DNA of 64,000 bases from Methanosalsum zhilinae DSM 4017 (GTDB lineage: Archaea > Halobacteriota > Methanosarcinia > Methanosarcinales > Methanosarcinaceae). Below, piece by piece: positions 1 through 64,000 of the stretch. Below the pieces are notes generated by a model, which saw only the letters and a list, made by a program, of their open reading frames with translations, ran no database searches and was not told the origin of the DNA. Numbering within the stretch: position 1 is the first letter of the stretch; every line of letters starts with the position of its first letter. The stretch covers positions 1,781,708-1,845,707 of the forward strand of contig NC_015676.1 of the NCBI RefSeq assembly GCF_000217995.1, written 5' to 3'. A program made the position numbers and the translations under genes.

Positions 1-1018
1 CTGCAGAACTTCCCAGGGACCGTATGAATGCAGGATAATTCTCATCACGCCTTCTGATACTCTTCTCGATCTTTGAACAGACCCTGCCTGTATATATGAG
101 GGGGGTCAGGCACAGGGCAACTGCAATGGGCAGTTCAATATCGCCATGGATCAGTACAGCAATTGTCACCAGAATACATCCTGCCAGGGATATAGGAATC
201 GAGCGGTAGAGCTTTACCCTGAAATCAGGGAGAACCTGTCCTGGCTTCTGCCAGATGGGATCCTTTGGAACCTTGCTGCGGGTAAACATTATCATCATAA
301 CATCAGTGCCAATGAAGGTTACAAGTACAATCAGCATAAGGACAACTGCATCCATACCCGTGATAACCGGCATGATAACAGCAAAGGATGCAAGAAAGAT
401 CAGTGACATCACAAGAGATACGAACATCTCCTTGATGATCTCCACAGAGTACATTGCACCATTGTACATTGACTCATACTCATTCATCACCACGTTCTGT
501 TCCGAGAGCAAAAACTCCTTGATATCCTCTCCTGATTTCAGGCCATGGGCAAGTCTGTCAAGAAAATCCTCGAAAATGATTGAAGGTGTACGCTTGGCAA
601 TGAACCTGCAGCCATCTGCAAGGCTCATGTTCCAGATGGTGACCAGTTCATAGATCTTCCTGGTCTCATCTGCAAGATACCCATACTCCTCATTCTCAGA
701 AACTATGCGTACAATATCCACCCTGGGAGTCTCTGCAGTTGCAATCGAACCCATCTGGGTAACATAGTAATGCATCTGGTTATCGATCTCAGAGCCCCTG
801 CCCTGGGCAGAGGAGAGGGGATAATAGACTGCAAAAAGGATACACACCGCAGGAATCAGGGCAGGGATTATGTTTGCAGGACCACTGAACAGGTCAGGCA
901 GTAAAAAGTAGAAAATAAACGCAAACAGAAATCCGAAAATAATGACCGGTACTGCAAAGCGCCTCACGTATGACCCTGGGTCCATATCAATTACATGAAA
1001 CGCTCTTTTATAGTCCAT
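1..1018 (-). CDS. flaJ: Archaellum assembly membrane protein FlaJ (partial, 3' end outside window)
   Basis: The minus strand is open from an ATG at 1018 to the window edge (about 339 codons), so the C-terminus is missing. The product begins MDYKRAFHVIDMDPGSY. It soon enters hydrophobic segments (around residues 25-50 and 60-75), then a long soluble part with the type II/IV secretion F-domain look (a charged helical stretch followed by FEDFLDRLAHGLKSGEDI), then further membrane segments. FlaJ is the polytopic platform protein of the archaellum motor and partners the ATPase FlaI. The start lies 11 bp after the flaI stop, and the gene order flaH-flaI-flaJ is the standard one. The call rests on context plus the TadC/FlaJ-like architecture. 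Confidence 0.85.
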   Translation of the reverse strand, partial: MDYKRAFHVIDMDPGSYVRRFAVPVIIFGFLFAFIFYFLLPDLFSGPANIIPALIPAVCILFAVYYPLSSAQGRGSEIDNQMHYYVTQMGSIATAETPRVDIVRIVSENEEYGYLADETRKIYELVTIWNMSLADGCRFIAKRTPSIIFEDFLDRLAHGLKSGEDIKEFLLSEQNVVMNEYESMYNGAMYSVEIIKEMFVSLVMSLIFLASFAVIMPVITGMDAVVLMLIVLVTFIGTDVMMIMFTRSKVPKDPIWQKPGQVLPDFRVKLYRSIPISLAGCILVTIAVLIHGDIELPIAVALCLTPLIYTGRVCSKIEKSIRRRDENYPAFIRSLGSSA

Positions 1019-1029
1019 TCAAAGACACC

Positions 1030-4000
1030 TCAGACCAGGAACGGAAGACCGTCAACACCGTATTTGTAGAACTTTACAAGAATATCATGTACCTCATGAT
1101 ACTCCTCAATACCCCTGTCCTTCATCTCCTCCAGGATCCTGGCACGCAGGAACAGGTCATCATATATCTTCCTCTTATCCTCATAACCCAGTATTGTAGC
1201 AATCTTATCCTCCAGGATGAAACTGTTATTCAGACCCCTGAACTTGTGAGTATCAGTCTCAGGATCCCACTGGAACACTGCCCTGGTTACCACACCACCA
1301 GCCTCTTCATAGTATCCTTCGATCTCCTCAATTGAAAGACACCTTCTAAGAAACTTGCCCTTACGATAGACTGCCTGGAGAATCATTGCAACGTTTAGAT
1401 TATCCACAAAGGTCACAGGTACATTGATGGGATCACCAGTAAGACGCTGGATCATCTTCTTTACAGCCGATGCATGGAATGTGGCAACAACAGGGTGGCC
1501 TGTATCATAGACATACCCCATCATCTGCCTGCCGCCGATATAATAGCTGCCATCTTCCATTGAAATGTCATAGGTATGGTCAGACTGGCCATGATCCACA
1601 TGGATTATACGTGAGGATTTCTGTTTACTGAACCTGAAATATCTGTGATCGAAACATTCATGGCTTTCACTGATAAGAGTATAGCCGCAAATCCCTGCAA
1701 GCAATGAAAGGTGTGGCAGATAGTTTCTGTGTACCAGGGATCTGTAGATATCATAGGAGAGACCCTGCCCTTTCTTTGACCCTGCACCGGTACCTGCCAG
1801 CTCAAGCACAGCCTGGATCTTATCCCTGCAATACATATAGGGCACAACATGCTCTGCCCATCTCTTCCAGACACCCTGTTTACGGCTGGAAGAAAATTCC
1901 ACCCTGGCAACTATACCCCTGATACTGTCATAGCGGGTTGCCTGCACATTAAAGCCCAGATCCCTGCAGAATCCGGTATAACGGTCCATATAATCTTCGT
2001 AATCACCATGATATCGAAATTCGACACATCTTACTGCAGGGAACAGATCATTTTCAAAACATTTCACCAGACGCAGCTGATCAAGCAGCAGGCGTTCATC
2101 ATCCCTGCTGATATTTAAGGCAAGTTCAATTTCAAATACCTGGTTATTACTGTACCCGATGGTACAGTTACTGTCAAGAATGCCGGCAATGTATGCATGT
2201 ATATTGGATATGTTTTCAACAGGAATACGTTTCCTGACTGCACAGGAATTCTGGCAGTCTTCATTTACCAGAATAAAACCATTCTTTACCAGCCAGTCAA
2301 CAAAAGAGCGGTCAATACGAGATATTCGGGAGGTATGGATACCATCTCTTTGTTCGGTTATAACAGAATCAGCATCATTCGGGATCATACTGAATGCATG
2401 CTGAGCATATCCTGTACCCTCTTCCTCATTTCTGGTTCTGATCTGCCACCTGAAATCCGAAAATCCATTCTTCTTTCGGGCAACGTAGAGACTGTCATCT
2501 CCTGCAAGCCTTCCTATGCAATACCAGATATCCCCAGGAAGGATTCCGGATTCAGGTTCAGACAGTTTCAGCATCTCCTCAAAAACCATTCTGAGCTGAT
2601 CCCTGCCAGGTTTCCAGAAATTGTCTCCTATATGATCAGGCGTGATCTGCATAACATGTCTGAAAAGGGAGTGATACTCTGAATCGTGTCCGAGAATATA
2701 TCCTGCAAGTGATCTGAAAATATCATCTGTCAGCTTATATGGAACCTCAATCGTTCCCCTGGCCCCTTTGCGTACAGCCTGCACAGAACCCGGATGATCT
2801 GCACCAACGGCAATCCTCTGATAGACCTCAAATGGAATTGACCTGTTACGTGCAGAGAAATAATGACTGAATTTTCTTCTATCGGTTTTATAATCCCGCG
2901 TTTTCCTGTACTCTTCAATATTTTTGTCATAGAAATGGTCCTTTAAGATATTCCAGCCGTCCAGGAAATCAAATCCGCAGGCTTCGTCCTGGTGCCAGGA
3001 AATGGATGGTGGCAGGATCGTATCCGGAAGATCAGGCCACTGGACAAGATCCTGTGCAGTTACCTCCTCACCACCCTCCAGCAGGAACCTGTGATTGGGA
3101 GTAACTTCCATGATCTCGCCTGTATCAAAATAGATCTTTATAAGCTGCTGCTCATCCATTTTCAGCACACTGGTGATCCTGGACTCAACAATACTGCCAT
3201 AGGCATCTGAGGTGTAGACCGGAATCTCATGATCCCTCAGGTCAACCTTATATTTTCCATCCTCCCTCTCAGCATTATGGGAATATTTATCGTAGAGCTG
3301 CCTGATATGAACTGGTCCTCTGCCAGGTACTGCAATATACCCGTCACGAATACACTGCATTGCCTGGAACGCCACCGATCCCTCAGCACCCCTGATCTCA
3401 CCTACAATGATATAATTGGGTCTTGATCGCAGTGCAGCTTTTAGGAGGGTGAATGTATCCACCCTTGAATCAGGGGGTCCGTCCTCACGGGTGATGAGCT
3501 GCTGCCAGACAGGCTGGGGCGGCTGAACCTCTGCAGTATCCTCTGCAGAGTATACCTTGGATTTGGGGTTGACAAAGCACAGACATGCATTCAGCATTGT
3601 GGTCTTTCCGCTTGCAGTCTCGCCACTAAAAAAGATACTCATACCATTCTCAAGACACATCCACATATACGCAGCCATTTCACAGCTGATGGACCCCCAG
3701 TTGATCAGCTGAATGATACTGATGGGAACCTCACTGAACTTACGCATGGTGAAACTGCTTCCCCGGCGGCTTACATCAGGACTGTAGATGATATTGATAC
3801 GCGAGCCATCGGGAAGTGCACCATCTGCAATGGGTTTGGAATCACTGACAGGCCTTCCTATCCGTTCACTCATACTTCTAAGCCAGCTATCAAGTCTTGT
3901 ATCATCCCCGAAGGTGAGGTTGGTTTTCATCATATCCAGTACCTTGTGGACAATGAACACGCCATCCACACCGATACTGTGAATATCCTCAAGATATGGG

Positions 4001-4527
4001 TCCCTGATAACAGGCTCTATTGGCCCTGAACCTATGATGTTTCGTTCAATATGATAGAGTAGATGATTGTATTCCATCTGACTTACTGATACCATCTCAT
4101 TCTTCGGGAAGAGCTTTGAAAGTATTCTGGAACCATCCTCCACAGACTCCCCGGTATCTCCAATGGATACTGATTCATTGAACAGTTTAAGTATCAGCTC
4201 CTTCAGATCAGCCTCTGAATTGGGTACAGGCTCCTTGGCTGACTTTTCCAGAATAAGATTCATTATTGTATCATATTTCTTCTGCTCAGTTGCAGAAAGC
4301 TGGGGTTCAATGGCCCTGTACTCCACCTCACCCATCTCAGGAGTACCGTACAGATGAATAAAAACAGGATCCCCCACCGGCAAAAGTAAATTTACATCCT
4401 CTTTATCTATTTCCTTGGGAATACTTACAACAAATTCAGGCAATTTTCCTGTACTGCGGTTAAACTCGGCCACATATTTTTTCAGATGGGGGTTTCTTTG
4501 CATTGCTTTCTGAAATTCCGGATCCAT
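1030..4527 (-). CDS. flaI: Archaellum motor ATPase FlaI interrupted by an intein
   Basis: Encodes 1165 residues, about twice the usual FlaI length. Residues 1-391 and 1009-1165 together make a 548-residue FlaI, a secretion ATPase that powers archaellum assembly and rotation at the membrane with FlaH and FlaJ. Visible motifs are Walker A GETASGKT (302-309), an Asp box around SAEDTAEVQ (327-335), a Walker B region IIVGEIRGAEGS (373-384) and the His box TGHPVVATFHA. The intein sits exactly between FQAMQ and TGHPVV, inside the catalytic core, so an unspliced protein should be inactive. The ATG at 4527 is preceded by AAAAAAGGTG and follows the flaH stop by 15 bp. The downstream gene is flaJ. Confidence 0.95.
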   Translation of the reverse strand: MDPEFQKAMQRNPHLKKYVAEFNRSTGKLPEFVVSIPKEIDKEDVNLLLPVGDPVFIHLYGTPEMGEVEYRAIEPQLSATEQKKYDTIMNLILEKSAKEPVPNSEADLKELILKLFNESVSIGDTGESVEDGSRILSKLFPKNEMVSVSQMEYNHLLYHIERNIIGSGPIEPVIRDPYLEDIHSIGVDGVFIVHKVLDMMKTNLTFGDDTRLDSWLRSMSERIGRPVSDSKPIADGALPDGSRINIIYSPDVSRRGSSFTMRKFSEVPISIIQLINWGSISCEMAAYMWMCLENGMSIFFSGETASGKTTMLNACLCFVNPKSKVYSAEDTAEVQPPQPVWQQLITREDGPPDSRVDTFTLLKAALRSRPNYIIVGEIRGAEGSVAFQAMQCIRDGYIAVPGRGPVHIRQLYDKYSHNAEREDGKYKVDLRDHEIPVYTSDAYGSIVESRITSVLKMDEQQLIKIYFDTGEIMEVTPNHRFLLEGGEEVTAQDLVQWPDLPDTILPPSISWHQDEACGFDFLDGWNILKDHFYDKNIEEYRKTRDYKTDRRKFSHYFSARNRSIPFEVYQRIAVGADHPGSVQAVRKGARGTIEVPYKLTDDIFRSLAGYILGHDSEYHSLFRHVMQITPDHIGDNFWKPGRDQLRMVFEEMLKLSEPESGILPGDIWYCIGRLAGDDSLYVARKKNGFSDFRWQIRTRNEEEGTGYAQHAFSMIPNDADSVITEQRDGIHTSRISRIDRSFVDWLVKNGFILVNEDCQNSCAVRKRIPVENISNIHAYIAGILDSNCTIGYSNNQVFEIELALNISRDDERLLLDQLRLVKCFENDLFPAVRCVEFRYHGDYEDYMDRYTGFCRDLGFNVQATRYDSIRGIVARVEFSSSRKQGVWKRWAEHVVPYMYCRDKIQAVLELAGTGAGSKKGQGLSYDIYRSLVHRNYLPHLSLLAGICGYTLISESHECFDHRYFRFSKQKSSRIIHVDHGQSDHTYDISMEDGSYYIGGRQMMGYVYDTGHPVVATFHASAVKKMIQRLTGDPINVPVTFVDNLNVAMILQAVYRKGKFLRRCLSIEEIEGYYEEAGGVVTRAVFQWDPETDTHKFRGLNNSFILEDKIATILGYEDKRKIYDDLFLRARILEEMKDRGIEEYHEVHDILVKFYKYGVDGLPFLV
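1504..3354 (-). other. Intein (617 aa, LAGLIDADG-type) within FlaI
   Basis: In-frame insertion, residues 392-1008 of the FlaI precursor. It begins with Cys392 (codon TGT at 3354-3352) in a block A-like context, CIRDGYIAVPGRGPVHI. Block B is visible as EVTPNHRF with Thr476 and His479. LAGLIDADG-like helices are SLAGYILGHDSE (606-617) and AYIAGILDSNCTIG (778-791), so a homing endonuclease domain, perhaps degenerate, is present. Block F is YDISMEDGSYYIGG (986-999). The C-terminus is GYVYD followed by extein Thr1009, so the usual His-Asn pair is Tyr-Asp (codons TAT GAT). Each differs from CAT AAT by one transition. Splicing competence is therefore uncertain. Confidence 0.9.
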
Positions 4528-4542
4528 TCAGAACACCTTTTT

Positions 4543-5238
4543 TTATCCTACAGCTGCAATTTCCACCACAAGCCCGACCTTGGGTTCAATACGAAATCCG
4601 ATCATCTGTCCTACAGGTCCCTTGGCCCCGGTGAACTTGTTTACCACAACTGTACGCTTGACCTCATTTGACATGGGCCGTACCTTGAGAGTACAGTAGA
4701 TATCACATGATGACCTGAACATGGACGTAACATCCTCACTCAGCTGGCTTGGTTCAATGGTGAGTATGATCACCTTGCCAATACCATTGAGTTTCTTGAA
4801 AAATGAGATAAGGTCAAGACTTTTCTCGGTATTTACACTGTACTTGATAAGGGAGGAGATGGTATCAATGATAATAACATCGTTCTCAAACAGTTCCTGG
4901 GCACTCATCAGCCTTTCAATAAAATCTATCCTTGACTTGGCTGCCCTTACAAGAGGGATCACAGGAATATAGAGCAGACTGCCGTTTAGCAGATGTGTGG
5001 CAATGGCATAATCAATGGAATACATCTGGTTGATAAAGCCCTTGGTGGTCTGCTGGGTGGAAATATATGTAACCTTGCTGTTATTCTGCAAAAGTCCGTA
5101 GGTCAGTCTCTGGGATATGGTACTCTTCCCGGCACCACTGCCGCCTTCGATCACGACCATGGAGCCTGGCGGAAATCCTCCGCCAAGTTTTCTGTTGAAC
5201 TCATCCCTCTGGATCTCAAACGAACATATCCTTGACAA
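4543..5238 (-). CDS. flaH: Archaellum ATP-binding protein FlaH (KaiC/RecA-like)
   Basis: 231 residues, the usual FlaH size. A single RecA/KaiC-like domain has Walker A GGSGAGKST (about residues 32-40) and a hydrophobic Walker B strand NDVIIIDTISS (about 118-128). FlaH is thought to form a ring under the archaellum motor and to bind ATP without much hydrolysis, regulating FlaI. The only start that fits is TTG at 5238. An in-frame stop lies three codons upstream, and a good Shine-Dalgarno GAGGT overlaps the flaG stop 8 bases before the TTG. The gene sits between flaG and flaI. Confidence 0.93.
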   Translation of the reverse strand: MSRICSFEIQRDEFNRKLGGGFPPGSMVVIEGGSGAGKSTISQRLTYGLLQNNSKVTYISTQQTTKGFINQMYSIDYAIATHLLNGSLLYIPVIPLVRAAKSRIDFIERLMSAQELFENDVIIIDTISSLIKYSVNTEKSLDLISFFKKLNGIGKVIILTIEPSQLSEDVTSMFRSSCDIYCTLKVRPMSNEVKRTVVVNKFTGAKGPVGQMIGFRIEPKVGLVVEIAAVG

Positions 5239-5249
5239 ACTTACTTACC

Positions 5250-5819
5250 TCAACTGTTTTTGATCTTGAAATTCATTACATCCGATTTACCGTTCTCAGA
5301 TGATATGCGTATCCTGTGATCCCGGTCCGGTTCAAGTTCTTCATCCATAATTACTGTCACTGCCAGTACATCACCCGGTATCCAGGTACCTGTATCAGAA
5401 TCCCTGCCTGTAACCTCAAACTCCAGGTATTCAGGGTAGACCAGGGCACCGTTTAGTATCACAGTCACATATTCAGCAACCAGTGAAGATTTACCTGTGT
5501 TCTTCACGTAGAATGTATACCTGTGCTCATCATTATCAATTTTATACAGAATACGTTCAGGATCACTCACAATGGTGATATCTGTCCTCAGCTGTTCTGC
5601 CAGTGTCTGGCTTCCTGCTGATGTGGCACCTGTAATATTCTGAACATTGACCGATACCACAGCCACAACACCCATGGCAATGATCACTGCAGCTATGAAA
5701 AAGATCAGATGTGTCATGGCAGTTTCAGCCGATTCATCCCTGTGTATCCTGTTTGAAGGAATTGAAGCCGTTTTCATTCTAACATCTTCATATAAAAGAT
5801 TAGATATAAATTGTTTCAT
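5250..5819 (-). CDS. flaG: Archaellar protein FlaG
   Basis: 189 residues from ATG 5819; a shorter start at 5777 (MKTASIPSNR) is equally possible. One transmembrane helix (about residues 36-58, LIFFIAAVIIAMGVVAVVSV) is followed by an extracytoplasmic beta-rich domain with the pattern YTFYVKNTGKSSLVAEYVTV seen in archaeal flagellin-accessory proteins. FlaG and FlaF are stator-like subunits that bind the S-layer side of the motor. The gene lies between flaF and flaH with an 18-bp gap to the former. The call depends on topology, fold and gene order rather than on a catalytic motif. Confidence 0.85.
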   Translation of the reverse strand: MKQFISNLLYEDVRMKTASIPSNRIHRDESAETAMTHLIFFIAAVIIAMGVVAVVSVNVQNITGATSAGSQTLAEQLRTDITIVSDPERILYKIDNDEHRYTFYVKNTGKSSLVAEYVTVILNGALVYPEYLEFEVTGRDSDTGTWIPGDVLAVTVIMDEELEPDRDHRIRISSENGKSDVMNFKIKNS

Positions 5820-5837
5820 TCAGTTATCCGGACCAGA

Positions 5838-6257
5838 TCATATAGACATATAAACATAATAATCCGCAACTCCGTTCTCAGTTACCACCTTGATCCTGTG
5901 TTCATTTTCCACAGGAAGAGCAACACTTATCTCATAATCCTCCAGAGGTGTCCATGTATAGGGAGGATCATAGCTGTACTCCCTTAGAGCACCATCCACA
6001 AGTACGCTCAGGCAGCTGGCATCTATTGTCCGGCTTCCGGTATTGGTCATTGATATTATCAGTGACGTGTTGTCAGGATTATCAACTCCTGTGATCTCAA
6101 GGTCTGTGTGAAGGCGTGCAAACTCCATTTTAAACCGTTCCTCAGACGCATCATCCACATCAGAATCTGCCATGCTGATGGTAGAGTAGGCAGATGTTCC
6201 CAGTATCAGGGCCGCTACAAAGAAAATGGCAACTACAACAGATGTATCAAATCCCAT
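5838..6257 (-). CDS. flaF: Archaellar protein FlaF
   Basis: 139 residues. An N-terminal transmembrane helix (about residues 6-27, SVVVAIFFVAALILGTSAYS) is followed by a beta-sandwich domain containing TSLIISMTNTGSRTIDASCL. This matches FlaF, which with FlaG forms a pseudoperiplasmic stator anchoring the archaellum to the cell envelope. It overlaps the 3' end of flaD/E by 11 bp, consistent with translational coupling. The similar domain in the next gene (flaG) fits the known relationship between the two. Confidence 0.86.
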   Translation of the reverse strand: MGFDTSVVVAIFFVAALILGTSAYSTISMADSDVDDASEERFKMEFARLHTDLEITGVDNPDNTSLIISMTNTGSRTIDASCLSVLVDGALREYSYDPPYTWTPLEDYEISVALPVENEHRIKVVTENGVADYYVYMSI

Positions 6258-7488
6258 ATAATTCCTCTAATCCGTGTTTTACCCTGGCCATCTCACGGTC
6301 AAGGGTACCCAGCATATTCTTATCGATCTTTCTGCCACACAGGCGTTCAATGAACAGAAGTGATTTGGTATGATCCTCTGGAAGCAGGCGCCAGGTAGAT
6401 TTTTCAACGTAATAGTCAATACCCCTGGCATACGTCATGATCTCTGAGCGCACTTCTTCACTGATCCACCCGATATCAACGTAATAATCAAGGGCATCCA
6501 TCAGGTTATTTCTTCCAACTCTCTCCATCAAAAACTCGATCCAGTTTAGAAGAATCACCACACTGGCAGTATCAGGACCCACAGATTCAAGCCTCACCGC
6601 CGGATTTATCACACTGATAGCTTCAGTCCGGAACGCAGCAGGCTCCTCCTGGCAGAGCGGTGCAGAAGAAACGGGCTCAGGAATATCACCAGGGTCAGGG
6701 GCTGTGCTTTCAAGCCGGTCTATCCTTTCCATGATACTGGAAGTGGATTCTGCAAGATCCAGAATATTATCCTCTATCTCCTGACAGCGCCTGTTGAATA
6801 CCTTCGTACTTTCAGACAGCTGTTCAAGACTTTCATGGATCATGGACATTGCATCTGAAAAGGCATCAAATTTCGACTCGATCTCACCTATCCTCTCCTC
6901 AGTCTCCTGCGCCATACCCATATTCTCAAGACCATTCCTCAGGGAATTGACATCATTCCTGAGCATGACAGCTGCATCACCTATCTCATTGATCCTTTTC
7001 TCAGCCCTGTCAAACCTCTCAATGGTATCCCTTCCACTGCCACTCTCACCTACAAAGGGATTTACCTGATTGGAAACGATCTCATACAGTGAAAGAAGTT
7101 CAATAACACTCTGGTCAATCTTCTGCACAGTATCCTTAATATCCTTATTCTCCCTCTCCATCATATTAAAGCTCATCTCAAACTTGGAGAGCTTCTTCTC
7201 AAGTGAATTGATACGCTCTCTGTTCTCTTCAGCCGTTTTACCACCTGAAGCAGCAGGAGTAGTCTGGGAGTCTCCAGAAGGACCATTCAGGGACATCTGA
7301 TCCAGGTCTGGCAGTGAATCAGGACCCGGGAATCCAGAACCTCCGGAAATATCAGGAGCTGTATCAAAACCCGGCGGACCGGAGAGGGAATCATCCGGAC
7401 CAAAGGGTGAGTTACTGCTACCGGATGATCCTTCTTTTCCGGCAAACCTGATTTTGAGTCTTTTTAGTTTCTTTTTCAGATTAACCAT
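6247..7488 (-). CDS. flaD: Archaellum motor-scaffold protein, FlaC/FlaD/E fusion type
   Basis: About 413 residues from the ATG at 7488 (MVNLKKKLKRLKIRF). The ORF can be extended upstream to 7584, but that leader looks non-coding and contains TTTAAGAA and TTAAAAAC promoter-like stretches. The N-terminus is basic, then comes a Gly/Ser/Pro-rich linker (about residues 20-80), a long coiled coil (about 85-270, FlaC-like) and a C-terminal FlaD/E domain (about 300-413, with VVILLNWIEFLMERVGRNN and WRLLPEDHTKSLLFIERL). These soluble proteins form the cytoplasmic ring around FlaI/FlaH and link to chemotaxis adaptors in archaea without separate FlaC and FlaE. It is the first visible gene of the operon. 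Confidence 0.85.
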   Translation of the reverse strand: MVNLKKKLKRLKIRFAGKEGSSGSSNSPFGPDDSLSGPPGFDTAPDISGGSGFPGPDSLPDLDQMSLNGPSGDSQTTPAASGGKTAEENRERINSLEKKLSKFEMSFNMMERENKDIKDTVQKIDQSVIELLSLYEIVSNQVNPFVGESGSGRDTIERFDRAEKRINEIGDAAVMLRNDVNSLRNGLENMGMAQETEERIGEIESKFDAFSDAMSMIHESLEQLSESTKVFNRRCQEIEDNILDLAESTSSIMERIDRLESTAPDPGDIPEPVSSAPLCQEEPAAFRTEAISVINPAVRLESVGPDTASVVILLNWIEFLMERVGRNNLMDALDYYVDIGWISEEVRSEIMTYARGIDYYVEKSTWRLLPEDHTKSLLFIERLCGRKIDKNMLGTLDREMARVKHGLEELYGI

Positions 7489-7715
7489 GGTTGTGCTGGG
7501 AATAATTAATACTGTTTTTAAGAATGCGATACGTGCAGTTTCGGTACAGATGCTGTGGGGATACCGGACTTGCCTGCAGGTCATGTAGCCTTTTGTTCAG
7601 AAAGATACATTCGCGGTCATTTATATAGTGGTACATTCTGAAACTATTTATATATTATTATATATTACATTCCCAAAACGTCCTGCACCAGGATCGTTGA
7701 GGGATAAGCAGTACC
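7489..7715. promoter_or_regulatory. Divergent promoter region between flaD/E and a methyltransferase-like gene
   Basis: A 227-bp non-coding stretch, rich in AT-only runs near 7620-7672. On the plus strand ACTATTTATATATTA (about 7644-7658) is a TATA box candidate, with a weak purine-rich GGATAAG shortly before the ATG at 7716. On the minus strand CTTAAAAAC about 30 bp upstream of 7488 is a candidate element for the archaellum operon, which would then have a very short leader. No flagellin gene is present here. Confidence 0.45.
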
Positions 7716-8747
7716 ATGGCACGAAAAAAGAAGTTTGAAAGGAATATGCACTCAGTCAGGGACGGTATCAGGTTCGCCACCCCGGCTGAGGTGGCACAGT
7801 ACAGGGCAGAAAGGCTTGCATGTGATACCCTTGCAGAGATCGGGTGTGGCATAGGCGGTCAGACAATCCATTTTTCCAGGACATGCAGAAAGGTCTATGC
7901 AGTGGAAATTGATGCTGATAAATTAAAGAGTGCAAAGAAGAACTGTCAGGAACATGGTATAACAAATGTTGAGTTCATTCAGGGTGATGCACTCTCCAGA
8001 GACGTGATTGACCGGATCCCGCAAATTGATATCCTGTTCTCTGACCCCAGACGGCCTGCACAGGAGAATATGAGAACTGTGACCAGCCTGGAGCCCGGGT
8101 TACCGGACCTCATGCAGGCATATTCATCCAAAACCTGTAACTTTGCATTTGAAGCACCGCCAAAACTTACACCTGAGAGAATACGGTTTGATCTTGAAAA
8201 GGAATATCTCTCCCTTAACGGACAGCTGAACAGGCTGACACTGTACTCAGGCAGTATCAGAAAAGCAGACAGATGTGCAGTTACACTGCCTGGAGGACAC
8301 AGGATATGCAGTACAGGCCTGAAGGATCAGGATAACATACCCTCCCTGGAAGAGATCAGCAATCCTCTCTCATATGCTTTTGAACCCGATCCTGCAGTGG
8401 TCCAGGCAGGCCTTTTAGGAGAACTTGCCTGCAGAATTGCAAAAGACGCCACAGTGCCGGGACTGTACCGTATCGACAGCAAAAGGATTCTTCTGACTTC
8501 AGATCATCCTGCAGAAGATCCTATGCTCAAGAACAGATACATTGTCCACTCAGTATCAGAATTTGATCCTGAAAAACTCAATACCTACCTGAAAAGTAAA
8601 GGTGCAGGAAGAGTAGTGCTGCGTGCAGGTGTTGATCCAAAACAGTACTGGGATATCCGCAACCGTCTTGAGAAGGGTCTGGAAGGGGACAGGATCATTC
8701 ACCTGTATGTAAAAAGGGGTCAGGCTGTTATATGCGAGAAACTGTGA
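7716..8747 (+). CDS. Class I SAM-dependent methyltransferase-like protein with THUMP-like C-terminus
   Basis: 343 residues. Residues about 35-130 are a Rossmann methyltransferase domain: motif I is LAEIGCGIGGQTIHFS, an acidic residue follows in VYAVEIDADKL, and FIQGDALS and the motif IV-like DILFSDPRRP follow. The C-terminal third resembles the THUMP-like domain found after such methyltransferase domains in archaea and some bacteria. The family is often labelled tRNA or rRNA methyltransferase, but its substrate is not established from the sequence, so I leave it unnamed. It is monocistronic and divergent from the archaellum operon. It converges on the response regulator at 8763, 15 bp away. 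Confidence 0.75.
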   Translation: MARKKKFERNMHSVRDGIRFATPAEVAQYRAERLACDTLAEIGCGIGGQTIHFSRTCRKVYAVEIDADKLKSAKKNCQEHGITNVEFIQGDALSRDVIDRIPQIDILFSDPRRPAQENMRTVTSLEPGLPDLMQAYSSKTCNFAFEAPPKLTPERIRFDLEKEYLSLNGQLNRLTLYSGSIRKADRCAVTLPGGHRICSTGLKDQDNIPSLEEISNPLSYAFEPDPAVVQAGLLGELACRIAKDATVPGLYRIDSKRILLTSDHPAEDPMLKNRYIVHSVSEFDPEKLNTYLKSKGAGRVVLRAGVDPKQYWDIRNRLEKGLEGDRIIHLYVKRGQAVICEKL

Positions 8748-8762
8748 TCCAGGAAATTACCA

Positions 8763-9131
8763 TCATTCCATGTCCAGCAGGGCCTTTACCCTTCTTACAA
8801 GCTGTTTTACTCCGAATGGTTTTGTGATGTAGTCATCGGCCTTGAGGACATGCAGACCCAGCATCTTATCAAATTCCTGATCCTTTACAGTAAGCATGGC
8901 AATTTTAACATCTTTGTTCTTCTTGCGGATCTGATGGAATGTCTCCCATCCGTCCATTTCAGGCATCATGATATCAAGAAGTATGAGGTCAGGATCCACC
9001 TTGTCCAGCTTATCAAGGCATTCAAAACCACTGCTGGCACCTTCCACCTCAATACCTTCCGCTTCCAGTATCATCTGTACCAGTTCAATGTTATCAGGCT
9101 CATCATCCACAACCATGACTTTTGGACACAT
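8763..9131 (-). CDS. Single-domain response regulator (CheY-like)
   Basis: 122 residues, the length of an isolated receiver domain. The acidic pair is in VMVVDDEPDN, the phospho-acceptor Asp in DLILLDIMMPEMDGWE, the Thr/Ser switch in IAMLTVKDQE and the conserved Lys in DDYITKPFG. There is no output domain, so it acts by protein contact, for example in a phosphorelay or in archaellum switching. The ATG at 9131 is preceded by an AGGGAGTC Shine-Dalgarno, and an AT-rich TATA candidate (TTTATATTATAT) lies about 30 bp further up. A second response regulator follows upstream on the same strand. Whether it is the chemotaxis CheY is not decidable here; no other che gene is in view. Confidence 0.9.
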   Translation of the reverse strand: MCPKVMVVDDEPDNIELVQMILEAEGIEVEGASSGFECLDKLDKVDPDLILLDIMMPEMDGWETFHQIRKKNKDVKIAMLTVKDQEFDKMLGLHVLKADDYITKPFGVKQLVRRVKALLDME

Positions 9132-9221
9132 ATTATGACTCCCTTTGAAAATATGAGTTAGATATAATATAAATCTATCATAATGCGACCTGAAAGTATT
9201 TTATATTCATGTATCCTGAAT

Positions 9222-10289
9222 TCATGCTTCATCTGCGGTCCACCCATACCTTTTCATCACCATTTTGATCCTGGCGTTCATTTCCCTTTTATCGAAAGGT
9301 TTTGAGATATAATCATCGATCCCGAGTTCCATACCCCTGACCTTATCATCCACATCCGTCTTTGCCGAGACCATTATCACAGGTATCTCCCTGGTATCCT
9401 CAATCTGCTTGAGCTGTTCCACCACCTCATATCCGTCCATTCCCGGCATCATGATATCAAGAAGTATGAGGTCAGGGAGTTCCTCTCTGGCCTTCTCAAC
9501 CGCTTCCTCACCACTGTAGGCAGCAATGAAGTCATAGGGCTGCCTTGCAAAGGATAACTTGATCAGTTCAACAATGTCAGGCTCGTCATCCACAACCAGG
9601 ATCTTGATTCGATCCTTTGCTACTTTCCTGCGAACATACTCAAGCTTTACATAGCCTTTATCCAGACTGTACCTTAGATCACGGTTCATCAGGCAGGTCT
9701 CGCCATGCATCAGTCCATTGTACTGTACATCGATCACCAGATCGAACACTGATTTGAGCATTGATTCGCCTTCTGTAGAAAGCACGCCTTTCTTGATCAT
9801 GGAAATAACCGTGATTTTGTTCTCACTGGCAGATTTTCTGGCATATCTCAGGAAATTCTCTACAACCTGCAGGTTATCCTTCCCCAGAGGTGTAGCATCA
9901 TCCAGTACCAGCAATGAACCGGGATTCTCACTAAACAGTTTTGATACATGGGAAGCCATTCTGGTATAATCTGAAGATGATGAACAGTACATGGTACGCT
10001 CTTCAGGATCATCTGACGGCAGATGGGGTACAATAAACCAAAAATTATCCTTATGAGAATCAAGATCAAAACCATATTTCTCAAGGTCTGAAAGCAGGTT
10101 GGCCTTTGTTATGCTCAGACATACCCAGATTATTTTCCGATCAGGATCGCATTCTACTGCACTGGTGATATATGCATAGATGAGCTTTCTTACACTAAAT
10201 TCCGACGGTTCCATGAATAAAACATGCCTTAGTTCAAACTCAGCCCTTAGATCAGATAGCACCTGCTCTGTTGTTTTATCATGAACCAT
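9222..10289 (-). CDS. Response regulator with N-terminal RecA/KaiC-like (degenerate) domain
   Basis: 355 residues. Residues 1-225 look like a RecA/KaiC-type fold: a strand-helix start (HVLFMEPSEFSVRKLIYAYI), then IIWVCLSITKANLL and a Walker B-like SLLVLDDATPLG. I find no GxxxxGK[ST] P-loop, so nucleotide hydrolysis is unlikely. Residues about 228-350 are a complete receiver domain (ILVVDDEPDI, LILLDIMMPGMDGYE, VIMVSAKTD, DDYISKPFD). Its receiver is close to that of the neighbouring 122-residue regulator (8763), suggesting duplication. Similar two-part proteins occur in methanogens without an assigned function. Confidence 0.8.
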   Translation of the reverse strand: MVHDKTTEQVLSDLRAEFELRHVLFMEPSEFSVRKLIYAYITSAVECDPDRKIIWVCLSITKANLLSDLEKYGFDLDSHKDNFWFIVPHLPSDDPEERTMYCSSSSDYTRMASHVSKLFSENPGSLLVLDDATPLGKDNLQVVENFLRYARKSASENKITVISMIKKGVLSTEGESMLKSVFDLVIDVQYNGLMHGETCLMNRDLRYSLDKGYVKLEYVRRKVAKDRIKILVVDDEPDIVELIKLSFARQPYDFIAAYSGEEAVEKAREELPDLILLDIMMPGMDGYEVVEQLKQIEDTREIPVIMVSAKTDVDDKVRGMELGIDDYISKPFDKREMNARIKMVMKRYGWTADEA

Positions 10290-10653
10290 TTTTGATCACT
10301 TATATAAATTAGTTCCCTGAAAGTATTAAACCTTATGAAAGTTACTCACTGGAAATATAAACATCTTAGGAAATATAGTTCCATAATTTCAGGGTAAGAG
10401 GGATACAGATGCAGAATGCCTGAAAACAGTCATTAGCACATTACTGGCTTTTGTGGATATCACAACTGCCTGAACCCTGTACATATCATCAAATATTTCT
10501 GTGAGGATCAGTCATATATTAACAGTTAATATCGATTTTTCAGATCCCAGGATCAACACAATAACTGCAAGTAAAATGTAGATACAGGACCTGGCTATAT
10601 GGTGCTGCAGGCCCTGAACAGATATACTGGATGATCATTCCAGCAGTAAGTTT
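10290..10653. other. Non-coding stretch between response regulator and alaS
   Basis: About 360 bp without a credible gene on either strand. Its right end is the 3' flank of alaS and its left end carries the AT-rich promoter region of the regulator (around 10290-10330). A direct repeat GGAAATATA occurs near 10351 and 10370. No hairpin followed by a T-run and no RNA gene was recognised. Confidence 0.4.
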
Positions 10654-13434
10654 TCACGCAAGCTGCGTTCTGATAACCTCAACTCCGGCAGCAATTGCAT
10701 CATCGATCTTTGAGAGATCACTGCCTCCGCCCTGTGCCATTCCGGGTTTTCCGCCACCGCCACCGCCTGCTATTCCTGAAGCTTGCCTGACAATGGCACC
10801 ACAATCTACACCCATCTCAACTGCAGCTTTGCCTGCTGCAGCCACTATTCTGATACCGTCTGCATCGCCTGCAAGCACTGCCACCATATTATCATTCCTG
10901 CTGATCTGGCCTGCGATCTTCATGAGCTCACCGGTATCAGCATTTTCAATCTTCCTGGCGATTACCTGAACACCACTTATCTGCTCGCTTTCCTGCATCA
11001 GCTGATAGACACGAAGGCCTGCAAGTTCCTCAGTAAGCCTTTCATTCTCCTTCTTCAGCTCCTTCCACTCACCAAAGAATCTCTCGATTGTGGCAGGAAG
11101 GTGTTCCGGGCGTACCCTCAGTGCTTCGGCTGACCTGGCAAGAAGAGAACTTATGTTCTGCATTGCACGCACAGCAGCCTCTCCTGCAGCAAATTCCAGT
11201 CGTTCAACACCATCCTGTATCCTTTCGGTCCTGAGTATCCTGATGGGACCCACATTTCCTGTGCTCCTGAGATGCGTCCCGGCACAGGCCTCTACATCAT
11301 CACCCACCTTGAGCACCCGGATCTTCTTGCCTGGAGGGACACCTCCCTGGTACAGCCTGAAACCATAGGTACGCTCTGCCTCAACCCTTTCCATCCACTC
11401 AGCAGTGACCCGGGTATTCTTCATCACAATACGATTTGCCACAAGTTCGATCCGGTCAAGTTCCTCCTGGCTGATACGCTTGTAATGGGAGAGGTCAAGT
11501 CTTGCACGGTCCTGGGCCTTCTGGGCACCCATCTGCCAGATATGATCTCCCAGCACCTTTCTTGCCGCGTCAATAACCACATGGGTGGCTGTATGGTGGG
11601 CAGCATGGGCAGACCTTCGCTCCTCATCAATCCTGACAGTGACAATATCACCCTTTCTCACATGCAGCTCATTCTCAATATCACCGGTAATATGTACAAT
11701 CACATCTCCCACCTGCTGAACATCCACAATATCCAGCAGCTGATCCTCAACCATCATGATACCATGATCTGCAGGCTGACCACCGCCTTCCGGATACATG
11801 AAGGTACTGTCCAGTACAATCTTATTATCGAACATATCCAGTACCACAGCTTCAAATTCCATACGATGGGGATCGTCATAGAACAGTTTCTTGGTTGCAG
11901 GAAGACCAGAGAGCCGGCCTGCATACTCAACATCTCCTTCCTCCCCTTCCCTTTCAGGAGCACTGCTGTGCCTTGATGCGACCAGGGAATAGAAATTGTC
12001 AGGAAGGGAGACCTCAACATCCTCCTCAGCAGCGATCTCCTTTGTGATCTCAGGAGGAATGCCGTGGGAATCGTATAGTTCGATCAGCTTTTCCAGAGGT
12101 ATCTTCTCATCCTTCTTTCTGTAATGCTGGGCAGACTTCAGGATCATTCTCCTGCCCCTGTCAAGGGTCTCTGAAAACTTCTGTTCCTCATGGTAGAGAA
12201 TATCCTCAATAACATCCATCTTCTCCTCAAATTCAGGATATTCAGGCAGGTTCTTTATGTGCATCTGTACGATCTCGCAGATCGGGATCTTTACATCCAG
12301 ATCCCTGAGCATTCTCAGTGTCCTGCGGGTCACGAGCCTGGCAAGATATCCTGCCTTCACATTGGAAGGAATTATGCCATCCCCCAGCATGAAGGTCAGA
12401 CACCGGGTATGGTCCGTGATCGAGTAAACGGTCTCCACAGGCTCCATTATAGCTGCCAGCCTGTCCACAGGTATGCCAATATTGGAAGCAACCTTCTTTC
12501 GAAGTTCGAACAGGTTTGCCTTCTCACTGATATCAATCATACCGGCAAGTCTTGCATTCTGGGCAAGGATATTGGAATATTCACTGTTATCCAGTTCATG
12601 TTCAATCCCTGCAAGACCCATTATCTCATTCACGATTTCCGGGAAAATAGCGTCATAGATGGTAGGGGAGCCCTTGGACGCCCAGACAAATCTCTCAAGT
12701 CCGTAGCCGGTATCAACAATATAGTTGTTATCCATCACAGAATAACGGTCACCCTTAAGTTCCACCTGTCCTGTCTTTGACTTCTGCAGGTTCATAAAGA
12801 CAAGGGTGGCAACCTCAAGTCCTCCAATGAGCGCTTCAAGGCAGGGTCCTGCATTTCCGCCACCTGCCCACGGCTCTTCCTTATAGGTCACTGCAAGGGG
12901 ATCCGCACCCAGGGAGGAGAGCAATTCATCACACAGTCCCACAGTCTCATCCTTCCAGTATATCTCCTTTTTCTTTGTATTGAAGGCATGGTGTGCCATC
13001 ATTTCAAAGGTTGTAAGATGCCGACCGCTCCTGCCCACAGCATCCAGGTCAGAGAGACGGATACAGGGCTGGGAGATAGTCAGGGGATTGGCAGGTGGTG
13101 GTACCTGTCCCGAGGTTACAAACGGCTGAAAGTCAGCAATGGAGGCTATTGTAAGATAAATGTCGTCTCTCCACCTGGCTACAACCGGATAGCGTTCAAG
13201 CCTTGTATGATCGTGGCTTTCAAAGAAATTGAGATAGTATTCTCTCATATCAGCAAGCTCAAAGGGCTTTCTGAATACCGGCTCACCTATGAAGGTATAG
13301 GGATCGCATGGTGCATCCCCGCATGTCTTTCTTTCAAGATCGCGTGTCCAGAAGTGTTTACCGCATTCTGTACACTGTTTTCGGATAAAGCCATTATCGG
13401 AAAAGAATTGAAGTTGATATTCTTCCTCAAGCAT
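10654..13434 (-). CDS. alaS: Alanyl-tRNA synthetase (archaeal type)
   Basis: 926 residues, typical of archaeal AlaS. It charges tRNA-Ala with alanine in the cytoplasm. An N-terminal archaeal extension with a Cys pair (QCTECGKHFW) is followed by the class II catalytic core (residues about 60-400). The editing domain has the zinc-binding HAAHHTATHVV and CAGTHL motifs. The C-terminal region is coiled (FFGEWKELKKENERLTEEL) and ends in a Gly-rich C-Ala segment (ASGIAGGGGGGKPGMAQGG). The start at 13434 is the conserved MLEEEYQLQFF. A TATA-like CACTATATCTTAAA lies about 40 bp upstream. The gene is divergent from surE. Confidence 0.97.
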   Translation of the reverse strand: MLEEEYQLQFFSDNGFIRKQCTECGKHFWTRDLERKTCGDAPCDPYTFIGEPVFRKPFELADMREYYLNFFESHDHTRLERYPVVARWRDDIYLTIASIADFQPFVTSGQVPPPANPLTISQPCIRLSDLDAVGRSGRHLTTFEMMAHHAFNTKKKEIYWKDETVGLCDELLSSLGADPLAVTYKEEPWAGGGNAGPCLEALIGGLEVATLVFMNLQKSKTGQVELKGDRYSVMDNNYIVDTGYGLERFVWASKGSPTIYDAIFPEIVNEIMGLAGIEHELDNSEYSNILAQNARLAGMIDISEKANLFELRKKVASNIGIPVDRLAAIMEPVETVYSITDHTRCLTFMLGDGIIPSNVKAGYLARLVTRRTLRMLRDLDVKIPICEIVQMHIKNLPEYPEFEEKMDVIEDILYHEEQKFSETLDRGRRMILKSAQHYRKKDEKIPLEKLIELYDSHGIPPEITKEIAAEEDVEVSLPDNFYSLVASRHSSAPEREGEEGDVEYAGRLSGLPATKKLFYDDPHRMEFEAVVLDMFDNKIVLDSTFMYPEGGGQPADHGIMMVEDQLLDIVDVQQVGDVIVHITGDIENELHVRKGDIVTVRIDEERRSAHAAHHTATHVVIDAARKVLGDHIWQMGAQKAQDRARLDLSHYKRISQEELDRIELVANRIVMKNTRVTAEWMERVEAERTYGFRLYQGGVPPGKKIRVLKVGDDVEACAGTHLRSTGNVGPIRILRTERIQDGVERLEFAAGEAAVRAMQNISSLLARSAEALRVRPEHLPATIERFFGEWKELKKENERLTEELAGLRVYQLMQESEQISGVQVIARKIENADTGELMKIAGQISRNDNMVAVLAGDADGIRIVAAAGKAAVEMGVDCGAIVRQASGIAGGGGGGKPGMAQGGGSDLSKIDDAIAAGVEVIRTQLA

Positions 13435-13613
13435 GATTATTCCAACTGAGTAGATTTATTCAGGTATTTTAAGATATAGTGATTTGTTCAAAAGTGAATC
13501 ATTTTGTTCTATCACCTATAATCCCAATATTTAAAAACATTGCTTAAACCAGACATTTCACCAATCCGTTTCGTTCCACAAATTTTAAGCAGCAGTAAGT
13601 AATCTGGCTGACT

Positions 13614-14405
13614 ATGGACAAAAAAATACTGGTCACAAATGATGACGGAGTATATACAACAGGAATAAGAGCTGCATACCGCAGTGTGAAGGACCTTGGA
13701 GATGTCACGGTGGTGGCACCTGCGGTTCAGCAAAGCGGTGTTGGAAGATCAATTTCAATCTTTGAACCCCTCAGAATCAGCAGGGCAAAGGTGGACGGAA
13801 TGAATGCCTATGCAGTAGGCGGTACTCCCACAGATTCGGTGATACTTGGACTGTTTGCGGTCATGGACCAGATGCCGGATCTTATCCTGTCAGGATTCAA
13901 TATTGGTGAGAATATCAGTACAGATACCATTACGACCTCAGGTACCATAGGTGCTGCACTTGAAGGTGCAAGCTACGGGATACCTGCCATTGCAGCCTCC
14001 ATCCAGGTTGTTGATGAGGGAATGAAATTCGATGATCTTCGAGACTATGATCATGATTTTGAAATGAGTGTCAGGATAGTTAACCGGATTGCAAAAAATG
14101 TGCTCAGATACGGCCTTCCTGAAAATGTGGATCTTCTAAACGTCAATATACCGCATAATGTACAGGATGACTGTGAGATCGAAATTACCCGCCTGGCCCG
14201 CAAGATATTCAGAACAGAAGTTGAGGAGAGGAAGGATCCAAGGGGCAGGTCATACTACTGGATAGCAGGTGACCTGATACATGAAGAGGAGAATGGAACC
14301 GATGTCCATGCCGTCATGCAGAAGGGAAATATTTCAATTACACCCATTACACTGGATGCAACCTCTCCTGTGGATTTCTCTGTGATACAGAAATACTGCA
14401 GATAA
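13614..14405 (+). CDS. surE: 5'/3'-nucleotidase SurE
   Basis: 263 residues. The N-terminus ILVTNDDGVYTTGI carries the diagnostic metal-binding Asp-Asp pair. QSGVGRSISIFEPLR, VGGTPTDSVILGL and LILSGFNIGENI complete the SurE motifs, including the Asn of the active site. SurE is a metal-dependent phosphatase that removes phosphate from nucleoside monophosphates and may have a housekeeping or stress role. The ATG has no Shine-Dalgarno. A TATA-like AATTTTAAG about 30 bp upstream suggests a nearly leaderless transcript. It converges on the small gene at 14408, with 2 bp between the stops. Confidence 0.95.
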   Translation: MDKKILVTNDDGVYTTGIRAAYRSVKDLGDVTVVAPAVQQSGVGRSISIFEPLRISRAKVDGMNAYAVGGTPTDSVILGLFAVMDQMPDLILSGFNIGENISTDTITTSGTIGAALEGASYGIPAIAASIQVVDEGMKFDDLRDYDHDFEMSVRIVNRIAKNVLRYGLPENVDLLNVNIPHNVQDDCEIEITRLARKIFRTEVEERKDPRGRSYYWIAGDLIHEEENGTDVHAVMQKGNISITPITLDATSPVDFSVIQKYCR

Positions 14406-14407
14406 TA

Positions 14408-14557
14408 TCACTTGTTGATCCTGATACTTATCTGCTGCCATTCATCATCAACACCGTGCAGATGCTCAACTGCACCTGCTATTGTACCTGAGAGTATACT
14501 CTGCACAAAGTCGTTCATAGCTATTTCCTTTCCATCTACTGTCAGTTCAATTTCCAT
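14408..14557 (-). CDS. Small conserved-looking protein of unknown function (49 aa)
   Basis: 49 residues from the ATG at 14557 (MEIELTVDGKEIAMNDF), chosen because an excellent Shine-Dalgarno TTGGAGGT lies 7 bases upstream. A longer reading from 14602 would overlap moaA and bypass that site. The product is soluble and slightly acidic, and predicts a beta-turn-helix arrangement: a strand (IELTVDG), then a helix (NDFVQSILSGTIAGAVEHL), then a strand (QQISIRI). There are no cysteines or catalytic motif. It lies immediately downstream of moaA on the same strand (25 bp), so it may be cotranscribed. I do not recognise the family. Confidence 0.7.
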   Translation of the reverse strand: MEIELTVDGKEIAMNDFVQSILSGTIAGAVEHLHGVDDEWQQISIRINK

Positions 14558-14582
14558 ATTCAAAACCTCCAATTTCATAATA

Positions 14583-15500
14583 TTATCTGCAGAAGGGAAC
14601 ACGCCTGCTTACCGCTGTCCTGAGCAGTTCATGCATCTGCCGGCAATCAGCCCCTTCAATATCCACCAGGTTATCATTGACCAGAAGACATGGTTTGAGC
14701 TTTCCCTGGGGAGTTACCCTGAGCCTGTTACAGGCGGCACAGAACTGTGAATTGTCAATGGGGCGCACAAATTCAACGGCTGCACCATCGATGAGATATT
14801 TTTTGCGCCTGTGCATCTTCCGGGTGATTATACTCTTCGCCCTGGATGCAAGGTACTGTTCAATGGCATCTGCATCGATCCTGTATGAAGGAATGCCATT
14901 GAAATCCATCAGTTCGATAAGCTGCAGAACCACTCCATCACTGTAACCCCGGACAAAGTCCAGCATATCCTCAATCTCAGAGTCATTGAGACCCTTTAGA
15001 AGCACCATGTTAAGCTTTACAGGAACAAGACCAGCATCAACTGCCATATGGATACCATCCATCACCCGCTCCAGCAGATGACTGCTGCCGTTTGTGATAT
15101 ACCTGTACCTTTCAGGATCAAGGGTATCAAGGCTTATGTTTACCCTGTCAAGACCGGAATCCTTAAGGTCATGAGCCCGGTCTGCCAGCATAACTCCGTT
15201 TGTTGTTGCAGAGATGTTCTTCATCCGGGGCAGTTCTGAGATAATCTCTTCAAAATCAGATCTCATCAAAGGTTCCCCGCCTGAGAACTTGAGCTTGTTC
15301 ACTCCATGACAGCGTGCGGCGCCTACCAGGTTTAAAATGGTCTGCTTTGATATTTCAGATTCTGCATGTACACAGTCATTGCCTTCATGATGGCAGTAAA
15401 TACAGTTCAGGTTGCACCTGTCTGTAACAGATATTCGCAGGCTTGATATGCTGCGCCCGAAAGGATCCGTGAGGGGATTTGCTGTAACGGAATCGTTCAT
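14583..15500 (-). CDS. moaA: GTP 3',8-cyclase MoaA (molybdopterin biosynthesis)
   Basis: 305 residues. This radical SAM enzyme converts GTP to the precursor of pyranopterin (molybdenum or tungsten cofactor). The SAM [4Fe-4S] motif CNLNCIYC is near residue 28. KFSGGEPLMR is the GGE SAM-binding motif. The second cluster ligands are FCAACNRLRVTPQGKLKPCL near the C-terminus. The protein ends PFCR and lacks the terminal Gly-Gly of bacterial MoaA, as is common in archaea. Methanogens need the cofactor for formylmethanofuran dehydrogenase. A MoeB/ThiF-like gene lies at 21755. Confidence 0.94.
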   Translation of the reverse strand: MNDSVTANPLTDPFGRSISSLRISVTDRCNLNCIYCHHEGNDCVHAESEISKQTILNLVGAARCHGVNKLKFSGGEPLMRSDFEEIISELPRMKNISATTNGVMLADRAHDLKDSGLDRVNISLDTLDPERYRYITNGSSHLLERVMDGIHMAVDAGLVPVKLNMVLLKGLNDSEIEDMLDFVRGYSDGVVLQLIELMDFNGIPSYRIDADAIEQYLASRAKSIITRKMHRRKKYLIDGAAVEFVRPIDNSQFCAACNRLRVTPQGKLKPCLLVNDNLVDIEGADCRQMHELLRTAVSRRVPFCR

Positions 15501-15583
15501 TGATTATCAACCGGATGGTTATTTTTCATTGGGTCAGGTTATAGTCGCAATACTATAATATAAAATCAACCCAATTATCACTC

Positions 15584-16900
15584 ATGACAAGAGCATTACT
15601 TATCGCAGGAACACACAGTGGAGTTGGTAAGACAACGGTAGCCATGGGAATAATGGCAGCCCTTACAAAACGCGGACAGAAGGTCAAGCCATACAAGGTG
15701 GGACCTGATTATATAGATCCAACACACCACAGTGTTATCTGCAGTCAGCCATCCCATAACCTGGATACGTATATGATGGATATTGACGGGGTACGAAGTA
15801 CTTTTGCCAGGACATCACAGGAATACGATATATCGGTTGTGGAGGGTGTCATGGGTCTCTTTGATGGTATGGAATCAACTGAGATTGCAAGTTCTGCCCA
15901 TGTAGCCAAATCACTTGACCTGCCGGTAATACTTGTGATCAATGTGCATGGAATGTCCCGCAGTGCCGCAGCACTTGCACACGGATACATGAACTATGAT
16001 CCCGGTGTACGGGTTGCAGGTGTGATACTCAACCGTGTGGGAAGTCCAAGGCATGCCCAGATGATAAAGGATGTGATGGAGGATGTTCCTGTTGTAGGCG
16101 CACTTCCCAGAAACCAGGACATTACAGTACCATCCCGACACCTGGGACTTCACATGGCTTCAGAGAAGGAGCACAATATTGACGAACTTGCTGCCTTTAT
16201 CGAGGAGAATATCGACCTGGATACACTCATACAGATCGCAGATACTGCCCCTGACTATGAACCTGAAGCCGACATACCTGACCTGGAACCCGACCTAACC
16301 ATCGGTGTTGCCATGGACAGTGCCTTCTGTTTCTATTACCAGGACATGCTTGATGCTTTTAGAAGACACGGTGCACAGATCCGATTCTTCAGTCCCCTTG
16401 CAGGAGAGGTTCCTGATGTTGACGGAATCTATTTTGGAGGAGGGTACCCTGAACTGCATCTTGGTGAACTGGAAAAATCAGAGACCACACGTGCTCTCTC
16501 AGATCTGGCCTCTGACGGGGTGCCAATATATGGGGAATGCGGAGGATTGCTCTATCTGTGCAGCTCATATGAGGACAGTGATGCAAAGTACAGGATGGCA
16601 GATGTCTTCCCTGCAGATGTGAGGATGACAAAGAAACTGCAGGCACTGGGATATACCAGGGCCAGGGCAAAGGGAGGATACATGGACACAACCATCCTGG
16701 GCCATGAATTCCACTACTCAGTAACAGAATGTGACAGGGACTGCAGGCTGATCTATGAGATGATACGCGGTAAAGGAATACAGGATGGCAGGGATGGAAT
16801 TACAGAACACAGCTCACTGGCAAGCTATATGCATGCTCATCCGGCAACATTTCCTGCTGGAAGTTTTGTTCAGCAGTGCAGGAAATACAGTCGAAGATGA
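15584..16900 (+). CDS. Cobyrinate / Ni-sirohydrochlorin a,c-diamide synthase (CbiA/CfbB family)
   Basis: 438 residues, standard family length. The N-terminal ATPase half begins LLIAGTHSGVGKTTVAMG (P-loop) and continues VKPYKVGPDYIDPTHH. The C-terminal glutamine amidotransferase half carries the GGGYPELH and YGECGGLLYL motifs with the catalytic Cys, and a late His near FHYSVTE. The enzyme amidates the a and c acetate side chains of a tetrapyrrole using glutamine and ATP. The same family includes CbiA (cobamide pathway) and CfbB (coenzyme F430). Both products are needed in a methanogen, and no neighbouring tetrapyrrole gene decides between them, so no symbol is given. The gene is transcribed alone and converges on priL, with its stop abutting it. 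Confidence 0.9.
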   Translation: MTRALLIAGTHSGVGKTTVAMGIMAALTKRGQKVKPYKVGPDYIDPTHHSVICSQPSHNLDTYMMDIDGVRSTFARTSQEYDISVVEGVMGLFDGMESTEIASSAHVAKSLDLPVILVINVHGMSRSAAALAHGYMNYDPGVRVAGVILNRVGSPRHAQMIKDVMEDVPVVGALPRNQDITVPSRHLGLHMASEKEHNIDELAAFIEENIDLDTLIQIADTAPDYEPEADIPDLEPDLTIGVAMDSAFCFYYQDMLDAFRRHGAQIRFFSPLAGEVPDVDGIYFGGGYPELHLGELEKSETTRALSDLASDGVPIYGECGGLLYLCSSYEDSDAKYRMADVFPADVRMTKKLQALGYTRARAKGGYMDTTILGHEFHYSVTECDRDCRLIYEMIRGKGIQDGRDGITEHSSLASYMHAHPATFPAGSFVQQCRKYSRR

Positions 16901-17938
16901 TCATTTATCCTGCACATTCCTGTTTTTATTCAGTATCCACTTCTTGCGTTCATAGTAGCCAAGCGGATGACTGATTGATTCACAGATATTGTCTGCCCCA
17001 TAGCAGTTCCCATATGTTTTCATTGTACTGCACGAAGGAGGTTTGTACATAGTTCCTGTAGAACCTGCAATGTGCTCGATCTGGTAGCGTGTCTTCTCTG
17101 CATCAAAGTCCGGGGATACATTGAACACATTCACAACCTCATCCACCGACATTCCCACATTCAGCAGGAACGAGGTCATTGCAAATCTCATTGAATGGGC
17201 CAGGTTCGCTCCTGACCTGACCTGGGATATTGCATAGTTGATACAGGGTGGAAATGAATCAGTATCAACCTCACCTGTGATACCTGCTGCTCCGTAATGC
17301 TGCTTGCGTTCATCCAGGGCTTCCCGGATCTCTGGCAGATACTGTTCACAGGCCTGACACATATCCTCAGGTACATCGGCAGGCAGTGACTGCTGGATCC
17401 TTGACCTTACAGCCTCCTGCAGCAATCGCGCAAGTTCCCGATGGGAGAGAGGTACAAAACCCCTTTTTAGCTTCCGGTTCACCAGCTTCCACTCAAGGTC
17501 CTTCATTGTACTGGCAAGACGGATATAATCAGTGAAATGGAGAATAAAACCGGCTGAGTTAAACTCTGCAGCTATATCAAATTCCCTGGCAAATTCCAGC
17601 AGAAAATCAGAATTCTGACTGTTTAGAAGAAGGAATGAAGCTTCAGCTTCCTTGAGAGCATACCTGCGTATCAGGAATTCATCCTTTATACAGGATACCA
17701 GTATTCTGGCAAAGGGATATGAGAGCAGTTCAATCACAAGCGAACTGTCATCCAGACTATCAGGGGACGGTTTTTCTATTTTACCATCCAGTGCCTGCAG
17801 TACACGATCCCTGCCTCTCAGTCTTGCAGATTCAAGTGCTCTGGACTCCATCAACCTGTCCACTGACAGTCCCAGTTCATTGACATATTCTGATGCCGGA
17901 GATATGAATGGATAGAGTGCCAGGTTGTTTTTATCCAT
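16901..17938 (-). CDS. priL: DNA primase large subunit PriL
   Basis: 345 residues. PriL has no polymerase site but binds PriS and carries a C-terminal [4Fe-4S] cluster. Cysteines fitting the cluster are in MCQACEQYLP, FPPCINYA, KPPSCSTMKTYGNC and ADNICESISHPLGYY, the last being the family signature. The N-terminal half is alpha-helical. It synthesises RNA/DNA primers for chromosomal replication together with PriS, which is not in the window. It lies 16 bp downstream of pcn (PCNA) on the same strand, a common archaeal replication pairing. The ATG at 17938 gives MDKNNLALYPFISPA. Confidence 0.94.
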   Translation of the reverse strand: MDKNNLALYPFISPASEYVNELGLSVDRLMESRALESARLRGRDRVLQALDGKIEKPSPDSLDDSSLVIELLSYPFARILVSCIKDEFLIRRYALKEAEASFLLLNSQNSDFLLEFAREFDIAAEFNSAGFILHFTDYIRLASTMKDLEWKLVNRKLKRGFVPLSHRELARLLQEAVRSRIQQSLPADVPEDMCQACEQYLPEIREALDERKQHYGAAGITGEVDTDSFPPCINYAISQVRSGANLAHSMRFAMTSFLLNVGMSVDEVVNVFNVSPDFDAEKTRYQIEHIAGSTGTMYKPPSCSTMKTYGNCYGADNICESISHPLGYYERKKWILNKNRNVQDK

Positions 17939-17954
17939 ATAGAATACATCTCAG

Positions 17955-18692
17955 TCAGTCGGATTCGATCCTTGGTGCCAGAAGATAATTAGCAGTGCCT
18001 CCTCCATTGGCAATAACAAAATTGAGCTTTATAGGGAAATCACGGCCGATATTTATTTCGACCTCATTGGATTTGGATGCAGGTTTTACAATATCTCCAA
18101 GGTAATCCAGTGAGAACATTGACCTTGCATCCCCTGGCTTCATATCAATCAGCTGGTCACGGGTCATGTCAATGCGCACCTTATCAGTATCACCTTCAGC
18201 TTCCATATAGAATATCTCATCCTCAATTCCCAGAAGTATGTGATCACTGATCTTCTCTGCAGCCTTTATAGCCTTTCTAAGTTCATTTCCATTGAGAATG
18301 ACCTGGGCAGGAAGCTCAAGCTGGGGAATGCGTGGTTCTGATCGAATGGTTGAGGGGTCAAGAAGGGACAGGGTATAGGAAAACCCACCTATCCGGATCT
18401 CCATTTTCTGGGTATCCTCCCTCAGTTCCAGTTTAACAGTTTCGTTTTTCTCAGCCACACCCATGATATCATTGATCTTGGTAAGATCCATACCTACTTC
18501 AGATTCAGTTGCCTCGAATTCCTCAAATGCTCCGGATTCCAGGTTAAAACTTACCATAGCTACATTCGCCGGGTCAACTGCCTTTACCGAAATCCCGTCC
18601 GGGGATATCCTGAACCTCGCTTCATCAACAAGTACAGACAGTATTTCAATGGAGTCCTTCAGAAGAGATGCGTCAATTGTTGCCTTGAACAT
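17955..18692 (-). CDS. pcn: DNA polymerase sliding clamp (PCNA)
   Basis: 245 residues, the exact size of an archaeal PCNA. It starts MFKATIDASLLKDSIEIL and holds the two-domain clamp fold. It ends with the NYLLAPRIESD tail, the usual C-terminus that follows the partner-binding pocket. It encircles DNA as a homotrimer and tethers polymerases, FEN1 and ligase. It is followed by priL. It is separated from tfs by 84 bp with AT-rich promoter-like sequence near 18735-18765. Confidence 0.96.
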   Translation of the reverse strand: MFKATIDASLLKDSIEILSVLVDEARFRISPDGISVKAVDPANVAMVSFNLESGAFEEFEATESEVGMDLTKINDIMGVAEKNETVKLELREDTQKMEIRIGGFSYTLSLLDPSTIRSEPRIPQLELPAQVILNGNELRKAIKAAEKISDHILLGIEDEIFYMEAEGDTDKVRIDMTRDQLIDMKPGDARSMFSLDYLGDIVKPASKSNEVEINIGRDFPIKLNFVIANGGGTANYLLAPRIESD

Positions 18693-18776
18693 ACCGATTC
18701 TCCGTCAAATAATTTGAATTCTTACCTGATAGTATCGATCACAATATATAAAGTTCTTTATGTGATACTGGTTCCA

Positions 18777-19091
18777 TCAGTCATACTCTCTCCATGTGTA
18801 ATGACATTTTGTACACTTGAAGAACCTGGTCTCGGATTCATCTGCAGAACGCAGTTGCCTGAGCCACCAGTATGCTGTATTGTTACCACATTCCGGACAC
18901 CTGACACTCGTTGTAGGCAATCCCACATCAGTATCCCCTTCAAGCACTGTAACTTCACGTTCATCACGGGCGGTCTTTGTTATAAGATCTTTCTCATCTG
19001 TGGTGCTCTGCTTTTTGTAGCCGCATTTCTTGCATTGCATTACACCATCTTTTGGATACATTATACTCTTACATTTTGGACAGAATTCCAT
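18777..19091 (-). CDS. tfs: Transcription factor S (TFS, RPB9/TFIIS-like)
   Basis: 104 residues from ATG 19091 ([13 protein letters not shown]). A start three codons earlier exists, but the Shine-Dalgarno GGATGAT is correctly spaced only for this one. There are two zinc ribbons: an N-terminal one with CPKC and CKKCG, and a C-terminal TFIIS-type one with [21 protein letters not shown] and FKCTKC. The acidic Asp-Glu pair that rescues stalled polymerase (SADESET) is present. TFS stimulates RNA cleavage by archaeal RNA polymerase. Its start overlaps the end of the NUDIX gene upstream, suggesting cotranscription. Confidence 0.95.
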
Positions 19092-19485
19092 AGATATCAT
19101 CCTTTGCGTCGTCTATTATTCTGGAATGGTCAAATGCCAGATCTGGCAGTTCATCAACACTGAACAGGCCAGTCTCTTCTGCATCCGAGCCGGCCTGCGG
19201 GATTCCTTCAGCCTCTGTGAGGTAGCTAACAGAGACAGTATGACCTCTGGGATCCCGGGAGGGGTCTGAATATACACCTATTAATTTAAGGATATTTACA
19301 CATAGTCCGGTCTCTTCAAGTGCTTCACGCACAACAGCATCTTCCACAGTCTCTCCTACCTCCACAAAACCACCGGGCAGGGCATATTTATCTTTAAACG
19401 GAGGATTTTTCCTCTTAATAAGTACAATCTTTCGGTTTAAGATTATTACGGCATCTACGGTCAGTTTTGGAGTTACTGGAGTCAT
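19069..19485 (-). CDS. NUDIX hydrolase (ADP-ribose pyrophosphatase-like)
   Basis: About 138 residues from ATG 19485 ([16 protein letters not shown]). The ORF opens at 19506, but the TATA element at about 19518-19525 would place transcription start near 19495, making the later ATG more likely. The NUDIX box [23 protein letters not shown] is complete (residues about 38-60 of this frame), with the Glu metal ligands in REALEETG. The family cleaves nucleoside diphosphates linked to another moiety. The pattern [12 protein letters not shown] favours ADP-ribose or a related housecleaning substrate, but that is inference. It overlaps tfs by 23 bp. Confidence 0.88.
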
Positions 19486-19514
19486 ACAACCAAAAATTAA
19501 ATACAATGGCTAAG

Positions 19515-19545
19515 TATATAAGTGAGTACCTATGATAGGGTGCAC
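19515..19545. promoter_or_regulatory. Shared TATA element of the NUDIX-tfs and artA transcription units
   Basis: The short sequence CTAAGTATATAAGTGAG (about 19512-19528) reads as a TATA box on both strands. It lies about 25-30 bp before each divergent start (19485 minus and 19551 plus). The spacing fits archaeal TBP/TFB promoters. The assignment is by eye. Confidence 0.5.
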
Positions 19546-19550
19546 AGGAT

Positions 19551-20381
19551 ATGCTAGAAAACTTATTATGGATTGCCGTTGCCCTGATGCTGGTCTCAGC
19601 GGTCAGCCCGAAGAAGGCTCGTACAGGTAAGCTTATCGGAGGAGCTGGCTGGGGATTCTTTTCAGTTCACTGGTTGTACCAGCCAGTCTATTATGCAGGC
19701 ATCAATGACTATTTCAATGTAGTACTCACAATACTGCTGGCAATATTCTGTATATTTGTTGCCTATATGATGGCAGTCAGGGAATACATCCATGATGAAA
19801 ATGTCAATTCAAAAGTATCAGTTGACGTAACACATATGGCAACAGCTGCAACTGCAATCGGGTCACTGATGTACTTCCCCTTTGCCCAGATGCAGTCCAT
19901 GGATGTGTGGTTAATATCAATTGTAACTGATCATACGGTATGGGCACTGCAACTCCTGGGATATCCTGCAGTTCTCACCTCATGGGATATCATCAATCTC
20001 AATGAATACAGTGTAAGAATTGTACTCGCATGCACAGCAATTGAGAGCATTGCCCTGTTCACCGGTCTGATTCTCTCGGTCAGGGCACCGGCCATAAGGC
20101 TGGTTTCTGCGTTCCTGGTATCAGTACCTGTCATCTATGTATTAAATATCGCAAGGAACGTCTTTGTTACCGTTGCATATGCAGGACAATGGTTTGGACC
20201 AAACAGTTTTGAGATTGCCCACCACTTTGTAGCAAAAGCCGGATCTGTGATCGCCCTGTTAATAATAGCCTACATGGTCCTGAAAATACTACCTGAACTT
20301 ATTGAGCTGATAGACGGACTTAGGGAAATGGGTACAGAACAATTACAGATCATTTTCAACAGAATATCAGGAAAACAGTAA
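19551..20381 (+). CDS. artA: Archaeosortase A (PGF-CTERM protein-sorting enzyme)
   Basis: 276 residues, about eight membrane helices. The archaeosortase/exosortase signature is complete: LACTAIES with the candidate nucleophile Cys161, NIARN with Arg202, and a later FEIAHHFVAKAGS segment with His224/225. ArtA removes the C-terminal PGF-CTERM helix of exported proteins and links them to a membrane lipid. The next two genes encode ether-lipid serine head-group enzymes, the same partnership described genetically for Haloferax ArtA with PssA and PssD. A candidate substrate in this window is the protein at 37320-38738, which ends with PGF, a hydrophobic helix and a Lys. Confidence 0.93.
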   Translation: MLENLLWIAVALMLVSAVSPKKARTGKLIGGAGWGFFSVHWLYQPVYYAGINDYFNVVLTILLAIFCIFVAYMMAVREYIHDENVNSKVSVDVTHMATAATAIGSLMYFPFAQMQSMDVWLISIVTDHTVWALQLLGYPAVLTSWDIINLNEYSVRIVLACTAIESIALFTGLILSVRAPAIRLVSAFLVSVPVIYVLNIARNVFVTVAYAGQWFGPNSFEIAHHFVAKAGSVIALLIIAYMVLKILPELIELIDGLREMGTEQLQIIFNRISGKQ

Positions 20382-20383
20382 AA

Positions 20384-21010
20384 ATGGTTGCCAGAGGATC
20401 ATTTTCTTGGATTGCAGCTGCTGTGACAATTACAGCTGCTGTGGCTATTATTGCATATACCACACAGATGAGCGCTGCAAAATATGCAACCGCAAGCTCA
20501 CTTTCAGCAACAGCGTTCTTTCTGTGGTTTTTCAGGGATCCAAAAAGACGCACACGTATATGTAACAATTGTCTGATAGCCCCGGCAGACGGCCGGATAA
20601 TTGATATAAGGAACAGAAAGATCTGCATCTTTATGAACATCCACAATGTCCATGTCAACCGTGTCCCCATATCCGGCAGGGTAGTAAATATAGAGTACAA
20701 AAAGGGTGGATATTTACCTGCTTTCTGCAAGGATTCTGAAAGGAATGAAAGATGTGAGATCACACTGGAAACTCCTCATGGAGAGATCACAGTTACCCAG
20801 ATAGCAGGTACTCTTGTACGCAGGATCGTATCCTATGTGCAGATAGATGATAAAGTGATCCAGGGGCAGAAAATCGGAATGATCAAATTCGGGTCAAGGG
20901 TGGATGTGACAGTTCCTGAATCACTTACCATAACATGTAAAAAAGGAGACAGGGTTATTGCAGGTGAAACTGTGATTGCAAAGATGCAGGGAGTAAACAG
21001 AGGAAATTGA
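20384..21010 (+). CDS. Archaetidylserine decarboxylase-like protein (PssD)
   Basis: 208 residues. Two hydrophobic N-terminal helices (WIAAAVTITAAVAIIAY and the segment around SLSATAFFLWFF) precede a phosphatidylserine decarboxylase domain: PADGRIIDI, FMNIHNVHVNRVPISG and the late IGMIKFGSRVDVTVP. The GS pair in FGSRVD is the expected self-cleavage site giving the pyruvoyl group. The short form matches the archaeal and proteobacterial type. It converts the serine head group of the archaeal lipid to ethanolamine. It follows artA by 2 bp and abuts the CDP-alcohol transferase, forming a tight three-gene unit. Confidence 0.88.
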   Translation: MVARGSFSWIAAAVTITAAVAIIAYTTQMSAAKYATASSLSATAFFLWFFRDPKRRTRICNNCLIAPADGRIIDIRNRKICIFMNIHNVHVNRVPISGRVVNIEYKKGGYLPAFCKDSERNERCEITLETPHGEITVTQIAGTLVRRIVSYVQIDDKVIQGQKIGMIKFGSRVDVTVPESLTITCKKGDRVIAGETVIAKMQGVNRGN

Positions 21011-21694
21011 ATGAACATTATCAGGATTATCAAAGTTCCGGATATTGCAACCATTATAAATGCCCTGCTGGGTGTTTCTGCAATTTTTATGGCAATCCTG
21101 GGAAATGTCACCCTTGCACTGATAATGATACTGATGTCCTGCATAGCTGATGGTCTTGACGGCTATCTTGCACTGCACCTCGAAAGCAGCCAGATAGGAA
21201 AGTATCTGGATTCACTGGCAGACGCTATTTCCTTTGGCGTTGCACCTGCAATTATAATATTTACAATCTATGGACCTGAATACAGATTACTGATAGTATC
21301 CGTACTCCTTTTCTACATAACATGCGGCATACTCAGGCTTGCCAGATTTGATACAAAACAGTCAAAAATACCTGATTTTGAGGGAGTGCCGATAACAGCC
21401 TCTGCCGTAATGCTCAGTTCATATCTTCTCATGAGTCCGCAGTATGTCCACCCATATATTCTCATATTCCTTCTCGTTCTCCTATCCCTCCTGATGATAA
21501 CCACATACCCTTATCCAAAACTGCGGGGTACACGTTTACTTCTACCAATATCTGTAATATTTGGTCTGGTTATCATCTCAGCTGCCATATCCCATGATTA
21601 TGCTCCCATGTTTGCAGCATTACTTTTTCTGCTCATGGCACTGTACCTGGAATCACCAATAATGCAGATACCCAGAAAATACTACCGTGACTGA
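21011..21694 (+). CDS. CDP-archaeol serine phosphatidyltransferase-like (PssA)
   Basis: 227 residues, a multi-spanning CDP-alcohol phosphatidyltransferase. The signature D-x2-DG-x2-AR-x8-G-x3-D-x3-D appears in a form close to CIADGLDGYLALHLESSQIG followed by KYLDSLADAISFGVAPA. The Arg of the usual AR pair reads Leu-Ala-Leu here, as happens in PssA-type members. The SFGVAPA motif is typical of serine transferases. It makes archaetidylserine from CDP-archaeol and serine. The gene begins at the very next base after the decarboxylase stop codon. Confidence 0.85.
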   Translation: MNIIRIIKVPDIATIINALLGVSAIFMAILGNVTLALIMILMSCIADGLDGYLALHLESSQIGKYLDSLADAISFGVAPAIIIFTIYGPEYRLLIVSVLLFYITCGILRLARFDTKQSKIPDFEGVPITASAVMLSSYLLMSPQYVHPYILIFLLVLLSLLMITTYPYPKLRGTRLLLPISVIFGLVIISAAISHDYAPMFAALLFLLMALYLESPIMQIPRKYYRD

Positions 21695-21754
21695 AAGGTT
21701 TGAATACTTTCCCGGAATAATCACATGGAAAAGGCCATAACAGGTTGATCGGAT

Positions 21755-22483
21755 ATGCTCACAGAAAAAGAAATTGAAAGGTATAGTCGCCAGATCATGA
21801 TGTTTGGAGAAAAGGGGCAGGAATTACTCAGGGATGCAACTGTACTGATTGCAGGTGCAGGTGGTCTGGGGTCTCCTGTTGCGATCTATCTGGCAGCAGC
21901 AGGTATCGGGAAACTCAGGATCGCTGATTTTGACAGTGTGGAAGAAAGTAATCTGAACCGCCAGATACTGCACTGGAATCCTGACATAGGCCGAATGAAA
22001 GTCGAATCTGCCAGAGAGAAGATAGAGCAGCTCAACCCTGAGATCAGGGTCGAGACAATAAAGACCAGGATAGAGGAAAACAATATCATGAAAATTGTAG
22101 CAGATGCTGATATAATAGTGGATGCAATGGATAACTATGATACCAGATTTCTGCTAAATTCAGAGGCTATCAGAATGGAAATACCGATGGTTCACGGTGC
22201 AGTCCATGGATTCCATGGCCAGATTACAACCATAGTTCCAGGAGATACTCCCTGTCTTAGCTGCCTGTTCCCCACTTCCCCGCCAAAGGAACTATTTCCC
22301 ATTGTGGGAGCCACTGCAGGAGTCATTGGTACAATGCAGGCAAACGAGGTCATCAAGTATCTTACAGATTCAGGAAAACTGCTTGCAGGACAGATGCTAA
22401 TATGGAACGGAGCAGAGGGCAGAACAGAAGTAATAAATATCAGACCAAACCCTGCATGCACCATATGCAACCATCTCCAGTAG
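21755..22483 (+). CDS. ThiF/MoeB/HesA-family adenylyltransferase (E1-like)
   Basis: 242 residues. The nucleotide-binding motif is VLIAGAGGLGSPVAIYLAAAGIG. It continues IADFDSVEESNLNRQILH, the MoeB/ThiF pattern with the Arg finger, and DNYDTRFLLN. Two zinc Cys pairs are visible: CLSCLFP and CTIC near the C-terminus. The enzyme adenylates the C-terminal glycine of a small ubiquitin-like carrier (MoaD, ThiS or SAMP) for sulfur transfer or protein conjugation. It lacks a C-terminal rhodanese domain. Nearby moaA (15500) favours a molybdopterin role, but the partner is not in view. The next gene is mptD-like. Confidence 0.88.
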   Translation: MLTEKEIERYSRQIMMFGEKGQELLRDATVLIAGAGGLGSPVAIYLAAAGIGKLRIADFDSVEESNLNRQILHWNPDIGRMKVESAREKIEQLNPEIRVETIKTRIEENNIMKIVADADIIVDAMDNYDTRFLLNSEAIRMEIPMVHGAVHGFHGQITTIVPGDTPCLSCLFPTSPPKELFPIVGATAGVIGTMQANEVIKYLTDSGKLLAGQMLIWNGAEGRTEVINIRPNPACTICNHLQ

Positions 22484-22519
22484 AAATGAAAAAGAAAACG
22501 CATACAGGAGCTAAATAAA

Positions 22520-22876
22520 ATGACAGAATCCAGTATTACAGATCGTGACAATGCATTGTTTGAGGCCGGCATCAAGCTGGGGGCACTGTACCACCAGTTC
22601 ACAGGTTCTCCTGTGAACCTCAATACAGCAGACAGCCTTGAGAAGGCAATTTCAGAAAGCATCTCGGTACAGCCGTTTGTTCAAAGTATCACAGTATCCA
22701 TTGATAGGGATATGATACGCTCAGGGCTCAATAAGGAGTTTGGATACTGTGAACTGGAAGGAAGAATGCTGGATGTGAAACTGAGAGTGGTATATAATGA
22801 TTGCAATGTTCTGGTTGCACTCAAATATGATACTGAAATGGAATACCCTCTCATGAAAATAGAAGATGTGGAATGA
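22520..22876 (+). CDS. mptD: Dihydroneopterin aldolase, archaeal MptD type
   Basis: 118 residues. The start region DNALFEAGIKLGALYHQFTGSPVN is the hallmark of the archaeal DUF372/MptD family. That family forms 6-hydroxymethyl-dihydropterin from dihydroneopterin in tetrahydromethanopterin (sarcinapterin) synthesis and is unrelated to bacterial FolB. Later segments are conserved in length (FGYCELEGRMLDVKLRVVYNDCNVLVALKYD). It lies 36 bp downstream of the E1-like gene on the same strand and is convergent with hisC, whose stop abuts it. The pathway link to the methanogenic C1 carrier is family knowledge. Confidence 0.85.
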   Translation: MTESSITDRDNALFEAGIKLGALYHQFTGSPVNLNTADSLEKAISESISVQPFVQSITVSIDRDMIRSGLNKEFGYCELEGRMLDVKLRVVYNDCNVLVALKYDTEMEYPLMKIEDVE

Positions 22877-23977
22877 TCAGGTTTCCCGGGAGTTCAGGAA
22901 ATCAGCAAAGGCTTCCACAACCTTTCTGTTCTGCTCCTCTTTTCCAACAGTGATTCGGACAAGAGACTCACCTGCGTCCCTGAACGATGTGCAGTCACGC
23001 ACAATAATTCCTTTCTGCAGCAGATGACTGCATATCTTGGAAGCACTGTAGGGAGAAACGTCCACAAGCACGAAGTTTGCATGTGAATCATGGACCCTGA
23101 AATCAATATTTTCTTTCAGGAACATCCGACCCTTCTCAACAAGATCGATACTTCTCCTGAGATGTTCTGGATCTGAAAGTGCAGCAATACCTGCAGCAAT
23201 TGCAGCCGAACTTACATTAAATGGTGTTGCAGCCTTCATATATTGTGATTTTAGCCATTCGGGCATGATACCATATCCTATCCTCAAACCTGCCAGACCA
23301 AAGGCCTTTGAGAATGTTCTGCCAATTATCAGGTTATCATAATCACGGATCAGGTGCATCAGGTTGCGGTCAGCAAATTCAACATATGCCTCATCAATGA
23401 ACACAAATCCTCCTGTGGATTCCAGAATACGTTTCACATCCACCTCATTGATCAGGTTACCTGAAGGGTTATTGGGAGAGCACAGAAAGATCATCTTCGT
23501 ATCAGGTGTTACAGCATCAATAACTGCATCTGCATCCACCTGGAAATCTTGATCCCTTGGTACAAAAACAGGTACTCCGCCACATGCTCTGGATGCGATT
23601 TCATAATATGAGAAAGTGGGAGTGGATATGATCACCCGGTCTCCGGGATTTATTACAAGTCTTAGCAGGGAATCTATCAGACCATCCATACCAGGTCCTG
23701 AAGCCACAATATTTGATCCTGGAAGTCCTGTATATTCTGAAAGGGCTTTCACAAGCTCCCCTGCATCTGCTGAAGGATATATGCTGATATCTGATGCATG
23801 CCTGACCATTGCACTGACCGCCTTTTCTGATGGTCCCAGGGGATTTTCATTTGATCCAAGTTTGATGATCCGGTCAGGATGCAGGCCTACAAGTTCTGCA
23901 ATATCATCTATCGATCTGCCAGGCACGTATTCACTGATACTTTCAATCCCTTCCTTTATCAGCTCAGGCCTGCTCAA
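22877..23977 (-). CDS. hisC: Histidinol-phosphate aminotransferase
   Basis: 366 residues, a PLP fold-type I enzyme. [15 protein letters not shown] is the N-terminal substrate-binding motif. [26 protein letters not shown] and the PLP Lys in [18 protein letters not shown] follow in order, and the C-terminal Arg is in SLVRITVG. It transaminates imidazole-acetol phosphate in histidine synthesis. Its start overlaps the argD-like gene by 14 bp, so the two are translationally coupled. Related paralogues act in other pathways, but all motifs and the length suit HisC. Confidence 0.93.
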
Positions 23978-25139
23978 TGGTATCCACCACCGTATCGATC
24001 TGCTCCTCGGTTATAACAAATGGCGGAACCAGACGCAGTACAGAATCCGAGGTACAGTTGAGAAGTACACCATTCTCACGCCCGTATGAAACTATATCCC
24101 CGCAATCTGCACCAAGTTCAACACCGATCATAAGACCTGCTCCACGTACATCCAGAATATCATCCCTTGACATACCTTTAAGCCGGGACATGAAATACTC
24201 ACCAAGCCTGGTGCACCTCTCCAGCATATTCTCATCCTCTATTGCTCCAATGGCTGCAAGGGATGCTGCGCAGGCCAGGGGGTTTCCACCAAAGGTGGAT
24301 GCATGTTCACCTTTCCCAAAACTTATATCTTCACGGGAAGCTATGGCACCCATTGGAAAGCCGCCACCCATAGCCTTGGCCATTGTCATGATATCAGGCA
24401 GGACACCTGAATGCTGTCTGCAAAACCATGTACCTGTCCTTCCAAATCCGGTCTGCACCTCATCAAATATCAGGAGTGCATCATTCTCATCACATATCCT
24501 GCGGACCTCCTGCAGATAGCCTGGTGATGGAACATTGACACCAGCCTCCCCCTGGATCGGTTCAATAATAACAGCTGCAGTATCCTGGTCAACAGATTCG
24601 GATACGGCTTTTATATCATTGTAGGGTACAAAATCCACATTCTCAACCAGTGGCCTGAAAGGGTTTCTGTAGGCTTCCTTGTGGGTCAGGCTCAATGCTC
24701 CCATGCTTCTTCCATGGAAAGCCCCGTAGGTGGATACAAAATTCTGTCTGCCGGTTCTGGTCCTTGCAAGTTTCATTGCAGCCTCAACAGCCTCAGTACC
24801 CGAATTGCAGAAAAATATCCGGTCCATTCCGGTAATTGAGACAAGCTTTTCTGCCAGCATTGCCTGGGGAGATGTATAGTAGAGGTTGGAAACATGTATG
24901 AGCTGTTCTGCCTGGTTCTTTATAGACTCGACCACAGCAGGATGACAGTGTCCCACGTTATTGACTGCAATCCCGGCAACACAGTCTATGTACTTTCTGC
25001 CCTCAATATCAAACACCAATGAACCCTTGCCCCTGACAAGAGCAATGGGCTGGCGGGTATAGGTCTGCATCACGCAGCTAGAATCAATCTGATTAATCTT
25101 TTCAAAGTTCAGGTTCGGATCAAGAAAATCGCGTATCAA
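23964..25139 (-). CDS. argD: Acetylornithine aminotransferase (class III)
   Basis: 391 residues. Class III PLP transaminase features are [39 protein letters not shown] (PLP phosphate site), [28 protein letters not shown] and the PLP Lys in [14 protein letters not shown]. It converts N-acetylglutamate semialdehyde to acetylornithine in arginine synthesis. The start is TTG at 25139 with an AAGGTG Shine-Dalgarno 7 bases upstream. An internal Met ([12 protein letters not shown]) is a possible alternative. The gene is coupled to hisC. A lysine-pathway or GABA-type specificity cannot be excluded from motifs alone, but the length and pattern fit ArgD. Confidence 0.9.
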
Positions 25140-25205
25140 TAAAAAACACCTTCCTCTTCAGTATATATTCAACCTGGTTCAAATTGCTTCAATAATACAA
25201 AAATT

Positions 25206-26138
25206 TCAGACATCCAGGTTCATCAGCTCATCCTCACTGATAACCTCAGAATGTTCACGTTCAAATACAGTACCTTTCTGTGATCTGAGTACACCATCCA
25301 CCCTGGCAGTCTCATGTATCTTAATGGAGCGGGCATTTATCTCACCCAGTATATGGCTTCCCTGACTGACATATACATCACCCCGGGATATGATATTTCC
25401 GTGTATGGAATTGTTCTCACCGATCATAGTATCCCCTACTGTACGTATACTTCCATAAAGCGTGTTATTATCACCCATTTGCAGGGACATTGCCCTGATA
25501 TTACCCACAAGCCTGCAGTTGTTTCCGATCACAGCTTTTGAAGGAACACGAATCGTATCTATGGATATCCTGGAGCCGTTTGGAATGATCATTGCCACAT
25601 CACTTACAGCCTCCATTTCATCCTCGAAAAGTTCCTCAAGTGCTCTTTCAACTTCCTCGTCCTTGCCCATCCTCAGCATTTCGCTAAGATACATGAACAG
25701 ATACGCAATCACAGGAATGGGGTTTCTTATAACGATCCAGCCCCTTGCCTCAAATCCGCCATTGATCTTAACATCATTTCCAATATCCAGGTCTCCCTTG
25801 ACCACAAGCTTGCCGTCAATTGTAACAAACTCTCCCAGATATGCATTTGAGTCTGTTCTGACAGTGCCGCCTATCTGCGACCACATATCTATCCTCACAT
25901 CTGAAGCTGTGGTTATGTTGCCGGAAAGTTTGACCCTCTCTCCCAGTATCACAGAATCTGCGATCAGTCCGTACCTGATATCTGAATGATTTCCAATAAT
26001 AATATCCCCTTCAACCACAATGGTATGTTCTTCCATTACGGTATTGTCAGGGATCACGAACGTTTTTAAGAACTCATTTTCTGTAATAGGCTCACACTCC
26101 GGCTGGGGTATAGGATTAACTATAGGATTTTTCAGCAA
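25206..26138 (-). CDS. Bactofilin-like / left-handed beta-helix polymer-forming protein
   Basis: 310 residues from a TTG at 26138; a later Met at 26036 is possible. Most of the chain is short imperfect repeats such as VEGDIIIGNHSDIRYGLIADSVILGERVKLSGNI broken by a helical insert (about residues 150-185, LFMYLSEMLRMGKDEEVERAL). The repeats recur after the insert (IGENNSIHGNIISRGDVYVSQGSHILGEI). Such hydrophobic-every-few-residue repeats make a beta-helix, as in bactofilins, and the family is widespread in Methanosarcinales. A cytoskeletal or envelope scaffold role is inference. No acyltransferase His is evident. Confidence 0.72.
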   Translation of the reverse strand: MLKNPIVNPIPQPECEPITENEFLKTFVIPDNTVMEEHTIVVEGDIIIGNHSDIRYGLIADSVILGERVKLSGNITTASDVRIDMWSQIGGTVRTDSNAYLGEFVTIDGKLVVKGDLDIGNDVKINGGFEARGWIVIRNPIPVIAYLFMYLSEMLRMGKDEEVERALEELFEDEMEAVSDVAMIIPNGSRISIDTIRVPSKAVIGNNCRLVGNIRAMSLQMGDNNTLYGSIRTVGDTMIGENNSIHGNIISRGDVYVSQGSHILGEINARSIKIHETARVDGVLRSQKGTVFEREHSEVISEDELMNLDV

Positions 26139-26207
26139 TTATTCAATATTATAATATTTTACATATATACATCACATATATACATTTGCGGCAGATCGTT
26201 GAGTGGT

Positions 26208-26636
26208 TTAGAGTATGCCCTGGCGCACATCGACTGCACCACCTTTCTCCATAACATGGACTTCCTGGGGTGTTACCAGCAGCTGACCTGTTGCCAGCAG
26301 ATTGTCAGATTCATCCACAACCAGCACTTCTTCACCAACTCTCAGGTCAGGATCGATTTCTATCACATGTTTTGCAAAGGCAGTCTTACCAGCTGATACA
26401 AAAGGAACTGCATCTGCATTTACAACCACTCTCATTCCAGGATATGAGAGATGGGAGTGCAGCAGTGCCGCACCTTTGATGCTCAGTGTGAACATTGAGT
26501 CCCGTGCCCTTACAGTTGCAATGCGCTCTCCCTGATGCAATACCTGGCGCACCCTCTTTGTTTTGGAAAACTGGAAGGAAACATCATCTTCAAAAAGAAC
26601 GCCTCCGCTTCCCTTTCCAAACTGATAGTCTGCCAT
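26208..26636 (-). CDS. PUA-domain RNA-binding protein
   Basis: About 142 residues from ATG 26636 (MADYQFGKGSGGVLF); the ORF can be extended to 26672. The C-terminal half is a PUA domain with PGMRVVVNADAVPFVSAGKTAFAKHVI, then DPDLRVGEEVLVVDESDNLLATG, a pattern found in archaeosine and pseudouridine enzymes. The N-terminal half (VSFQFSKTKRVRQVLHQGERIATVRARD) resembles the domain next to PUA in archaeal tRNA-guanine transglycosylase. No catalytic residues are present, so it is probably an RNA-binding accessory factor. The product begins about 70 bp upstream of the bactofilin-like gene. Confidence 0.75.
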   Translation of the reverse strand: MADYQFGKGSGGVLFEDDVSFQFSKTKRVRQVLHQGERIATVRARDSMFTLSIKGAALLHSHLSYPGMRVVVNADAVPFVSAGKTAFAKHVIEIDPDLRVGEEVLVVDESDNLLATGQLLVTPQEVHVMEKGGAVDVRQGIL

Positions 26637-26672
26637 TATCCTTATTCTTTTGAGATTTTTCTCTGATCGCAT

Positions 26673-27009
26673 ATCTGGTAATAGATAATATATTGTAATT
26701 AAATCCCTGTCGGTTATTTTTCATTCCATAAGCTATTTTAGCTGAAATTTGTTTAATTCTAGCAAACACCTTAAATATTATGATAAACAATGGTAATTGT
26801 AAGGAAACGGGTATAATGCGTTTGTGAATTTAAATTCCAAAGTGACTGTAACCAAGCAAACCATTCATCCCCTCAAAAATACCTGTTTCCTTTTTTCCTT
26901 ATTCTGAAATCATAAGTACTCACCAGAGCTTACTGCATCCAAAAAAATAATTGACTCTATGGATCAGGAAGGATCCTGCAGATCAAATATAGATCAAATA
27001 CTGATCTGA
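26673..27009. other. Non-coding stretch between PUA gene and rtcB
   Basis: About 340 bp with no supported gene on either strand. AT-rich promoter-like segments for the PUA gene lie at about 26680-26710 (ATTACAATATATTATC on the minus strand). A TTAAATATTATGATAAAC segment near 26770 could drive an unlisted transcript on plus. I saw no structured RNA or terminator with a clear T-run. Confidence 0.35.
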
Positions 27010-28482
27010 TTAACCTTTTGCAACTCCCATTGGAAGTACTCTGGCAACCTTTCTGGCAATCCCGAGTTCATGGACAACATCCACCACATCACTGCTCTTC
27101 TTATATACCTCAGGGGCCTCTTCTGCAATCACCGCCGGACTCATTGCCTCAACATAGATTCCCATCTTTTCCAGTTTTTTCTTAACATCCTCGCCACTGT
27201 ATGTACCTTTTGCCTGTTTTCTGCTCATTGCCCTGCCTGAACCATGGCACGCACTGCCAAAGGTTAGGTCCATCCCCTCCTGTGTGCCATGGAGTACAAA
27301 GGAGGCACTGCCCATACTTCCTGGAAGAAGGACAGGCTGGCCAATATCACGGTATTTTCGGGGCACCTCGCTGTGACCTGGCGGGAATGCACGGGTTGCA
27401 CCTTTGCGATGCACGTACACCTTTTTCTTCCTGCCGTCAATTATGTGTTCCTCCAGCTTTGCAACATTATGTGCCACATCATATACCAGATCCATACCCA
27501 GACTCTCTGCATCCCGTCCAAATACCTGCTCAAACACCTCACGAGTCCAGTGGGTGATGATCTGCCGGTTGGCCCAGGCATAGTTGGCAGCACATGCCAT
27601 TGCCTTGAAATAGTCCTGAGCTTCTGTTGAGGTGGCAGGAGCGCAGGCAAGCTGCTTGTCAGGTATAGATATTCCATAGTTTTTAACTGACTGTGAAAGT
27701 ACACGAAGATGGTCAGTACATATCTGATGACCGGCTCCGCGTGATCCGCAGTGCACCATTATCGTTACCTGTCCTTCCTCAAGACCAAAGACTGAAGCCG
27801 CATCATTGTCATAGATATTGTCCACATACTGCACTTCAAGGAAATGGTTTCCACTGCCAAGGGTTCCCAGCTGGGGCTTTCCGCGTTTTCTTGCTTTGGC
27901 GCTTACCTTGGAAGGATCGGCTCCCTCAATGAACCCGCTGCCTTCACAGTGCTCTATATCAGCTTCAACCCCGTACCCTGCTTCAACGGCCCAGCGTGAA
28001 CCATGAACAAAAGCATCATCAAGTTCACTGTCAGATGCTCTCAGACGGCTCTTTGATCCAAGCCCTGAGGGAACGGCTTCAAACAGTTTCTTTATAAGTT
28101 CACGGATCACAGGCCTGACATCATCCACGTGAAGATCGGTACGTATCAGGCGCACACCGCAGTTTATATCAAAACCAACTCCACCCGGACTTATAACACC
28201 TTCCTCACTGTCAAAGGCTGCAACTCCCCCTATAGGAAAACCATAACCTAGATGGGCATCTGGCATTGCCATTGAATACTTCTGGATGCCTGGAAGGGAT
28301 GCAACATTTGCAACCTGGTCAATTGTCTGCTTTTCTACATCATTCAGCATCTTCCTGGATACATATATCCGGCCCGGCACTCTCATGAATGGTTTATATT
28401 CTCTGGGGATCTCCCAGGTATATTCATCAATCCTTTTTAGGAGATCAAAAACTTCATTATCCTGATCATTATTATCTTCCAT
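27010..28482 (-). CDS. rtcB: tRNA-splicing ligase RtcB (3'-phosphate/5'-OH RNA ligase)
   Basis: 490 residues from ATG 28482 ([12 protein letters not shown]), chosen for the AGAGGTGT Shine-Dalgarno; the ORF opens 13 codons earlier. RtcB motifs are [67 protein letters not shown] and the late [13 protein letters not shown], with the guanylylated His. It joins tRNA halves after intron removal and repairs RNA in the presence of Mn2+ and GTP. Unlike many archaeal rtcB genes it has no intein. The archease gene directly upstream (28570) supplies its activator. Confidence 0.96.
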
Positions 28483-28569
28483 ATTAACACCTCTTGATGC
28501 AGATACATACCGTTTCAGCAATAATAAGAAACATGTCCTGAGATACTTTCCATGTGACCCATAGACATC

Positions 28570-29031
28570 TTATGTATCAACAGTTACCTGGAGCATCCAC
28601 CCGGCTTCACCCTCTTCAACCTTCAGATCATTGTAGGTAACTGCCTTTGCATGCGTATCAAATCTGTGTTTTGAAGGATCTATCGGGTCACCAATAGCCT
28701 TTCCAGCTATATGATAGCTATTGTTGCGCTTATCTATCCCATCGACCTCAAACCGGCCAAAGACGATCTCTTCAACCTCAAACAGGAACAGAATTTCAGA
28801 TAACCAGTCCACAACCAGATTCTCAAGGTCAGGGGCCTCAAGTTCAATATACTTGGTTACCACTCCCTCTATAACTGAGGTATCGATCATTACGTTCATC
28901 ATGGCTTCAGAAACGTTTTCGAATGCTTCTTCCAGGGTATCCCCATATGCCCTGAACTTTGCATCTGCTGTATGTTCCAGAAACTCAAACTTCTTCCCCT
29001 CTTCCACAGACATATAATAATCACATTCCAT
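28570..29031 (-). CDS. Archease (RtcB activator)
   Basis: 153 residues; a start at 29013 (MSVEEGKKFE) is also possible. The signature is FEFLEHTADAKFRAYGDTLEEAFENVSEAM, with the metal-binding Asp and His, followed by the C-terminal HRFDTHAKAVTYNDLKVEEGE, where the conserved His and Asp lie. Archease promotes guanylylation of RtcB and multiple turnover in tRNA ligation. Its position just upstream of rtcB on the same strand is the expected partnership and strengthens both calls. Confidence 0.93.
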   Translation of the reverse strand: MECDYYMSVEEGKKFEFLEHTADAKFRAYGDTLEEAFENVSEAMMNVMIDTSVIEGVVTKYIELEAPDLENLVVDWLSEILFLFEVEEIVFGRFEVDGIDKRNNSYHIAGKAIGDPIDPSKHRFDTHAKAVTYNDLKVEEGEAGWMLQVTVDT

Positions 29032-29054
29032 TGTTCATACATTAAACTTATCCA

Positions 29055-29663
29055 TCAGAGATTCTTCCAGACGTGCACGATCCTCTGGAGTGCAGTTATA
29101 TGACTGCCAACCGCGATCAGTGCAATGGACCAGCCTGGAGCAGCCATTCCTGCGATCTCATATGGGTACAGATAATAGACAAATGCTGCAGCCATTATCA
29201 GAACAAGCCTGTCAGCACGGCCCATTATACCTCCATAGAACCTTCCAAGACCCAGCGCCTGGGCCTGGGTGCCAAGGTAACTTGTGATAAGTACTCCAAT
29301 AATTGCAACCGCACCCAGGCTCCATGAAGAGAACCCTCCTGCAACAATACCCAGGATGATGAATACATCGGAATACCGGTCAATCACATGATCAAGAAAA
29401 TCCCCTTTGGGCCCTTCCAGATTCATGTACCTTGCCATGGAACCATCCAGTGCATCCAGAAATGAGTTTACCCCTACAAAGAATCCTCCAAGCAGCATAA
29501 GGGCAGGTTCCATCAGGGAATAGTAGAAACAGATACCTGCAAAGGCGGCAAATAAAAGTGAAACTATTGAGACAAGGTTTGGAGAAATACCCCAGTTTGC
29601 TATGGTTTTTGCGAATGGCTCAATGAACCTTGAGAAAAGTGGTCTCAGATTGTTGAAGGTCAT
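29055..29663 (-). CDS. Archaetidylinositol phosphate synthase-like CDP-alcohol phosphatidyltransferase
   Basis: 202 residues with about six membrane helices. The CDP-alcohol transferase signature reads FLDALDGSMARYMNLEGPKG then DFLDHVIDRYSD, with all four Asp in order. The N-terminus RFIEPFAKTIANWGISPNLVS matches archaeal inositol phosphate transferases, which join CDP-archaeol to inositol-1-phosphate. It is a different head-group branch from the pssA-like gene at 21011. It lies 23 bp upstream of archease on the same strand. Confidence 0.85.
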   Translation of the reverse strand: MTFNNLRPLFSRFIEPFAKTIANWGISPNLVSIVSLLFAAFAGICFYYSLMEPALMLLGGFFVGVNSFLDALDGSMARYMNLEGPKGDFLDHVIDRYSDVFIILGIVAGGFSSWSLGAVAIIGVLITSYLGTQAQALGLGRFYGGIMGRADRLVLIMAAAFVYYLYPYEIAGMAAPGWSIALIAVGSHITALQRIVHVWKNL

Positions 29664-29781
29664 ATTAGGATTCCGTTGATTGGTTTATTCTGTACTGTTC
29701 TACTGTCCACATCTAAAAACTGCCAGGCAGGCAGATGCCGGGAATTTGAAACGGCAGAGATATTATTATATTGCTGATTAT

Positions 29782-30339
29782 TTAACAATATTTCCTTGCA
29801 AGGTCATACCAGTACCTGATACGACATGAATGCTCGATCTGTGTGGTTATTACATAGGCTTCCTTTAAACTGCTGCCTGTTGCAAACGTACCATGCCCAT
29901 GTACAATTACAGCATTGTGATCCGAAAGCGCCATACCGGCATTGTGTGCAAGCTCCTCTGATCCCATCTGTCCCCTTATCACCGGAATATTCTTCAGAAA
30001 ACATTTTCCTTCACTGTCCAGTGGCTCTATCAGACCCGTATCAGATAGCAGGGACTCTACAACAGAAAAGGGACAGTGCGCATGGATCACAGCACGTGCC
30101 CGGGACTGCTGATAGATAGCCCGGTGTACAATGGTCTCTGTGGAAGACATGAGATCACGGTCTGTGGGAGAATTCACGTCAACCTCCACAACACCATCCT
30201 CTGTAATTTCATCAAGGGCGTATCCTCTTGCAGTTATAAATATACGCTCGCCATCCCTTATACTGATATTTCCGAAGTGGGATTCAACCAGACCCTGCTG
30301 AACAAGTTTATTCCCGTACTTTGATATTTCCTGCCACAT
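29782..30339 (-). CDS. Class II aldolase (L-fuculose-1-phosphate aldolase-like)
   Basis: 185 residues. Zinc ligands typical of class II aldolase/adducin enzymes are HAHCPFSVVES and VHGHGTFATG, with a later His in TQIEHSC. The N-terminus WQEISKYGNKLVQQGLVESHFGNISIRDG is the standard substrate-binding start. In methanogens this family makes lactaldehyde, a precursor for the phospholactate moiety of coenzyme F420, though other aldol substrates are known. The gene is short, as in other archaea, and is not part of a sugar operon here. Confidence 0.85.
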   Translation of the reverse strand: MWQEISKYGNKLVQQGLVESHFGNISIRDGERIFITARGYALDEITEDGVVEVDVNSPTDRDLMSSTETIVHRAIYQQSRARAVIHAHCPFSVVESLLSDTGLIEPLDSEGKCFLKNIPVIRGQMGSEELAHNAGMALSDHNAVIVHGHGTFATGSSLKEAYVITTQIEHSCRIRYWYDLARKYC

Positions 30340-30417
30340 ATAGAATCAGATATAAACCCATTCCATAAAATTTATTTGCTATTATTGTATCTAAGGGTAT
30401 AACTTAATCATTTCAGC

Positions 30418-30491
30418 GCCTCGGTGGCTCAGACTGGCAGAGCGAGTGACTTGTAATCACTAGGTCGCGTGTTCAAATCACGCCCGGGGCT
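30418..30491 (+). tRNA. tRNA-Thr (anticodon UGU)
   Basis: A cloverleaf can be drawn: acceptor GCCTCGG pairs with CCGGGGC (one G-T), D-arm GCTC/GAGC, anticodon stem AGTGA/TCACT around CTTGTAA (anticodon TGT), and T-arm GCGTG/CACGC with TTCAAAT. The unpaired T at 30491 serves as discriminator, usual for archaeal tRNA-Thr, and CCA is not encoded. A T-rich run follows (TTTTTATTTT), a likely termination signal. There is no intron. Confidence 0.95.
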
Positions 30492-30562
30492 TTTTATTTT
30501 AACAATAGCTCCTATCCTATCTACGATATCAAAAAATAACTTTCCAGCATCAAATTCAATTC

Positions 30563-33500
30563 TCACTTTTTAAACCTGATCACATAATCTGTACCATTGG
30601 AATCGTACCTTTCAATTGTTCCCTGAAGCTGCTGTATCAGCATATTGACCACTCTGAGTCCAAGTGAATTGGAGGATTCAATATCAAAATCACTCGAAAT
30701 TCCAACGCCATCATCACTTACCTGCAGCAGGCACTCATCATCCCTAACCCGGAAGTCAACTGAGATAGTTCCCTCTCTTTCATCCGGGAATGCATGCTTT
30801 AAGGAATTTGTGATGATTTCATTCAAAATAAGGGCAAGGGGTACGATTATATCCATGCTCAGGTATGCAGTGTCTGAAGACATGTGGATTTTGATGTTTC
30901 CCTTTCCTGTATCATATGTCTGGAAAATATAATTCACCAGACTTTTAATGTAATCCGATATTTCAATACTTGCAAGATTTTCAGAGCCATACAGTTTTTC
31001 ATGTGCAAGAGACATTGATTTTACCCGGTTCTGACTGTCCTTGAAAGCAGCTTTTACCTTCTCATCATCAAAGTTCCTGGACTGCATATTGAGCAAGCTT
31101 GCTATTACCTGAAGGTTATTTTTTACCCTGTGATGAACTTCCTTTACTATGAGCTCGTTTTTGTTCATTTCCTCAAGCTTCTTGTGTTCGGTGATATCAA
31201 TATGACTTCCTATGATCCTCTGGGGGTTTCCATATTCATCCCGCTGAGAGATCTTTCCCCGCGACTGTATCCAGGTCCAGCCACCGGATTTATTCTTCAT
31301 CCTAAATTCCACATTATACTCGGGTATATCACCCTCCAGATAGCCAAGAAGGGCTTTTTCTGCATATTCAATGTCATCTGGATGGATCATAGATTTCCAG
31401 CTTTCATAGGATGGTTCAAATTCTCCTGGGCTATAGCCAAGCATTTCATAGTAGCGGTCACTAAAATATGCTCTGCTGGTTTTAAGATCAAGATCCCATA
31501 TACCATCAGCTACTGATTCTGCAACTTTGCGAAATCGTTGTTCATTTTCCCTCAGCTTTCTGGTATAATGGAAACGGTTCTCTTCAGAACCCAGGGCAGA
31601 TGCTAGTATCCCAAGAAGCCTCCTGTCATCTTCGGTTAGATGATATTCCCGGGTAAATACAACACAGAGTATTCCAGCTGGTTCACTTTCATGTTTTACC
31701 ACATGACCTGCATAGGAAACAATGTCATATTTTTTTACATTAGGATCGGTCCAGGCATACTTTGTTTGGGAGATGTCAGATATGTAGAGGGTATCATTGC
31801 CCTGAATAATCGCATCATAGCAGATATGGCCCTCAGGTGTATCCTTATCCTGAAAATCGGGAGGAGTGTTCCATTTGCCAATGGTAACAAGCTGATGATT
31901 TTCGCGATCATATCTGTTATAAAGAGCACACGACCCGCCCAGCAGTTCACCGGCAAGTGAGGTTATTGAATTCACATTGAAAGTAAAATCACCTGTCAGG
32001 TCCAAAAGACACCTGTTGACCATTTCAAGTCTCTCTTCCCTCCTTTTTTGGCCAGTGATATCCCGGGCAACGCCAAACATGATATTTTCTTCCCTGTAGG
32101 GATAGGAATTCCAGGAAAGCCATCTGAATGTACCATCACTGCACATATACCTGTTCTCAAGCTGATATATCTCCTGGCCATCAACGAGAGTGGTTTTGGC
32201 CTGCTCTGTCATCCTCCTGTCATCAGGATGCACAAACTCGATCCATGGCCTGGAAAGAAGCTCTTCAGTGCTCCATCCAAGTGTCTTTGACCAGGAAGGA
32301 TTCAGTACCTTGAAATATCCGTCAAAGCCTGCAATGCAGAGCATATCCTGTGCATGTCTGAATATCCGGTCACTGTTCATAAGAGATTTCTGCGTCTGTT
32401 TTTTCTCAAGCCATGTTCCGATCATATAAGCTACGCTGTTTATCAGATTCTGTTCATCAGGAAGAAGGAATGGCTTATTCTGGAGATAGCATACATGCAG
32501 ATATCCCATGAAATCACCATCTGCCATTATCTCTGCATGAAGGCAGTTATCCATATCAGGCATACTTTCCCCAGCAGAGTACATACTGCCATCGATCTCA
32601 ATGGCACATGATGCCATTTCAGGATACTGCATTGCCTTTGAGAGATGATCTGCAGTTCTTACACAGAATTCTTCAACAGACATGTTCTTTACCATATCCT
32701 GGCTGACAGCTGAAATACAGATCAGTTCCTTGATCCTCTCCTTCAGCATTCTTTCAGTTTCTTTAAGATCGGTAATATCCTGACTAACAATAACTGCACC
32801 TTCCACATCTTCCTGTTCATTGAATATAGGTGCAGTATAATTGAAAATTATCTTCCTCTTTGCGTCAAAGGAATCGATTTCAAGTATCTCATCAGCAACT
32901 TTTTCACCCTTATTTAAGGTACGCACAAGTGCCCAGTCATCAGGTCTTAGCTCTTCACCGGAAGGATACCGGTGTACTCTGGATGTTTCACTATCTTCAG
33001 GCTTTACCACAGGCTCCCCGCCCCATATCCTGGCACCTGCAGGATTATCCAGCAGTATCTGACCCTTCTCATCTGCAAACCAGAGACCAACCGGCATGAT
33101 TTCAAAGATTTTTTTAAGTTTCTCTTCACGATTTCTAAGCTCTTCTTCCATCCATCTGCGTTTCTTTTCCATTTCGATCTTATGAAGTGCAAAGCCAAGA
33201 TCATCTGCCACTTCCTTGAACAGATGATGTTCTTCTTTTAACCGGGAATATTCAACCGGCACAGAAACTGTAATTATGCCATATATTTTATCAGCAAACT
33301 GGAGTCTATAACACATGGCAGCATGGTCAATGTACTCAACTTCCAGTGGACATGACTTGCAATTTACCAGATGATCATCTATTATGATGACATCATCCCT
33401 TTCAAGGACTTTCTGCATGCATACAGGATATTTGCCTGCAGCCATCTCCGATTCCAGTTTCTCAAAACCATTATCAAAACCTGATGAAGCAGTTAATATA

Positions 33501-34399
33501 ATATTCTGATCATCATCCATCAGAGCTATCCATGCATTGTAGTATCCCAGAGTTTCAGTCAGATTCCCGCATGCTTTCTCAATCAGAACCTCAGGATCAG
33601 TTTCCTTTGTGATCAGCTGATTGACGTTTCTTATAGCCATAAGTACCTGTTTGAGATGTTTTTCCCGTTTTTCTGTTTCCTTGCGTTGTGAGATATCCCT
33701 GGCAACACCTTCCAGTGCAATCAGGTTTCCTTCCGGGCCATAAACAGGTATATTCTTCTGTTCGATCCAGACAGTACTGCCATTTTTGTGTATCCATCTA
33801 AATGTGATAGGACCATCTATTGGAAATTCGCCCCTTACATATGATTCAAACAGCTCACGGTCTTCTGGATGAATCACTTTCATTGCAAGATCAGGATCCT
33901 GGTAATGTTCTTCTGGTGTATATCCTATTATAGAAGCTGCCGCCTGACTGACATAGCTAAAGCCGCGTTCTGGAAAGAAGTCATAACGATAGATGATATC
34001 TCCCAGATTCTCTGCAAGCCTGTGATATCTCTCATCGGTTCCTGAGATATCGGTGAACAGTGTTACAAAATAGTATTTCTCAGGTGAATACACATTGATT
34101 CTGTATACCCTACCGGTAGAACTGAAATATTTTTCAAGCTCTTTTTCACTACCAGTTAATGCAACCTCTCCATAAAGACCAATCCAGTCAAAATCCTCGT
34201 CCCTGGTCCCTAAAAATAATTCAGTTGCCATTTTCCCCTTAATATCTGAAGCCTTAAGCTCCGTCATCCTTTCAAAAGCGGGATTTACCTCAAGGAATTC
34301 ATAATCACAGGGAAACCCGTTTTCATCAAGGATTATTCTGCAGTATGTATAAGCTTCTGAAATCATATTCAGAACAGAATTATGGATCTTGCAGTCCAT
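30563..34399 (-). CDS. Multi-sensor histidine kinase (5 PAS, 3 GAF, HisKA_2, HATPase)
   Basis: 1278 residues, without a transmembrane helix that I can see, so probably cytoplasmic. Order read from the sequence: PAS (1-120), PAS (121-247, with HPEDRELFESY and WIEQKNIPVYG), GAF (about 250-410), PAS (411-560), GAF (about 560-665), PAS (about 666-790, FVHPDDRRMTE), GAF (about 800-935), PAS (about 940-1065, MIHPDDIEYAEK) and a HisKA_2 kinase. The phospho-acceptor is in VKEVHHRVKNNLQVIASLL. The ATPase box shows LILNEIITNSLKHAF and SDDGVGI. No response regulator is adjacent; two orphan regulators lie at 8763-10289. It is divergent from the catalase gene. Confidence 0.9.
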   Translation of the reverse strand: MDCKIHNSVLNMISEAYTYCRIILDENGFPCDYEFLEVNPAFERMTELKASDIKGKMATELFLGTRDEDFDWIGLYGEVALTGSEKELEKYFSSTGRVYRINVYSPEKYYFVTLFTDISGTDERYHRLAENLGDIIYRYDFFPERGFSYVSQAAASIIGYTPEEHYQDPDLAMKVIHPEDRELFESYVRGEFPIDGPITFRWIHKNGSTVWIEQKNIPVYGPEGNLIALEGVARDISQRKETEKREKHLKQVLMAIRNVNQLITKETDPEVLIEKACGNLTETLGYYNAWIALMDDDQNIILTASSGFDNGFEKLESEMAAGKYPVCMQKVLERDDVIIIDDHLVNCKSCPLEVEYIDHAAMCYRLQFADKIYGIITVSVPVEYSRLKEEHHLFKEVADDLGFALHKIEMEKKRRWMEEELRNREEKLKKIFEIMPVGLWFADEKGQILLDNPAGARIWGGEPVVKPEDSETSRVHRYPSGEELRPDDWALVRTLNKGEKVADEILEIDSFDAKRKIIFNYTAPIFNEQEDVEGAVIVSQDITDLKETERMLKERIKELICISAVSQDMVKNMSVEEFCVRTADHLSKAMQYPEMASCAIEIDGSMYSAGESMPDMDNCLHAEIMADGDFMGYLHVCYLQNKPFLLPDEQNLINSVAYMIGTWLEKKQTQKSLMNSDRIFRHAQDMLCIAGFDGYFKVLNPSWSKTLGWSTEELLSRPWIEFVHPDDRRMTEQAKTTLVDGQEIYQLENRYMCSDGTFRWLSWNSYPYREENIMFGVARDITGQKRREERLEMVNRCLLDLTGDFTFNVNSITSLAGELLGGSCALYNRYDRENHQLVTIGKWNTPPDFQDKDTPEGHICYDAIIQGNDTLYISDISQTKYAWTDPNVKKYDIVSYAGHVVKHESEPAGILCVVFTREYHLTEDDRRLLGILASALGSEENRFHYTRKLRENEQRFRKVAESVADGIWDLDLKTSRAYFSDRYYEMLGYSPGEFEPSYESWKSMIHPDDIEYAEKALLGYLEGDIPEYNVEFRMKNKSGGWTWIQSRGKISQRDEYGNPQRIIGSHIDITEHKKLEEMNKNELIVKEVHHRVKNNLQVIASLLNMQSRNFDDEKVKAAFKDSQNRVKSMSLAHEKLYGSENLASIEISDYIKSLVNYIFQTYDTGKGNIKIHMSSDTAYLSMDIIVPLALILNEIITNSLKHAFPDEREGTISVDFRVRDDECLLQVSDDGVGISSDFDIESSNSLGLRVVNMLIQQLQGTIERYDSNGTDYVIRFKK

Positions 34400-34661
34400 A
34401 GTTATATTTTATACCTTTTATGTTATGAGTATCTTTTGGCTTATAAAATATTTTAATCAGTGCTGGAGAATTATTCCAGTTACTAAAAGCTTTACTGAAG
34501 AATACCTCCACAGTATTCAGGTATACAGATGATTATTTATAAAATGGTATTTAATATTTCAGTAAATAAATCGTGTTCTTTGGGGTATAGGGGACATCTG
34601 GACTTTTTTGATGTTTTTTTCCGAATATCCCTGAGATTCTATTTGGGAGAAGTAGATAAAA
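34400..34661. promoter_or_regulatory. Divergent promoter region of the histidine kinase and catalase genes
   Basis: A 262-bp AT-rich spacer. Close to the kinase start, TTTATACCTTTTATG and nearby AT runs are TATA candidates on the minus strand. On plus, ATTTATAAAATGG (about 34535-34547) is one. The interrupted repeat GAATACCTCCACAGTATTC (about 34500-34518, 6-bp arms, 7-bp spacer) may be an operator. The catalase ATG at 34662 has GGAGAAG nine bases upstream. Confidence 0.45.
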
Positions 34662-36179
34662 ATGAACGAAAAAAAGAAAACTAATACCATGACCACTGGT
34701 TTTGGAATACCGGTTGGTGATGATCAAAACAGCCTTACCGCAGGTGAAAGGGGTCCGGTCCTCATGCAGGATGTTCATCTGCTGGATAAACTAAGCCATT
34801 TTGATCGTGAAAGGATACCTGAGCGCGTAGTTCATGCAAAGGGTGCCGGAGCTGGTGGATATTTTGAAGTGACTGAAGACGTGAGCAAATATACAAAGGC
34901 AGCATTTCTCTCAGAGGTTGGAAAGAAAACAGAGGTCTTTGCAAGATTTTCCACGGTTGGCGGAGAAAAGGGGTCAGCTGATGCTGCTCGTGACCCGCGT
35001 GGATTTGCCGTGAAGTTCTATACAGAGGAAGGTAATTATGACTTTGTTGGAAACAATACACCTGTGTTTTTTATCAGGGATCCTCTAAAATTTCCGGACT
35101 TCATCCATACACAGAAAAGACATCCTGCAACCAATTGCAAGGATGCGGACATGTTCTGGGACTTTCTGTCCCTGACCCCGGAATCAACACACCAGGTAAC
35201 TATCCTGTTCTCAGACCGGGGAACACCTGCAACATATCGTAATATGAACGGTTATTCGAGCCATACCTACAAATGGTACAATGAAGATGGAGAATACTTC
35301 TGGGTCCAATATCATTTCAAAACGGATCAGGGAATAGAGAACCTTACACGTGAAGAAGCAGAGAAAATGAGCGCAACTGATCCGGATCATGCAACCCGTG
35401 ACCTCTATGAAGCCATTGAAAGGGGAGATTATCCTTCATGGACTCTTGAAATGCAGATAATGACACCAGAAGAAGCTGAAGAGTATCGTTTCGATATAAC
35501 AGATATTACCAAGGTCTGGCCGCATGGTGACTTTCCTACAATAAAGATCGGCAAGCTCGTCCTCAACCGTAACCCTGATAACTATTTTGCTGAAGTTGAG
35601 CAGGCAGCATTCAGCCCTGCAAACCTGGTCCCCGGAATTGGTATATCACCTGACAAAATGCTGCAGGCAAGGGTATTTTCATACCACGACACACACATCC
35701 ACAGGCTTGGGCCAAACTACAATCTGATCCCTGTGAACAGACCAAAGAACTCTCCTGAAAACAGTTATCAGCGTGACGGATTCATGCGTGTTGATGGAAA
35801 TGGTGGAAGCGGGCCAAACTACTGGCCAAACAGTTTCAACGGGCCTTCACCTGATCCAGATGCTCTTGAGCCACCATTTGAAGTTTCAGGTCTTGCACAG
35901 CGAACACCCTACACCCATCCAAACGATGACTTTGTCCAGCCTGGAAACCTGTACCGTGATGTTATGGATGATGAGGCCAGGACCCATCTTGTAGGTAATA
36001 TTGTATCACACCTCTCAGGTGCAGTAAAGCGCATACAGCTCAGACAGGCAGCCCTTTTCTTCAAAGCAGACCCGGATTACGGAACAAGAGTAGCTGAAGG
36101 GCTTGGACTTGATGTACAGAAAGTTAAGGAACTGGCTGAGATGACAAAGGAAGAACGGGCAAAGGCTACTGAAGAATAA
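34662..36179 (+). CDS. katA: Haem catalase (monofunctional, small-subunit type)
   Basis: 505 residues. Distal His is in [18 protein letters not shown], and substrate-channel residues in [29 protein letters not shown] and [21 protein letters not shown]. The proximal haem ligand Tyr is in [17 protein letters not shown]. It breaks down hydrogen peroxide and protects against brief air exposure. In methanogens catalase occurs mostly in Methanosarcinales. The gene is monocistronic, with a good Shine-Dalgarno and a long inverted repeat after its stop. It is divergent from a PAS/GAF kinase, but regulation by that kinase is only a possibility. Confidence 0.95.
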
Positions 36180-36214
36180 AAATATTTAGTAGAAAATAAA
36201 GCAATATAATGCAG

Positions 36215-36280
36215 GAGTTACAGATAATTCAGTAGCATCATTACAGTTTGATCAATGGTTTATCTGTAATTCTTTTTTCT
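36215..36280 (+). terminator. Inverted repeat after catalase (terminator-like, long loop)
   Basis: TTACAGATAA (36218-36227) and TTATCTGTAA (36260-36269) are perfect complements. The pairing extends three more positions (one G-T) to 36215 and 36272. The loop is 32 bases. A TTCTTTTTT run follows the right arm, so a terminator for katA is the simplest reading. The stem is AT-rich. Confidence 0.6.
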
Positions 36281-36492
36281 ATTATTTCTCTGCGATTATT
36301 ATTTGATATTATTGAAAATACAAATTTCATAACAATCATGCAGAAAACATAACTGAATCATAACAATACATGATCCAGGGTTAAAAATAAAATCCCGTTA
36401 TTTTATCATCAGATTTATCATACTTTAATCATACTTTAGCCGGAAACATACAGACCAATCAATTTAAGATAGATAAATGCAAACATAGCACC
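36281..36492. other. AT-rich non-coding stretch upstream of a small membrane-protein gene
   Basis: No gene is supported. The left part is the T-rich tail of the catalase terminator. The repeated element ATCATACTTTA (about 36416-36426 and 36427-36437, nearly head to tail) sits about 60 bp upstream of the ATG at 36493 and could be a binding site. A TATA box candidate is AATTTAAGATAG near 36460. Confidence 0.35.
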
Positions 36493-36723
36493 ATGTTCAT
36501 GGATCAAATTGGCATTCCACTATTTGGAATCTTTTTCTTTGCAGTATTTATTTTTGGAACAATCTTCTGGATATGGATGCTTGTAGATTGTGCCCTCAAT
36601 GAGCCATCTGAAGGAAATGATAAACTGGTCTGGGTTGTGATTATAGTATTCACACACCTGATTGGGGCATTGATATATTTCCTGATAAGGCGGCCACAGA
36701 GAAAAAGGATTCATGGCAGATGA
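36493..36723 (+). CDS. Small membrane protein, PLDc_N-like
   Basis: 76 residues. There are two membrane helices (about residues 8-31 and 46-66) with WIWMLVDCALNEPSEGNDKLVWVVIIVFTHLIGALIYFLIRRP. The D-C-x-N-E then K-x-x-W-x-x-I-x-x-T-x-x-x-G-x-x-x-Y-F-x-x-R pattern is that of the short phospholipase-D N-terminal (PLDc_N) family, which often occurs alone without a nuclease domain. Function is unknown. It is isolated, 36 bp before the next ORF on the same strand. Confidence 0.75.
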   Translation: MFMDQIGIPLFGIFFFAVFIFGTIFWIWMLVDCALNEPSEGNDKLVWVVIIVFTHLIGALIYFLIRRPQRKRIHGR

Positions 36724-36807
36724 TCATGTTTCATACCAGGTTACGGTATATTTAAACTGGTGCATATCAGTGAACAATATATACATCAGCCATATATATT
36801 GATTTCA

Positions 36808-37257
36808 ATGAAAAGAAGGACCCGAAATATCATACTGCTACTATTAATAGTGGCTCTGCTGGCAATACCTGCCATGATCATGTTTGGTTTAACCTATTAT
36901 GTAAGCCATGAATACAGTGAAATTGAAGAAATAGAATATCCTGGTACAAGTTTTTATCCGGAATCCATAGGATATGGTACTGATAACCTGATTTTTCGCT
37001 ATACTCCCCAGACAGACAGAGCTGCGGATTATATAGTAACATATACACTTGCTGAAATAGAGCCACCTGATGGTCAGCATAAGGTACTTGAATCCGTGGA
37101 AAACAGACGATATACGATCTCACCTGAAGAACCTCTGGAAATCGAAACCGGACCAAGAAAAATCGAGTACACCTATCAGATCGATATGGTAATCATGGAT
37201 ACTGAGCACAGAGAACTCCACCGCTCAAAAATGGCTGCAACACTGCCACAGCAGTGA
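36808..37257 (+). CDS. Single-pass exported or membrane-anchored protein of unknown function
   Basis: About 149 residues from ATG 36808 (MKRRTRNIILLLLIVALL); the ORF opens 16 codons earlier at 36760. A basic start and a long hydrophobic helix (about residues 8-33 of this frame, ending near FGLTYYVSHE) form an uncleaved signal-anchor. The remaining ~115 residues are polar, rich in Glu, Pro and Tyr, with beta-strand patterns (DNLIFRYTPQ, YIVTYTLAEI). No lipobox Cys or catalytic motif is present. I do not recognise the family. It is convergent with the exported protein at 37320 and shares a terminator region with it. Confidence 0.6.
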   Translation: MKRRTRNIILLLLIVALLAIPAMIMFGLTYYVSHEYSEIEEIEYPGTSFYPESIGYGTDNLIFRYTPQTDRAADYIVTYTLAEIEPPDGQHKVLESVENRRYTISPEEPLEIETGPRKIEYTYQIDMVIMDTEHRELHRSKMAATLPQQ

Positions 37258-37287
37258 AAAACTGTGAGAGAAATATAAAAATTAAAA

Positions 37288-37325
37288 TGGGCATTAAGCC
37301 CACCTTAAATATTTTTATTTTATTT
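37288..37325 (+). terminator. Short hairpin with T-rich tail
   Basis: TGGGC and GCCCA (37288-37292 and 37298-37302) flank ATTAA. AT-rich sequence with ATTTTTATTTTATTTTATTTT follows. It lies between two convergent genes and could end the plus-strand gene at 37257. The stem is only five pairs, so support is modest. Confidence 0.5.
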
Positions 37326-38738
37326 TATTTTCGCCATCAAGTAAACTGCAGCCAGTGTCCCTGAAATTGCAAGCAATACTCCGAATCCGGGCACAGGTTC
37401 AGGCTCCGGCTCGGGTTCAGGTTCGGGATCTACCGGTTCTGCAAGACTTCGTTCAAGTTCAAAACCAAACTCTCCCATTCTCTCAGCACCATGCGGGACA
37501 GGGGCTCCTGCTTCAGTGCATACAATTCCTGTACCATGTAATTCGCCATCAAAGAGTGATGCATAGCTAAACACACTCGGATAGAACAGGCTTATAGTTG
37601 TACCCGGTACTTCATTCCATTCAGGAGACTGACCAGTAAACCTTACAGCCTCCACATCAGCTTCAGTTCCAATTCCAAGGGAATGTCCCCAGGTAACATA
37701 ATGGTCCCTTCCTGATGTATCACCTATATGAACTGCAGGAGATATGTAATAGACCTCACCTTCGGATAAAGCTAAATCTTCCAGCTGATATCCGGTATCC
37801 AGTTTTCTTACAAGTTCCACAGTCCAGGTACCTTCACTCCATGTACCATCTGCTGTGATCTGTCCTCTGCTTTCAGTTGGAGCTGTGATGATCCGCCGGG
37901 GAATTGTATCTCCTTCCTGCCACTCATATTCAGAGTCAAAAGGTACTGCAAATTCCTCTGCCAGGTAATAATAGTCATCCATCCCCAGGTTTCTGTCCCG
38001 TACATCCTCCCAGTCCAGTGCTACAAATCCGGTTACTTCAGGATCGAACATGTATGCAGGCCGGTCATTATCATCATCCCAGTTCGTATAGTATGGAGAC
38101 TGGCCAGTATCACTATGACGGAATTCAAGTATATGCTGTGAATCAGAGTATCCAACCGGATTGCTTCTGTGAGCCCGCCAGTGAATCAGGTCAAGGAAAA
38201 CTCCATCTTCTCTTAACTGGTCAAGTTCCTCCTGGGATACGATGTTGTCCCAGCTTAGAGGGTCGCCCCTGGTCTCGGGAATGTACTTGCGTACATCACT
38301 TACACCAAGCACGCCGCCAAGATACTCATGAGCCCCTACCTCTTCAGCAGATGGAGAATCCGGCATGAATCTTACATCGTCATGGCAGGTTACAAAACAT
38401 CCAAGTGTATCAAAATAGTTTACCTGATGCCCACCAAGCAGCATGGTCATCCGGTCCTCATTGTATCCGTCCCTTACCCATTCACCATCTTCAAATCTGT
38501 AGTAGTCATGATAAATTCCTGGATACTGCATCTGTGCAGAATCGAATTCAAACAGAAAATGAATGTTTTCATCATTGTATGCGGCCTTTATATTCAGGTC
38601 AATCGTTTCCCTATCCACCGGAACCTCATCAGCAGCTGCACCTATGCTAAAAGCAGTCAGTATTGCTGCAAAGAGAAATAAAGTGCAGGCTATGCGATGT
38701 ATTCGGGAAATCTTATAAGAGCCGTTATATCCTGTCAT
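37320..38738 (-). CDS. Exported EB_dh-like haem-binding domain protein with PGF-CTERM anchor
   Basis: 472 residues from ATG 38738 (MTGYNGSYKI), selected for its GGGGTGAG Shine-Dalgarno. A signal peptide (about residues 18-37, ACTLFLFAAILTAFSIGAAA) precedes a beta-rich domain resembling the ethylbenzene-dehydrogenase-related / cytochrome c-552-DMSO reductase-like family: IKAAYNDENIHFLFEFD and GTWTVELVRKLDTG. It contains CFVTCH, a CX3CH arrangement that could hold a c-type haem. The C-terminus has a Pro-Glu linker (five PE repeats), then PGFGVLLAISGTLAAVYLMA and a Lys-containing tail, the PGF-CTERM signal read by archaeosortase A. It should be exported, cleaved at PGF and lipid-linked. The substrate is unknown. 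Confidence 0.82.
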   Translation of the reverse strand: MTGYNGSYKISRIHRIACTLFLFAAILTAFSIGAAADEVPVDRETIDLNIKAAYNDENIHFLFEFDSAQMQYPGIYHDYYRFEDGEWVRDGYNEDRMTMLLGGHQVNYFDTLGCFVTCHDDVRFMPDSPSAEEVGAHEYLGGVLGVSDVRKYIPETRGDPLSWDNIVSQEELDQLREDGVFLDLIHWRAHRSNPVGYSDSQHILEFRHSDTGQSPYYTNWDDDNDRPAYMFDPEVTGFVALDWEDVRDRNLGMDDYYYLAEEFAVPFDSEYEWQEGDTIPRRIITAPTESRGQITADGTWSEGTWTVELVRKLDTGYQLEDLALSEGEVYYISPAVHIGDTSGRDHYVTWGHSLGIGTEADVEAVRFTGQSPEWNEVPGTTISLFYPSVFSYASLFDGELHGTGIVCTEAGAPVPHGAERMGEFGFELERSLAEPVDPEPEPEPEPEPVPGFGVLLAISGTLAAVYLMAKIK

Positions 38739-38953
38739 TTGTCTCACCCCATTTAGCTGATATATACCCAAATATTACCAGGAACAATCCTGATAAAAAG
38801 GATTGCTCTTGATTATAATTAAATATTTTATTTTATCAGCATTTAAGTTTTCTACTGGGGCAACTGCTGCAGGTCAAACTAATTTACAGAAATGAACCGT
38901 ATCATTTTCAGAAGACAATCTCAGGCCCGGTCTGCCAGACAGGGTCACATATC

Positions 38954-39157
38954 TCATTTATTCTTCTGGCCTTTCATCATCTCCATCATTTCCGGCATGT
39001 TCATACTCTGCATTTCCCGGCAGAAAGGCATCATCTCTTTCATCATACCCTGTGGATCCTTTTTAAAAATCTCACACATGGACGGCATTATTGATTTAAA
39101 GAATTCCACCTTTCCCTCATCGGATAATGCTTCAAACTTTTCTTTCAGATCGTTCAT
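38954..39157 (-). CDS. Small Met-rich protein of unknown function
   Basis: 67 residues from ATG 39157 (MNDLKEKFEALSDEGKVEFF), chosen because a strong GGAGGTGAT lies 5 bases upstream; the longer frame would start before it. The N-terminal half is a charged helix and the C-terminal half is unusually rich in methionine (PQGMMKEMMPFCREMQSM, then NMPEMMEMM), with two Cys. Such clusters can bind copper or react with oxidants, which would fit the nearby catalase. This is inference. The protein is soluble and not recognised. Confidence 0.7.
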   Translation of the reverse strand: MNDLKEKFEALSDEGKVEFFKSIMPSMCEIFKKDPQGMMKEMMPFCREMQSMNMPEMMEMMKGQKNK

Positions 39158-39172
39158 AAATATCACCTCCAT

Positions 39173-39600
39173 ACTCCCATTTCAATTTACAATTTTCCGG
39201 ATATAAACGCCTTATGGTAAGCCATGGGCAGAATTAAAAAAGTAGAGGACATAAATGAGATCATGAGCTATGTTGTGATTGATAGAGAATTAAAATTTCA
39301 GGAAAAAATCCATCAGAAGATGATATTAGTAAATGGATAATATTAAGATTTTAAACTTATTTAAAAGAGCTATTTTGAGCTTTAAATATATTTTAAACTT
39401 AAATACTAATTATAAATATAAATAAAACTTATTTAAATAATAAAAACTATTTAAATTGATTAAAATAGAATTTTATTATATTTAGATTCATAAATACTAA
39501 TTAATTCTAAAAATAGATTGAATGAAAGCTTTATATCTTTAAAAAACATATATAACATGTTAGTAATCCCATAATTCTGGGGGGCTAATTGGGAGGTGAC
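39173..39600. repeat. AT-rich tract with short direct repeats
   Basis: The stretch from about 39345 to 39560 is almost purely A and T. AAACTTATTTAAA occurs at 39353-39365 and again at 39425-39437, with a one-base-shorter copy (AAACTATTTAAA) at 39444-39455. AAATACTAATTA occurs at 39401-39412 and 39492-39503. No gene is supported inside; a 38-codon ORF at 39224-39340 lacks a ribosome site. Near its right end CATATATAAC (about 39547-39556) is a TATA candidate for the small gene at 39608. Base composition is unlike the flanking genes. Confidence 0.6.
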
Positions 39601-39607
39601 ATAACAT

Positions 39608-39688
39608 ATGGTCAAACCACAGGAATCAAAAAAACCAGGACAGACTGCCAAAAAAGGGGAGCAGGCTAAAAAGCAGCAGAAAAAGTAA
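39608..39688 (+). CDS. 26-residue Lys/Gln-rich small protein
   Basis: The product begins MVKPQESKKPGQTAKKGE and ends QQKK. It has nine Lys in 26 residues, no hydrophobic segment and a predicted pI above 10. Support comes from signals around it: GGGAGGTGA 8 bases before the ATG, a TATA element (CATATATAAC) about 55 bp upstream, and a hairpin terminator 33 bp after the stop. It is too short for normal gene finders. It could bind RNA or a ribosomal partner; the tail resembles Lys-rich N-termini of archaeal ribosomal proteins. It is monocistronic and convergent with gltS. Function is unknown. Confidence 0.65.
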   Translation: MVKPQESKKPGQTAKKGEQAKKQQKK

Positions 39689-39721
39689 ACTAATATGATA
39701 TTTCATCCTGCAAAAATCTTG

Positions 39722-39753
39722 AGGTTGCTTTTTTGGCAACCTTTCTCTTTTTC
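39722..39753. terminator. Hairpin terminator between the 26-residue gene and gltS
   Basis: AGGTTGC (39722-39728) pairs with GCAACCT (39736-39742), a perfect 7-bp stem with a 7-base loop of six T and one G. TTTCTCTTTTTC follows on plus. On minus, ATTTTTGC follows the stem, so it may end gltS as well (its stop is 39783). Confidence 0.65.
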
Positions 39754-39782
39754 ATACATGTCCATAATTTACAGAACTGAAT

Positions 39783-41198
39783 TCATTTTCTGCCAAAATG
39801 GAATATTCCAAGCCATATCCAGAATGCCATCAGCACAGCTGCAAAGATGAGCACCGGTACCGGGCCAAACTGGAATATCAGTGGCACCGAGGCTGCTGTA
39901 AAAATTCCCCCACCTACAACAGGCTCAAACATCAGCTGTTTATATCCAAAACTTTCAAGAGCAGGAGATTTATTTTCCGGATCTGCTATTTTCATCAGCA
40001 GAAGACCGCTTGCAGTCATACCCATTGACTGGCCAAAATTACCGATACCCCTTTCAAACCAGTACGTGGGAATCATTCTGGGTGCCAGGTAAATATATGC
40101 AACCACATTCCAGACAATACCAACAACTCCAAGAATGATGAATGGTGCCAGGTTATCACCGATTACTGCAAGAGAGAGTGTTGCAATTGCACTCACGATC
40201 AAAATGTCCAGAGAAAGACCCTGTATCCTCATCATTATATTTCGATCAAGCGTCTGGTGGACATCAAATCTGTCCAGAAATATCTGGAGAATAATACCAC
40301 CGATCATTGCCAGAGGAAATAACGGAATGTATCTCAGCAGGTATACATCAGTCATCTGGCCCCAGGTAATCTCCTCCAGAAAAATAAAACCCTGGAGAAG
40401 AAGATATCCAATACCAATTGCAACTCCGATATAGGCAAAATGAAGGGAGAGTGGTTCAATCGATTCAGGACGTGTAGTTATTTTACCTGCAGATTCCCTG
40501 GCATCAAAATCAACAATACCTGCCTGCTGCAGTTTATCCAGCTGGAGTTCATCAGGATCCTTGAGCACATTTGAATCACCTTTTCTAATTCCATAATTTA
40601 AAAGTACTATCCCAAAAACAACTCCAAACAGAATACCAATAGTTGCAAGGCCTATTGCCAGATCCCCTCCTTCAGCAAATCCAAGTTCTTCAAAGGTTCC
40701 TGCCATACCTGCCGCTGTTCCATGACCTCCTTCAAAACCAATTTCAATCAAGGCACCTGCCATAGGATTTACTGCAAAAAATGGAGTAAGGATCAGAAGA
40801 GTAACCAGTATCCCAAAAACATACTGACCCCAGGCCATTGTCTGCCCGTGTGCCACCTGAGGCCCTGCGATAATCCAGATCTCACGCAGGCTGGGAATCT
40901 TTTTTCCAAGAAAGAGTGTTGCAAATATGATGTTTATAAAAAGTGCTGGCAGGGCTGCCCATACATTCAGAATATCCTCAGGAAAAAGTCCGTCTGAGAG
41001 CAGGGAATTTTCATATCCCATCCCGACAGCAACTTGCCCAAGAACATCGGGACCAAGAAACAGAGCCAGAAATCCTCCAATCAGTGAACTTGGAATGAAG
41101 AGTTTCTGGAGAGGAGGAGACATTAAGCGAATCCATTTTCCTGCAAGCAAAATCAAACCCAGTAACAGAAAACTCATCCCAACCATTGAAGCAGACAT
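39783..41198 (-). CDS. gltS: Sodium/glutamate symporter family protein (GltS-like)
   Basis: 471 residues with about ten membrane helices. Two GltS repeats are visible: the Gly-rich region with IEIGFEGGHGTAAGMAGTF, a hallmark of the first re-entrant loop, and GIGNFGQSMGMTASGLLLMKIADP for the second. The family couples uptake of glutamate or a related anion to Na+ flow. The cytosolic middle loop (about residues 207-245, KGDSNVLKDPDELQLDKL) is long. The gene is alone, 45 bp before nrdG. Substrate and direction cannot be decided by sequence. Confidence 0.9.
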   Translation of the reverse strand: MSASMVGMSFLLLGLILLAGKWIRLMSPPLQKLFIPSSLIGGFLALFLGPDVLGQVAVGMGYENSLLSDGLFPEDILNVWAALPALFINIIFATLFLGKKIPSLREIWIIAGPQVAHGQTMAWGQYVFGILVTLLILTPFFAVNPMAGALIEIGFEGGHGTAAGMAGTFEELGFAEGGDLAIGLATIGILFGVVFGIVLLNYGIRKGDSNVLKDPDELQLDKLQQAGIVDFDARESAGKITTRPESIEPLSLHFAYIGVAIGIGYLLLQGFIFLEEITWGQMTDVYLLRYIPLFPLAMIGGIILQIFLDRFDVHQTLDRNIMMRIQGLSLDILIVSAIATLSLAVIGDNLAPFIILGVVGIVWNVVAYIYLAPRMIPTYWFERGIGNFGQSMGMTASGLLLMKIADPENKSPALESFGYKQLMFEPVVGGGIFTAASVPLIFQFGPVPVLIFAAVLMAFWIWLGIFHFGRK

Positions 41199-41242
41199 TG
41201 AAAAAACTCCTATATTGTATCAAAATTCAGGTACTGACTGAT

Positions 41243-42013
41243 TCAGATTTTTTCATTTCCGTGTTCCTTTGAACGAATCCATACATTATTAAGATACCGG
41301 CGGGCATGCTGGCCTAATTTCAGAAGTTCATCCCGGTTGAGAGGAAGGGTATTCCGGATATTCTCAGACATTGCATTTTCTGTTATTCCCTGCTGGATAA
41401 CATAATCCACATCTCTGCCTGCATGTTCTGCAATCCATCTGGCAATGGATGATATCTCCTCCGGAGTTTCGATCAGATCCCTGAAAACGGTGGTACGCAT
41501 CTCCAACTGTACACCGGCTTCCAGAATACATTCAATCGACCCCTGCAGTCTCCTGACAATTTCTCCAGAATCACACTTCACACTTCCAGCCGCACCAAGT
41601 CCTGCAATCTTTCTGTAGAGATGAGGATTGTCAGGAGGTGCCTTGATATCAACAAAAAATCTATCCACAAGTCCTTTCTCCGCCAGAGTGCAGATGTTAT
41701 CCTCAAAGAAGCCATTGGTTTCAATACCCACCAGCAGATCCCTTTCCTTTGCAAATGAGGCCAGGTGAACTACAGCATCAATATGCATCATCGGTTCTCC
41801 GCCTGAGAAAACAACACTGCTGACAAAAGGAGTGGCCTTTATAATATCCTGCTCTGCTTCTGAAATATCCACTGGTTCAGATACTGCCAGAAGATCATAA
41901 TTCTGACAGTAGGGGCACCTGAAGGGACATTCCCTGAAAAAAAGGACAACAGAAGCTCTGCCATACCAGTCAACTGTTGATACGGAAACAGAGCCTGAAT
42001 AGTTTATCTTCAT
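41243..42013 (-). CDS. nrdG: Anaerobic ribonucleotide reductase-activating radical SAM protein
   Basis: 256 residues. It starts MKINYSGSVSVSTVDWYG and has the SAM cluster motif RECPFRCPYCQN near residue 30, then VVFSGGEPMMHIDAV (GGE-type SAM binding). The form is longer than bacterial NrdG but is the usual archaeal type. It generates the glycyl radical on NrdD. The start overlaps the nrdD stop in the form ATGA, so the two are translationally coupled. Context makes this role clear, although the family is shared with other activating enzymes. Confidence 0.9.
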   Translation of the reverse strand: MKINYSGSVSVSTVDWYGRASVVLFFRECPFRCPYCQNYDLLAVSEPVDISEAEQDIIKATPFVSSVVFSGGEPMMHIDAVVHLASFAKERDLLVGIETNGFFEDNICTLAEKGLVDRFFVDIKAPPDNPHLYRKIAGLGAAGSVKCDSGEIVRRLQGSIECILEAGVQLEMRTTVFRDLIETPEEISSIARWIAEHAGRDVDYVIQQGITENAMSENIRNTLPLNRDELLKLGQHARRYLNNVWIRSKEHGNEKI

Positions 42014-44409
42014 AGCATGTCAGCTGAATTGTATCTCATACGGTCCTTAAGTTCCTGCTTCTTTGCCGCATTCCAGCCACCAACTGCCTGAACATATCCC
42101 GTTACCCTTGAGAGATGTTCCACATTATCTGAACTGCAGTTGGAGCAGCTATCAAGAAGCCCTGAAGCTACATGGAAATCATTCATGCAGACGGTCATAT
42201 CCTTGGTAAATGCAAAGTATCCTACCTGGGTATTTCTGGCAATTTTCATTGCAAAATCCTTGAGACCTGAAGGATCCGGATGACCTTCTCCCATCCAGAT
42301 ATGCAGAATATTTCCACCATCCACTATAGGGAAGAAGACATGTTCGATATTGATCCTGTCAGTAATTGAAATGTCAGCTCCAGGAGGTACATGCGTACCA
42401 TTGGTATAGTAAATTGGCAAATCTCTTGTATCCTTTAGCTGTTTTCTTGTAGATTCAAGATCTCCCTTTATAACCTTCTCAGCATGCTTTGAGAATTCCA
42501 TGTGGAGAAGATCAGATACAGCAAATCTCTGACATGTAGTTTCAGCAGGAGTTCTTGCAAGGGCAATTTCCATTGAATGAGTTTCACTGAGCTGTCTTGC
42601 ATATAGTTCCATTTCTGTCATGCACCTTACAGCAAGTTTGAACGCATCCTTTGACTCATGCATCTGCATACCGGTATGATGCTGGACCATTTCATTAAGT
42701 CCTATAATACCAATGGTATATACAAGTGAATCAATATCCACAGCTATAGCACCACGTTTTCCGGTGGCAGGATCCTTGGGCTGCTGGGTTGCAAAAGGCA
42801 TGCGGCCATTCCTGATAATATTGTCCATCCAGCGTCTTTTGACCTTGAATACCTCAACTGCCTGATCCATAAGCCGTCTCAATTCTCTGAAAAGAGCTTC
42901 ATCATCAGCTTCTGCACGATAGGCGGCCCTTGGACAGTTAAGAGACACAACCTGCCAGGCACCCATTGAAAAGTGCATTCCATCCCTGAAATAAAGTTTA
43001 TCCTCGAAGTGGGAATCTGCATCTGCTGTTGCTGAAAACTGATATGCACAGCACTGATAGCATGAAATACCCTCGCCTGCTCCCCTGTATGCAGGAAGCT
43101 GGTTGTCAAAGTAGGGAGTACCAAACCGTGTTGCTAGTTCAAAGGACATGGTATAGAGTTCATCATATGTAGGAAGCTGCGGGTTGGCCTTATTGAACTC
43201 CTCGTCCTCCTGCATAAAGTCAGGTTCAATGGATATTTCGGGTTTTGGGAAGTTGAAAGGCTTGCCCCAGTAATCTCCCTGAAGCATCACATTCATCAAA
43301 GCTCTGAACCCGAGCCTGACCTCGCGTTCAAATTCTCCGTATGTCCTAAGAGGAGTATCTTTTCCATCCCATACACGACCTTTGTACACAACAGGTTTAT
43401 CCCTCCACAGTTTAGGGATACCTGGTGATAGCTGAACCGATGAGAATACAAGCTGTCCGCCTCTGGCAACCATCATCTGGGTCATCTCATACACAAACAT
43501 CTGCATGAGCTGTTCGATTTCAGGATAATCCATGCCCTCAAAGTATGGTGCCATGAATGTCAGGAAATTGTAAAAACCCTGGCCGCCTGCAAAATTGGTC
43601 TGCGCACTGCCAAGTGCCTTAACTGCATGAAGTATAGCAACCTCAGCGTTTTTTGCAGGCCCTGCCACACTTGCCTTGGTACCTGAACCATCTGGCATCA
43701 GGCCATAATAGAAAAAGTACCTCAGGTCCCAGTCCTGGCAGAATGCACGGGTGCCCAGGTACTCCAGGTCATGTATATGAATATCACCATTAAGGTGCAG
43801 ATCTGCCACCTTTGGAGGCAGGAGTAGAAGATACTGTTCCTTGGATATCTTATCTGCTTTTTTCTTGTGGGATGTTTCAGCATTTTCCTGCAGGTTGGCA
43901 TTGTCCTTTGCCTCAAATCCTGTACCAATATCTATCTTATAGGCATCGTATACAGGAGTACCTACCCTGGTTGAGATGTTACGCCATTCAACATGACCAT
44001 TTTCAATGAGAACTATATTGACCAGTTCCCTTACAAGAGGACTTGAAAGAAATTGGAGGTTCATTGCACGAATACGTTTTTCGGTCTCCTTTGCAATATC
44101 CCTGGCTTGTTCAGGAGTTATTGCAGACTTGCCATAGAACTGTTCACAGAGTTGAGTTTCCTTAAGTAGCTGATTAACAACAACACTGCGATCCCAGTCA
44201 ACTATATGTCCGTCAGTTGTACGTACCCTGGGCATTGCCGGAACAAATTCACCTTCCAGGGTCTGCTGCATTGGTACATGGACCTGATGTTTTCTGTTTT
44301 CAGCGATTTGCATATCATCTTTCACAATGCTATCCTCATTATTAAGATCTTTATTTATTTCTTTTATTTTCGAACTTTCTGTCATAGTACCTGTACCGCA
44401 ACCATGCAT
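42010..44409 (-). CDS. nrdD: Anaerobic ribonucleoside-triphosphate reductase
   Basis: About 799 residues from ATG 44409 (MHGCGTGTMTESSK), favoured by the AGGTGGGAG Shine-Dalgarno; the ORF opens 15 codons earlier. The N-terminal part holds an ATP cone (VDWDRSVVVNQLLKETQ). The catalytic barrel contains DLHLNGDIHIHDLEY and CYQCCAYQFSATA with redox cysteines. The C-terminus has CSNCSS zinc ligands and the glycyl radical segment RVTGYVQAVGGWNAAKKQEL. It makes dNTPs without oxygen. The gene is preceded by a glutaredoxin-like gene and followed by nrdG. Confidence 0.95.
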   Translation of the reverse strand: MHGCGTGTMTESSKIKEINKDLNNEDSIVKDDMQIAENRKHQVHVPMQQTLEGEFVPAMPRVRTTDGHIVDWDRSVVVNQLLKETQLCEQFYGKSAITPEQARDIAKETEKRIRAMNLQFLSSPLVRELVNIVLIENGHVEWRNISTRVGTPVYDAYKIDIGTGFEAKDNANLQENAETSHKKKADKISKEQYLLLLPPKVADLHLNGDIHIHDLEYLGTRAFCQDWDLRYFFYYGLMPDGSGTKASVAGPAKNAEVAILHAVKALGSAQTNFAGGQGFYNFLTFMAPYFEGMDYPEIEQLMQMFVYEMTQMMVARGGQLVFSSVQLSPGIPKLWRDKPVVYKGRVWDGKDTPLRTYGEFEREVRLGFRALMNVMLQGDYWGKPFNFPKPEISIEPDFMQEDEEFNKANPQLPTYDELYTMSFELATRFGTPYFDNQLPAYRGAGEGISCYQCCAYQFSATADADSHFEDKLYFRDGMHFSMGAWQVVSLNCPRAAYRAEADDEALFRELRRLMDQAVEVFKVKRRWMDNIIRNGRMPFATQQPKDPATGKRGAIAVDIDSLVYTIGIIGLNEMVQHHTGMQMHESKDAFKLAVRCMTEMELYARQLSETHSMEIALARTPAETTCQRFAVSDLLHMEFSKHAEKVIKGDLESTRKQLKDTRDLPIYYTNGTHVPPGADISITDRINIEHVFFPIVDGGNILHIWMGEGHPDPSGLKDFAMKIARNTQVGYFAFTKDMTVCMNDFHVASGLLDSCSNCSSDNVEHLSRVTGYVQAVGGWNAAKKQELKDRMRYNSADML

Positions 44410-44425
44410 TCTCCCACCTCGACAT

Positions 44426-44683
44426 TTATAGATCAAGTATGCTGCTGATAGCATCCATATTTAAAGTCTCACCTTTAAACAGTTCCTCATAAGTAAGGAA
44501 TGTATCACCAACCTGCAGAACCGGAGCAGTCACGGTGAAAACACCGTTTATACGAAGTTCTGTAAGAGATTCCGGTGAAGACATGTCTGCCTCCTTAAAA
44601 GGTATATCGTTCTTTTTCATGACCGTCTTTAATTTGTCACATTTTGGACAGATCTGAGTAGTGTATATGGTTATTTGCTCCAT
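44426..44683 (-). CDS. Glutaredoxin/thioredoxin-like protein linked to nrdD
   Basis: About 85 residues from ATG 44683 (MEQITIYTTQICPKC); the ORF can begin five codons earlier. The active site is CPKC near residue 12, in the form of NrdH/glutaredoxin-like proteins. A cis-Pro is in TVTAPVLQVGD. It probably passes electrons to ribonucleotide reductase, given that nrdD starts 16 bp after its stop. It lacks a partner reductase in view. Confidence 0.88.
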   Translation of the reverse strand: MEQITIYTTQICPKCDKLKTVMKKNDIPFKEADMSSPESLTELRINGVFTVTAPVLQVGDTFLTYEELFKGETLNMDAISSILDL

Positions 44684-44698
44684 TTTTTTCACATCCAT

Positions 44699-45091
44699 TA
44701 TCAGGATATCACATATTCATACAATTCTATATTATCAGGTAGCCGGGAAGCATATCAGGCAGCACCAGACGATAGACGTACCTGAGAAAGTTCATCAAAA
44801 TCAAACCCCAGCGACACTGCCTGCCCTCATGATAAAGCATCTATCACGTAATATTTGTGTAAATGATACAAACGATCTTTTGGTTAATAATAATTTTCCA
44901 ACTCATCTTTGCATACTAAAAATTTTTAATTTTAACATGTGTGATCACATATCTGATAACATATGTGATAACAAAAAATAAATATCCTTTAGTTCTGGAT
45001 TCTATTGCATAAGCTCATAGGAATATGATCTGTCCAGCTGCAAAAAACGTATATTGCATCTATACATTATACAAAATAAATTTAATCAGAG
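44699..45091. promoter_or_regulatory. Divergent spacer between nrd genes and radB with inverted repeats
   Basis: A 390-bp spacer with no gene. At 44940-44949 TGTGATCACA is a perfect palindrome. At 44944-44952 and 44961-44969 ATCACATAT and ATATGTGAT form a perfect inverted repeat with an 8-base spacer. The three TGTGAT half-sites are about 125-150 bp upstream of radB and 250-280 bp upstream of the glutaredoxin gene. A regulator-binding array is the likely meaning. Promoter-like AT sequence for the nrd genes lies near 44715-44740. Confidence 0.5.
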
Positions 45092-45769
45092 GTGTATCAA
45101 ATAAAAACATATTTACAATCAGGATGCGAACCTCTTGACCGGCTTCTGGGAGGAGGATTTGAATCCGGTATTGTCACCCAGATATTTGGAGAAGCAGGCA
45201 GTGGAAAAACCAATATATGCCTCCAGACTGCGGTCGAATGTGTAAAAAACGGAAGAAAGGTAATATATATAGATACTGAAGCCATTTCAGCCGATCGATT
45301 CGAACAGATTGCAGGTGAGAGGGCAAAGGAAATTGCAAGAGACATTATAATCTATGAACCCACCAGCTTTGAGGAACAGTATTCAGCCATTCTGGACCTG
45401 AGTAAGATTGCAGGTGAGAATATTGGACTCATAATTCTGGATTCTGCAACTTCCTTCTACCGTTATGAACTGGATGATGAAGATTCAGGAATACGAACCA
45501 GGCGAGAACTGTCCAACCAGCTTGGGATTCTTCACAGCTTTGCAAGAAAACATGACATAGCGGTGATCATTACAAATCAGATCTACACAGATATTGTTTC
45601 CGGTGCCTACAAGCCAATCGGAGGCAGCGGTATCGAGCATATATCAAAGACAATTATACAGCTTGAACGTACCGGCACCGGAACACGCCTTGCAAAACTA
45701 TGGAAACACAGGTCAAGACCTGAAGGTGAGACCTGCAGGTTTACGATAACATCAGATGGTGTAAGGTAG
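45092..45769 (+). CDS. radB: DNA repair and recombination protein RadB
   Basis: 225 residues, from a GTG start (V/MYQIKTYLQSG). It is a RecA-family core without the N-terminal domain of RadA: FGEAGSGKTNIC (Walker A, near residue 33), VIYIDTEAIS and NIGLIILDSATSFYR (Walker B). RadB is a non-catalytic RadA paralogue that modulates recombination and Hjc. The ATP-dependent branch seems intact. Its upstream region carries inverted repeats (44940-44969). It is convergent with the tRNA methyltransferase gene. Confidence 0.92.
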   Translation: MYQIKTYLQSGCEPLDRLLGGGFESGIVTQIFGEAGSGKTNICLQTAVECVKNGRKVIYIDTEAISADRFEQIAGERAKEIARDIIIYEPTSFEEQYSAILDLSKIAGENIGLIILDSATSFYRYELDDEDSGIRTRRELSNQLGILHSFARKHDIAVIITNQIYTDIVSGAYKPIGGSGIEHISKTIIQLERTGTGTRLAKLWKHRSRPEGETCRFTITSDGVR

Positions 45770-45772
45770 AAA

Positions 45773-46525
45773 TCATTTTCTTGCAATTGTTATAAAACCT
45801 GTATGCCCGACCCTTGCGGTGGAAGGTCTTGTACCTCTGTCTGAAAAAGATATCTCCCTTTCGATACATTCCAGTGTCACAACATCTGAAAAACCTGCCT
45901 CTCCAAATGATTGCCGTATTTCTTTTGTCTGCTCAATGAATGGGGAATAGGTAGCAACATATCCTCCGGTCTGAAGAATATTTATAACATGGGGTATCAC
46001 TTTCATTGAATGCATGGTATCCAGTGTGATCACATCAAATGCCTGATCAAGATTTTTGACCTCCTCAACTATATCTCCACACCTGACCTCCACATTATCG
46101 AGTCCTGCATTGATGATATTCTGGCGTGCAACCTCTGCAAAATCTTCTTTTATTTCATAGCTGATAACTTTTTTTGCAATGGATCCAAGATACATGGCAA
46201 GAATACCTGAACCGGTTCCAGAATCCAGGACAACATCATTTTTATTAAGACCGGTATATGCTATTATCATACCAATATCCTTTGGCATCATGGGTGCTCC
46301 GGTTCTCTTTGCATGCCTGAAAAAGTCAGGGGTCCGGGGTCTGTGGATCAAAAATGTATGCCCTTTATGAGACTGTACAGTATCTCCTATACTACTTTGA
46401 AGAATATCGTTCATATATATGATTCCCAGGTCAGTGTGGTAATCTTCATCAGATACCACCGTGATAAACTCACGTATCCTTTTTCCATGGGAAGTCCTTA
46501 GAAGTATCATATCACCTTTTTTCAA
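45773..46525 (-). CDS. trmI: tRNA (adenine-N1)-methyltransferase TrmI
   Basis: 250 residues with a TTG start at 46525 (MKKGDMILLRTS), placed by AAGGTG 6 bases upstream. A GTG at 46534 or an ATG at 46513 are alternatives. The N-terminal beta-barrel (to about residue 75) is followed by the SAM domain: motif I is VLDSGTGSGILAMYLG, an acidic residue follows in VISYEIKEDFAEVA, and VEVRCGDI and VITLDTMHSMKVIPHV complete the set. Archaeal TrmI methylates A57/A58 of tRNA as a homotetramer. It lies 15 bp after the HD-gene stop on the same strand. Confidence 0.92.
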   Translation of the reverse strand: MKKGDMILLRTSHGKRIREFITVVSDEDYHTDLGIIYMNDILQSSIGDTVQSHKGHTFLIHRPRTPDFFRHAKRTGAPMMPKDIGMIIAYTGLNKNDVVLDSGTGSGILAMYLGSIAKKVISYEIKEDFAEVARQNIINAGLDNVEVRCGDIVEEVKNLDQAFDVITLDTMHSMKVIPHVINILQTGGYVATYSPFIEQTKEIRQSFGEAGFSDVVTLECIEREISFSDRGTRPSTARVGHTGFITIARK

Positions 46526-46540
46526 TAAAAACACCTTTTT

Positions 46541-48373
46541 TTATCCATTGTATCGAGCTTCAGGCAGGGTTAGCATATCCCTTGGAACACGGTGCTGATT
46601 TACTCTGATATAATCCAGGATCGAATCAAACTCTCTCCTGTATGAATCCACCAGCGATCTGGAATATTCAACTCCTTCTGATGTGAGAACGTATTCATAT
46701 CTCTGCCTGATACGTCCATGTTTTTCATAATATCTCAAGTCTTCGTCCACCATGCCCATTGCAACAAGTATCTGAATGTCCTCAAACAGTTTTTCACTAT
46801 ATGGGAATCCAAACTTATCATGGAACCTGTAGTCAAAAAGATATTTGAGTATTTCATCCTTTCCAAATTCCCTAACCGTGCGATATATCCAGGTTATGTT
46901 CCTCAGGCGTGGAATTGAGATGTAATCACCATTTATCTCCTCAAAAATACTGTGAACACCATAAAAAAGAAGGATCAGTCCTTCAATTGAAAGATACTGT
47001 TCTTTGCGTATAAACCTGAGAAGTCTGGGAGAGAGATTTCGGACCACTTTAACCATTTCAGCCTCCAGTAAATCCGTATCAACTCCATTAGAATCATTAT
47101 TATTATAATCTGGAATAAATGCAGTCAGTGACATCTGTCTGGATATGGCCCTCACAAGTCCATTTGCAAGTGCAGACTCGTCATAGAGAAAACTTTCGGC
47201 ATTCCCTGATACAAACCTCATCGTTTTTGGAACTCCAGTCGCAACACTTAGATCTATCAGCATATTTCCAGTATCCAGTTCCTTTGAAAACTCAGTTTCA
47301 AACATCTTGCAGGCAACACCGTGTCTTGCAATTGTTGAAAGAGCCATTCTGGTTACAGAAGAAAGGGTCTTTTGATTAAAGCGAACTGCAGGGCCATCAA
47401 TATTACCACTTTCTATTCTGGATACCAGATCACAGCCCTTTGCAGAGGCATACGTCCGGATAAAATTTAACAGATTATCATCATTATGTACCGTAAAAAA
47501 CTCAATTATCTTATCTGTTACATGAGGATTACTGTGTTTGTGGCGGTAATTTGATATTGCATCTTCAAGGGCATGCAAAAGCATTACTCTGGCAGCCTGG
47601 GTCCTTGGATGATGTATTATAGCAGTATAATGATGTGCTCTTGCAATAAGCATTGATTCTGCAGCAGTCATGACCATATCCTCAGCATAGCTTGTTTCTG
47701 AAATGTCCCCCAGCATCAGACGATCGTTTTTGATAGTAAGACTCTGTACGATCTGATCCACATCGATCAAACCCAGGGAAACTCCAGTATGATAGGAATC
47801 ACGCAACAGAAAATCTATTCTGTCTGCATCAATGTCTCCTGATATTATCTGTGACAGATATGGTCTCTCAACTCCATCAGTTTCTCCTGTTGCAATTTTT
47901 GAAATCTCATCAAAAAATATGACAGCATCCCTGTCAAACCTATCCTCGACCATTGCGGAAATTGTTCTATGGTGACATAATTCATTTCTTATGATATACC
48001 TTGTAAATGCTTCATGGTTCATACATTTCTCTTTTCCCATCTCAGGTTGAAGTTCAGGATTTCTTTTCAGAACATCTTCCACAGCATGAGAAAAGGCTGC
48101 ATGTCCGATATCATGCAGAAGACCTGCTATCCTCAATTTCTCGATCTCCACACTATCCAGACCCAGTGAACTACCAATAATCGAAGCTGTCTGCATTGTC
48201 CCTATACTGTGTTCAAAGCGGGTATGGTTTGCACCAGGATATACAAGATCTGCAAGTCCAAGCTGCTGTATCTTTCGAAGGCGCTGGATCTGAGGAGTGT
48301 TTATAAGAGCTGTTTCCAGATCATTTAAGATAACTGTTCTGTGTACCGGATCATGTATAATCATGGGTTTAGA
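46541..48373 (-). CDS. HD-domain phosphohydrolase (dNTPase-like)
   Basis: 610 residues from ATG 48373 (MSKPMIIHDPVHRTVIL); a longer frame exists, but a TATA box (TATATATATG, 48401-48410) lies about 30 bp upstream, favouring this start. The HD motif is complete: RFEHSIGTMQTA (His), LRIAGLLHDIGHAAFSHAVED (His-Asp) and a later Asp in DIDADRIDFLLRD. Family members are metal-dependent dNTP triphosphohydrolases or related nucleotidases. The C-terminal third (about residues 440-610) is helical and of unclear function. A role in dNTP balance would suit the nearby nrdDG genes, but that is inference. Confidence 0.87.
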   Translation of the reverse strand, partial: SKPMIIHDPVHRTVILNDLETALINTPQIQRLRKIQQLGLADLVYPGANHTRFEHSIGTMQTASIIGSSLGLDSVEIEKLRIAGLLHDIGHAAFSHAVEDVLKRNPELQPEMGKEKCMNHEAFTRYIIRNELCHHRTISAMVEDRFDRDAVIFFDEISKIATGETDGVERPYLSQIISGDIDADRIDFLLRDSYHTGVSLGLIDVDQIVQSLTIKNDRLMLGDISETSYAEDMVMTAAESMLIARAHHYTAIIHHPRTQAARVMLLHALEDAISNYRHKHSNPHVTDKIIEFFTVHNDDNLLNFIRTYASAKGCDLVSRIESGNIDGPAVRFNQKTLSSVTRMALSTIARHGVACKMFETEFSKELDTGNMLIDLSVATGVPKTMRFVSGNAESFLYDESALANGLVRAISRQMSLTAFIPDYNNNDSNGVDTDLLEAEMVKVVRNLSPRLLRFIRKEQYLSIEGLILLFYGVHSIFEEINGDYISIPRLRNITWIYRTVREFGKDEILKYLFDYRFHDKFGFPYSEKLFEDIQILVAMGMVDEDLRYYEKHGRIRQRYEYVLTSEGVEYSRSLVDSYRREFDSILDYIRVNQHRVPRDMLTLPEARYNG

Positions 48374-48486
48374 CATCAATACCAGATATAACAGCGGAGA
48401 TATATATATGATCGGAAACATGAATAAAATTAACTATCAGGCCATCTAATATTGCTATCAGAATAAATGTTATCAGGATGGATCAT

Positions 48487-49506
48487 ATGAGAACAATTGA
48501 CTGGGACACAAATACAGGCACAATAAAACTGATCGATCAAACATTACTGCCAGGAGAATATAGGGTAATCGAGTGTGCAACACTCAGTTCACTATGTAAG
48601 GCAATCAAATCTTTAAAGGTACGGGGTGCTCCTGCACTTGGTGCAGCCGGGGGATTTGGCATGGCTCTTGCAGCCAGACTCAGTGGTGCAAAGACAATGG
48701 ATTCACTTATTCAGGATCTGGAAAAGGCTGCAGAAATTATAAAATCCACAAGACCTACCGCAATAAATCTTGCATGGGGGGTTGACCGGGTACTTCATGC
48801 AGTCTCAGATGCCTATAATACATCAAGTGTAAGGGACATTGCAGTAGAAGAAGCAATAAGGATAGCAGACGAAGATGTAAAAATCAATAAACAGCTTGGA
48901 AAATACGGATCAGAATTGCTGGATGACGGAGATGTGGTAATGACTCATTGCAATGCAGGACGGCTTGCCTGTGTTGACTGGGGAACTGCACTGGGTGTTG
49001 TTCGTTCTGCTGTTGAAGAGGGTAAATCCATTAAAGTAGTTGCCTGTGAGACAAGGCCACTCAACCAGGGAAGCCGGCTCACCACATGGGAACTGATGCA
49101 GGATGACATTCCAGTGACATTGATTGCTGATTCAATGGCAGGACATATAATGCGCAGAGGAATGATTGATAAGATCGTTGTTGGTGCTGACAGGATCACT
49201 GAAGATGTTGTTTTTAACAAAATCGGAACATACACCCATTCGGTGCTGGCCATTGAGCACGAAATACCATTCTATGTTGCAGCACCCACTTCCACCTTTG
49301 ATTTCAAGGAATGGGAAGGAAGTGTCAAAATTGAGATGCGAGATCCCGATGAGTTGAAATTTATTTCTGGGGTTCAGACTGCTCCTGAAAATGTGGAAGT
49401 ATATAACCCTGCATTTGATGCAACTCCAATGGAGAACATATCTGCGATCATAACTGAAAAAGGCGTATTTCATCCTCCTTTCCTGCTAGACGAGATCAGA
49501 GTATAG
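48487..49506 (+). CDS. mtnA: Methylthioribose-1-phosphate isomerase family protein
   Basis: About 339 residues from ATG 48487 (MRTIDWDTNTG), the usual MtnA beginning; ATG 48478 gives three more residues. Family motifs are KVRGAPALGAAGGFG, MTHCNAGRLACVDWGTA with the catalytic Cys, ACETRPLNQGSRLT and KIVVGADRITEDVVFNKIGTY with the catalytic Asp. It isomerises methylthioribose-1-phosphate to the ribulose form in methionine salvage. Some archaeal relatives act on ribose-1,5-bisphosphate or related sugars, so the substrate is not certain. Other salvage genes are not adjacent. Confidence 0.88.
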   Translation: MRTIDWDTNTGTIKLIDQTLLPGEYRVIECATLSSLCKAIKSLKVRGAPALGAAGGFGMALAARLSGAKTMDSLIQDLEKAAEIIKSTRPTAINLAWGVDRVLHAVSDAYNTSSVRDIAVEEAIRIADEDVKINKQLGKYGSELLDDGDVVMTHCNAGRLACVDWGTALGVVRSAVEEGKSIKVVACETRPLNQGSRLTTWELMQDDIPVTLIADSMAGHIMRRGMIDKIVVGADRITEDVVFNKIGTYTHSVLAIEHEIPFYVAAPTSTFDFKEWEGSVKIEMRDPDELKFISGVQTAPENVEVYNPAFDATPMENISAIITEKGVFHPPFLLDEIRV

Positions 49507-49588
49507 GCAAAAGGATTATAAGATAGAAAACAATAAGTAGCATCCTCACTAATATATAAAAAATAAATAATGTACACAGAGGGATTAT

Positions 49589-49762
49589 ATGGCTAAGAAA
49601 AAATCAGAAGGCAGTGGATTGATGTCATCAGCCGGTCTTATGCGGTACTATGAGGCCGATAAAAAAGCTCCACATATTAATCCAAAGACTGTAATCGTGG
49701 TGGGATTGCTGTGCGGAGTTGCAATACTGTTCCTTAATGCAAGTTATGGCATGTGGCCGTAA
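49589..49762 (+). CDS. secG: Preprotein translocase subunit SecG (Sec61-beta)
   Basis: 57 residues: MAKKKSEGSGLMSSAGLMRYYE, then KAPHINPKTVIVVGLLCGVAILFLNASY. It has a single tail-anchor helix preceded by the family's AGL(M/I)RYY pattern. This is the archaeal Sec61-beta subunit of the SecYE channel. A TATA box (CTAATATATAAAAAA, 49546-49560) lies about 30 bp upstream, and GAGGGATT serves as the ribosome site. It is too short for ordinary ORF lists. Confidence 0.93.
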   Translation: MAKKKSEGSGLMSSAGLMRYYEADKKAPHINPKTVIVVGLLCGVAILFLNASYGMWP

Positions 49763-49829
49763 GCAGACATGATCTGCAGGTCACAGTAACAACTATTTTT
49801 ATAAAATTAGAGAACAGGGGGTTAAATAA

Positions 49830-49928
49830 TTGGTACTTAAATGGATAAAGAAAATCATCAAAATATTTATAAAAACAAAGATACTTCTCTGGCTTAAAAG
49901 AAAAATATGGAGAATAATCAAAAAATAA
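49830..49928 (+). CDS. 32-residue amphipathic cationic peptide ORF
   Basis: A TTG start (MVLKWIKKIIKIF) is followed by 31 codons to TAA at 49928. The peptide alternates Lys/Arg with Ile, Leu, Phe and Trp (IKTKILLWLKRKIWRIIKK), giving an amphipathic helix with about 13 positive charges and no acidic residue. A GGGGG ribosome-site candidate lies 8 bases upstream. It lies 67 bp after secG on the same strand and ends one base before the proX1 terminator hairpin. The sequence resembles membrane-active helical peptides. Expression is unproven and the function unknown; a Trp-rich antisense coincidence is possible. Confidence 0.45.
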   Translation: MVLKWIKKIIKIFIKTKILLWLKRKIWRIIKK

Positions 49929-49950
49929 TAAGGGTGTTTAAACCCTTATT
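49919..49950 (-). terminator. Terminator of the first betaine-binding protein gene
   Basis: AATAAGGGT (49927-49935) and ACCCTTATT (49942-49950) form a perfect 9-bp stem with a 6-base loop. On the minus strand, which reads out of proX1, ATTTTTTG follows. The stop codon of proX1 lies within the right arm. The stem core is shared with the terminator of the second copy. Confidence 0.7.
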
Positions 49951-50806
49951 CTCCGAGCCATTCGCTTACTTTTTCTGGATTGTTTTCAATCCACCTTGCA
50001 GCTGCTTCTTCAGGAGAATATCCTTCCTCCATATCCAGCATTACTGATTCTACATCATCCAGTGTCCAGTAGAACCTTGAGATAATTTCATAAAGTTCTG
50101 GTTTATCTTCCTGAAGTCCCTCGCGGGCAAGGGTTGCAACATATTCCTCTCCACCATACACCATCTCTGGATCCTCAAGGTATTTCAGTTCCCAGCGTTC
50201 AAATTTCCAGTGAGGACTCCAGCCGGTAACAACAACCCATTCATCATTGGTTATTGCAGATCTTATTTCTGCAGTCATAGCTGCTCCACTGCTTGCCACA
50301 AGTTCATATTCAAGATCATAGACCTCAATTGCATTCTCTGTTGCAGTCATAATACCGGCACCTGGTTCAATACCCACAATCCTTCCATCAAACTCATCGA
50401 CTACATCGTTCATCTCTTCGATTGAATCAATGGTCACATATTGAGGTACCACAAGCCCAATCCTGGCACCTTCAAGATTTACTGCTACCTCTTCAAAGTC
50501 ATCACCAAATCTATCCATGTAATGACCATGGGTATGTGGAAGCCATGCTGAAGTGGTAAAGTCAAACTGTCCATCAGCAAGACCACGGTATAGTGCACCT
50601 GGTTCTATAGAGATTATTTCAACTTCATACCCGGCTTCCTCCAGTACCTGCTTCATCACATTGGTACTTGCAATCTCTCCGGCCCATGGAAGATAGCCAA
50701 TGGTTGTCTGATAAGGATCATCATCCAGAGCCTCAAGACAACCTGCCCCTATAACAATACCTGTTATGGCTATGATCATTAACAATGCTACTTTTACTCT
50801 ATTCAA
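49946..50806 (-). CDS. Glycine betaine-type ABC transporter substrate-binding lipoprotein (copy 1)
   Basis: 286 residues with a TTG start (M/LNRVKVALLM) and AGGAG ten bases upstream. A signal peptide ends in a lipobox-like VIGAGCLEAL, so it should be a lipid-anchored binding protein facing outside. The OpuAC/ProX-type domain has GYLPWAGEIASTNVMKQVL, FTTSAWLPHTHGHYMD and VVVTGWSPHWKFERWELKYLEDP. Trp/Tyr-rich boxes in the family bind the quaternary ammonium by cation-pi contact. It is closely related in sequence to the next gene (51011). It probably supplies the ProW/ProV transporter and helps with osmotic balance. Confidence 0.9.
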   Translation of the reverse strand: MNRVKVALLMIIAITGIVIGAGCLEALDDDPYQTTIGYLPWAGEIASTNVMKQVLEEAGYEVEIISIEPGALYRGLADGQFDFTTSAWLPHTHGHYMDRFGDDFEEVAVNLEGARIGLVVPQYVTIDSIEEMNDVVDEFDGRIVGIEPGAGIMTATENAIEVYDLEYELVASSGAAMTAEIRSAITNDEWVVVTGWSPHWKFERWELKYLEDPEMVYGGEEYVATLAREGLQEDKPELYEIISRFYWTLDDVESVMLDMEEGYSPEEAAARWIENNPEKVSEWLGE

Positions 50807-50986
50807 AATTATACAACTCCTGTGTAAGATATTTATCCATATATAATTAATAAATCATTAAATATTAAATTACCTGAGACTTTATGACCATTCTATCACA
50901 GATATAAAAAATTTGGATTTATGGATGATCAGGCACTTCTCTGCAACTATCTGAAAGGCCTAACATCATTATCTAATCAAAAAAGG

Positions 50987-51014
50987 TAAAAAAAATAAGG
51001 GTAAAAACCCTTAT
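50987..51014 (-). terminator. Terminator of the second betaine-binding protein gene
   Basis: ATAAGGGT (50995-51002) and ACCCTTAT (51007-51014) form a perfect 8-bp stem with a 4-base loop. On the minus strand eight T follow the stem (A-run at 50988-50995 on plus). It overlaps the stop codon of the gene. The stem resembles the terminator at 49919-49950, consistent with a duplicated unit. Confidence 0.75.
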
Positions 51015-51868
51015 GCACCTATCCATTCATTTACTTTTTCTGGATTCTCTTCAACCCACTTTGCAGCAGCGTCTTCAGGAGCCATTCCCTCTTCAATATC
51101 CATCATAACAGACTGGATATCATCCTGGGTCCAGTAGAACCTTGATATTATGTCATAGAGTTCTGGTTTATCTTCCTGGAGTCCTGCACGTGCAAGGGTT
51201 GCAACATATTCTTCCTCACCATAGACCAGTTCTGGGTCCTCAAGGTATTTCAGTTCCCAGCGGTCAAATTTCCAGTGAGGGCTCCAGCCGGTAACAACAA
51301 CCCATTCATCATTGGCTACTGCGGTCCTGAGTTCTGCAGCCATGCCTGCACTGCTGCTTGCCACAAGTTCATATTCAAGATCATATACATCAATTGCATT
51401 CTCTGTTGCGGTCATAATACCGGCACCCGGTTCAATACCCACAATCCTTCCATCAAACTCATCTACTACATCGTTCATCTCTTCGATTGAATCAATAGTT
51501 ACATATTCAGGTACCACAAGACCGATCTTACAGCCTTCAAGATTTGTGGATACTTCTACAAAGTTGTCACCATACTGGTCCATGTAGTGACCGTGGGTAT
51601 GTGGAAGCCATGCTGAGGTGGTAAAGTCAAACTGGCCCTGTGCAAGTCCCTGATAAAGAGGTCCTGCATCCACAGCTATGATCTCTACATCATATCCTGC
51701 CTGTTCAAGTACCTGCTTCATTACATTTGTACTTGCAACTTCTCCATCCCATGTAACATATCCAATTGTAGCTGACATTTCATCATCTATAGCATCAAGG
51801 CATCCAAGGCCCACAATGCTGAGAATCAAAACAGCACTTACCATTAATATCTTCATCTTTCCATTCAT
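51011..51868 (-). CDS. proX: Glycine betaine-type ABC transporter substrate-binding lipoprotein (copy 2)
   Basis: 285 residues. The start is ATG 51868 (MNGKMKILMVSAVLILSI) and the lipobox is VGLGCLDAID. The body matches the product of 49946-50806 almost throughout, including an identical run around EMNDVVDEFDGRIVGIEPGA. Differences cluster at the N-terminus and in a few surface segments. As part of the transporter cluster it follows proW by about 130 bp. An AT-rich promoter region (51880-51960) upstream suggests separate transcription. Two binding proteins may bind betaine, choline or related substrates with different strength. Confidence 0.9.
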   Translation of the reverse strand: MNGKMKILMVSAVLILSIVGLGCLDAIDDEMSATIGYVTWDGEVASTNVMKQVLEQAGYDVEIIAVDAGPLYQGLAQGQFDFTTSAWLPHTHGHYMDQYGDNFVEVSTNLEGCKIGLVVPEYVTIDSIEEMNDVVDEFDGRIVGIEPGAGIMTATENAIDVYDLEYELVASSSAGMAAELRTAVANDEWVVVTGWSPHWKFDRWELKYLEDPELVYGEEEYVATLARAGLQEDKPELYDIISRFYWTQDDIQSVMMDIEEGMAPEDAAAKWVEENPEKVNEWIGA

Positions 51869-52000
51869 TTTATCACAACTAATTCATTTTAGCAAAGAAT
51901 ATATTTTCATATATACATTTTAGTGATTTATAATTTATTTTTATCCTTATAAATCTTGGGGTTTTTTACCCGTTAGAAAAAAATTAAAAATGACAGATAT

Positions 52001-52840
52001 TCACCTTTTTGGGGTGAGACTCTGCGTTAATCTGTCAAGTATTATGGCAATTATCACAATACCAAGACCAGCTTCAAAGCCGGAACCTATATCAATCCTC
52101 TGGATGGCTGCCAGAACCTGATAACCAAGACCTGGAGCTCCGATCATAGCAGCGATGACTACCATCGAGAGTGAAAGCATGATACACTGGTTGACCCCGG
52201 CCATTATGGATGGCATTGCTGAAGGAATTTCAATCTTCATCAGTTTCTGCATTGGAGTGGAACCAAATGCATCCCCTACTTCTTTTAGCTCTTTGGGAAC
52301 ATGCTGTATCCCGAGTATTGTAAGCCTGATAGGTGGAGGCATTGCAAACACAATGGTTGCCACAAGACCTGGAACGTTACCCAATCCAAAGAAAATCACT
52401 GCTGGTATCAGATATACAAATGAAGGCATTGTCTGCATAAAGTCAAGTACCGGCCTTATGATATACAGCAGTGTCTCATTCTTTGCAGTAATAATACCTA
52501 TCGGGATAGCTATTACCAGTGCTACCAGTGCAGCTGCAAGTACAAGTGAAAGTGTCTGCATTGATTGGGTCCACAGTCTCATTCTCTCAAGCAGAACAAG
52601 TGCAACTGCAACACCTATTGCCAGTTTTGTATCACGCCTGCCAACAAAGTATGCAATGGCTGCAACGATGAGTATGAAAATAACAGGAGGGAACAGAAAA
52701 AGAATATCCCTTATCCCGCTGATCAGTATGTTCATGATTGCAGTGAATAGATCAAGGAGAAAACCAAGGTTCTGCTCAATCCATTCAACTAAAGCTTCAA
52801 CCCCGTCTCCTAAAGGAATATGTGGAATTTCAAATACCAT
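52001..52840 (-). CDS. proW: Glycine betaine-type ABC transporter permease
   Basis: 279 residues, about six membrane helices with an unusual N-terminal amphipathic segment (about residues 15-30). The EAA-type loop that meets the ATPase reads GIQHVPKELKEVGDAFGSTPMQKLMKIEIPSAMPSIMAGV. This is the OpuAB/ProW permease of a binding-protein-dependent transporter. It starts 2 bp after the stop of the ATPase gene, so they are coupled. The two binding-protein genes follow on the same strand. Confidence 0.93.
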   Translation of the reverse strand: MVFEIPHIPLGDGVEALVEWIEQNLGFLLDLFTAIMNILISGIRDILFLFPPVIFILIVAAIAYFVGRRDTKLAIGVAVALVLLERMRLWTQSMQTLSLVLAAALVALVIAIPIGIITAKNETLLYIIRPVLDFMQTMPSFVYLIPAVIFFGLGNVPGLVATIVFAMPPPIRLTILGIQHVPKELKEVGDAFGSTPMQKLMKIEIPSAMPSIMAGVNQCIMLSLSMVVIAAMIGAPGLGYQVLAAIQRIDIGSGFEAGLGIVIIAIILDRLTQSLTPKR

Positions 52841-52842
52841 AT

Positions 52843-54027
52843 TCAGTCCTCCATTGCAAGTGCACCAAGAACACTTCCTCTAACTACCACACCAATAAGT
52901 TTGTCCTTTTCATCAACCACAGCAAGAGGAGAATGCGATTCAATAATTGGAATCAGTTCATTCAATGGAGTATCAGGAGCAGTCTTATGTACATCTTCAC
53001 CCATGACATCCTCTATCTTCTTACTCTCTTTTATGCCATCTATTGCCTTATCGATTGTAACAAAACCTTTCAGTATCTTATTTCGATCCACTACATATAT
53101 TGAAGATATTCCATGTTTCTTCATCAGCTGAACTGCAACCTTCAGGCTTGAATTGATTGAAATTACAGGATCAGGACGTTTCATTACAGCTTCTGCCAGA
53201 AGTACTTTGGACCTGTCAACTCCGGCAACGAACTTTGCTACATAATCATCTGCAGGATTTGTGAGTATTTCCTCTGCTGTACCGATCTGCACAGCTTTAC
53301 CTTCATTCATTAGAAGAATCCTGTCACCCAGCTTGAGTGCTTCATCAAGGTCGTGTGACACAAAAACTATAGTCTTCTGCATCCGGTCCTGAAGTGCCAG
53401 AAGTTCATCCTGCATCTCGCTTCGTATAAGAGGATCAAGAGCACTGAAAGCCTCATCCATGAGCAGAATATCAGGATCCGTTGCAAGAGCTCTTGCAAGA
53501 CCAACCCTCTGCTGCATTCCTCCACTAAGCTCTGAAATGTCACTGTTCTCATGTCCTTTAAGCCCAACGTTTTCAATAGCTTCAAGGGCTTTTTCATATC
53601 TCTGCTCTTTCTCTATACCTCTAACTTCCAGACCATAGGCCACGTTATCAATGACACTTCTATGAGGAAGAAGACCAAAGTTCTGGAAGACCATACCCAG
53701 TTTATTCCTTCTAAGTTCCCGAAGATTCTCAGGCTTCATTTTTATAACGTCGTCATCATCAATCAGGATTTCACCGGTGGTGGGTTCTATAAGACGATTT
53801 ATGCACCTGAGAAGAGTAGATTTACCGGACCCTGAAAGACCCATGATTACAAAAATCTCACCGCTTTTGATCTCAAAATTGAGCTTATAGAGACCAACAT
53901 TGTGACCGGTCCTTTCCAGTATCTCAGCTTTGGATAAGCCTTCATCCAGCAATTTCAAAACTTTTTTCGGATTCTTTCCAAATATTTTGGATACATCCTT
54001 TATTTCAATTTTAGTGTTTTCCTCCAC
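52843..54027 (-). CDS. proV: Glycine betaine-type ABC transporter ATP-binding protein with CBS domains
   Basis: 394 residues. The ABC domain (about 25-275) shows Walker A GLSGSGKST, Q-loop FQNFGLLPHRSV, signature LSGGMQQRVGLARAL, Walker B DILLMDEAFSALD and H-loop VFVSHDLDEAL. C-terminal residues about 275-394 form two CBS motifs (KRPDPVISINSSLKVAVQLM, then MGEDVHKTAPDTPLNELIPI), which sense ionic strength in OpuA-type transporters. It drives uptake of betaine-like osmolytes. It is the first gene of the cluster and is followed by proW. Confidence 0.95.
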   Translation of the reverse strand: MEENTKIEIKDVSKIFGKNPKKVLKLLDEGLSKAEILERTGHNVGLYKLNFEIKSGEIFVIMGLSGSGKSTLLRCINRLIEPTTGEILIDDDDVIKMKPENLRELRRNKLGMVFQNFGLLPHRSVIDNVAYGLEVRGIEKEQRYEKALEAIENVGLKGHENSDISELSGGMQQRVGLARALATDPDILLMDEAFSALDPLIRSEMQDELLALQDRMQKTIVFVSHDLDEALKLGDRILLMNEGKAVQIGTAEEILTNPADDYVAKFVAGVDRSKVLLAEAVMKRPDPVISINSSLKVAVQLMKKHGISSIYVVDRNKILKGFVTIDKAIDGIKESKKIEDVMGEDVHKTAPDTPLNELIPIIESHSPLAVVDEKDKLIGVVVRGSVLGALAMED

Positions 54028-54159
54028 AATTAGAACTCCAGTGAGTACAAAAATGATATTAGATATTTTTACTAATTATACATGTTAATTAACATTTAAC
54101 CATATATAATTAATTCGATGGATATAAAGTAGTATCTAAAAAAATTATACAATTTAATG

Positions 54160-54369
54160 TCAGGATTGAGGATCATATCCTGCAGAAACTATTGAAGCTC
54201 TTATTTTTTCAGGATCAGTACGTTGATCATCGTATTCAACTGATACAGTGCCTTTATCAAGATCCACGGACACGCCATGCACTCCTTCTGTTGACATCAG
54301 CGCTTTTTCAACTGCCATTTTGCAGTGCTGGCATGTCATTCCCCTGACATTTATCATAATATTTTTCAT
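54160..54369 (-). CDS. Heavy-metal-associated (HMA) domain protein, CopZ-like
   Basis: 69 residues, a single HMA domain with the copper/soft metal ligands in RGMTCQHCKMAVEKAL (near residue 11-20). A strong GGAGGT ribosome site precedes the ATG. It is likely a cytoplasmic copper chaperone; no partner ATPase lies nearby. The gene is alone, between proV and srp19. Confidence 0.9.
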   Translation of the reverse strand: MKNIMINVRGMTCQHCKMAVEKALMSTEGVHGVSVDLDKGTVSVEYDDQRTDPEKIRASIVSAGYDPQS

Positions 54370-54436
54370 ATAATACCTCCTGACACTTGTATTGGACTAA
54401 TTATACCAGTGCATCAAGCTAATGACCAGAAAACTT

Positions 54437-54727
54437 TCATTTATCGCCTCTTATCTTCCTGATAGTATCAGCTATTTTCCTTGCAGTCACAGTCTTTGGT
54501 TCGATATTTTCCACCAGTACTCTGCCACTCATCTCCCACCATGATTTTGGATATCTTTTATCAGCTTCGACCTCAGGATGAAGATCAAGTTTTGCTGCAG
54601 CAGTTTCAATTTCTGTTAACTGCGGGTCCTTTATAGATTTCTTTTTTGAAATTATGCGTCCTTTGCTTCTTGATTTAGACTTATCTATATATGAAGGCCA
54701 TATTACCAGTTTACCTTTGTCTTTCAT
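54437..54727 (-). CDS. srp19: Signal recognition particle 19 kDa protein SRP19
   Basis: About 96 residues from ATG 54727 (MKDKGKLVIWPSYIDKS); a start nine codons earlier exists. KLVIWPSYIDKSKSRSKGR is the SRP19 signature for the RNA-binding face, and the tail KRYPKSWWEMSGRVLVEN is also conserved. It binds SRP RNA tip loops and lets SRP54 join the particle. No ribosome site is evident, but TATTATAC about 20-25 bp upstream fits a nearly leaderless transcript. It is divergent from the next gene. Confidence 0.93.
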   Translation of the reverse strand: MKDKGKLVIWPSYIDKSKSRSKGRIISKKKSIKDPQLTEIETAAAKLDLHPEVEADKRYPKSWWEMSGRVLVENIEPKTVTARKIADTIRKIRGDK

Positions 54728-54816
54728 CAGCATAGTATAATAGATAGACTTCATCGAATTTAAATTTAGGGTGAACCCATACCTTCTTAATTGAGAATAT
54801 GCATCAATGAAATATC

Positions 54817-55089
54817 ATGAACAAAAAAATCGATACAATATCAGATCAGATTACCGTTGACCCTGAGATCAAATCTTATATTCTACAAAAGAAAAAGGAC
54901 TATCGTGTCTGTACCACATGTTCAGGGCCTCTTGTACTTCCTGTTAACATCAAGCCACAAAAACCCAGTGATATTATAATAGATCTGGGAGGGCAGAAAT
55001 TATATGTCTCAAGAGTACAGGCACAAAGAGTGCGAAACATTGACATGTCCATGATGTGCAGCTGTACTTTCCAGGAGCAGAACCCTTAA
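54817..55089 (+). CDS. Small Cys-containing protein of unknown function (90 aa)
   Basis: 90 residues, soluble. Two Cys motifs are CTTC near residue 32-35 (YRVCTTCSGPLVLPV) and CSC near the C-terminus (SMMCSCTFQEQNP). They might ligate zinc or an iron-sulfur cluster, since four Cys are present. The middle (SDIIIDLGGQKLYVSRVQAQRVRNID) alternates strand and helix. I do not recognise the family. It is convergent with the next gene (13 bp apart). Confidence 0.7.
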   Translation: MNKKIDTISDQITVDPEIKSYILQKKKDYRVCTTCSGPLVLPVNIKPQKPSDIIIDLGGQKLYVSRVQAQRVRNIDMSMMCSCTFQEQNP

Positions 55090-55102
55090 GGATTTCTATT
55101 AA

Positions 55103-55573
55103 TCATTCGATCATCTGCTCGTTGATCCTTCTGAAAACATCGGTAATCAGTCTCTGAACCTCAATATCGTGGGACTCCGGTACCTCATTACCTTCCGTCT
55201 TGGTGAGTTTTTCAAGATCCGACACAATAGTATGTATAAGAGATATCATCTCTTCCTTCGATATGAGTCCTGCATAATAGGCATAGAAGAAAGTAGTTCC
55301 ACTCCGTCTTACTTTTTTCTTGAAAGCTGAAAGTGAGTTGGATACTTCATGCCTTGAGTAGGGTTCAGTGACAAAAGGAACAAGATCCGGCAGATTCTCA
55401 CCTATCCAGGTCATCTGTGAATGATTGGATATATCACGAAAATCAGAGCACAGGTGAGCTATCATCCATTCTCTGGCAGTAAGATGAGTGGTCTTTTTCA
55501 AAAAGCGGGTAACATCCCCGTAGTCCTTTCCATCCATTTTTCGGAATTTCTGATAATGGTTTGTTTTTTCCAT
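55103..55573 (-). CDS. Conserved helical protein of unknown function (resembles haloarchaeal DUF5806)
   Basis: About 156 residues from ATG 55573 (MEKTNHYQKFRKMDGKDYG). The ORF begins at a TTG at 55639 and a third start is ATG 55591; a TATA element (GTATAAAAACATACC, about 55665) lies upstream. The sequence is mostly helical with TAREWMIAHLCSDFRDIS and IGENLPDLVPFVTEPYSRHEV. The pattern resembles, from memory, the DUF5806 family of haloarchaea; a profile search is needed. No catalytic motif is clear. The gene lies just upstream of, and divergent from, the mtr operon. Confidence 0.65.
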   Translation of the reverse strand: MEKTNHYQKFRKMDGKDYGDVTRFLKKTTHLTAREWMIAHLCSDFRDISNHSQMTWIGENLPDLVPFVTEPYSRHEVSNSLSAFKKKVRRSGTTFFYAYYAGLISKEEMISLIHTIVSDLEKLTKTEGNEVPESHDIEVQRLITDVFRRINEQMIE

Positions 55574-55639
55574 ATCCACAATCTCACCCATCAAAGCCAC
55601 ATCTGCATTTACCACAAACAATACGGCAATGTATTGCAA

Positions 55640-55942
55640 CCATTGTAATATTTCGAGGTATGTTTTTATACCTATATAAGATTTGCTGTAAATAGACTAT
55701 CTGATTAAACTTTTAGTCTGAATCATTGCAGACTCGAATTAATATTTTTTGTCACACAAAAAGAAAACTAGCGCCTAACAGTGAATTCGAAAAGTTTATG
55801 AAGGATTCAATGTATTCAAATACCGTTGACATTAGTCTATATCATATCTGTTGATGTAGAATAATCGATAGCTATAGCGTGCTCAGCATAGCACATCAAT
55901 TACTTAATTAAATTAAAATATAAATACAAAGGAGGAAAATGA
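55640..55942 (+). promoter_or_regulatory. Upstream region and leader of the mtr operon
   Basis: A 300-bp gene-free stretch. AGTCTATATCATATC (about 55833-55847) is a TATA candidate that would give a leader of roughly 80 bases. GTGCT (55878-55882) and AGCAC (55889-55893) can pair as a small hairpin in that leader, with further bases around GCTATAGC and GCATAGC. A strong GGAGG (55931-55935) precedes the mtrE ATG at 55943. A second set of AT-rich elements on minus serves the divergent gene. Positions are by eye. Confidence 0.45.
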
Positions 55943-56854
55943 ATGGAACCACTCATAGGTATGGGTGTATTAGCATTGATGGGTGCTGCTGCTGCGATTG
56001 CCGGCATGTCAGAAGATCTGGAATCTGATGTCGGATCACAGAGTAATCCCAATTCACAGGTACAGCTTGCGCCCCAGATGATGTATCCACATAGAATATT
56101 CAATAAAGCAATTTCCGGAGAACCACCATCAAATGCACTGATGTGTGCAATAGGTGGTACGACAACTGCAATATTAATGGATTCAATGGGAATGTCCGTT
56201 TTATTCTCAGTTGCTATTGGTGCACTGGTTGCAGCTCTTGCACATGGATCATATTCGACTATGTCTTTCTTTGGAAGACCGGCAAGTCAGAACCGTTTCA
56301 AGCAGCCAATATATCTGGATGTTCTAAGATCCCATATAGTAGCCATAATGGCATTCGCGTTTGTCACAACGTTTTCAATTGTAATTATTTCATATCTTAT
56401 GATCACTGCTCTGGGTCATCCGTTCCCACTGGCATTGCTAGCATTTATATGGGGTATTGCAGTTGGTGCGATCGGCTCATCTACTGGTGATGTCCACTAC
56501 GGAGCTGAAAGACAGTTCCAGAACACTGAATTTGGTGCAGGCCTGAATGCTGCACAGTCTGGTAACATTGTAAGAAAGGGTGAAGCCGGACTGCGTAACG
56601 GAATTGATAATTTATGGTTCTGTTCCAGGTTCGGAGGACCTGCTACAGGTATTGCCTTTGCAATGACAGTCTTTTTAAGCGGATGGATCACACTGGTCTT
56701 TGATCCTTCCATAAGCCTGACAATTGGATGGCTATCAGTCATTGCAGGACTTATTATAGTACTGATATTAATCATATTTAACAGAAAACTGGAAGTATCT
56801 GCAAGAAATACCTACGGGCCTTACAAAGCAGATAAAGAAGAGGTGGCAGCATGA
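55943..56854 (+). CDS. mtrE: Tetrahydromethanopterin S-methyltransferase subunit E
   Basis: 303 residues. It is one of the large membrane subunits (about six helices) of the Na+-pumping methyl-H4SPT:CoM methyltransferase. Starts MEPLIGMGVLALMGAAAAI; a hydrophilic loop carries SNPNSQVQLAPQMMYPHR. MtrC, D and E are thought to form the Na+-translocating part. The strong GGAGG ribosome site marks it as first gene. Its stop overlaps mtrD by 4 bp. Confidence 0.96.
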   Translation: MEPLIGMGVLALMGAAAAIAGMSEDLESDVGSQSNPNSQVQLAPQMMYPHRIFNKAISGEPPSNALMCAIGGTTTAILMDSMGMSVLFSVAIGALVAALAHGSYSTMSFFGRPASQNRFKQPIYLDVLRSHIVAIMAFAFVTTFSIVIISYLMITALGHPFPLALLAFIWGIAVGAIGSSTGDVHYGAERQFQNTEFGAGLNAAQSGNIVRKGEAGLRNGIDNLWFCSRFGGPATGIAFAMTVFLSGWITLVFDPSISLTIGWLSVIAGLIIVLILIIFNRKLEVSARNTYGPYKADKEEVAA

Positions 56855-57570
56855 TAGATTTTGCAGCAATCATAGCTGAAAACATATTATATCTACTGCT
56901 GATCATAGTTGGTGGATTGCTTGTTGCAATCGGAGTTCATTTTGTACCTGTTGGTGGAGCACCTGCTGCTATGGCACAGTCTACCGGTGTAGGTACCGGA
57001 ACTGTTCAGCTGGCAGCTGGAGCAGGACTTACCGGACTGGTTGCAGCCGGAGCTGTAATGCAGGTCACGGACAATCTACTCCTTGTCATTGCTTCAGGTA
57101 TGGTAGGAGCCATGATAATGATAGGAAGCACAATGCTTGTAGGCAATATGATTTACATATACGGTGTTGGGGTCCCCCCTGCATCAGCGAAGATAAAATA
57201 TGACCCTATAACAAGAGACAGGCAGGACCTGTACATCTCACAGGGTACTGAGGGACACGGTGTTCCAACATCATGCTTTATCAGTGGAATCATTGGCGGA
57301 GGACTCGGTGGACTCGGTGGTGCAATGGTATACTTTGCCCTGCTAAGTGTCACAAACGGAACCTCAGCTCTCAACGTCATTGGACTTGCAAGTATCTTTT
57401 CAGTTGCAATATTCTTCATTAATGCAGTAATTGCTTCCTATAACATAGGTGGTACCACTGAAGGGTTCCATGATCCCAAGTTCAAAAGACTGCCAAAGGC
57501 TGTGGTCTCTTCAATAATTGTAACGTTCATTAGCGGAATTCTGAGTTTGATTACTATAGGAGGTCTATAA
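56851..57570 (+). CDS. mtrD: Tetrahydromethanopterin S-methyltransferase subunit D
   Basis: 239 residues, a polytopic membrane subunit with about six helices. The cytoplasmic loop contains GTEGHGVPTSCFISG, and the HGVP motif recurs in MtrF of this window ([10 protein letters not shown]). It starts MIDFAAIIAENILYLLLII. It overlaps mtrE by 4 bp and is followed by mtrC after one base. It is a likely part of the Na+ path. The assignment follows family and gene order. Confidence 0.95.
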   Translation: MIDFAAIIAENILYLLLIIVGGLLVAIGVHFVPVGGAPAAMAQSTGVGTGTVQLAAGAGLTGLVAAGAVMQVTDNLLLVIASGMVGAMIMIGSTMLVGNMIYIYGVGVPPASAKIKYDPITRDRQDLYISQGTEGHGVPTSCFISGIIGGGLGGLGGAMVYFALLSVTNGTSALNVIGLASIFSVAIFFINAVIASYNIGGTTEGFHDPKFKRLPKAVVSSIIVTFISGILSLITIGGL

Positions 57571-57571
57571 A

Positions 57572-58384
57572 ATGGCAGCCGGAGGAACTCCTAAGAAAGC
57601 AAGCAGTGCAATACCTCCCAAGAAAATTATGGTATTTGGAATACTTGGAAGCCTAATAGGAATCTATGCTGGACATTTCCTCACAACCATGTTTGGCCCT
57701 GCATTCTCATTCCTTGGCGTTCTTGGTGCAATATGTGCCATTGTGTGGGGAGCCGACACTGTAAGAAGAGTATGTAGCTATGGAATTGGTACCGGTGTTC
57801 CCTCAATTGGAATGCTTGCCATTGGTATGGGTATCGTGGCAGCTCTGTTTGGCCTTGAGGTTGGAGGCATTGCCGGACCTGTGGTAGCACTGGTCATTGC
57901 AACGATCATTGGTCTGATCATCGGATTACTTGGTAACAGGATAATGAAGATGGGAGTACCCATCATGGAAACTGCAACCGCAGAGATTGCTGCTGCAGGT
58001 ACGCTGACAATTGTAGGAGTCAGTACTTCCATGGCAGGATCATTTGAAATCTACAACATCGTTTCACATGTGGTTGCCAATGGATTCATTGCCCTGGTAT
58101 TCATAATCGGTGCCATTGCAATCCTGCATCCATTTAACTCAAACCTTGGTCCCGATGAGAAGCAGGACCGTACATTGGCAGTCGCATTTGTTGATGGTTC
58201 CATTGTCATGATCGTAACAGGAATAGTGGTTGCCGGAGTAAGCATAGCATCCGCAGTTCCGACACTGGTTATAGGGCTGTTGATATGGATCATTGCATTC
58301 AATAAATACTACAGTCTGGTCAAGCGTGATGCATATAAAGTCGTTGGAACAGGCTTATTGCCAACAGAGGAGGAATTAAGTTGA
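57572..58384 (+). CDS. mtrC: Tetrahydromethanopterin S-methyltransferase subunit C
   Basis: 270 residues, third large membrane subunit, about seven to eight helices. Residues with MAAGGTPKKASSAIPPKKIMVFGIL at the start, then repeated Gly/Ala helices and a loop YGIGTGVPSIGMLAIG. It belongs to the membrane Na+-translocation core. The 3' end overlaps the mtrB start (TTG at 58381) with an intervening GGAGG site. Gene order and length fit Methanosarcina mtrC. Confidence 0.95.
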   Translation: MAAGGTPKKASSAIPPKKIMVFGILGSLIGIYAGHFLTTMFGPAFSFLGVLGAICAIVWGADTVRRVCSYGIGTGVPSIGMLAIGMGIVAALFGLEVGGIAGPVVALVIATIIGLIIGLLGNRIMKMGVPIMETATAEIAAAGTLTIVGVSTSMAGSFEIYNIVSHVVANGFIALVFIIGAIAILHPFNSNLGPDEKQDRTLAVAFVDGSIVMIVTGIVVAGVSIASAVPTLVIGLLIWIIAFNKYYSLVKRDAYKVVGTGLLPTEEELS

Positions 58385-58707
58385 GCATGGTACATATAGC
58401 ACCGGAAGCACACCTTGTGCTGGATCCGGAAACCTCTCTATTAGCAGAGGAAAGAGAAGATGTGATCAGTTATTCCATGGATCCGCTTTTGACACAGGTT
58501 GATAAGCTGGATCTTGTTGCTGATGATCTGATCAATTCATTGACTCCTGATAAACCCCTGCTATCCTCATTCCCAAACAGGGACAGAGCTTCCTATTCAG
58601 CAGGTATTGTAACAGGTGCTTTCTATGGAATACTTGCAGGTCTTGTATTTTCAGGGCTGCTTGCATTCATAATATACATAATGGCCCTTATAGGAGGGGT
58701 GATCTGA
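58381..58707 (+). CDS. mtrB: Tetrahydromethanopterin S-methyltransferase subunit B
   Basis: 108 residues. The start is TTG 58381 (MSMVHIAPEAHLVLDPETS), with GGAGG seven bases upstream; ATG 58387 is possible. A soluble N-terminal part is followed by one C-terminal membrane helix (about residues 85-108, GILAGLVFSGLLAFIIYIMALIG). MtrB is a small stalk-associated subunit whose single helix packs near MtrA. It overlaps mtrC and ends one base before mtrA. Confidence 0.94.
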   Translation: MSMVHIAPEAHLVLDPETSLLAEEREDVISYSMDPLLTQVDKLDLVADDLINSLTPDKPLLSSFPNRDRASYSAGIVTGAFYGILAGLVFSGLLAFIIYIMALIGGVI

Positions 58708-58708
58708 T

Positions 58709-59431
58709 ATGGCAGAGAAAAGAGAACCTGCACCAGAATGGCCGATTCTGAAAGGAGAATATGATATAGGAGATGTGAAGAACTGTGTTGCAGTAATTAC
58801 ACTTGGTTCACACCTGCCTGCAGAACCCCAGCTGGAAGCCGGTGCAGCTATTACAGGTCCCTGTAAAACAGAGAACCTGGGACTTGAAAAGGTGCTTGCA
58901 CATATAATATCCAACCCGAACATACGTTATCTACTGATAACAGGGTCTGAAGTAAAAGGTCACATTACAGGGGATGCATTCCTTAAGATTCATCAAAACG
59001 GTGTAAAAGAAAACAGGATTGTTGGTGCAGTAGGCGCAATCCCCTATGTGGAGAATCTGACACCCGAAGCCATTGAGAGGTTCCAGCAGCAGATCGAGTG
59101 CGTGGACCTGATAGGTACAGAGAACATGTCAGAGATCACCTCCAAGATCAAAGAGCTTGCTTCCAGGGATCCTGATGCATTTGATGCAGACCCAATGGTT
59201 GTTAAAGTCGGAGAAGACGGTGCAGAAGAAGAAGCAGCTACCGGTATTAAGCCAATGGCTGCAGAAGTTGCGGCCATCCAGGCAAGAATACGGGACATCG
59301 ATAGAGAAATGATTCAGGCCGGTGTAATGAACAAATTCCATTCAGGAGTTCATGCCGGTAAAATCGAAGGCATAATGATGGGGCTGGTAATTTCATTGAC
59401 AATACTTGGCCTTTTGTTATTCGGGAGGTGA
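58709..59431 (+). CDS. mtrA: Tetrahydromethanopterin S-methyltransferase subunit A (corrinoid protein)
   Basis: 240 residues. MtrA binds the cobamide whose cobalt accepts the methyl group. The N-terminal domain (to about 170) contains ITGSEVKGHITGDAF, where the conserved His is expected to ligate cobalt. A helical linker (about 185-215) leads to a C-terminal membrane anchor (SLTILGLLLFGR). The methyl group is then passed to coenzyme M with coupled Na+ transport. The gene follows mtrB by one base and precedes mtrF. Confidence 0.96.
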   Translation: MAEKREPAPEWPILKGEYDIGDVKNCVAVITLGSHLPAEPQLEAGAAITGPCKTENLGLEKVLAHIISNPNIRYLLITGSEVKGHITGDAFLKIHQNGVKENRIVGAVGAIPYVENLTPEAIERFQQQIECVDLIGTENMSEITSKIKELASRDPDAFDADPMVVKVGEDGAEEEAATGIKPMAAEVAAIQARIRDIDREMIQAGVMNKFHSGVHAGKIEGIMMGLVISLTILGLLLFGR

Positions 59432-59437
59432 TTTTGC

Positions 59438-59665
59438 ATGAGCGAAGATATGCAGGGACATGGTGTTCCTACAATAGTTAACCCCCAGATGGGTACTGTT
59501 GAATCTACTGTCAAGAGTATAGAATACCGTGCACAGTTGATAGCCCGTAACCAGAAACTGGATTCGGGTGTAGGTGCTGCGAGCATGGTAGGTTTTTCAA
59601 TTGGATTTGTTCTTGCACTGTTGTTTGTAATCATACTTCCAGTGATTATATGGCAGGTGTTATAA
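59438..59665 (+). CDS. mtrF: Tetrahydromethanopterin S-methyltransferase subunit F
   Basis: 75 residues. A short soluble N-terminus with [15 protein letters not shown] and a C-terminal membrane helix (about residues 48-75, [25 protein letters not shown]) are seen. The N-terminal part resembles the C-terminal region of MtrA, as is known for this subunit. The ribosome site GGAGGTGAT is close upstream. The stop overlaps a good ribosome site for mtrG one base later. Confidence 0.93.
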
Positions 59666-59666
59666 T

Positions 59667-59894
59667 ATGAGTGATGAAAAGAACGCGATTCCAATTGCAG
59701 TAGTGGATACTGATGATTACGAGCAGGTTATGAAAAAGCTTGACCGTATCGATGAAAAGGTTGAGTTCTTCAACAGTGAAGTAGCACAGCGTATAGGCAA
59801 AAAAATGGGAAGAGATATAGGAATACTGTATGGAGCAGTGATTGGAATAATAATATTCCTGCTCTATATCTCACTGTCATCGATAATTTATTAA
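59667..59894 (+). CDS. mtrG: Tetrahydromethanopterin S-methyltransferase subunit G
   Basis: 75 residues. A helical cytoplasmic part (KKLDRIDEKVEFFNSEVAQRIGKKMGRDIG) precedes a single C-terminal membrane helix (about residues 51-73, LYGAVIGIIIFLLYISLSSI). MtrG is a small stalk subunit. The gene lies between mtrF and mtrH, the order found in Methanosarcinaceae (EDCBAFGH). A good ribosome site GAGG precedes mtrH 13 bp downstream. Confidence 0.93.
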   Translation: MSDEKNAIPIAVVDTDDYEQVMKKLDRIDEKVEFFNSEVAQRIGKKMGRDIGILYGAVIGIIIFLLYISLSSIIY

Positions 59895-59907
59895 CCGAGG
59901 TGTTTAA

Positions 59908-60864
59908 ATGTTTAAATTTGACAAGAAACAGGAAGTATATGAAGTCGGAGGGATTAATTTTGGCGGTCAGCCAGGTCAGTATCCTACAGTCCTGGTAGGC
60001 ACAATGTTTTATGCCAGACATAAGATTGTTTCTGACGAAGACAAAGGTGTTTTTGACAAGGAGGCTGCTGAAACTCTCTGGAAATCCCAGGAAGAGATGG
60101 GAGATGTAACCGGAAACCCATACGTTAACCAGATCGTAGGAGAAACAACCGAAGCAATGAAGAATTACATTGACTGGTTTGTTGAAATCGATGATAGCAC
60201 ACCATTCCTGATCGACTCATCAGCAGGAGATGTACGTGCCTTTGCAGCAAAGTACGCATCTGAGATAGGTGTTGCTGACAGAGCAATATACAACTCCATA
60301 AACGCAAGTATACATGATCAGGAAATTGAAGCCATTACCGACAGTGATATAGAAGCTGCCATTGTGCTGGCTTTCAATGCAACAGACCCTACTGTAAAGG
60401 GAAAGATCGATATTCTGGAAACCGGTGGAGCAGGCCAGGATAAAGGCATGCTGGAAATTGCAAAAGAATGTGGAATCACAAAGCCTCTGGTAGATGTTGC
60501 AGCAACACCTCTTGGTGCAGGTGCAGGTGCAACCATGAGAAGTATCATAACAATTAAAGGAAGACTTGGCCTTCCTGTTGGTGGCGGATATCACAACCTT
60601 GCGTCTGCATGGGACTGGATGAAGACCTACAAGAAGACCTTTGAAACAAAAGAAGAAAGAAGAGAGGTTTATCTTCCAACTGATATAGGAACAAACCTTG
60701 TTGCTCAGATACTCAGTTCCAATTTCCAGCTATATGGTCCGATCGAGAATGCAAAAACTGTATTCCCGGCAACTGCCATGGTTGACATAATGCTGGCAGA
60801 AACTGCAAAGGAACTCAACATAGAAATCCTGGATGAAAACCATCCAATAAATAAACTGGTTTGA
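59908..60864 (+). CDS. mtrH: Tetrahydromethanopterin S-methyltransferase subunit H
   Basis: 318 residues, a soluble TIM-barrel-type methyltransferase that moves the methyl group from methyl-tetrahydromethanopterin (sarcinapterin) to the cobamide of MtrA. FKFDKKQEVYEVGGINFGGQPGQYPTVLVG is the N-terminal signature. TPFLIDSSAGDVRAFAAKYA and PLVDVAATPLGAGAG are conserved barrel motifs. It is the last gene of the operon; a hairpin overlaps its stop. Confidence 0.97.
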   Translation: MFKFDKKQEVYEVGGINFGGQPGQYPTVLVGTMFYARHKIVSDEDKGVFDKEAAETLWKSQEEMGDVTGNPYVNQIVGETTEAMKNYIDWFVEIDDSTPFLIDSSAGDVRAFAAKYASEIGVADRAIYNSINASIHDQEIEAITDSDIEAAIVLAFNATDPTVKGKIDILETGGAGQDKGMLEIAKECGITKPLVDVAATPLGAGAGATMRSIITIKGRLGLPVGGGYHNLASAWDWMKTYKKTFETKEERREVYLPTDIGTNLVAQILSSNFQLYGPIENAKTVFPATAMVDIMLAETAKELNIEILDENHPINKLV

Positions 60865-60890
60865 TCTTCTAAACCAGTTTTCTTTTTTTA
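60853..60890 (+). terminator. Terminator of the mtr operon
   Basis: AAACTGGTTT (60853-60862) and AAACCAGTTT (60871-60880) form a perfect 10-bp stem with an 8-base loop, followed by TCTTTTTTTATT. The stem begins inside the last codons of mtrH and includes its stop (TGA at 60862-60864). Confidence 0.85.
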
Positions 60891-61223
60891 TTCAATCAAC
60901 ACTGTTTCCTGATATCAGCCAATATCAAAAATTAGACCTTTTAATGTTTCTTTTTGGGACTTATTTTGCATAAAATGCGAATTCTGCTTATCTAAAAACT
61001 GTTTTTCTTCATTAGATCAGTTAAAAAAGAAATTTATAAATAACAATACTAATAATAATTTAAATGTTAAAATGAAACTGTGAAAATACTGATATGTTTA
61101 AATTTCTCAGGTTCCTAAATTTTATAATCCGATCATAATATATATTTTCTGACATAAAAAAATTAATTACCCCTTTGTAGAAATTTGAAAAAACATCTGG
61201 AAAAACGTAGCAGGGATTTCTCA
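60891..61223 (+). promoter_or_regulatory. AT-rich upstream region of the RHH-domain gene
   Basis: About 330 bp after the mtr terminator with no supported gene. AATATATATTTTC (about 61136-61148) is a TATA candidate. It would start transcription near 61170, before the ATG at 61224. AT runs around 61020-61065 could be regulatory. No other structured element was recognised. Confidence 0.4.
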
Positions 61224-62264
61224 ATGTTAATTAGAAAGAATATTTCTCTTGATGAAAAAGATTTCATGAAATTGCAGCCACTGGTCGAAAAACAGAATGG
61301 CAATTTCAGTGCAGCTATACGTGATGCAATAAAACTCACAGACATTGCCCTGAAAAATCAGGGATCAGTTGAAGAGGCTGTAGAAATCCTGAAATGTAAT
61401 CAGTGCATGACAGATGAAGATAAAATAATAATCAATCGCCATCTGCTTGATTGGCTTCTAAAAAACAGCAGAGGTCTAATTCCTGAATTAGAAATCATTA
61501 ACCAGGTCATTGATCCCTTTGCATTCAGTACAGTTGGTGAGTTTGATGGTTATATCAAGGAAATGGTCAAAAAATATAACTGGCAATGTCAGACTTCAAT
61601 TACCTCCATAGATACTTCCGGATCAGAAAAAATAAGAGTAGAAATATCGAATAAGAACAATAATTTCAATGAATTCATTGCCCTGAACATAGTTCTATTT
61701 CTGGCATCATGGAAAAAAGTGGATATAGAGAACATCCATAGAAAACCCGGAAAACTTAGCATCGATCTGGTCCGGACAGATGAACCATTTACAGAAATAC
61801 CTGAAGGTATCAAAAAGCACTTTGGATATCTTGAGCCAGTATATAAAGAGATCAACAATAACTATAAGTTCTGGCACAGGGTGATCAGTGAATACATTGA
61901 ATCGGGGTACAATATTGTTGCACTCCCCAGGGATCAGTTTGAAGAATTCATTGCAGGAGAGATTGCAAATGGTGTCAGGATCATTGAATCAAAGGCAAAT
62001 ATTCCCATTGACAAAATAGATCTTGTAGACCTGCTCATATTATTCAAAGATCAGTTTTCAGTATACAGACTGGTAAATAATATAGAGATCAATCTCAAGC
62101 CGGGAAATGAAACTTTAATAGTACATCACGACTACCGTGATAAGAGAGCCATATCCACAATCACCAAGTATTTTTCATCCATATTTGAAGCAAGTGGATA
62201 CAGATTCAATGCAACCCATACATCCACTCTAATAATATTTGAGAGGATTGAGGATAGTAAATAA
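61224..62264 (+). CDS. Ribbon-helix-helix-like regulator or unknown protein next to mtr
   Basis: 346 residues from ATG 61224 (MLIRKNISLDEKDFMKLQPL), with AGGGAT seven bases upstream; a TTG at 61185 adds 13 residues. The N-terminus (about residues 3-45 of this frame) has the spacing of a ribbon-helix-helix DNA-binding domain: KNISLDEKDFMKLQPLVEK, then NFSAAIRDAIKLTDIAL. The following ~300 residues are helical and strand-rich with no known motif, seemingly a ligand or interaction domain. The C-terminal part contains paired segments (FIALNIVLFLASWKKVDI). The family seems restricted to methanogens, but I cannot name it. Its place directly behind the mtr operon hints at a related role. Confidence 0.65.
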   Translation: MLIRKNISLDEKDFMKLQPLVEKQNGNFSAAIRDAIKLTDIALKNQGSVEEAVEILKCNQCMTDEDKIIINRHLLDWLLKNSRGLIPELEIINQVIDPFAFSTVGEFDGYIKEMVKKYNWQCQTSITSIDTSGSEKIRVEISNKNNNFNEFIALNIVLFLASWKKVDIENIHRKPGKLSIDLVRTDEPFTEIPEGIKKHFGYLEPVYKEINNNYKFWHRVISEYIESGYNIVALPRDQFEEFIAGEIANGVRIIESKANIPIDKIDLVDLLILFKDQFSVYRLVNNIEINLKPGNETLIVHHDYRDKRAISTITKYFSSIFEASGYRFNATHTSTLIIFERIEDSK

Positions 62265-62311
62265 TAATCACTGGATAAAATTAATATTTATTCAGTCACC
62301 TATCGTAATTC

Positions 62312-62881
62312 ATGACAGATTTTATAATTATCTGGGATTCACCCATACTTTTTGAAAAGTTGTTTCAGGAGCATGGATTTACCTGTACAAGAGTGCATTC
62401 AAGTGCATTGAATACTCCATACCTGCCTCCATGCAGAAGTATAATCATACCCACAGGATTTGCAAATCCAGACTACACAAAAATCCTGCCAGATATTGAA
62501 AAATGCTCAGATAAACTCAAGAGGTTCGTTGAAGACGGAGGAATGCTTGTCATATACGGGCCTGCAGTCGAATCCTATGAATATAAATGGCTGCCTTTTG
62601 ACATACAATACAGGCAAAACCATGAATCAACCCTGCTGAATGTGGCCGGAGAAGATGAGCATGGAGCACACTCAATTGTTGAGAATACTGATATACCTGT
62701 AGAATGTGATGGATACTTTTCCGGATGCCATGATCCAGCCATCTGCAATGATAGAGGCGAGCCTGTAATGATCATTGAAAAACTGGGTCAAGGAGCAGTT
62801 ATACTTACCTCAATACATGAGTTTCCTTCAGCTTCGTTTCTTAAGTGGATTGCAGATAATACACAAAAAACAAAAATATAA
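62312..62881 (+). CDS. Glutamine-amidotransferase-fold-like protein of unknown function
   Basis: 189 residues. Strand/helix alternation with SIIIPTGFANPDYTKI and a central RFVEDGGMLVIYGPAVES suggests a flavodoxin/class I glutamine amidotransferase-like fold. A late LGQGAVILTSIHEFPSASFLKW resembles the GQG/H region seen in cysteine-less amidotransferase relatives. The usual nucleophile Cys in a G-x-C-x-G elbow is not seen; the CH of FSGCHDP is the only candidate. It lies 47 bp after the RHH gene on the same strand, so it may be cotranscribed. The family is not recognised. Confidence 0.6.
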   Translation: MTDFIIIWDSPILFEKLFQEHGFTCTRVHSSALNTPYLPPCRSIIIPTGFANPDYTKILPDIEKCSDKLKRFVEDGGMLVIYGPAVESYEYKWLPFDIQYRQNHESTLLNVAGEDEHGAHSIVENTDIPVECDGYFSGCHDPAICNDRGEPVMIIEKLGQGAVILTSIHEFPSASFLKWIADNTQKTKI

Positions 62882-62890
62882 TGATATTAT

Positions 62891-63184
62891 TCAGGTCTCT
62901 TTAATCACATCCCTGCCTGACCTTAATCTTTCGATTTCATCCTGAGCATCTTTAACTTCCAGAACGAACAGACCAATACAGGGTTTGATGAACCTGAAAA
63001 CAATTGAAGAGCCCCTGGTACCAACCGGAATGTATTCACTTCCAATCAGGGGAATATCATATATTTTATATCCTGCAGGCACAAAATATACTTCTTCACA
63101 CACATCCCGTATAAGCTTTTCACACTCATCAGGTGTGGCATCCCTTAGCAGGATTTCATAATTAAGATCATTTAAACATACCAT
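62891..63184 (-). CDS. Small methanogen-conserved protein (DUF1894-like)
   Basis: 97 residues. The text MVCLNDLNYEILLRDATPDE, CEEVYFVPAGYKIYDIPLIG and GSSIVFRFIKPCIGLFVLEV is, from memory, like the DUF1894 family of methanogens; confirmation needs a profile search. It is soluble with one or two strands per half. Function is unknown. It lies 26 bp after purM on the same strand and is convergent with the previous gene. Confidence 0.65.
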   Translation of the reverse strand: MVCLNDLNYEILLRDATPDECEKLIRDVCEEVYFVPAGYKIYDIPLIGSEYIPVGTRGSSIVFRFIKPCIGLFVLEVKDAQDEIERLRSGRDVIKET

Positions 63185-63210
63185 TATTGATTACACAACC
63201 TCTTTAGTGC

Positions 63211-64000
63211 TTATTCAATCACAAGGTCCCTGACCTTTATTCCATCCTCACAGATACTGCCAACCACTTTTCCATTGACCATTTCAGCAGCCATTTCTGC
63301 CATTTCCCTGGGAACAACAATCACAAAACCCATTCCCATATTAAATGTTTTATACATTTCCAGGTCATCAACATTTCCCTCTTTTTGCAGGAACTTGAAG
63401 ATATCAGAGGATTCAATTGGATCATGAATGTCAAACCCAAAGTCTGTAATACGTCTCAATTTTAGCAGTCCGCTTCCTGTAATATGGGCAAGCCCATGTA
63501 CTTCCATCTTCCGGATAACGTCAAGTACCTCCATGTAGATCCTGGTAGGTTCAAGCAAAACATCACCAATTGTCCTGGATGTATCAAAGGGAAATGGATC
63601 ATGATATGAATAATCTGAAGCTTCCATTATCTTTCTTACAAGAGTGTATCCATTACTGTGAACCCCGCTGGAAGGAATACCAACAATAGCATCTCCAGGC
63701 CTTATATTCTCACCGGTAATTATTTCCTCTTTTTTTACCATTCCAAGGCATGCACCTGCCAGGTCAAAGCCCCTGATTATCTCCGGAAGAGTAGCAGTTT
63801 CACCTCCAACTATTGACATCTTTGAAATCTGGGCACCTTTTACCAGTCCTTCTCCTATCTGCTCTGCAAATATTTCACTGTGGGATTCAAGTGCCAGGTA
63901 ATCAACAAAAGCAACCGGTTCAGCGCCTGTTGCCAGCAGGTCATTCACATTCATTGCTATACAGTCAATACCGACCGTGTTCCACTTTTTCATCTCATTT
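63211..64000 (-). CDS. purM: Phosphoribosylformylglycinamidine cyclo-ligase (partial, 5' end outside window)
   Basis: The frame is open to the window edge (about 263 codons seen), so the first roughly 60-70 residues are missing; the Met at 63993 is internal. Motifs are IAMNVNDLLATGAEPVAFVDYLALE, IVGGETATLPEI, DAIVGIPSSGVHSNGYTLVR and LAHITGSGLLKL. PurM closes the imidazole ring to give AIR in purine synthesis. It is the first of the two minus-strand genes here. Length is otherwise normal at the C-terminus. Confidence 0.95.
   Translation of the reverse strand, partial: NEMKKWNTVGIDCIAMNVNDLLATGAEPVAFVDYLALESHSEIFAEQIGEGLVKGAQISKMSIVGGETATLPEIIRGFDLAGACLGMVKKEEIITGENIRPGDAIVGIPSSGVHSNGYTLVRKIMEASDYSYHDPFPFDTSRTIGDVLLEPTRIYMEVLDVIRKMEVHGLAHITGSGLLKLRRITDFGFDIHDPIESSDIFKFLQKEGNVDDLEMYKTFNMGMGFVIVVPREMAEMAAEMVNGKVVGSICEDGIKVRDLVIE

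Follow-up and report, generated by a model that had tools for sequence, protein, structure and literature searches.

A putative stand-alone gene for a 26-residue lysine-rich protein conserved between two species of Methanosalsum

Is a reading frame of only 81 bases, lying at positions 39608-39688 of the forward strand in the window (the whole 64-kb stretch of Methanosalsum zhilinae DSM 4017 DNA that was analysed), a gene in its own right? The ORF consists of MVKPQESKKPGQTAKKGEQAKKQQKK followed by TAA, and its reading bears out the original prediction of an 81-base frame encoding 26 residues, of which nine are lysines, without any hydrophobic stretch. The product, of about 2.94 kDa, is rich in Lys, Gln, Pro and Gly, contains neither Arg nor Cys, and has a pI of 10.3 and a net charge of +6.5 at pH 7. 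Methanosalsum is a genus of salt- and alkali-loving methanogens belonging to the same family as Methanosarcina, and NCBI lists two named species in it. The host genome is a single contig of 2,138,444 bases, and the small gene is present in single copy both here and in Methanosalsum natronophilum AME2. On the sequence comparisons set out below, we consider it probable (roughly 0.7) that this is a genuine stand-alone gene, restricted to Methanosalsum, for a basic Lys/Gln-rich protein of 26 residues (30 in M. natronophilum).

A tblastn search of other Methanosarcinaceae had been proposed as a check, and among 101 genomes of the family it gave a single convincing match, in M. natronophilum AME2 (E 1e-5, 73% identity). 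The homologue, MVKPLDSKKPGNAAKKGEQSKVQQSKQQKK, has 30 residues and lies at L002:1501-1593. With the gap set as in the DNA alignment, 21 of the 26 aligned residues are identical. The difference in length comes from a 12-nt in-frame insertion in M. natronophilum, which adds VQQS inside a tail of similar composition and leaves the charge unchanged, so that both products have nine lysines and a charge of +6.5. The start, stop, frame, Shine-Dalgarno sequence, TATA element and 3' hairpin are all retained, as expected for the real small gene with a conserved frame that had been predicted; this conservation rests on one other species, there being two sequences in all of the alignments.

The expression signals were also as predicted. 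A BRE and TATA element, GAAAGCTTTATATC, is found at 39524-39537, about 70 nt upstream of the ORF (all features are on the forward strand unless marked -), and M. natronophilum has GAAATATTTATATC at the homologous place. The pattern GAAANNTTTATAT matches only once in the 64-kb window (GAAAGCTTTATAT, at 39524-39536) against an expectation of 0.08, a figure that is indicative only, as the pattern was picked post hoc with the site already known. Given the usual archaeal spacing between promoter and start, transcription driven by this element is predicted to begin near 39560. A second TATA-like sequence, ACATATATAA at 39546-39555, is a possible alternative promoter, with ACATATAT common to both species; its predicted start would be near 39577, and the sequence does not decide between the two boxes. 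The Shine-Dalgarno sequence GGGAGGTGA (39591-39599) is identical in M. natronophilum and includes a perfect GGAGGTGA at 39592-39599, 8 nt upstream of the ATG, as ideal a ribosome site as had been claimed. A short leader would thereby offer a full-strength Shine-Dalgarno to 16S rRNA, and the single small ORF would be translated.

The arrangement of GGAGGTGA followed by ATG at 3-10 nt is found at four places in the window, where 0.48 would be expected, and none of 100 shuffled sequences reached four. The other ORFs behind perfect GGAGGTGA sites are a neighbouring 67-residue Met-rich small protein at 38954-39157 (-) and two at 59044-59127 (-) and 59438 (+), of 27 and 75 aa. The Met-rich neighbour is absent from M. 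natronophilum, and gave one weak partial match in 61 genomes of the family.

Downstream of the stop codon is a 9-bp hairpin at 39721-39743 (fold z -3.5), identified by folding and by a terminator scan. It has the form GAGGTTGC-ttttttg-GCAACCTT and runs into a T tract, the whole (39721-39753) being the likely 3' end of the transcript, where transcription would stop. The region has two terminator-like sites compared to 0.2 expected. The hairpin lies outside the block aligned by blastn, yet inspection by eye and alignment show that it is kept in M. natronophilum, where the variable pairs stay paired (G-U to A-U, G-C to G-U and U-G to U-A). It is assigned to the small ORF and not to a convergent neighbour, because the next gene in M. 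natronophilum is on the + strand. The predicted hairpin terminator is thus present and conserved. A complementarity between ORF and terminator seen in the window is not conserved in M. natronophilum, and a leader-peptide reading was ruled out, the next gene in the window being on the opposite strand. All of the components that define a stand-alone archaeal small-protein gene (promoter, ribosome site, ORF of less than 70 codons, and terminator) are therefore to be found at this locus, noting that the category describes a kind and not a homology family.

Beyond these two genomes, a third Methanosalsum genome (72% complete) has no homologue. A degenerate motif run against 186 genomes of the order matched just the window genome and M. 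natronophilum, and a profile search of 238 genomes of the class found no credible third member. When 112 genomes of the family were searched with an RNA model built on the leader and the ORF, only the two known copies were recovered, all other hits having E values of 0.28-0.64. Scanning 84,980 species genomes for the motif returned 28 matches, with a small ORF of the same kind only in M. natronophilum; one viral motif match is not of this kind. Phages, plasmids, Pfam, PHROGs and the PDB yielded no family, structure or profile match. Weak protein and profile matches in Methanosarcina and other genera were treated as chance. One of these overlaps, in a different frame, a gene with a CYTH domain, two others overlap an RfbD-like gene, and the remaining ones inspected have no small-gene setting, as judged by a rough check in which the frame was read downstream on the strand of the locus. 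Weak DNA matches at E > 0.004 were short AT- or A-rich pieces. As far as these searches reach, conservation ends at the level of the genus.

A survey of Methanosarcina mazei describes 314 translated small ORFs, none longer than 70 aa, that had gone unannotated, some of them confined to species or genus (PMC11456600), and because of this the prior for a real small gene here is high. The M. mazei stand-alone small proteins, which include regulators such as sP26 and MtrI, resemble the Methanosalsum gene in being short single-gene transcription units missed by length cut-offs, and the survey describes conservation at genus or family level only, as here (PMC11456600). MtrI in particular is a stand-alone small-protein gene that had escaped detection, and its product acts on large complexes; its structure comprises a zinc ribbon and four helices (PMC12774963), whereas the Methanosalsum peptide has no Cys and no zinc-ribbon-type domain. 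The Methanosalsum gene is of the M. mazei small-protein kind, likened to it by kind rather than by homology, and is new as a member.

The composition of the product provides some clues as to what it might do. The N-terminal segment SKKPG would be extended and the basic C-terminal stretch possibly a helix, at a net charge of about +6.5, and the conserved core VKP..SKKPG..AKKGEQ together with the Lys-rich tail would be well suited to a polyanionic partner, for instance rRNA or some other RNA. The conserved charge is compatible with binding to RNA or to a large complex, as judged from composition only. Our first guess at a polyanionic partner, the ribosome and its rRNA or another RNA, is likewise drawn from composition and is a tentative one. 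For the 30-residue homologue, AlphaFold run on the single sequence predicts a helix at residues 11-29 (pLDDT 81, pTM 0.25), which is compatible with the proposed binding, although we give it little weight.

Two groups of known small proteins invite comparison. The bacterial ribosomal peptide bTHX (26 aa) and the archaeal and eukaryotic eL41 (about 25 aa) are both Arg-rich. They are similar to the Methanosalsum peptide in size and strong positive charge, but the latter is Arg-free and, unlike eL41, is found in one genus only. Searches against the eL41 and bTHX families and against PDB ribosome chains gave no match at E values up to 10, a result of low power with so short a query. Small proteins of the YjzC type carry an N-terminal motif KPG..A..G, which the sequence KKPGQTAKKG resembles; the Methanosalsum peptide is much shorter, and it does not match the Pfam YjzC profile even at E values as high as 10.

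A comparison of synonymous and nonsynonymous changes had been suggested as a further check on coding, and it gave a divided answer. In simulated mutation sets of equal size, 21% keep the frame, and only 1.2% both keep it and equal or exceed the observed substitution score (P ~0.012), in agreement with a coding sequence. On the other side, the excess of changes at third positions is not significant (P ~0.14), and synonymous sites are unusually conserved. Only three of the 20 codons with the same residue in both species have changed synonymously, whereas three neighbouring genes predict 11.9 (P 6e-5) and the mcr genes, chosen for comparison as highly expressed, 9.65 (P ~0.0009). Within the first 18 codons, the 13 with unchanged residues show no synonymous change at all (P ~0.0007). 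These P values for synonymous sites treat codons as independent, and were computed on a two-sequence alignment after the pattern had been seen. Codons 2-19 contain five nucleotide differences, all but one nonsynonymous, which is the reverse of plain protein-level selection; nonsynonymous changes occur at codons 5, 6, 12, 13 and 20.

Since synonymous sites have changed less than the mcr genes predict, selection on both RNA and peptide, or else a non-vertical history, is likely. Identity counted per 20 bp peaks at 0.85-0.95 over 39580-39659 and is lower on both sides (0.65 for 39560-39579; 0.47-0.75 for the 3' portion of the cassette), and this peak with a drop to either side favours local constraint on the RNA over a uniform recent transfer. 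The comparison suggests a role for the RNA sequence itself, in addition to the peptide.

The alternative that best survives is that one transcript serves as message for the peptide and also as a base-pairing regulatory RNA, hence the conserved synonymous sites and leader. We regard it as unlikely, although the low count of synonymous changes and the position of the conservation peak both speak for it. So do compensating changes in a possible 5' transcript-end hairpin at 39560-39588, the best fold of the leader, in which TCCC pairs with a GGGGGG stretch just upstream of the ribosome site. Against it, the whole-transcript fold is no more stable than shuffled sequences (z -0.8 and -1.7), Rfam gave no match above gathering score, and the codons are few, so that start-proximal codon bias or short length may itself depress synonymous change.

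The leader hairpin is a weak lead from two sequences, between which one pair differs on both sides and another on one side only, with pairing kept in each case. In the window species the fold would mask a G-rich decoy while the true ribosome site stays largely free. In M. natronophilum the transcript folds similarly, and the isolated leader slightly favours a competing fold in which the ribosome site is paired. It is worth adding that the leader (39560-39599; L002:1500-1660) repeats a GGGAGG-like motif, as decoy and as real ribosome site, and that one pyrimidine stretch can pair with either. This repeat is a possible translational switch, but a switch by competing hairpins was not established.

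The genomic setting bears on the second alternative, namely that the segment was recently exchanged or moved between lineages, by horizontal transfer or transposition, so that its conservation reflects recent shared origin and not constraint. Comparison of the window with 29 kb around the M. natronophilum copy gave a single DNA match, at 39466-39663 (81.6% identity), and the conserved cassette amounts to about 200 bp in two unrelated genomic locations. Its outer edge is an AT-rich upstream segment at 39466-39523, with an identity of 0.64-0.75 per 20-bp step, whereas shuffled AT-rich DNA aligned in the same manner scores about 0.49 and at most 0.63. The right-hand neighbours in the window (symporter, radical SAM and NrdD genes) are syntenic in M. 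natronophilum, on a different contig from the small gene, and at the symporter locus there its place is taken by a 268-residue protein and a thioredoxin-like gene; retention is therefore not passive synteny. The left neighbour of the M. natronophilum copy has no counterpart in the window genome. With its own signals kept and its neighbours unlike, the cassette has therefore moved relative to its neighbours.

The non-syntenic locations, and a DNA identity above that of syntenic core genes (symporter 75%), are what a recent exchange would produce. However, the uneven identity inside the cassette is a better fit to local constraint than to a uniform recent origin, no flanking, terminal or target repeats common to both copies were found, and each genome has a single copy. 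We therefore think a recent exchange improbable. A combined picture, in which a dual-function Methanosalsum RNA, preserved nucleotide by nucleotide over the leader and first 19 codons, would encode the basic peptide on a small cassette relocated between the two species, we judge to be similarly improbable.

Two further features lie near the cassette. At 39233-39339 (+), just upstream of the promoter region, is the frameshifted and decayed remnant of the small thioredoxin-like gene that stands intact at the symporter locus of M. natronophilum (L051:159-392). The gene at 37320-38738 (-) encodes a methanogen protein of the secreted or surface type, with an ethylbenzene-dehydrogenase-type domain and a PGF-CTERM sorting signal.

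Least probable of all is a non-coding small RNA with an incidental reading frame: nucleotide-level conservation of synonymous sites and the tolerance of nonsynonymous changes would fit it, but it is very unlikely in view of the full-strength Shine-Dalgarno at ideal spacing, the conserved ATG and TAA and the in-frame 12-nt indel, with a joint chance of about 7% for the frame (about 21% of simulations keeping it, times about one third of indels being in frame) even with the ribosome site left uncounted.

The preferred reading thus remains a small protein-coding gene of an ordinary kind, whose sole odd feature is an unusually well preserved RNA sequence, and it leaves general concepts unchanged. 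With nucleotide conservation strong and protein conservation only modest, the gene is a candidate for separating coding and RNA roles. It also illustrates that comparing whole cassettes between two species can reveal such genes even where no flanking genes are shared. If translated, the product would be one more genus-specific basic microprotein among the few known in haloalkaliphilic methanogens.
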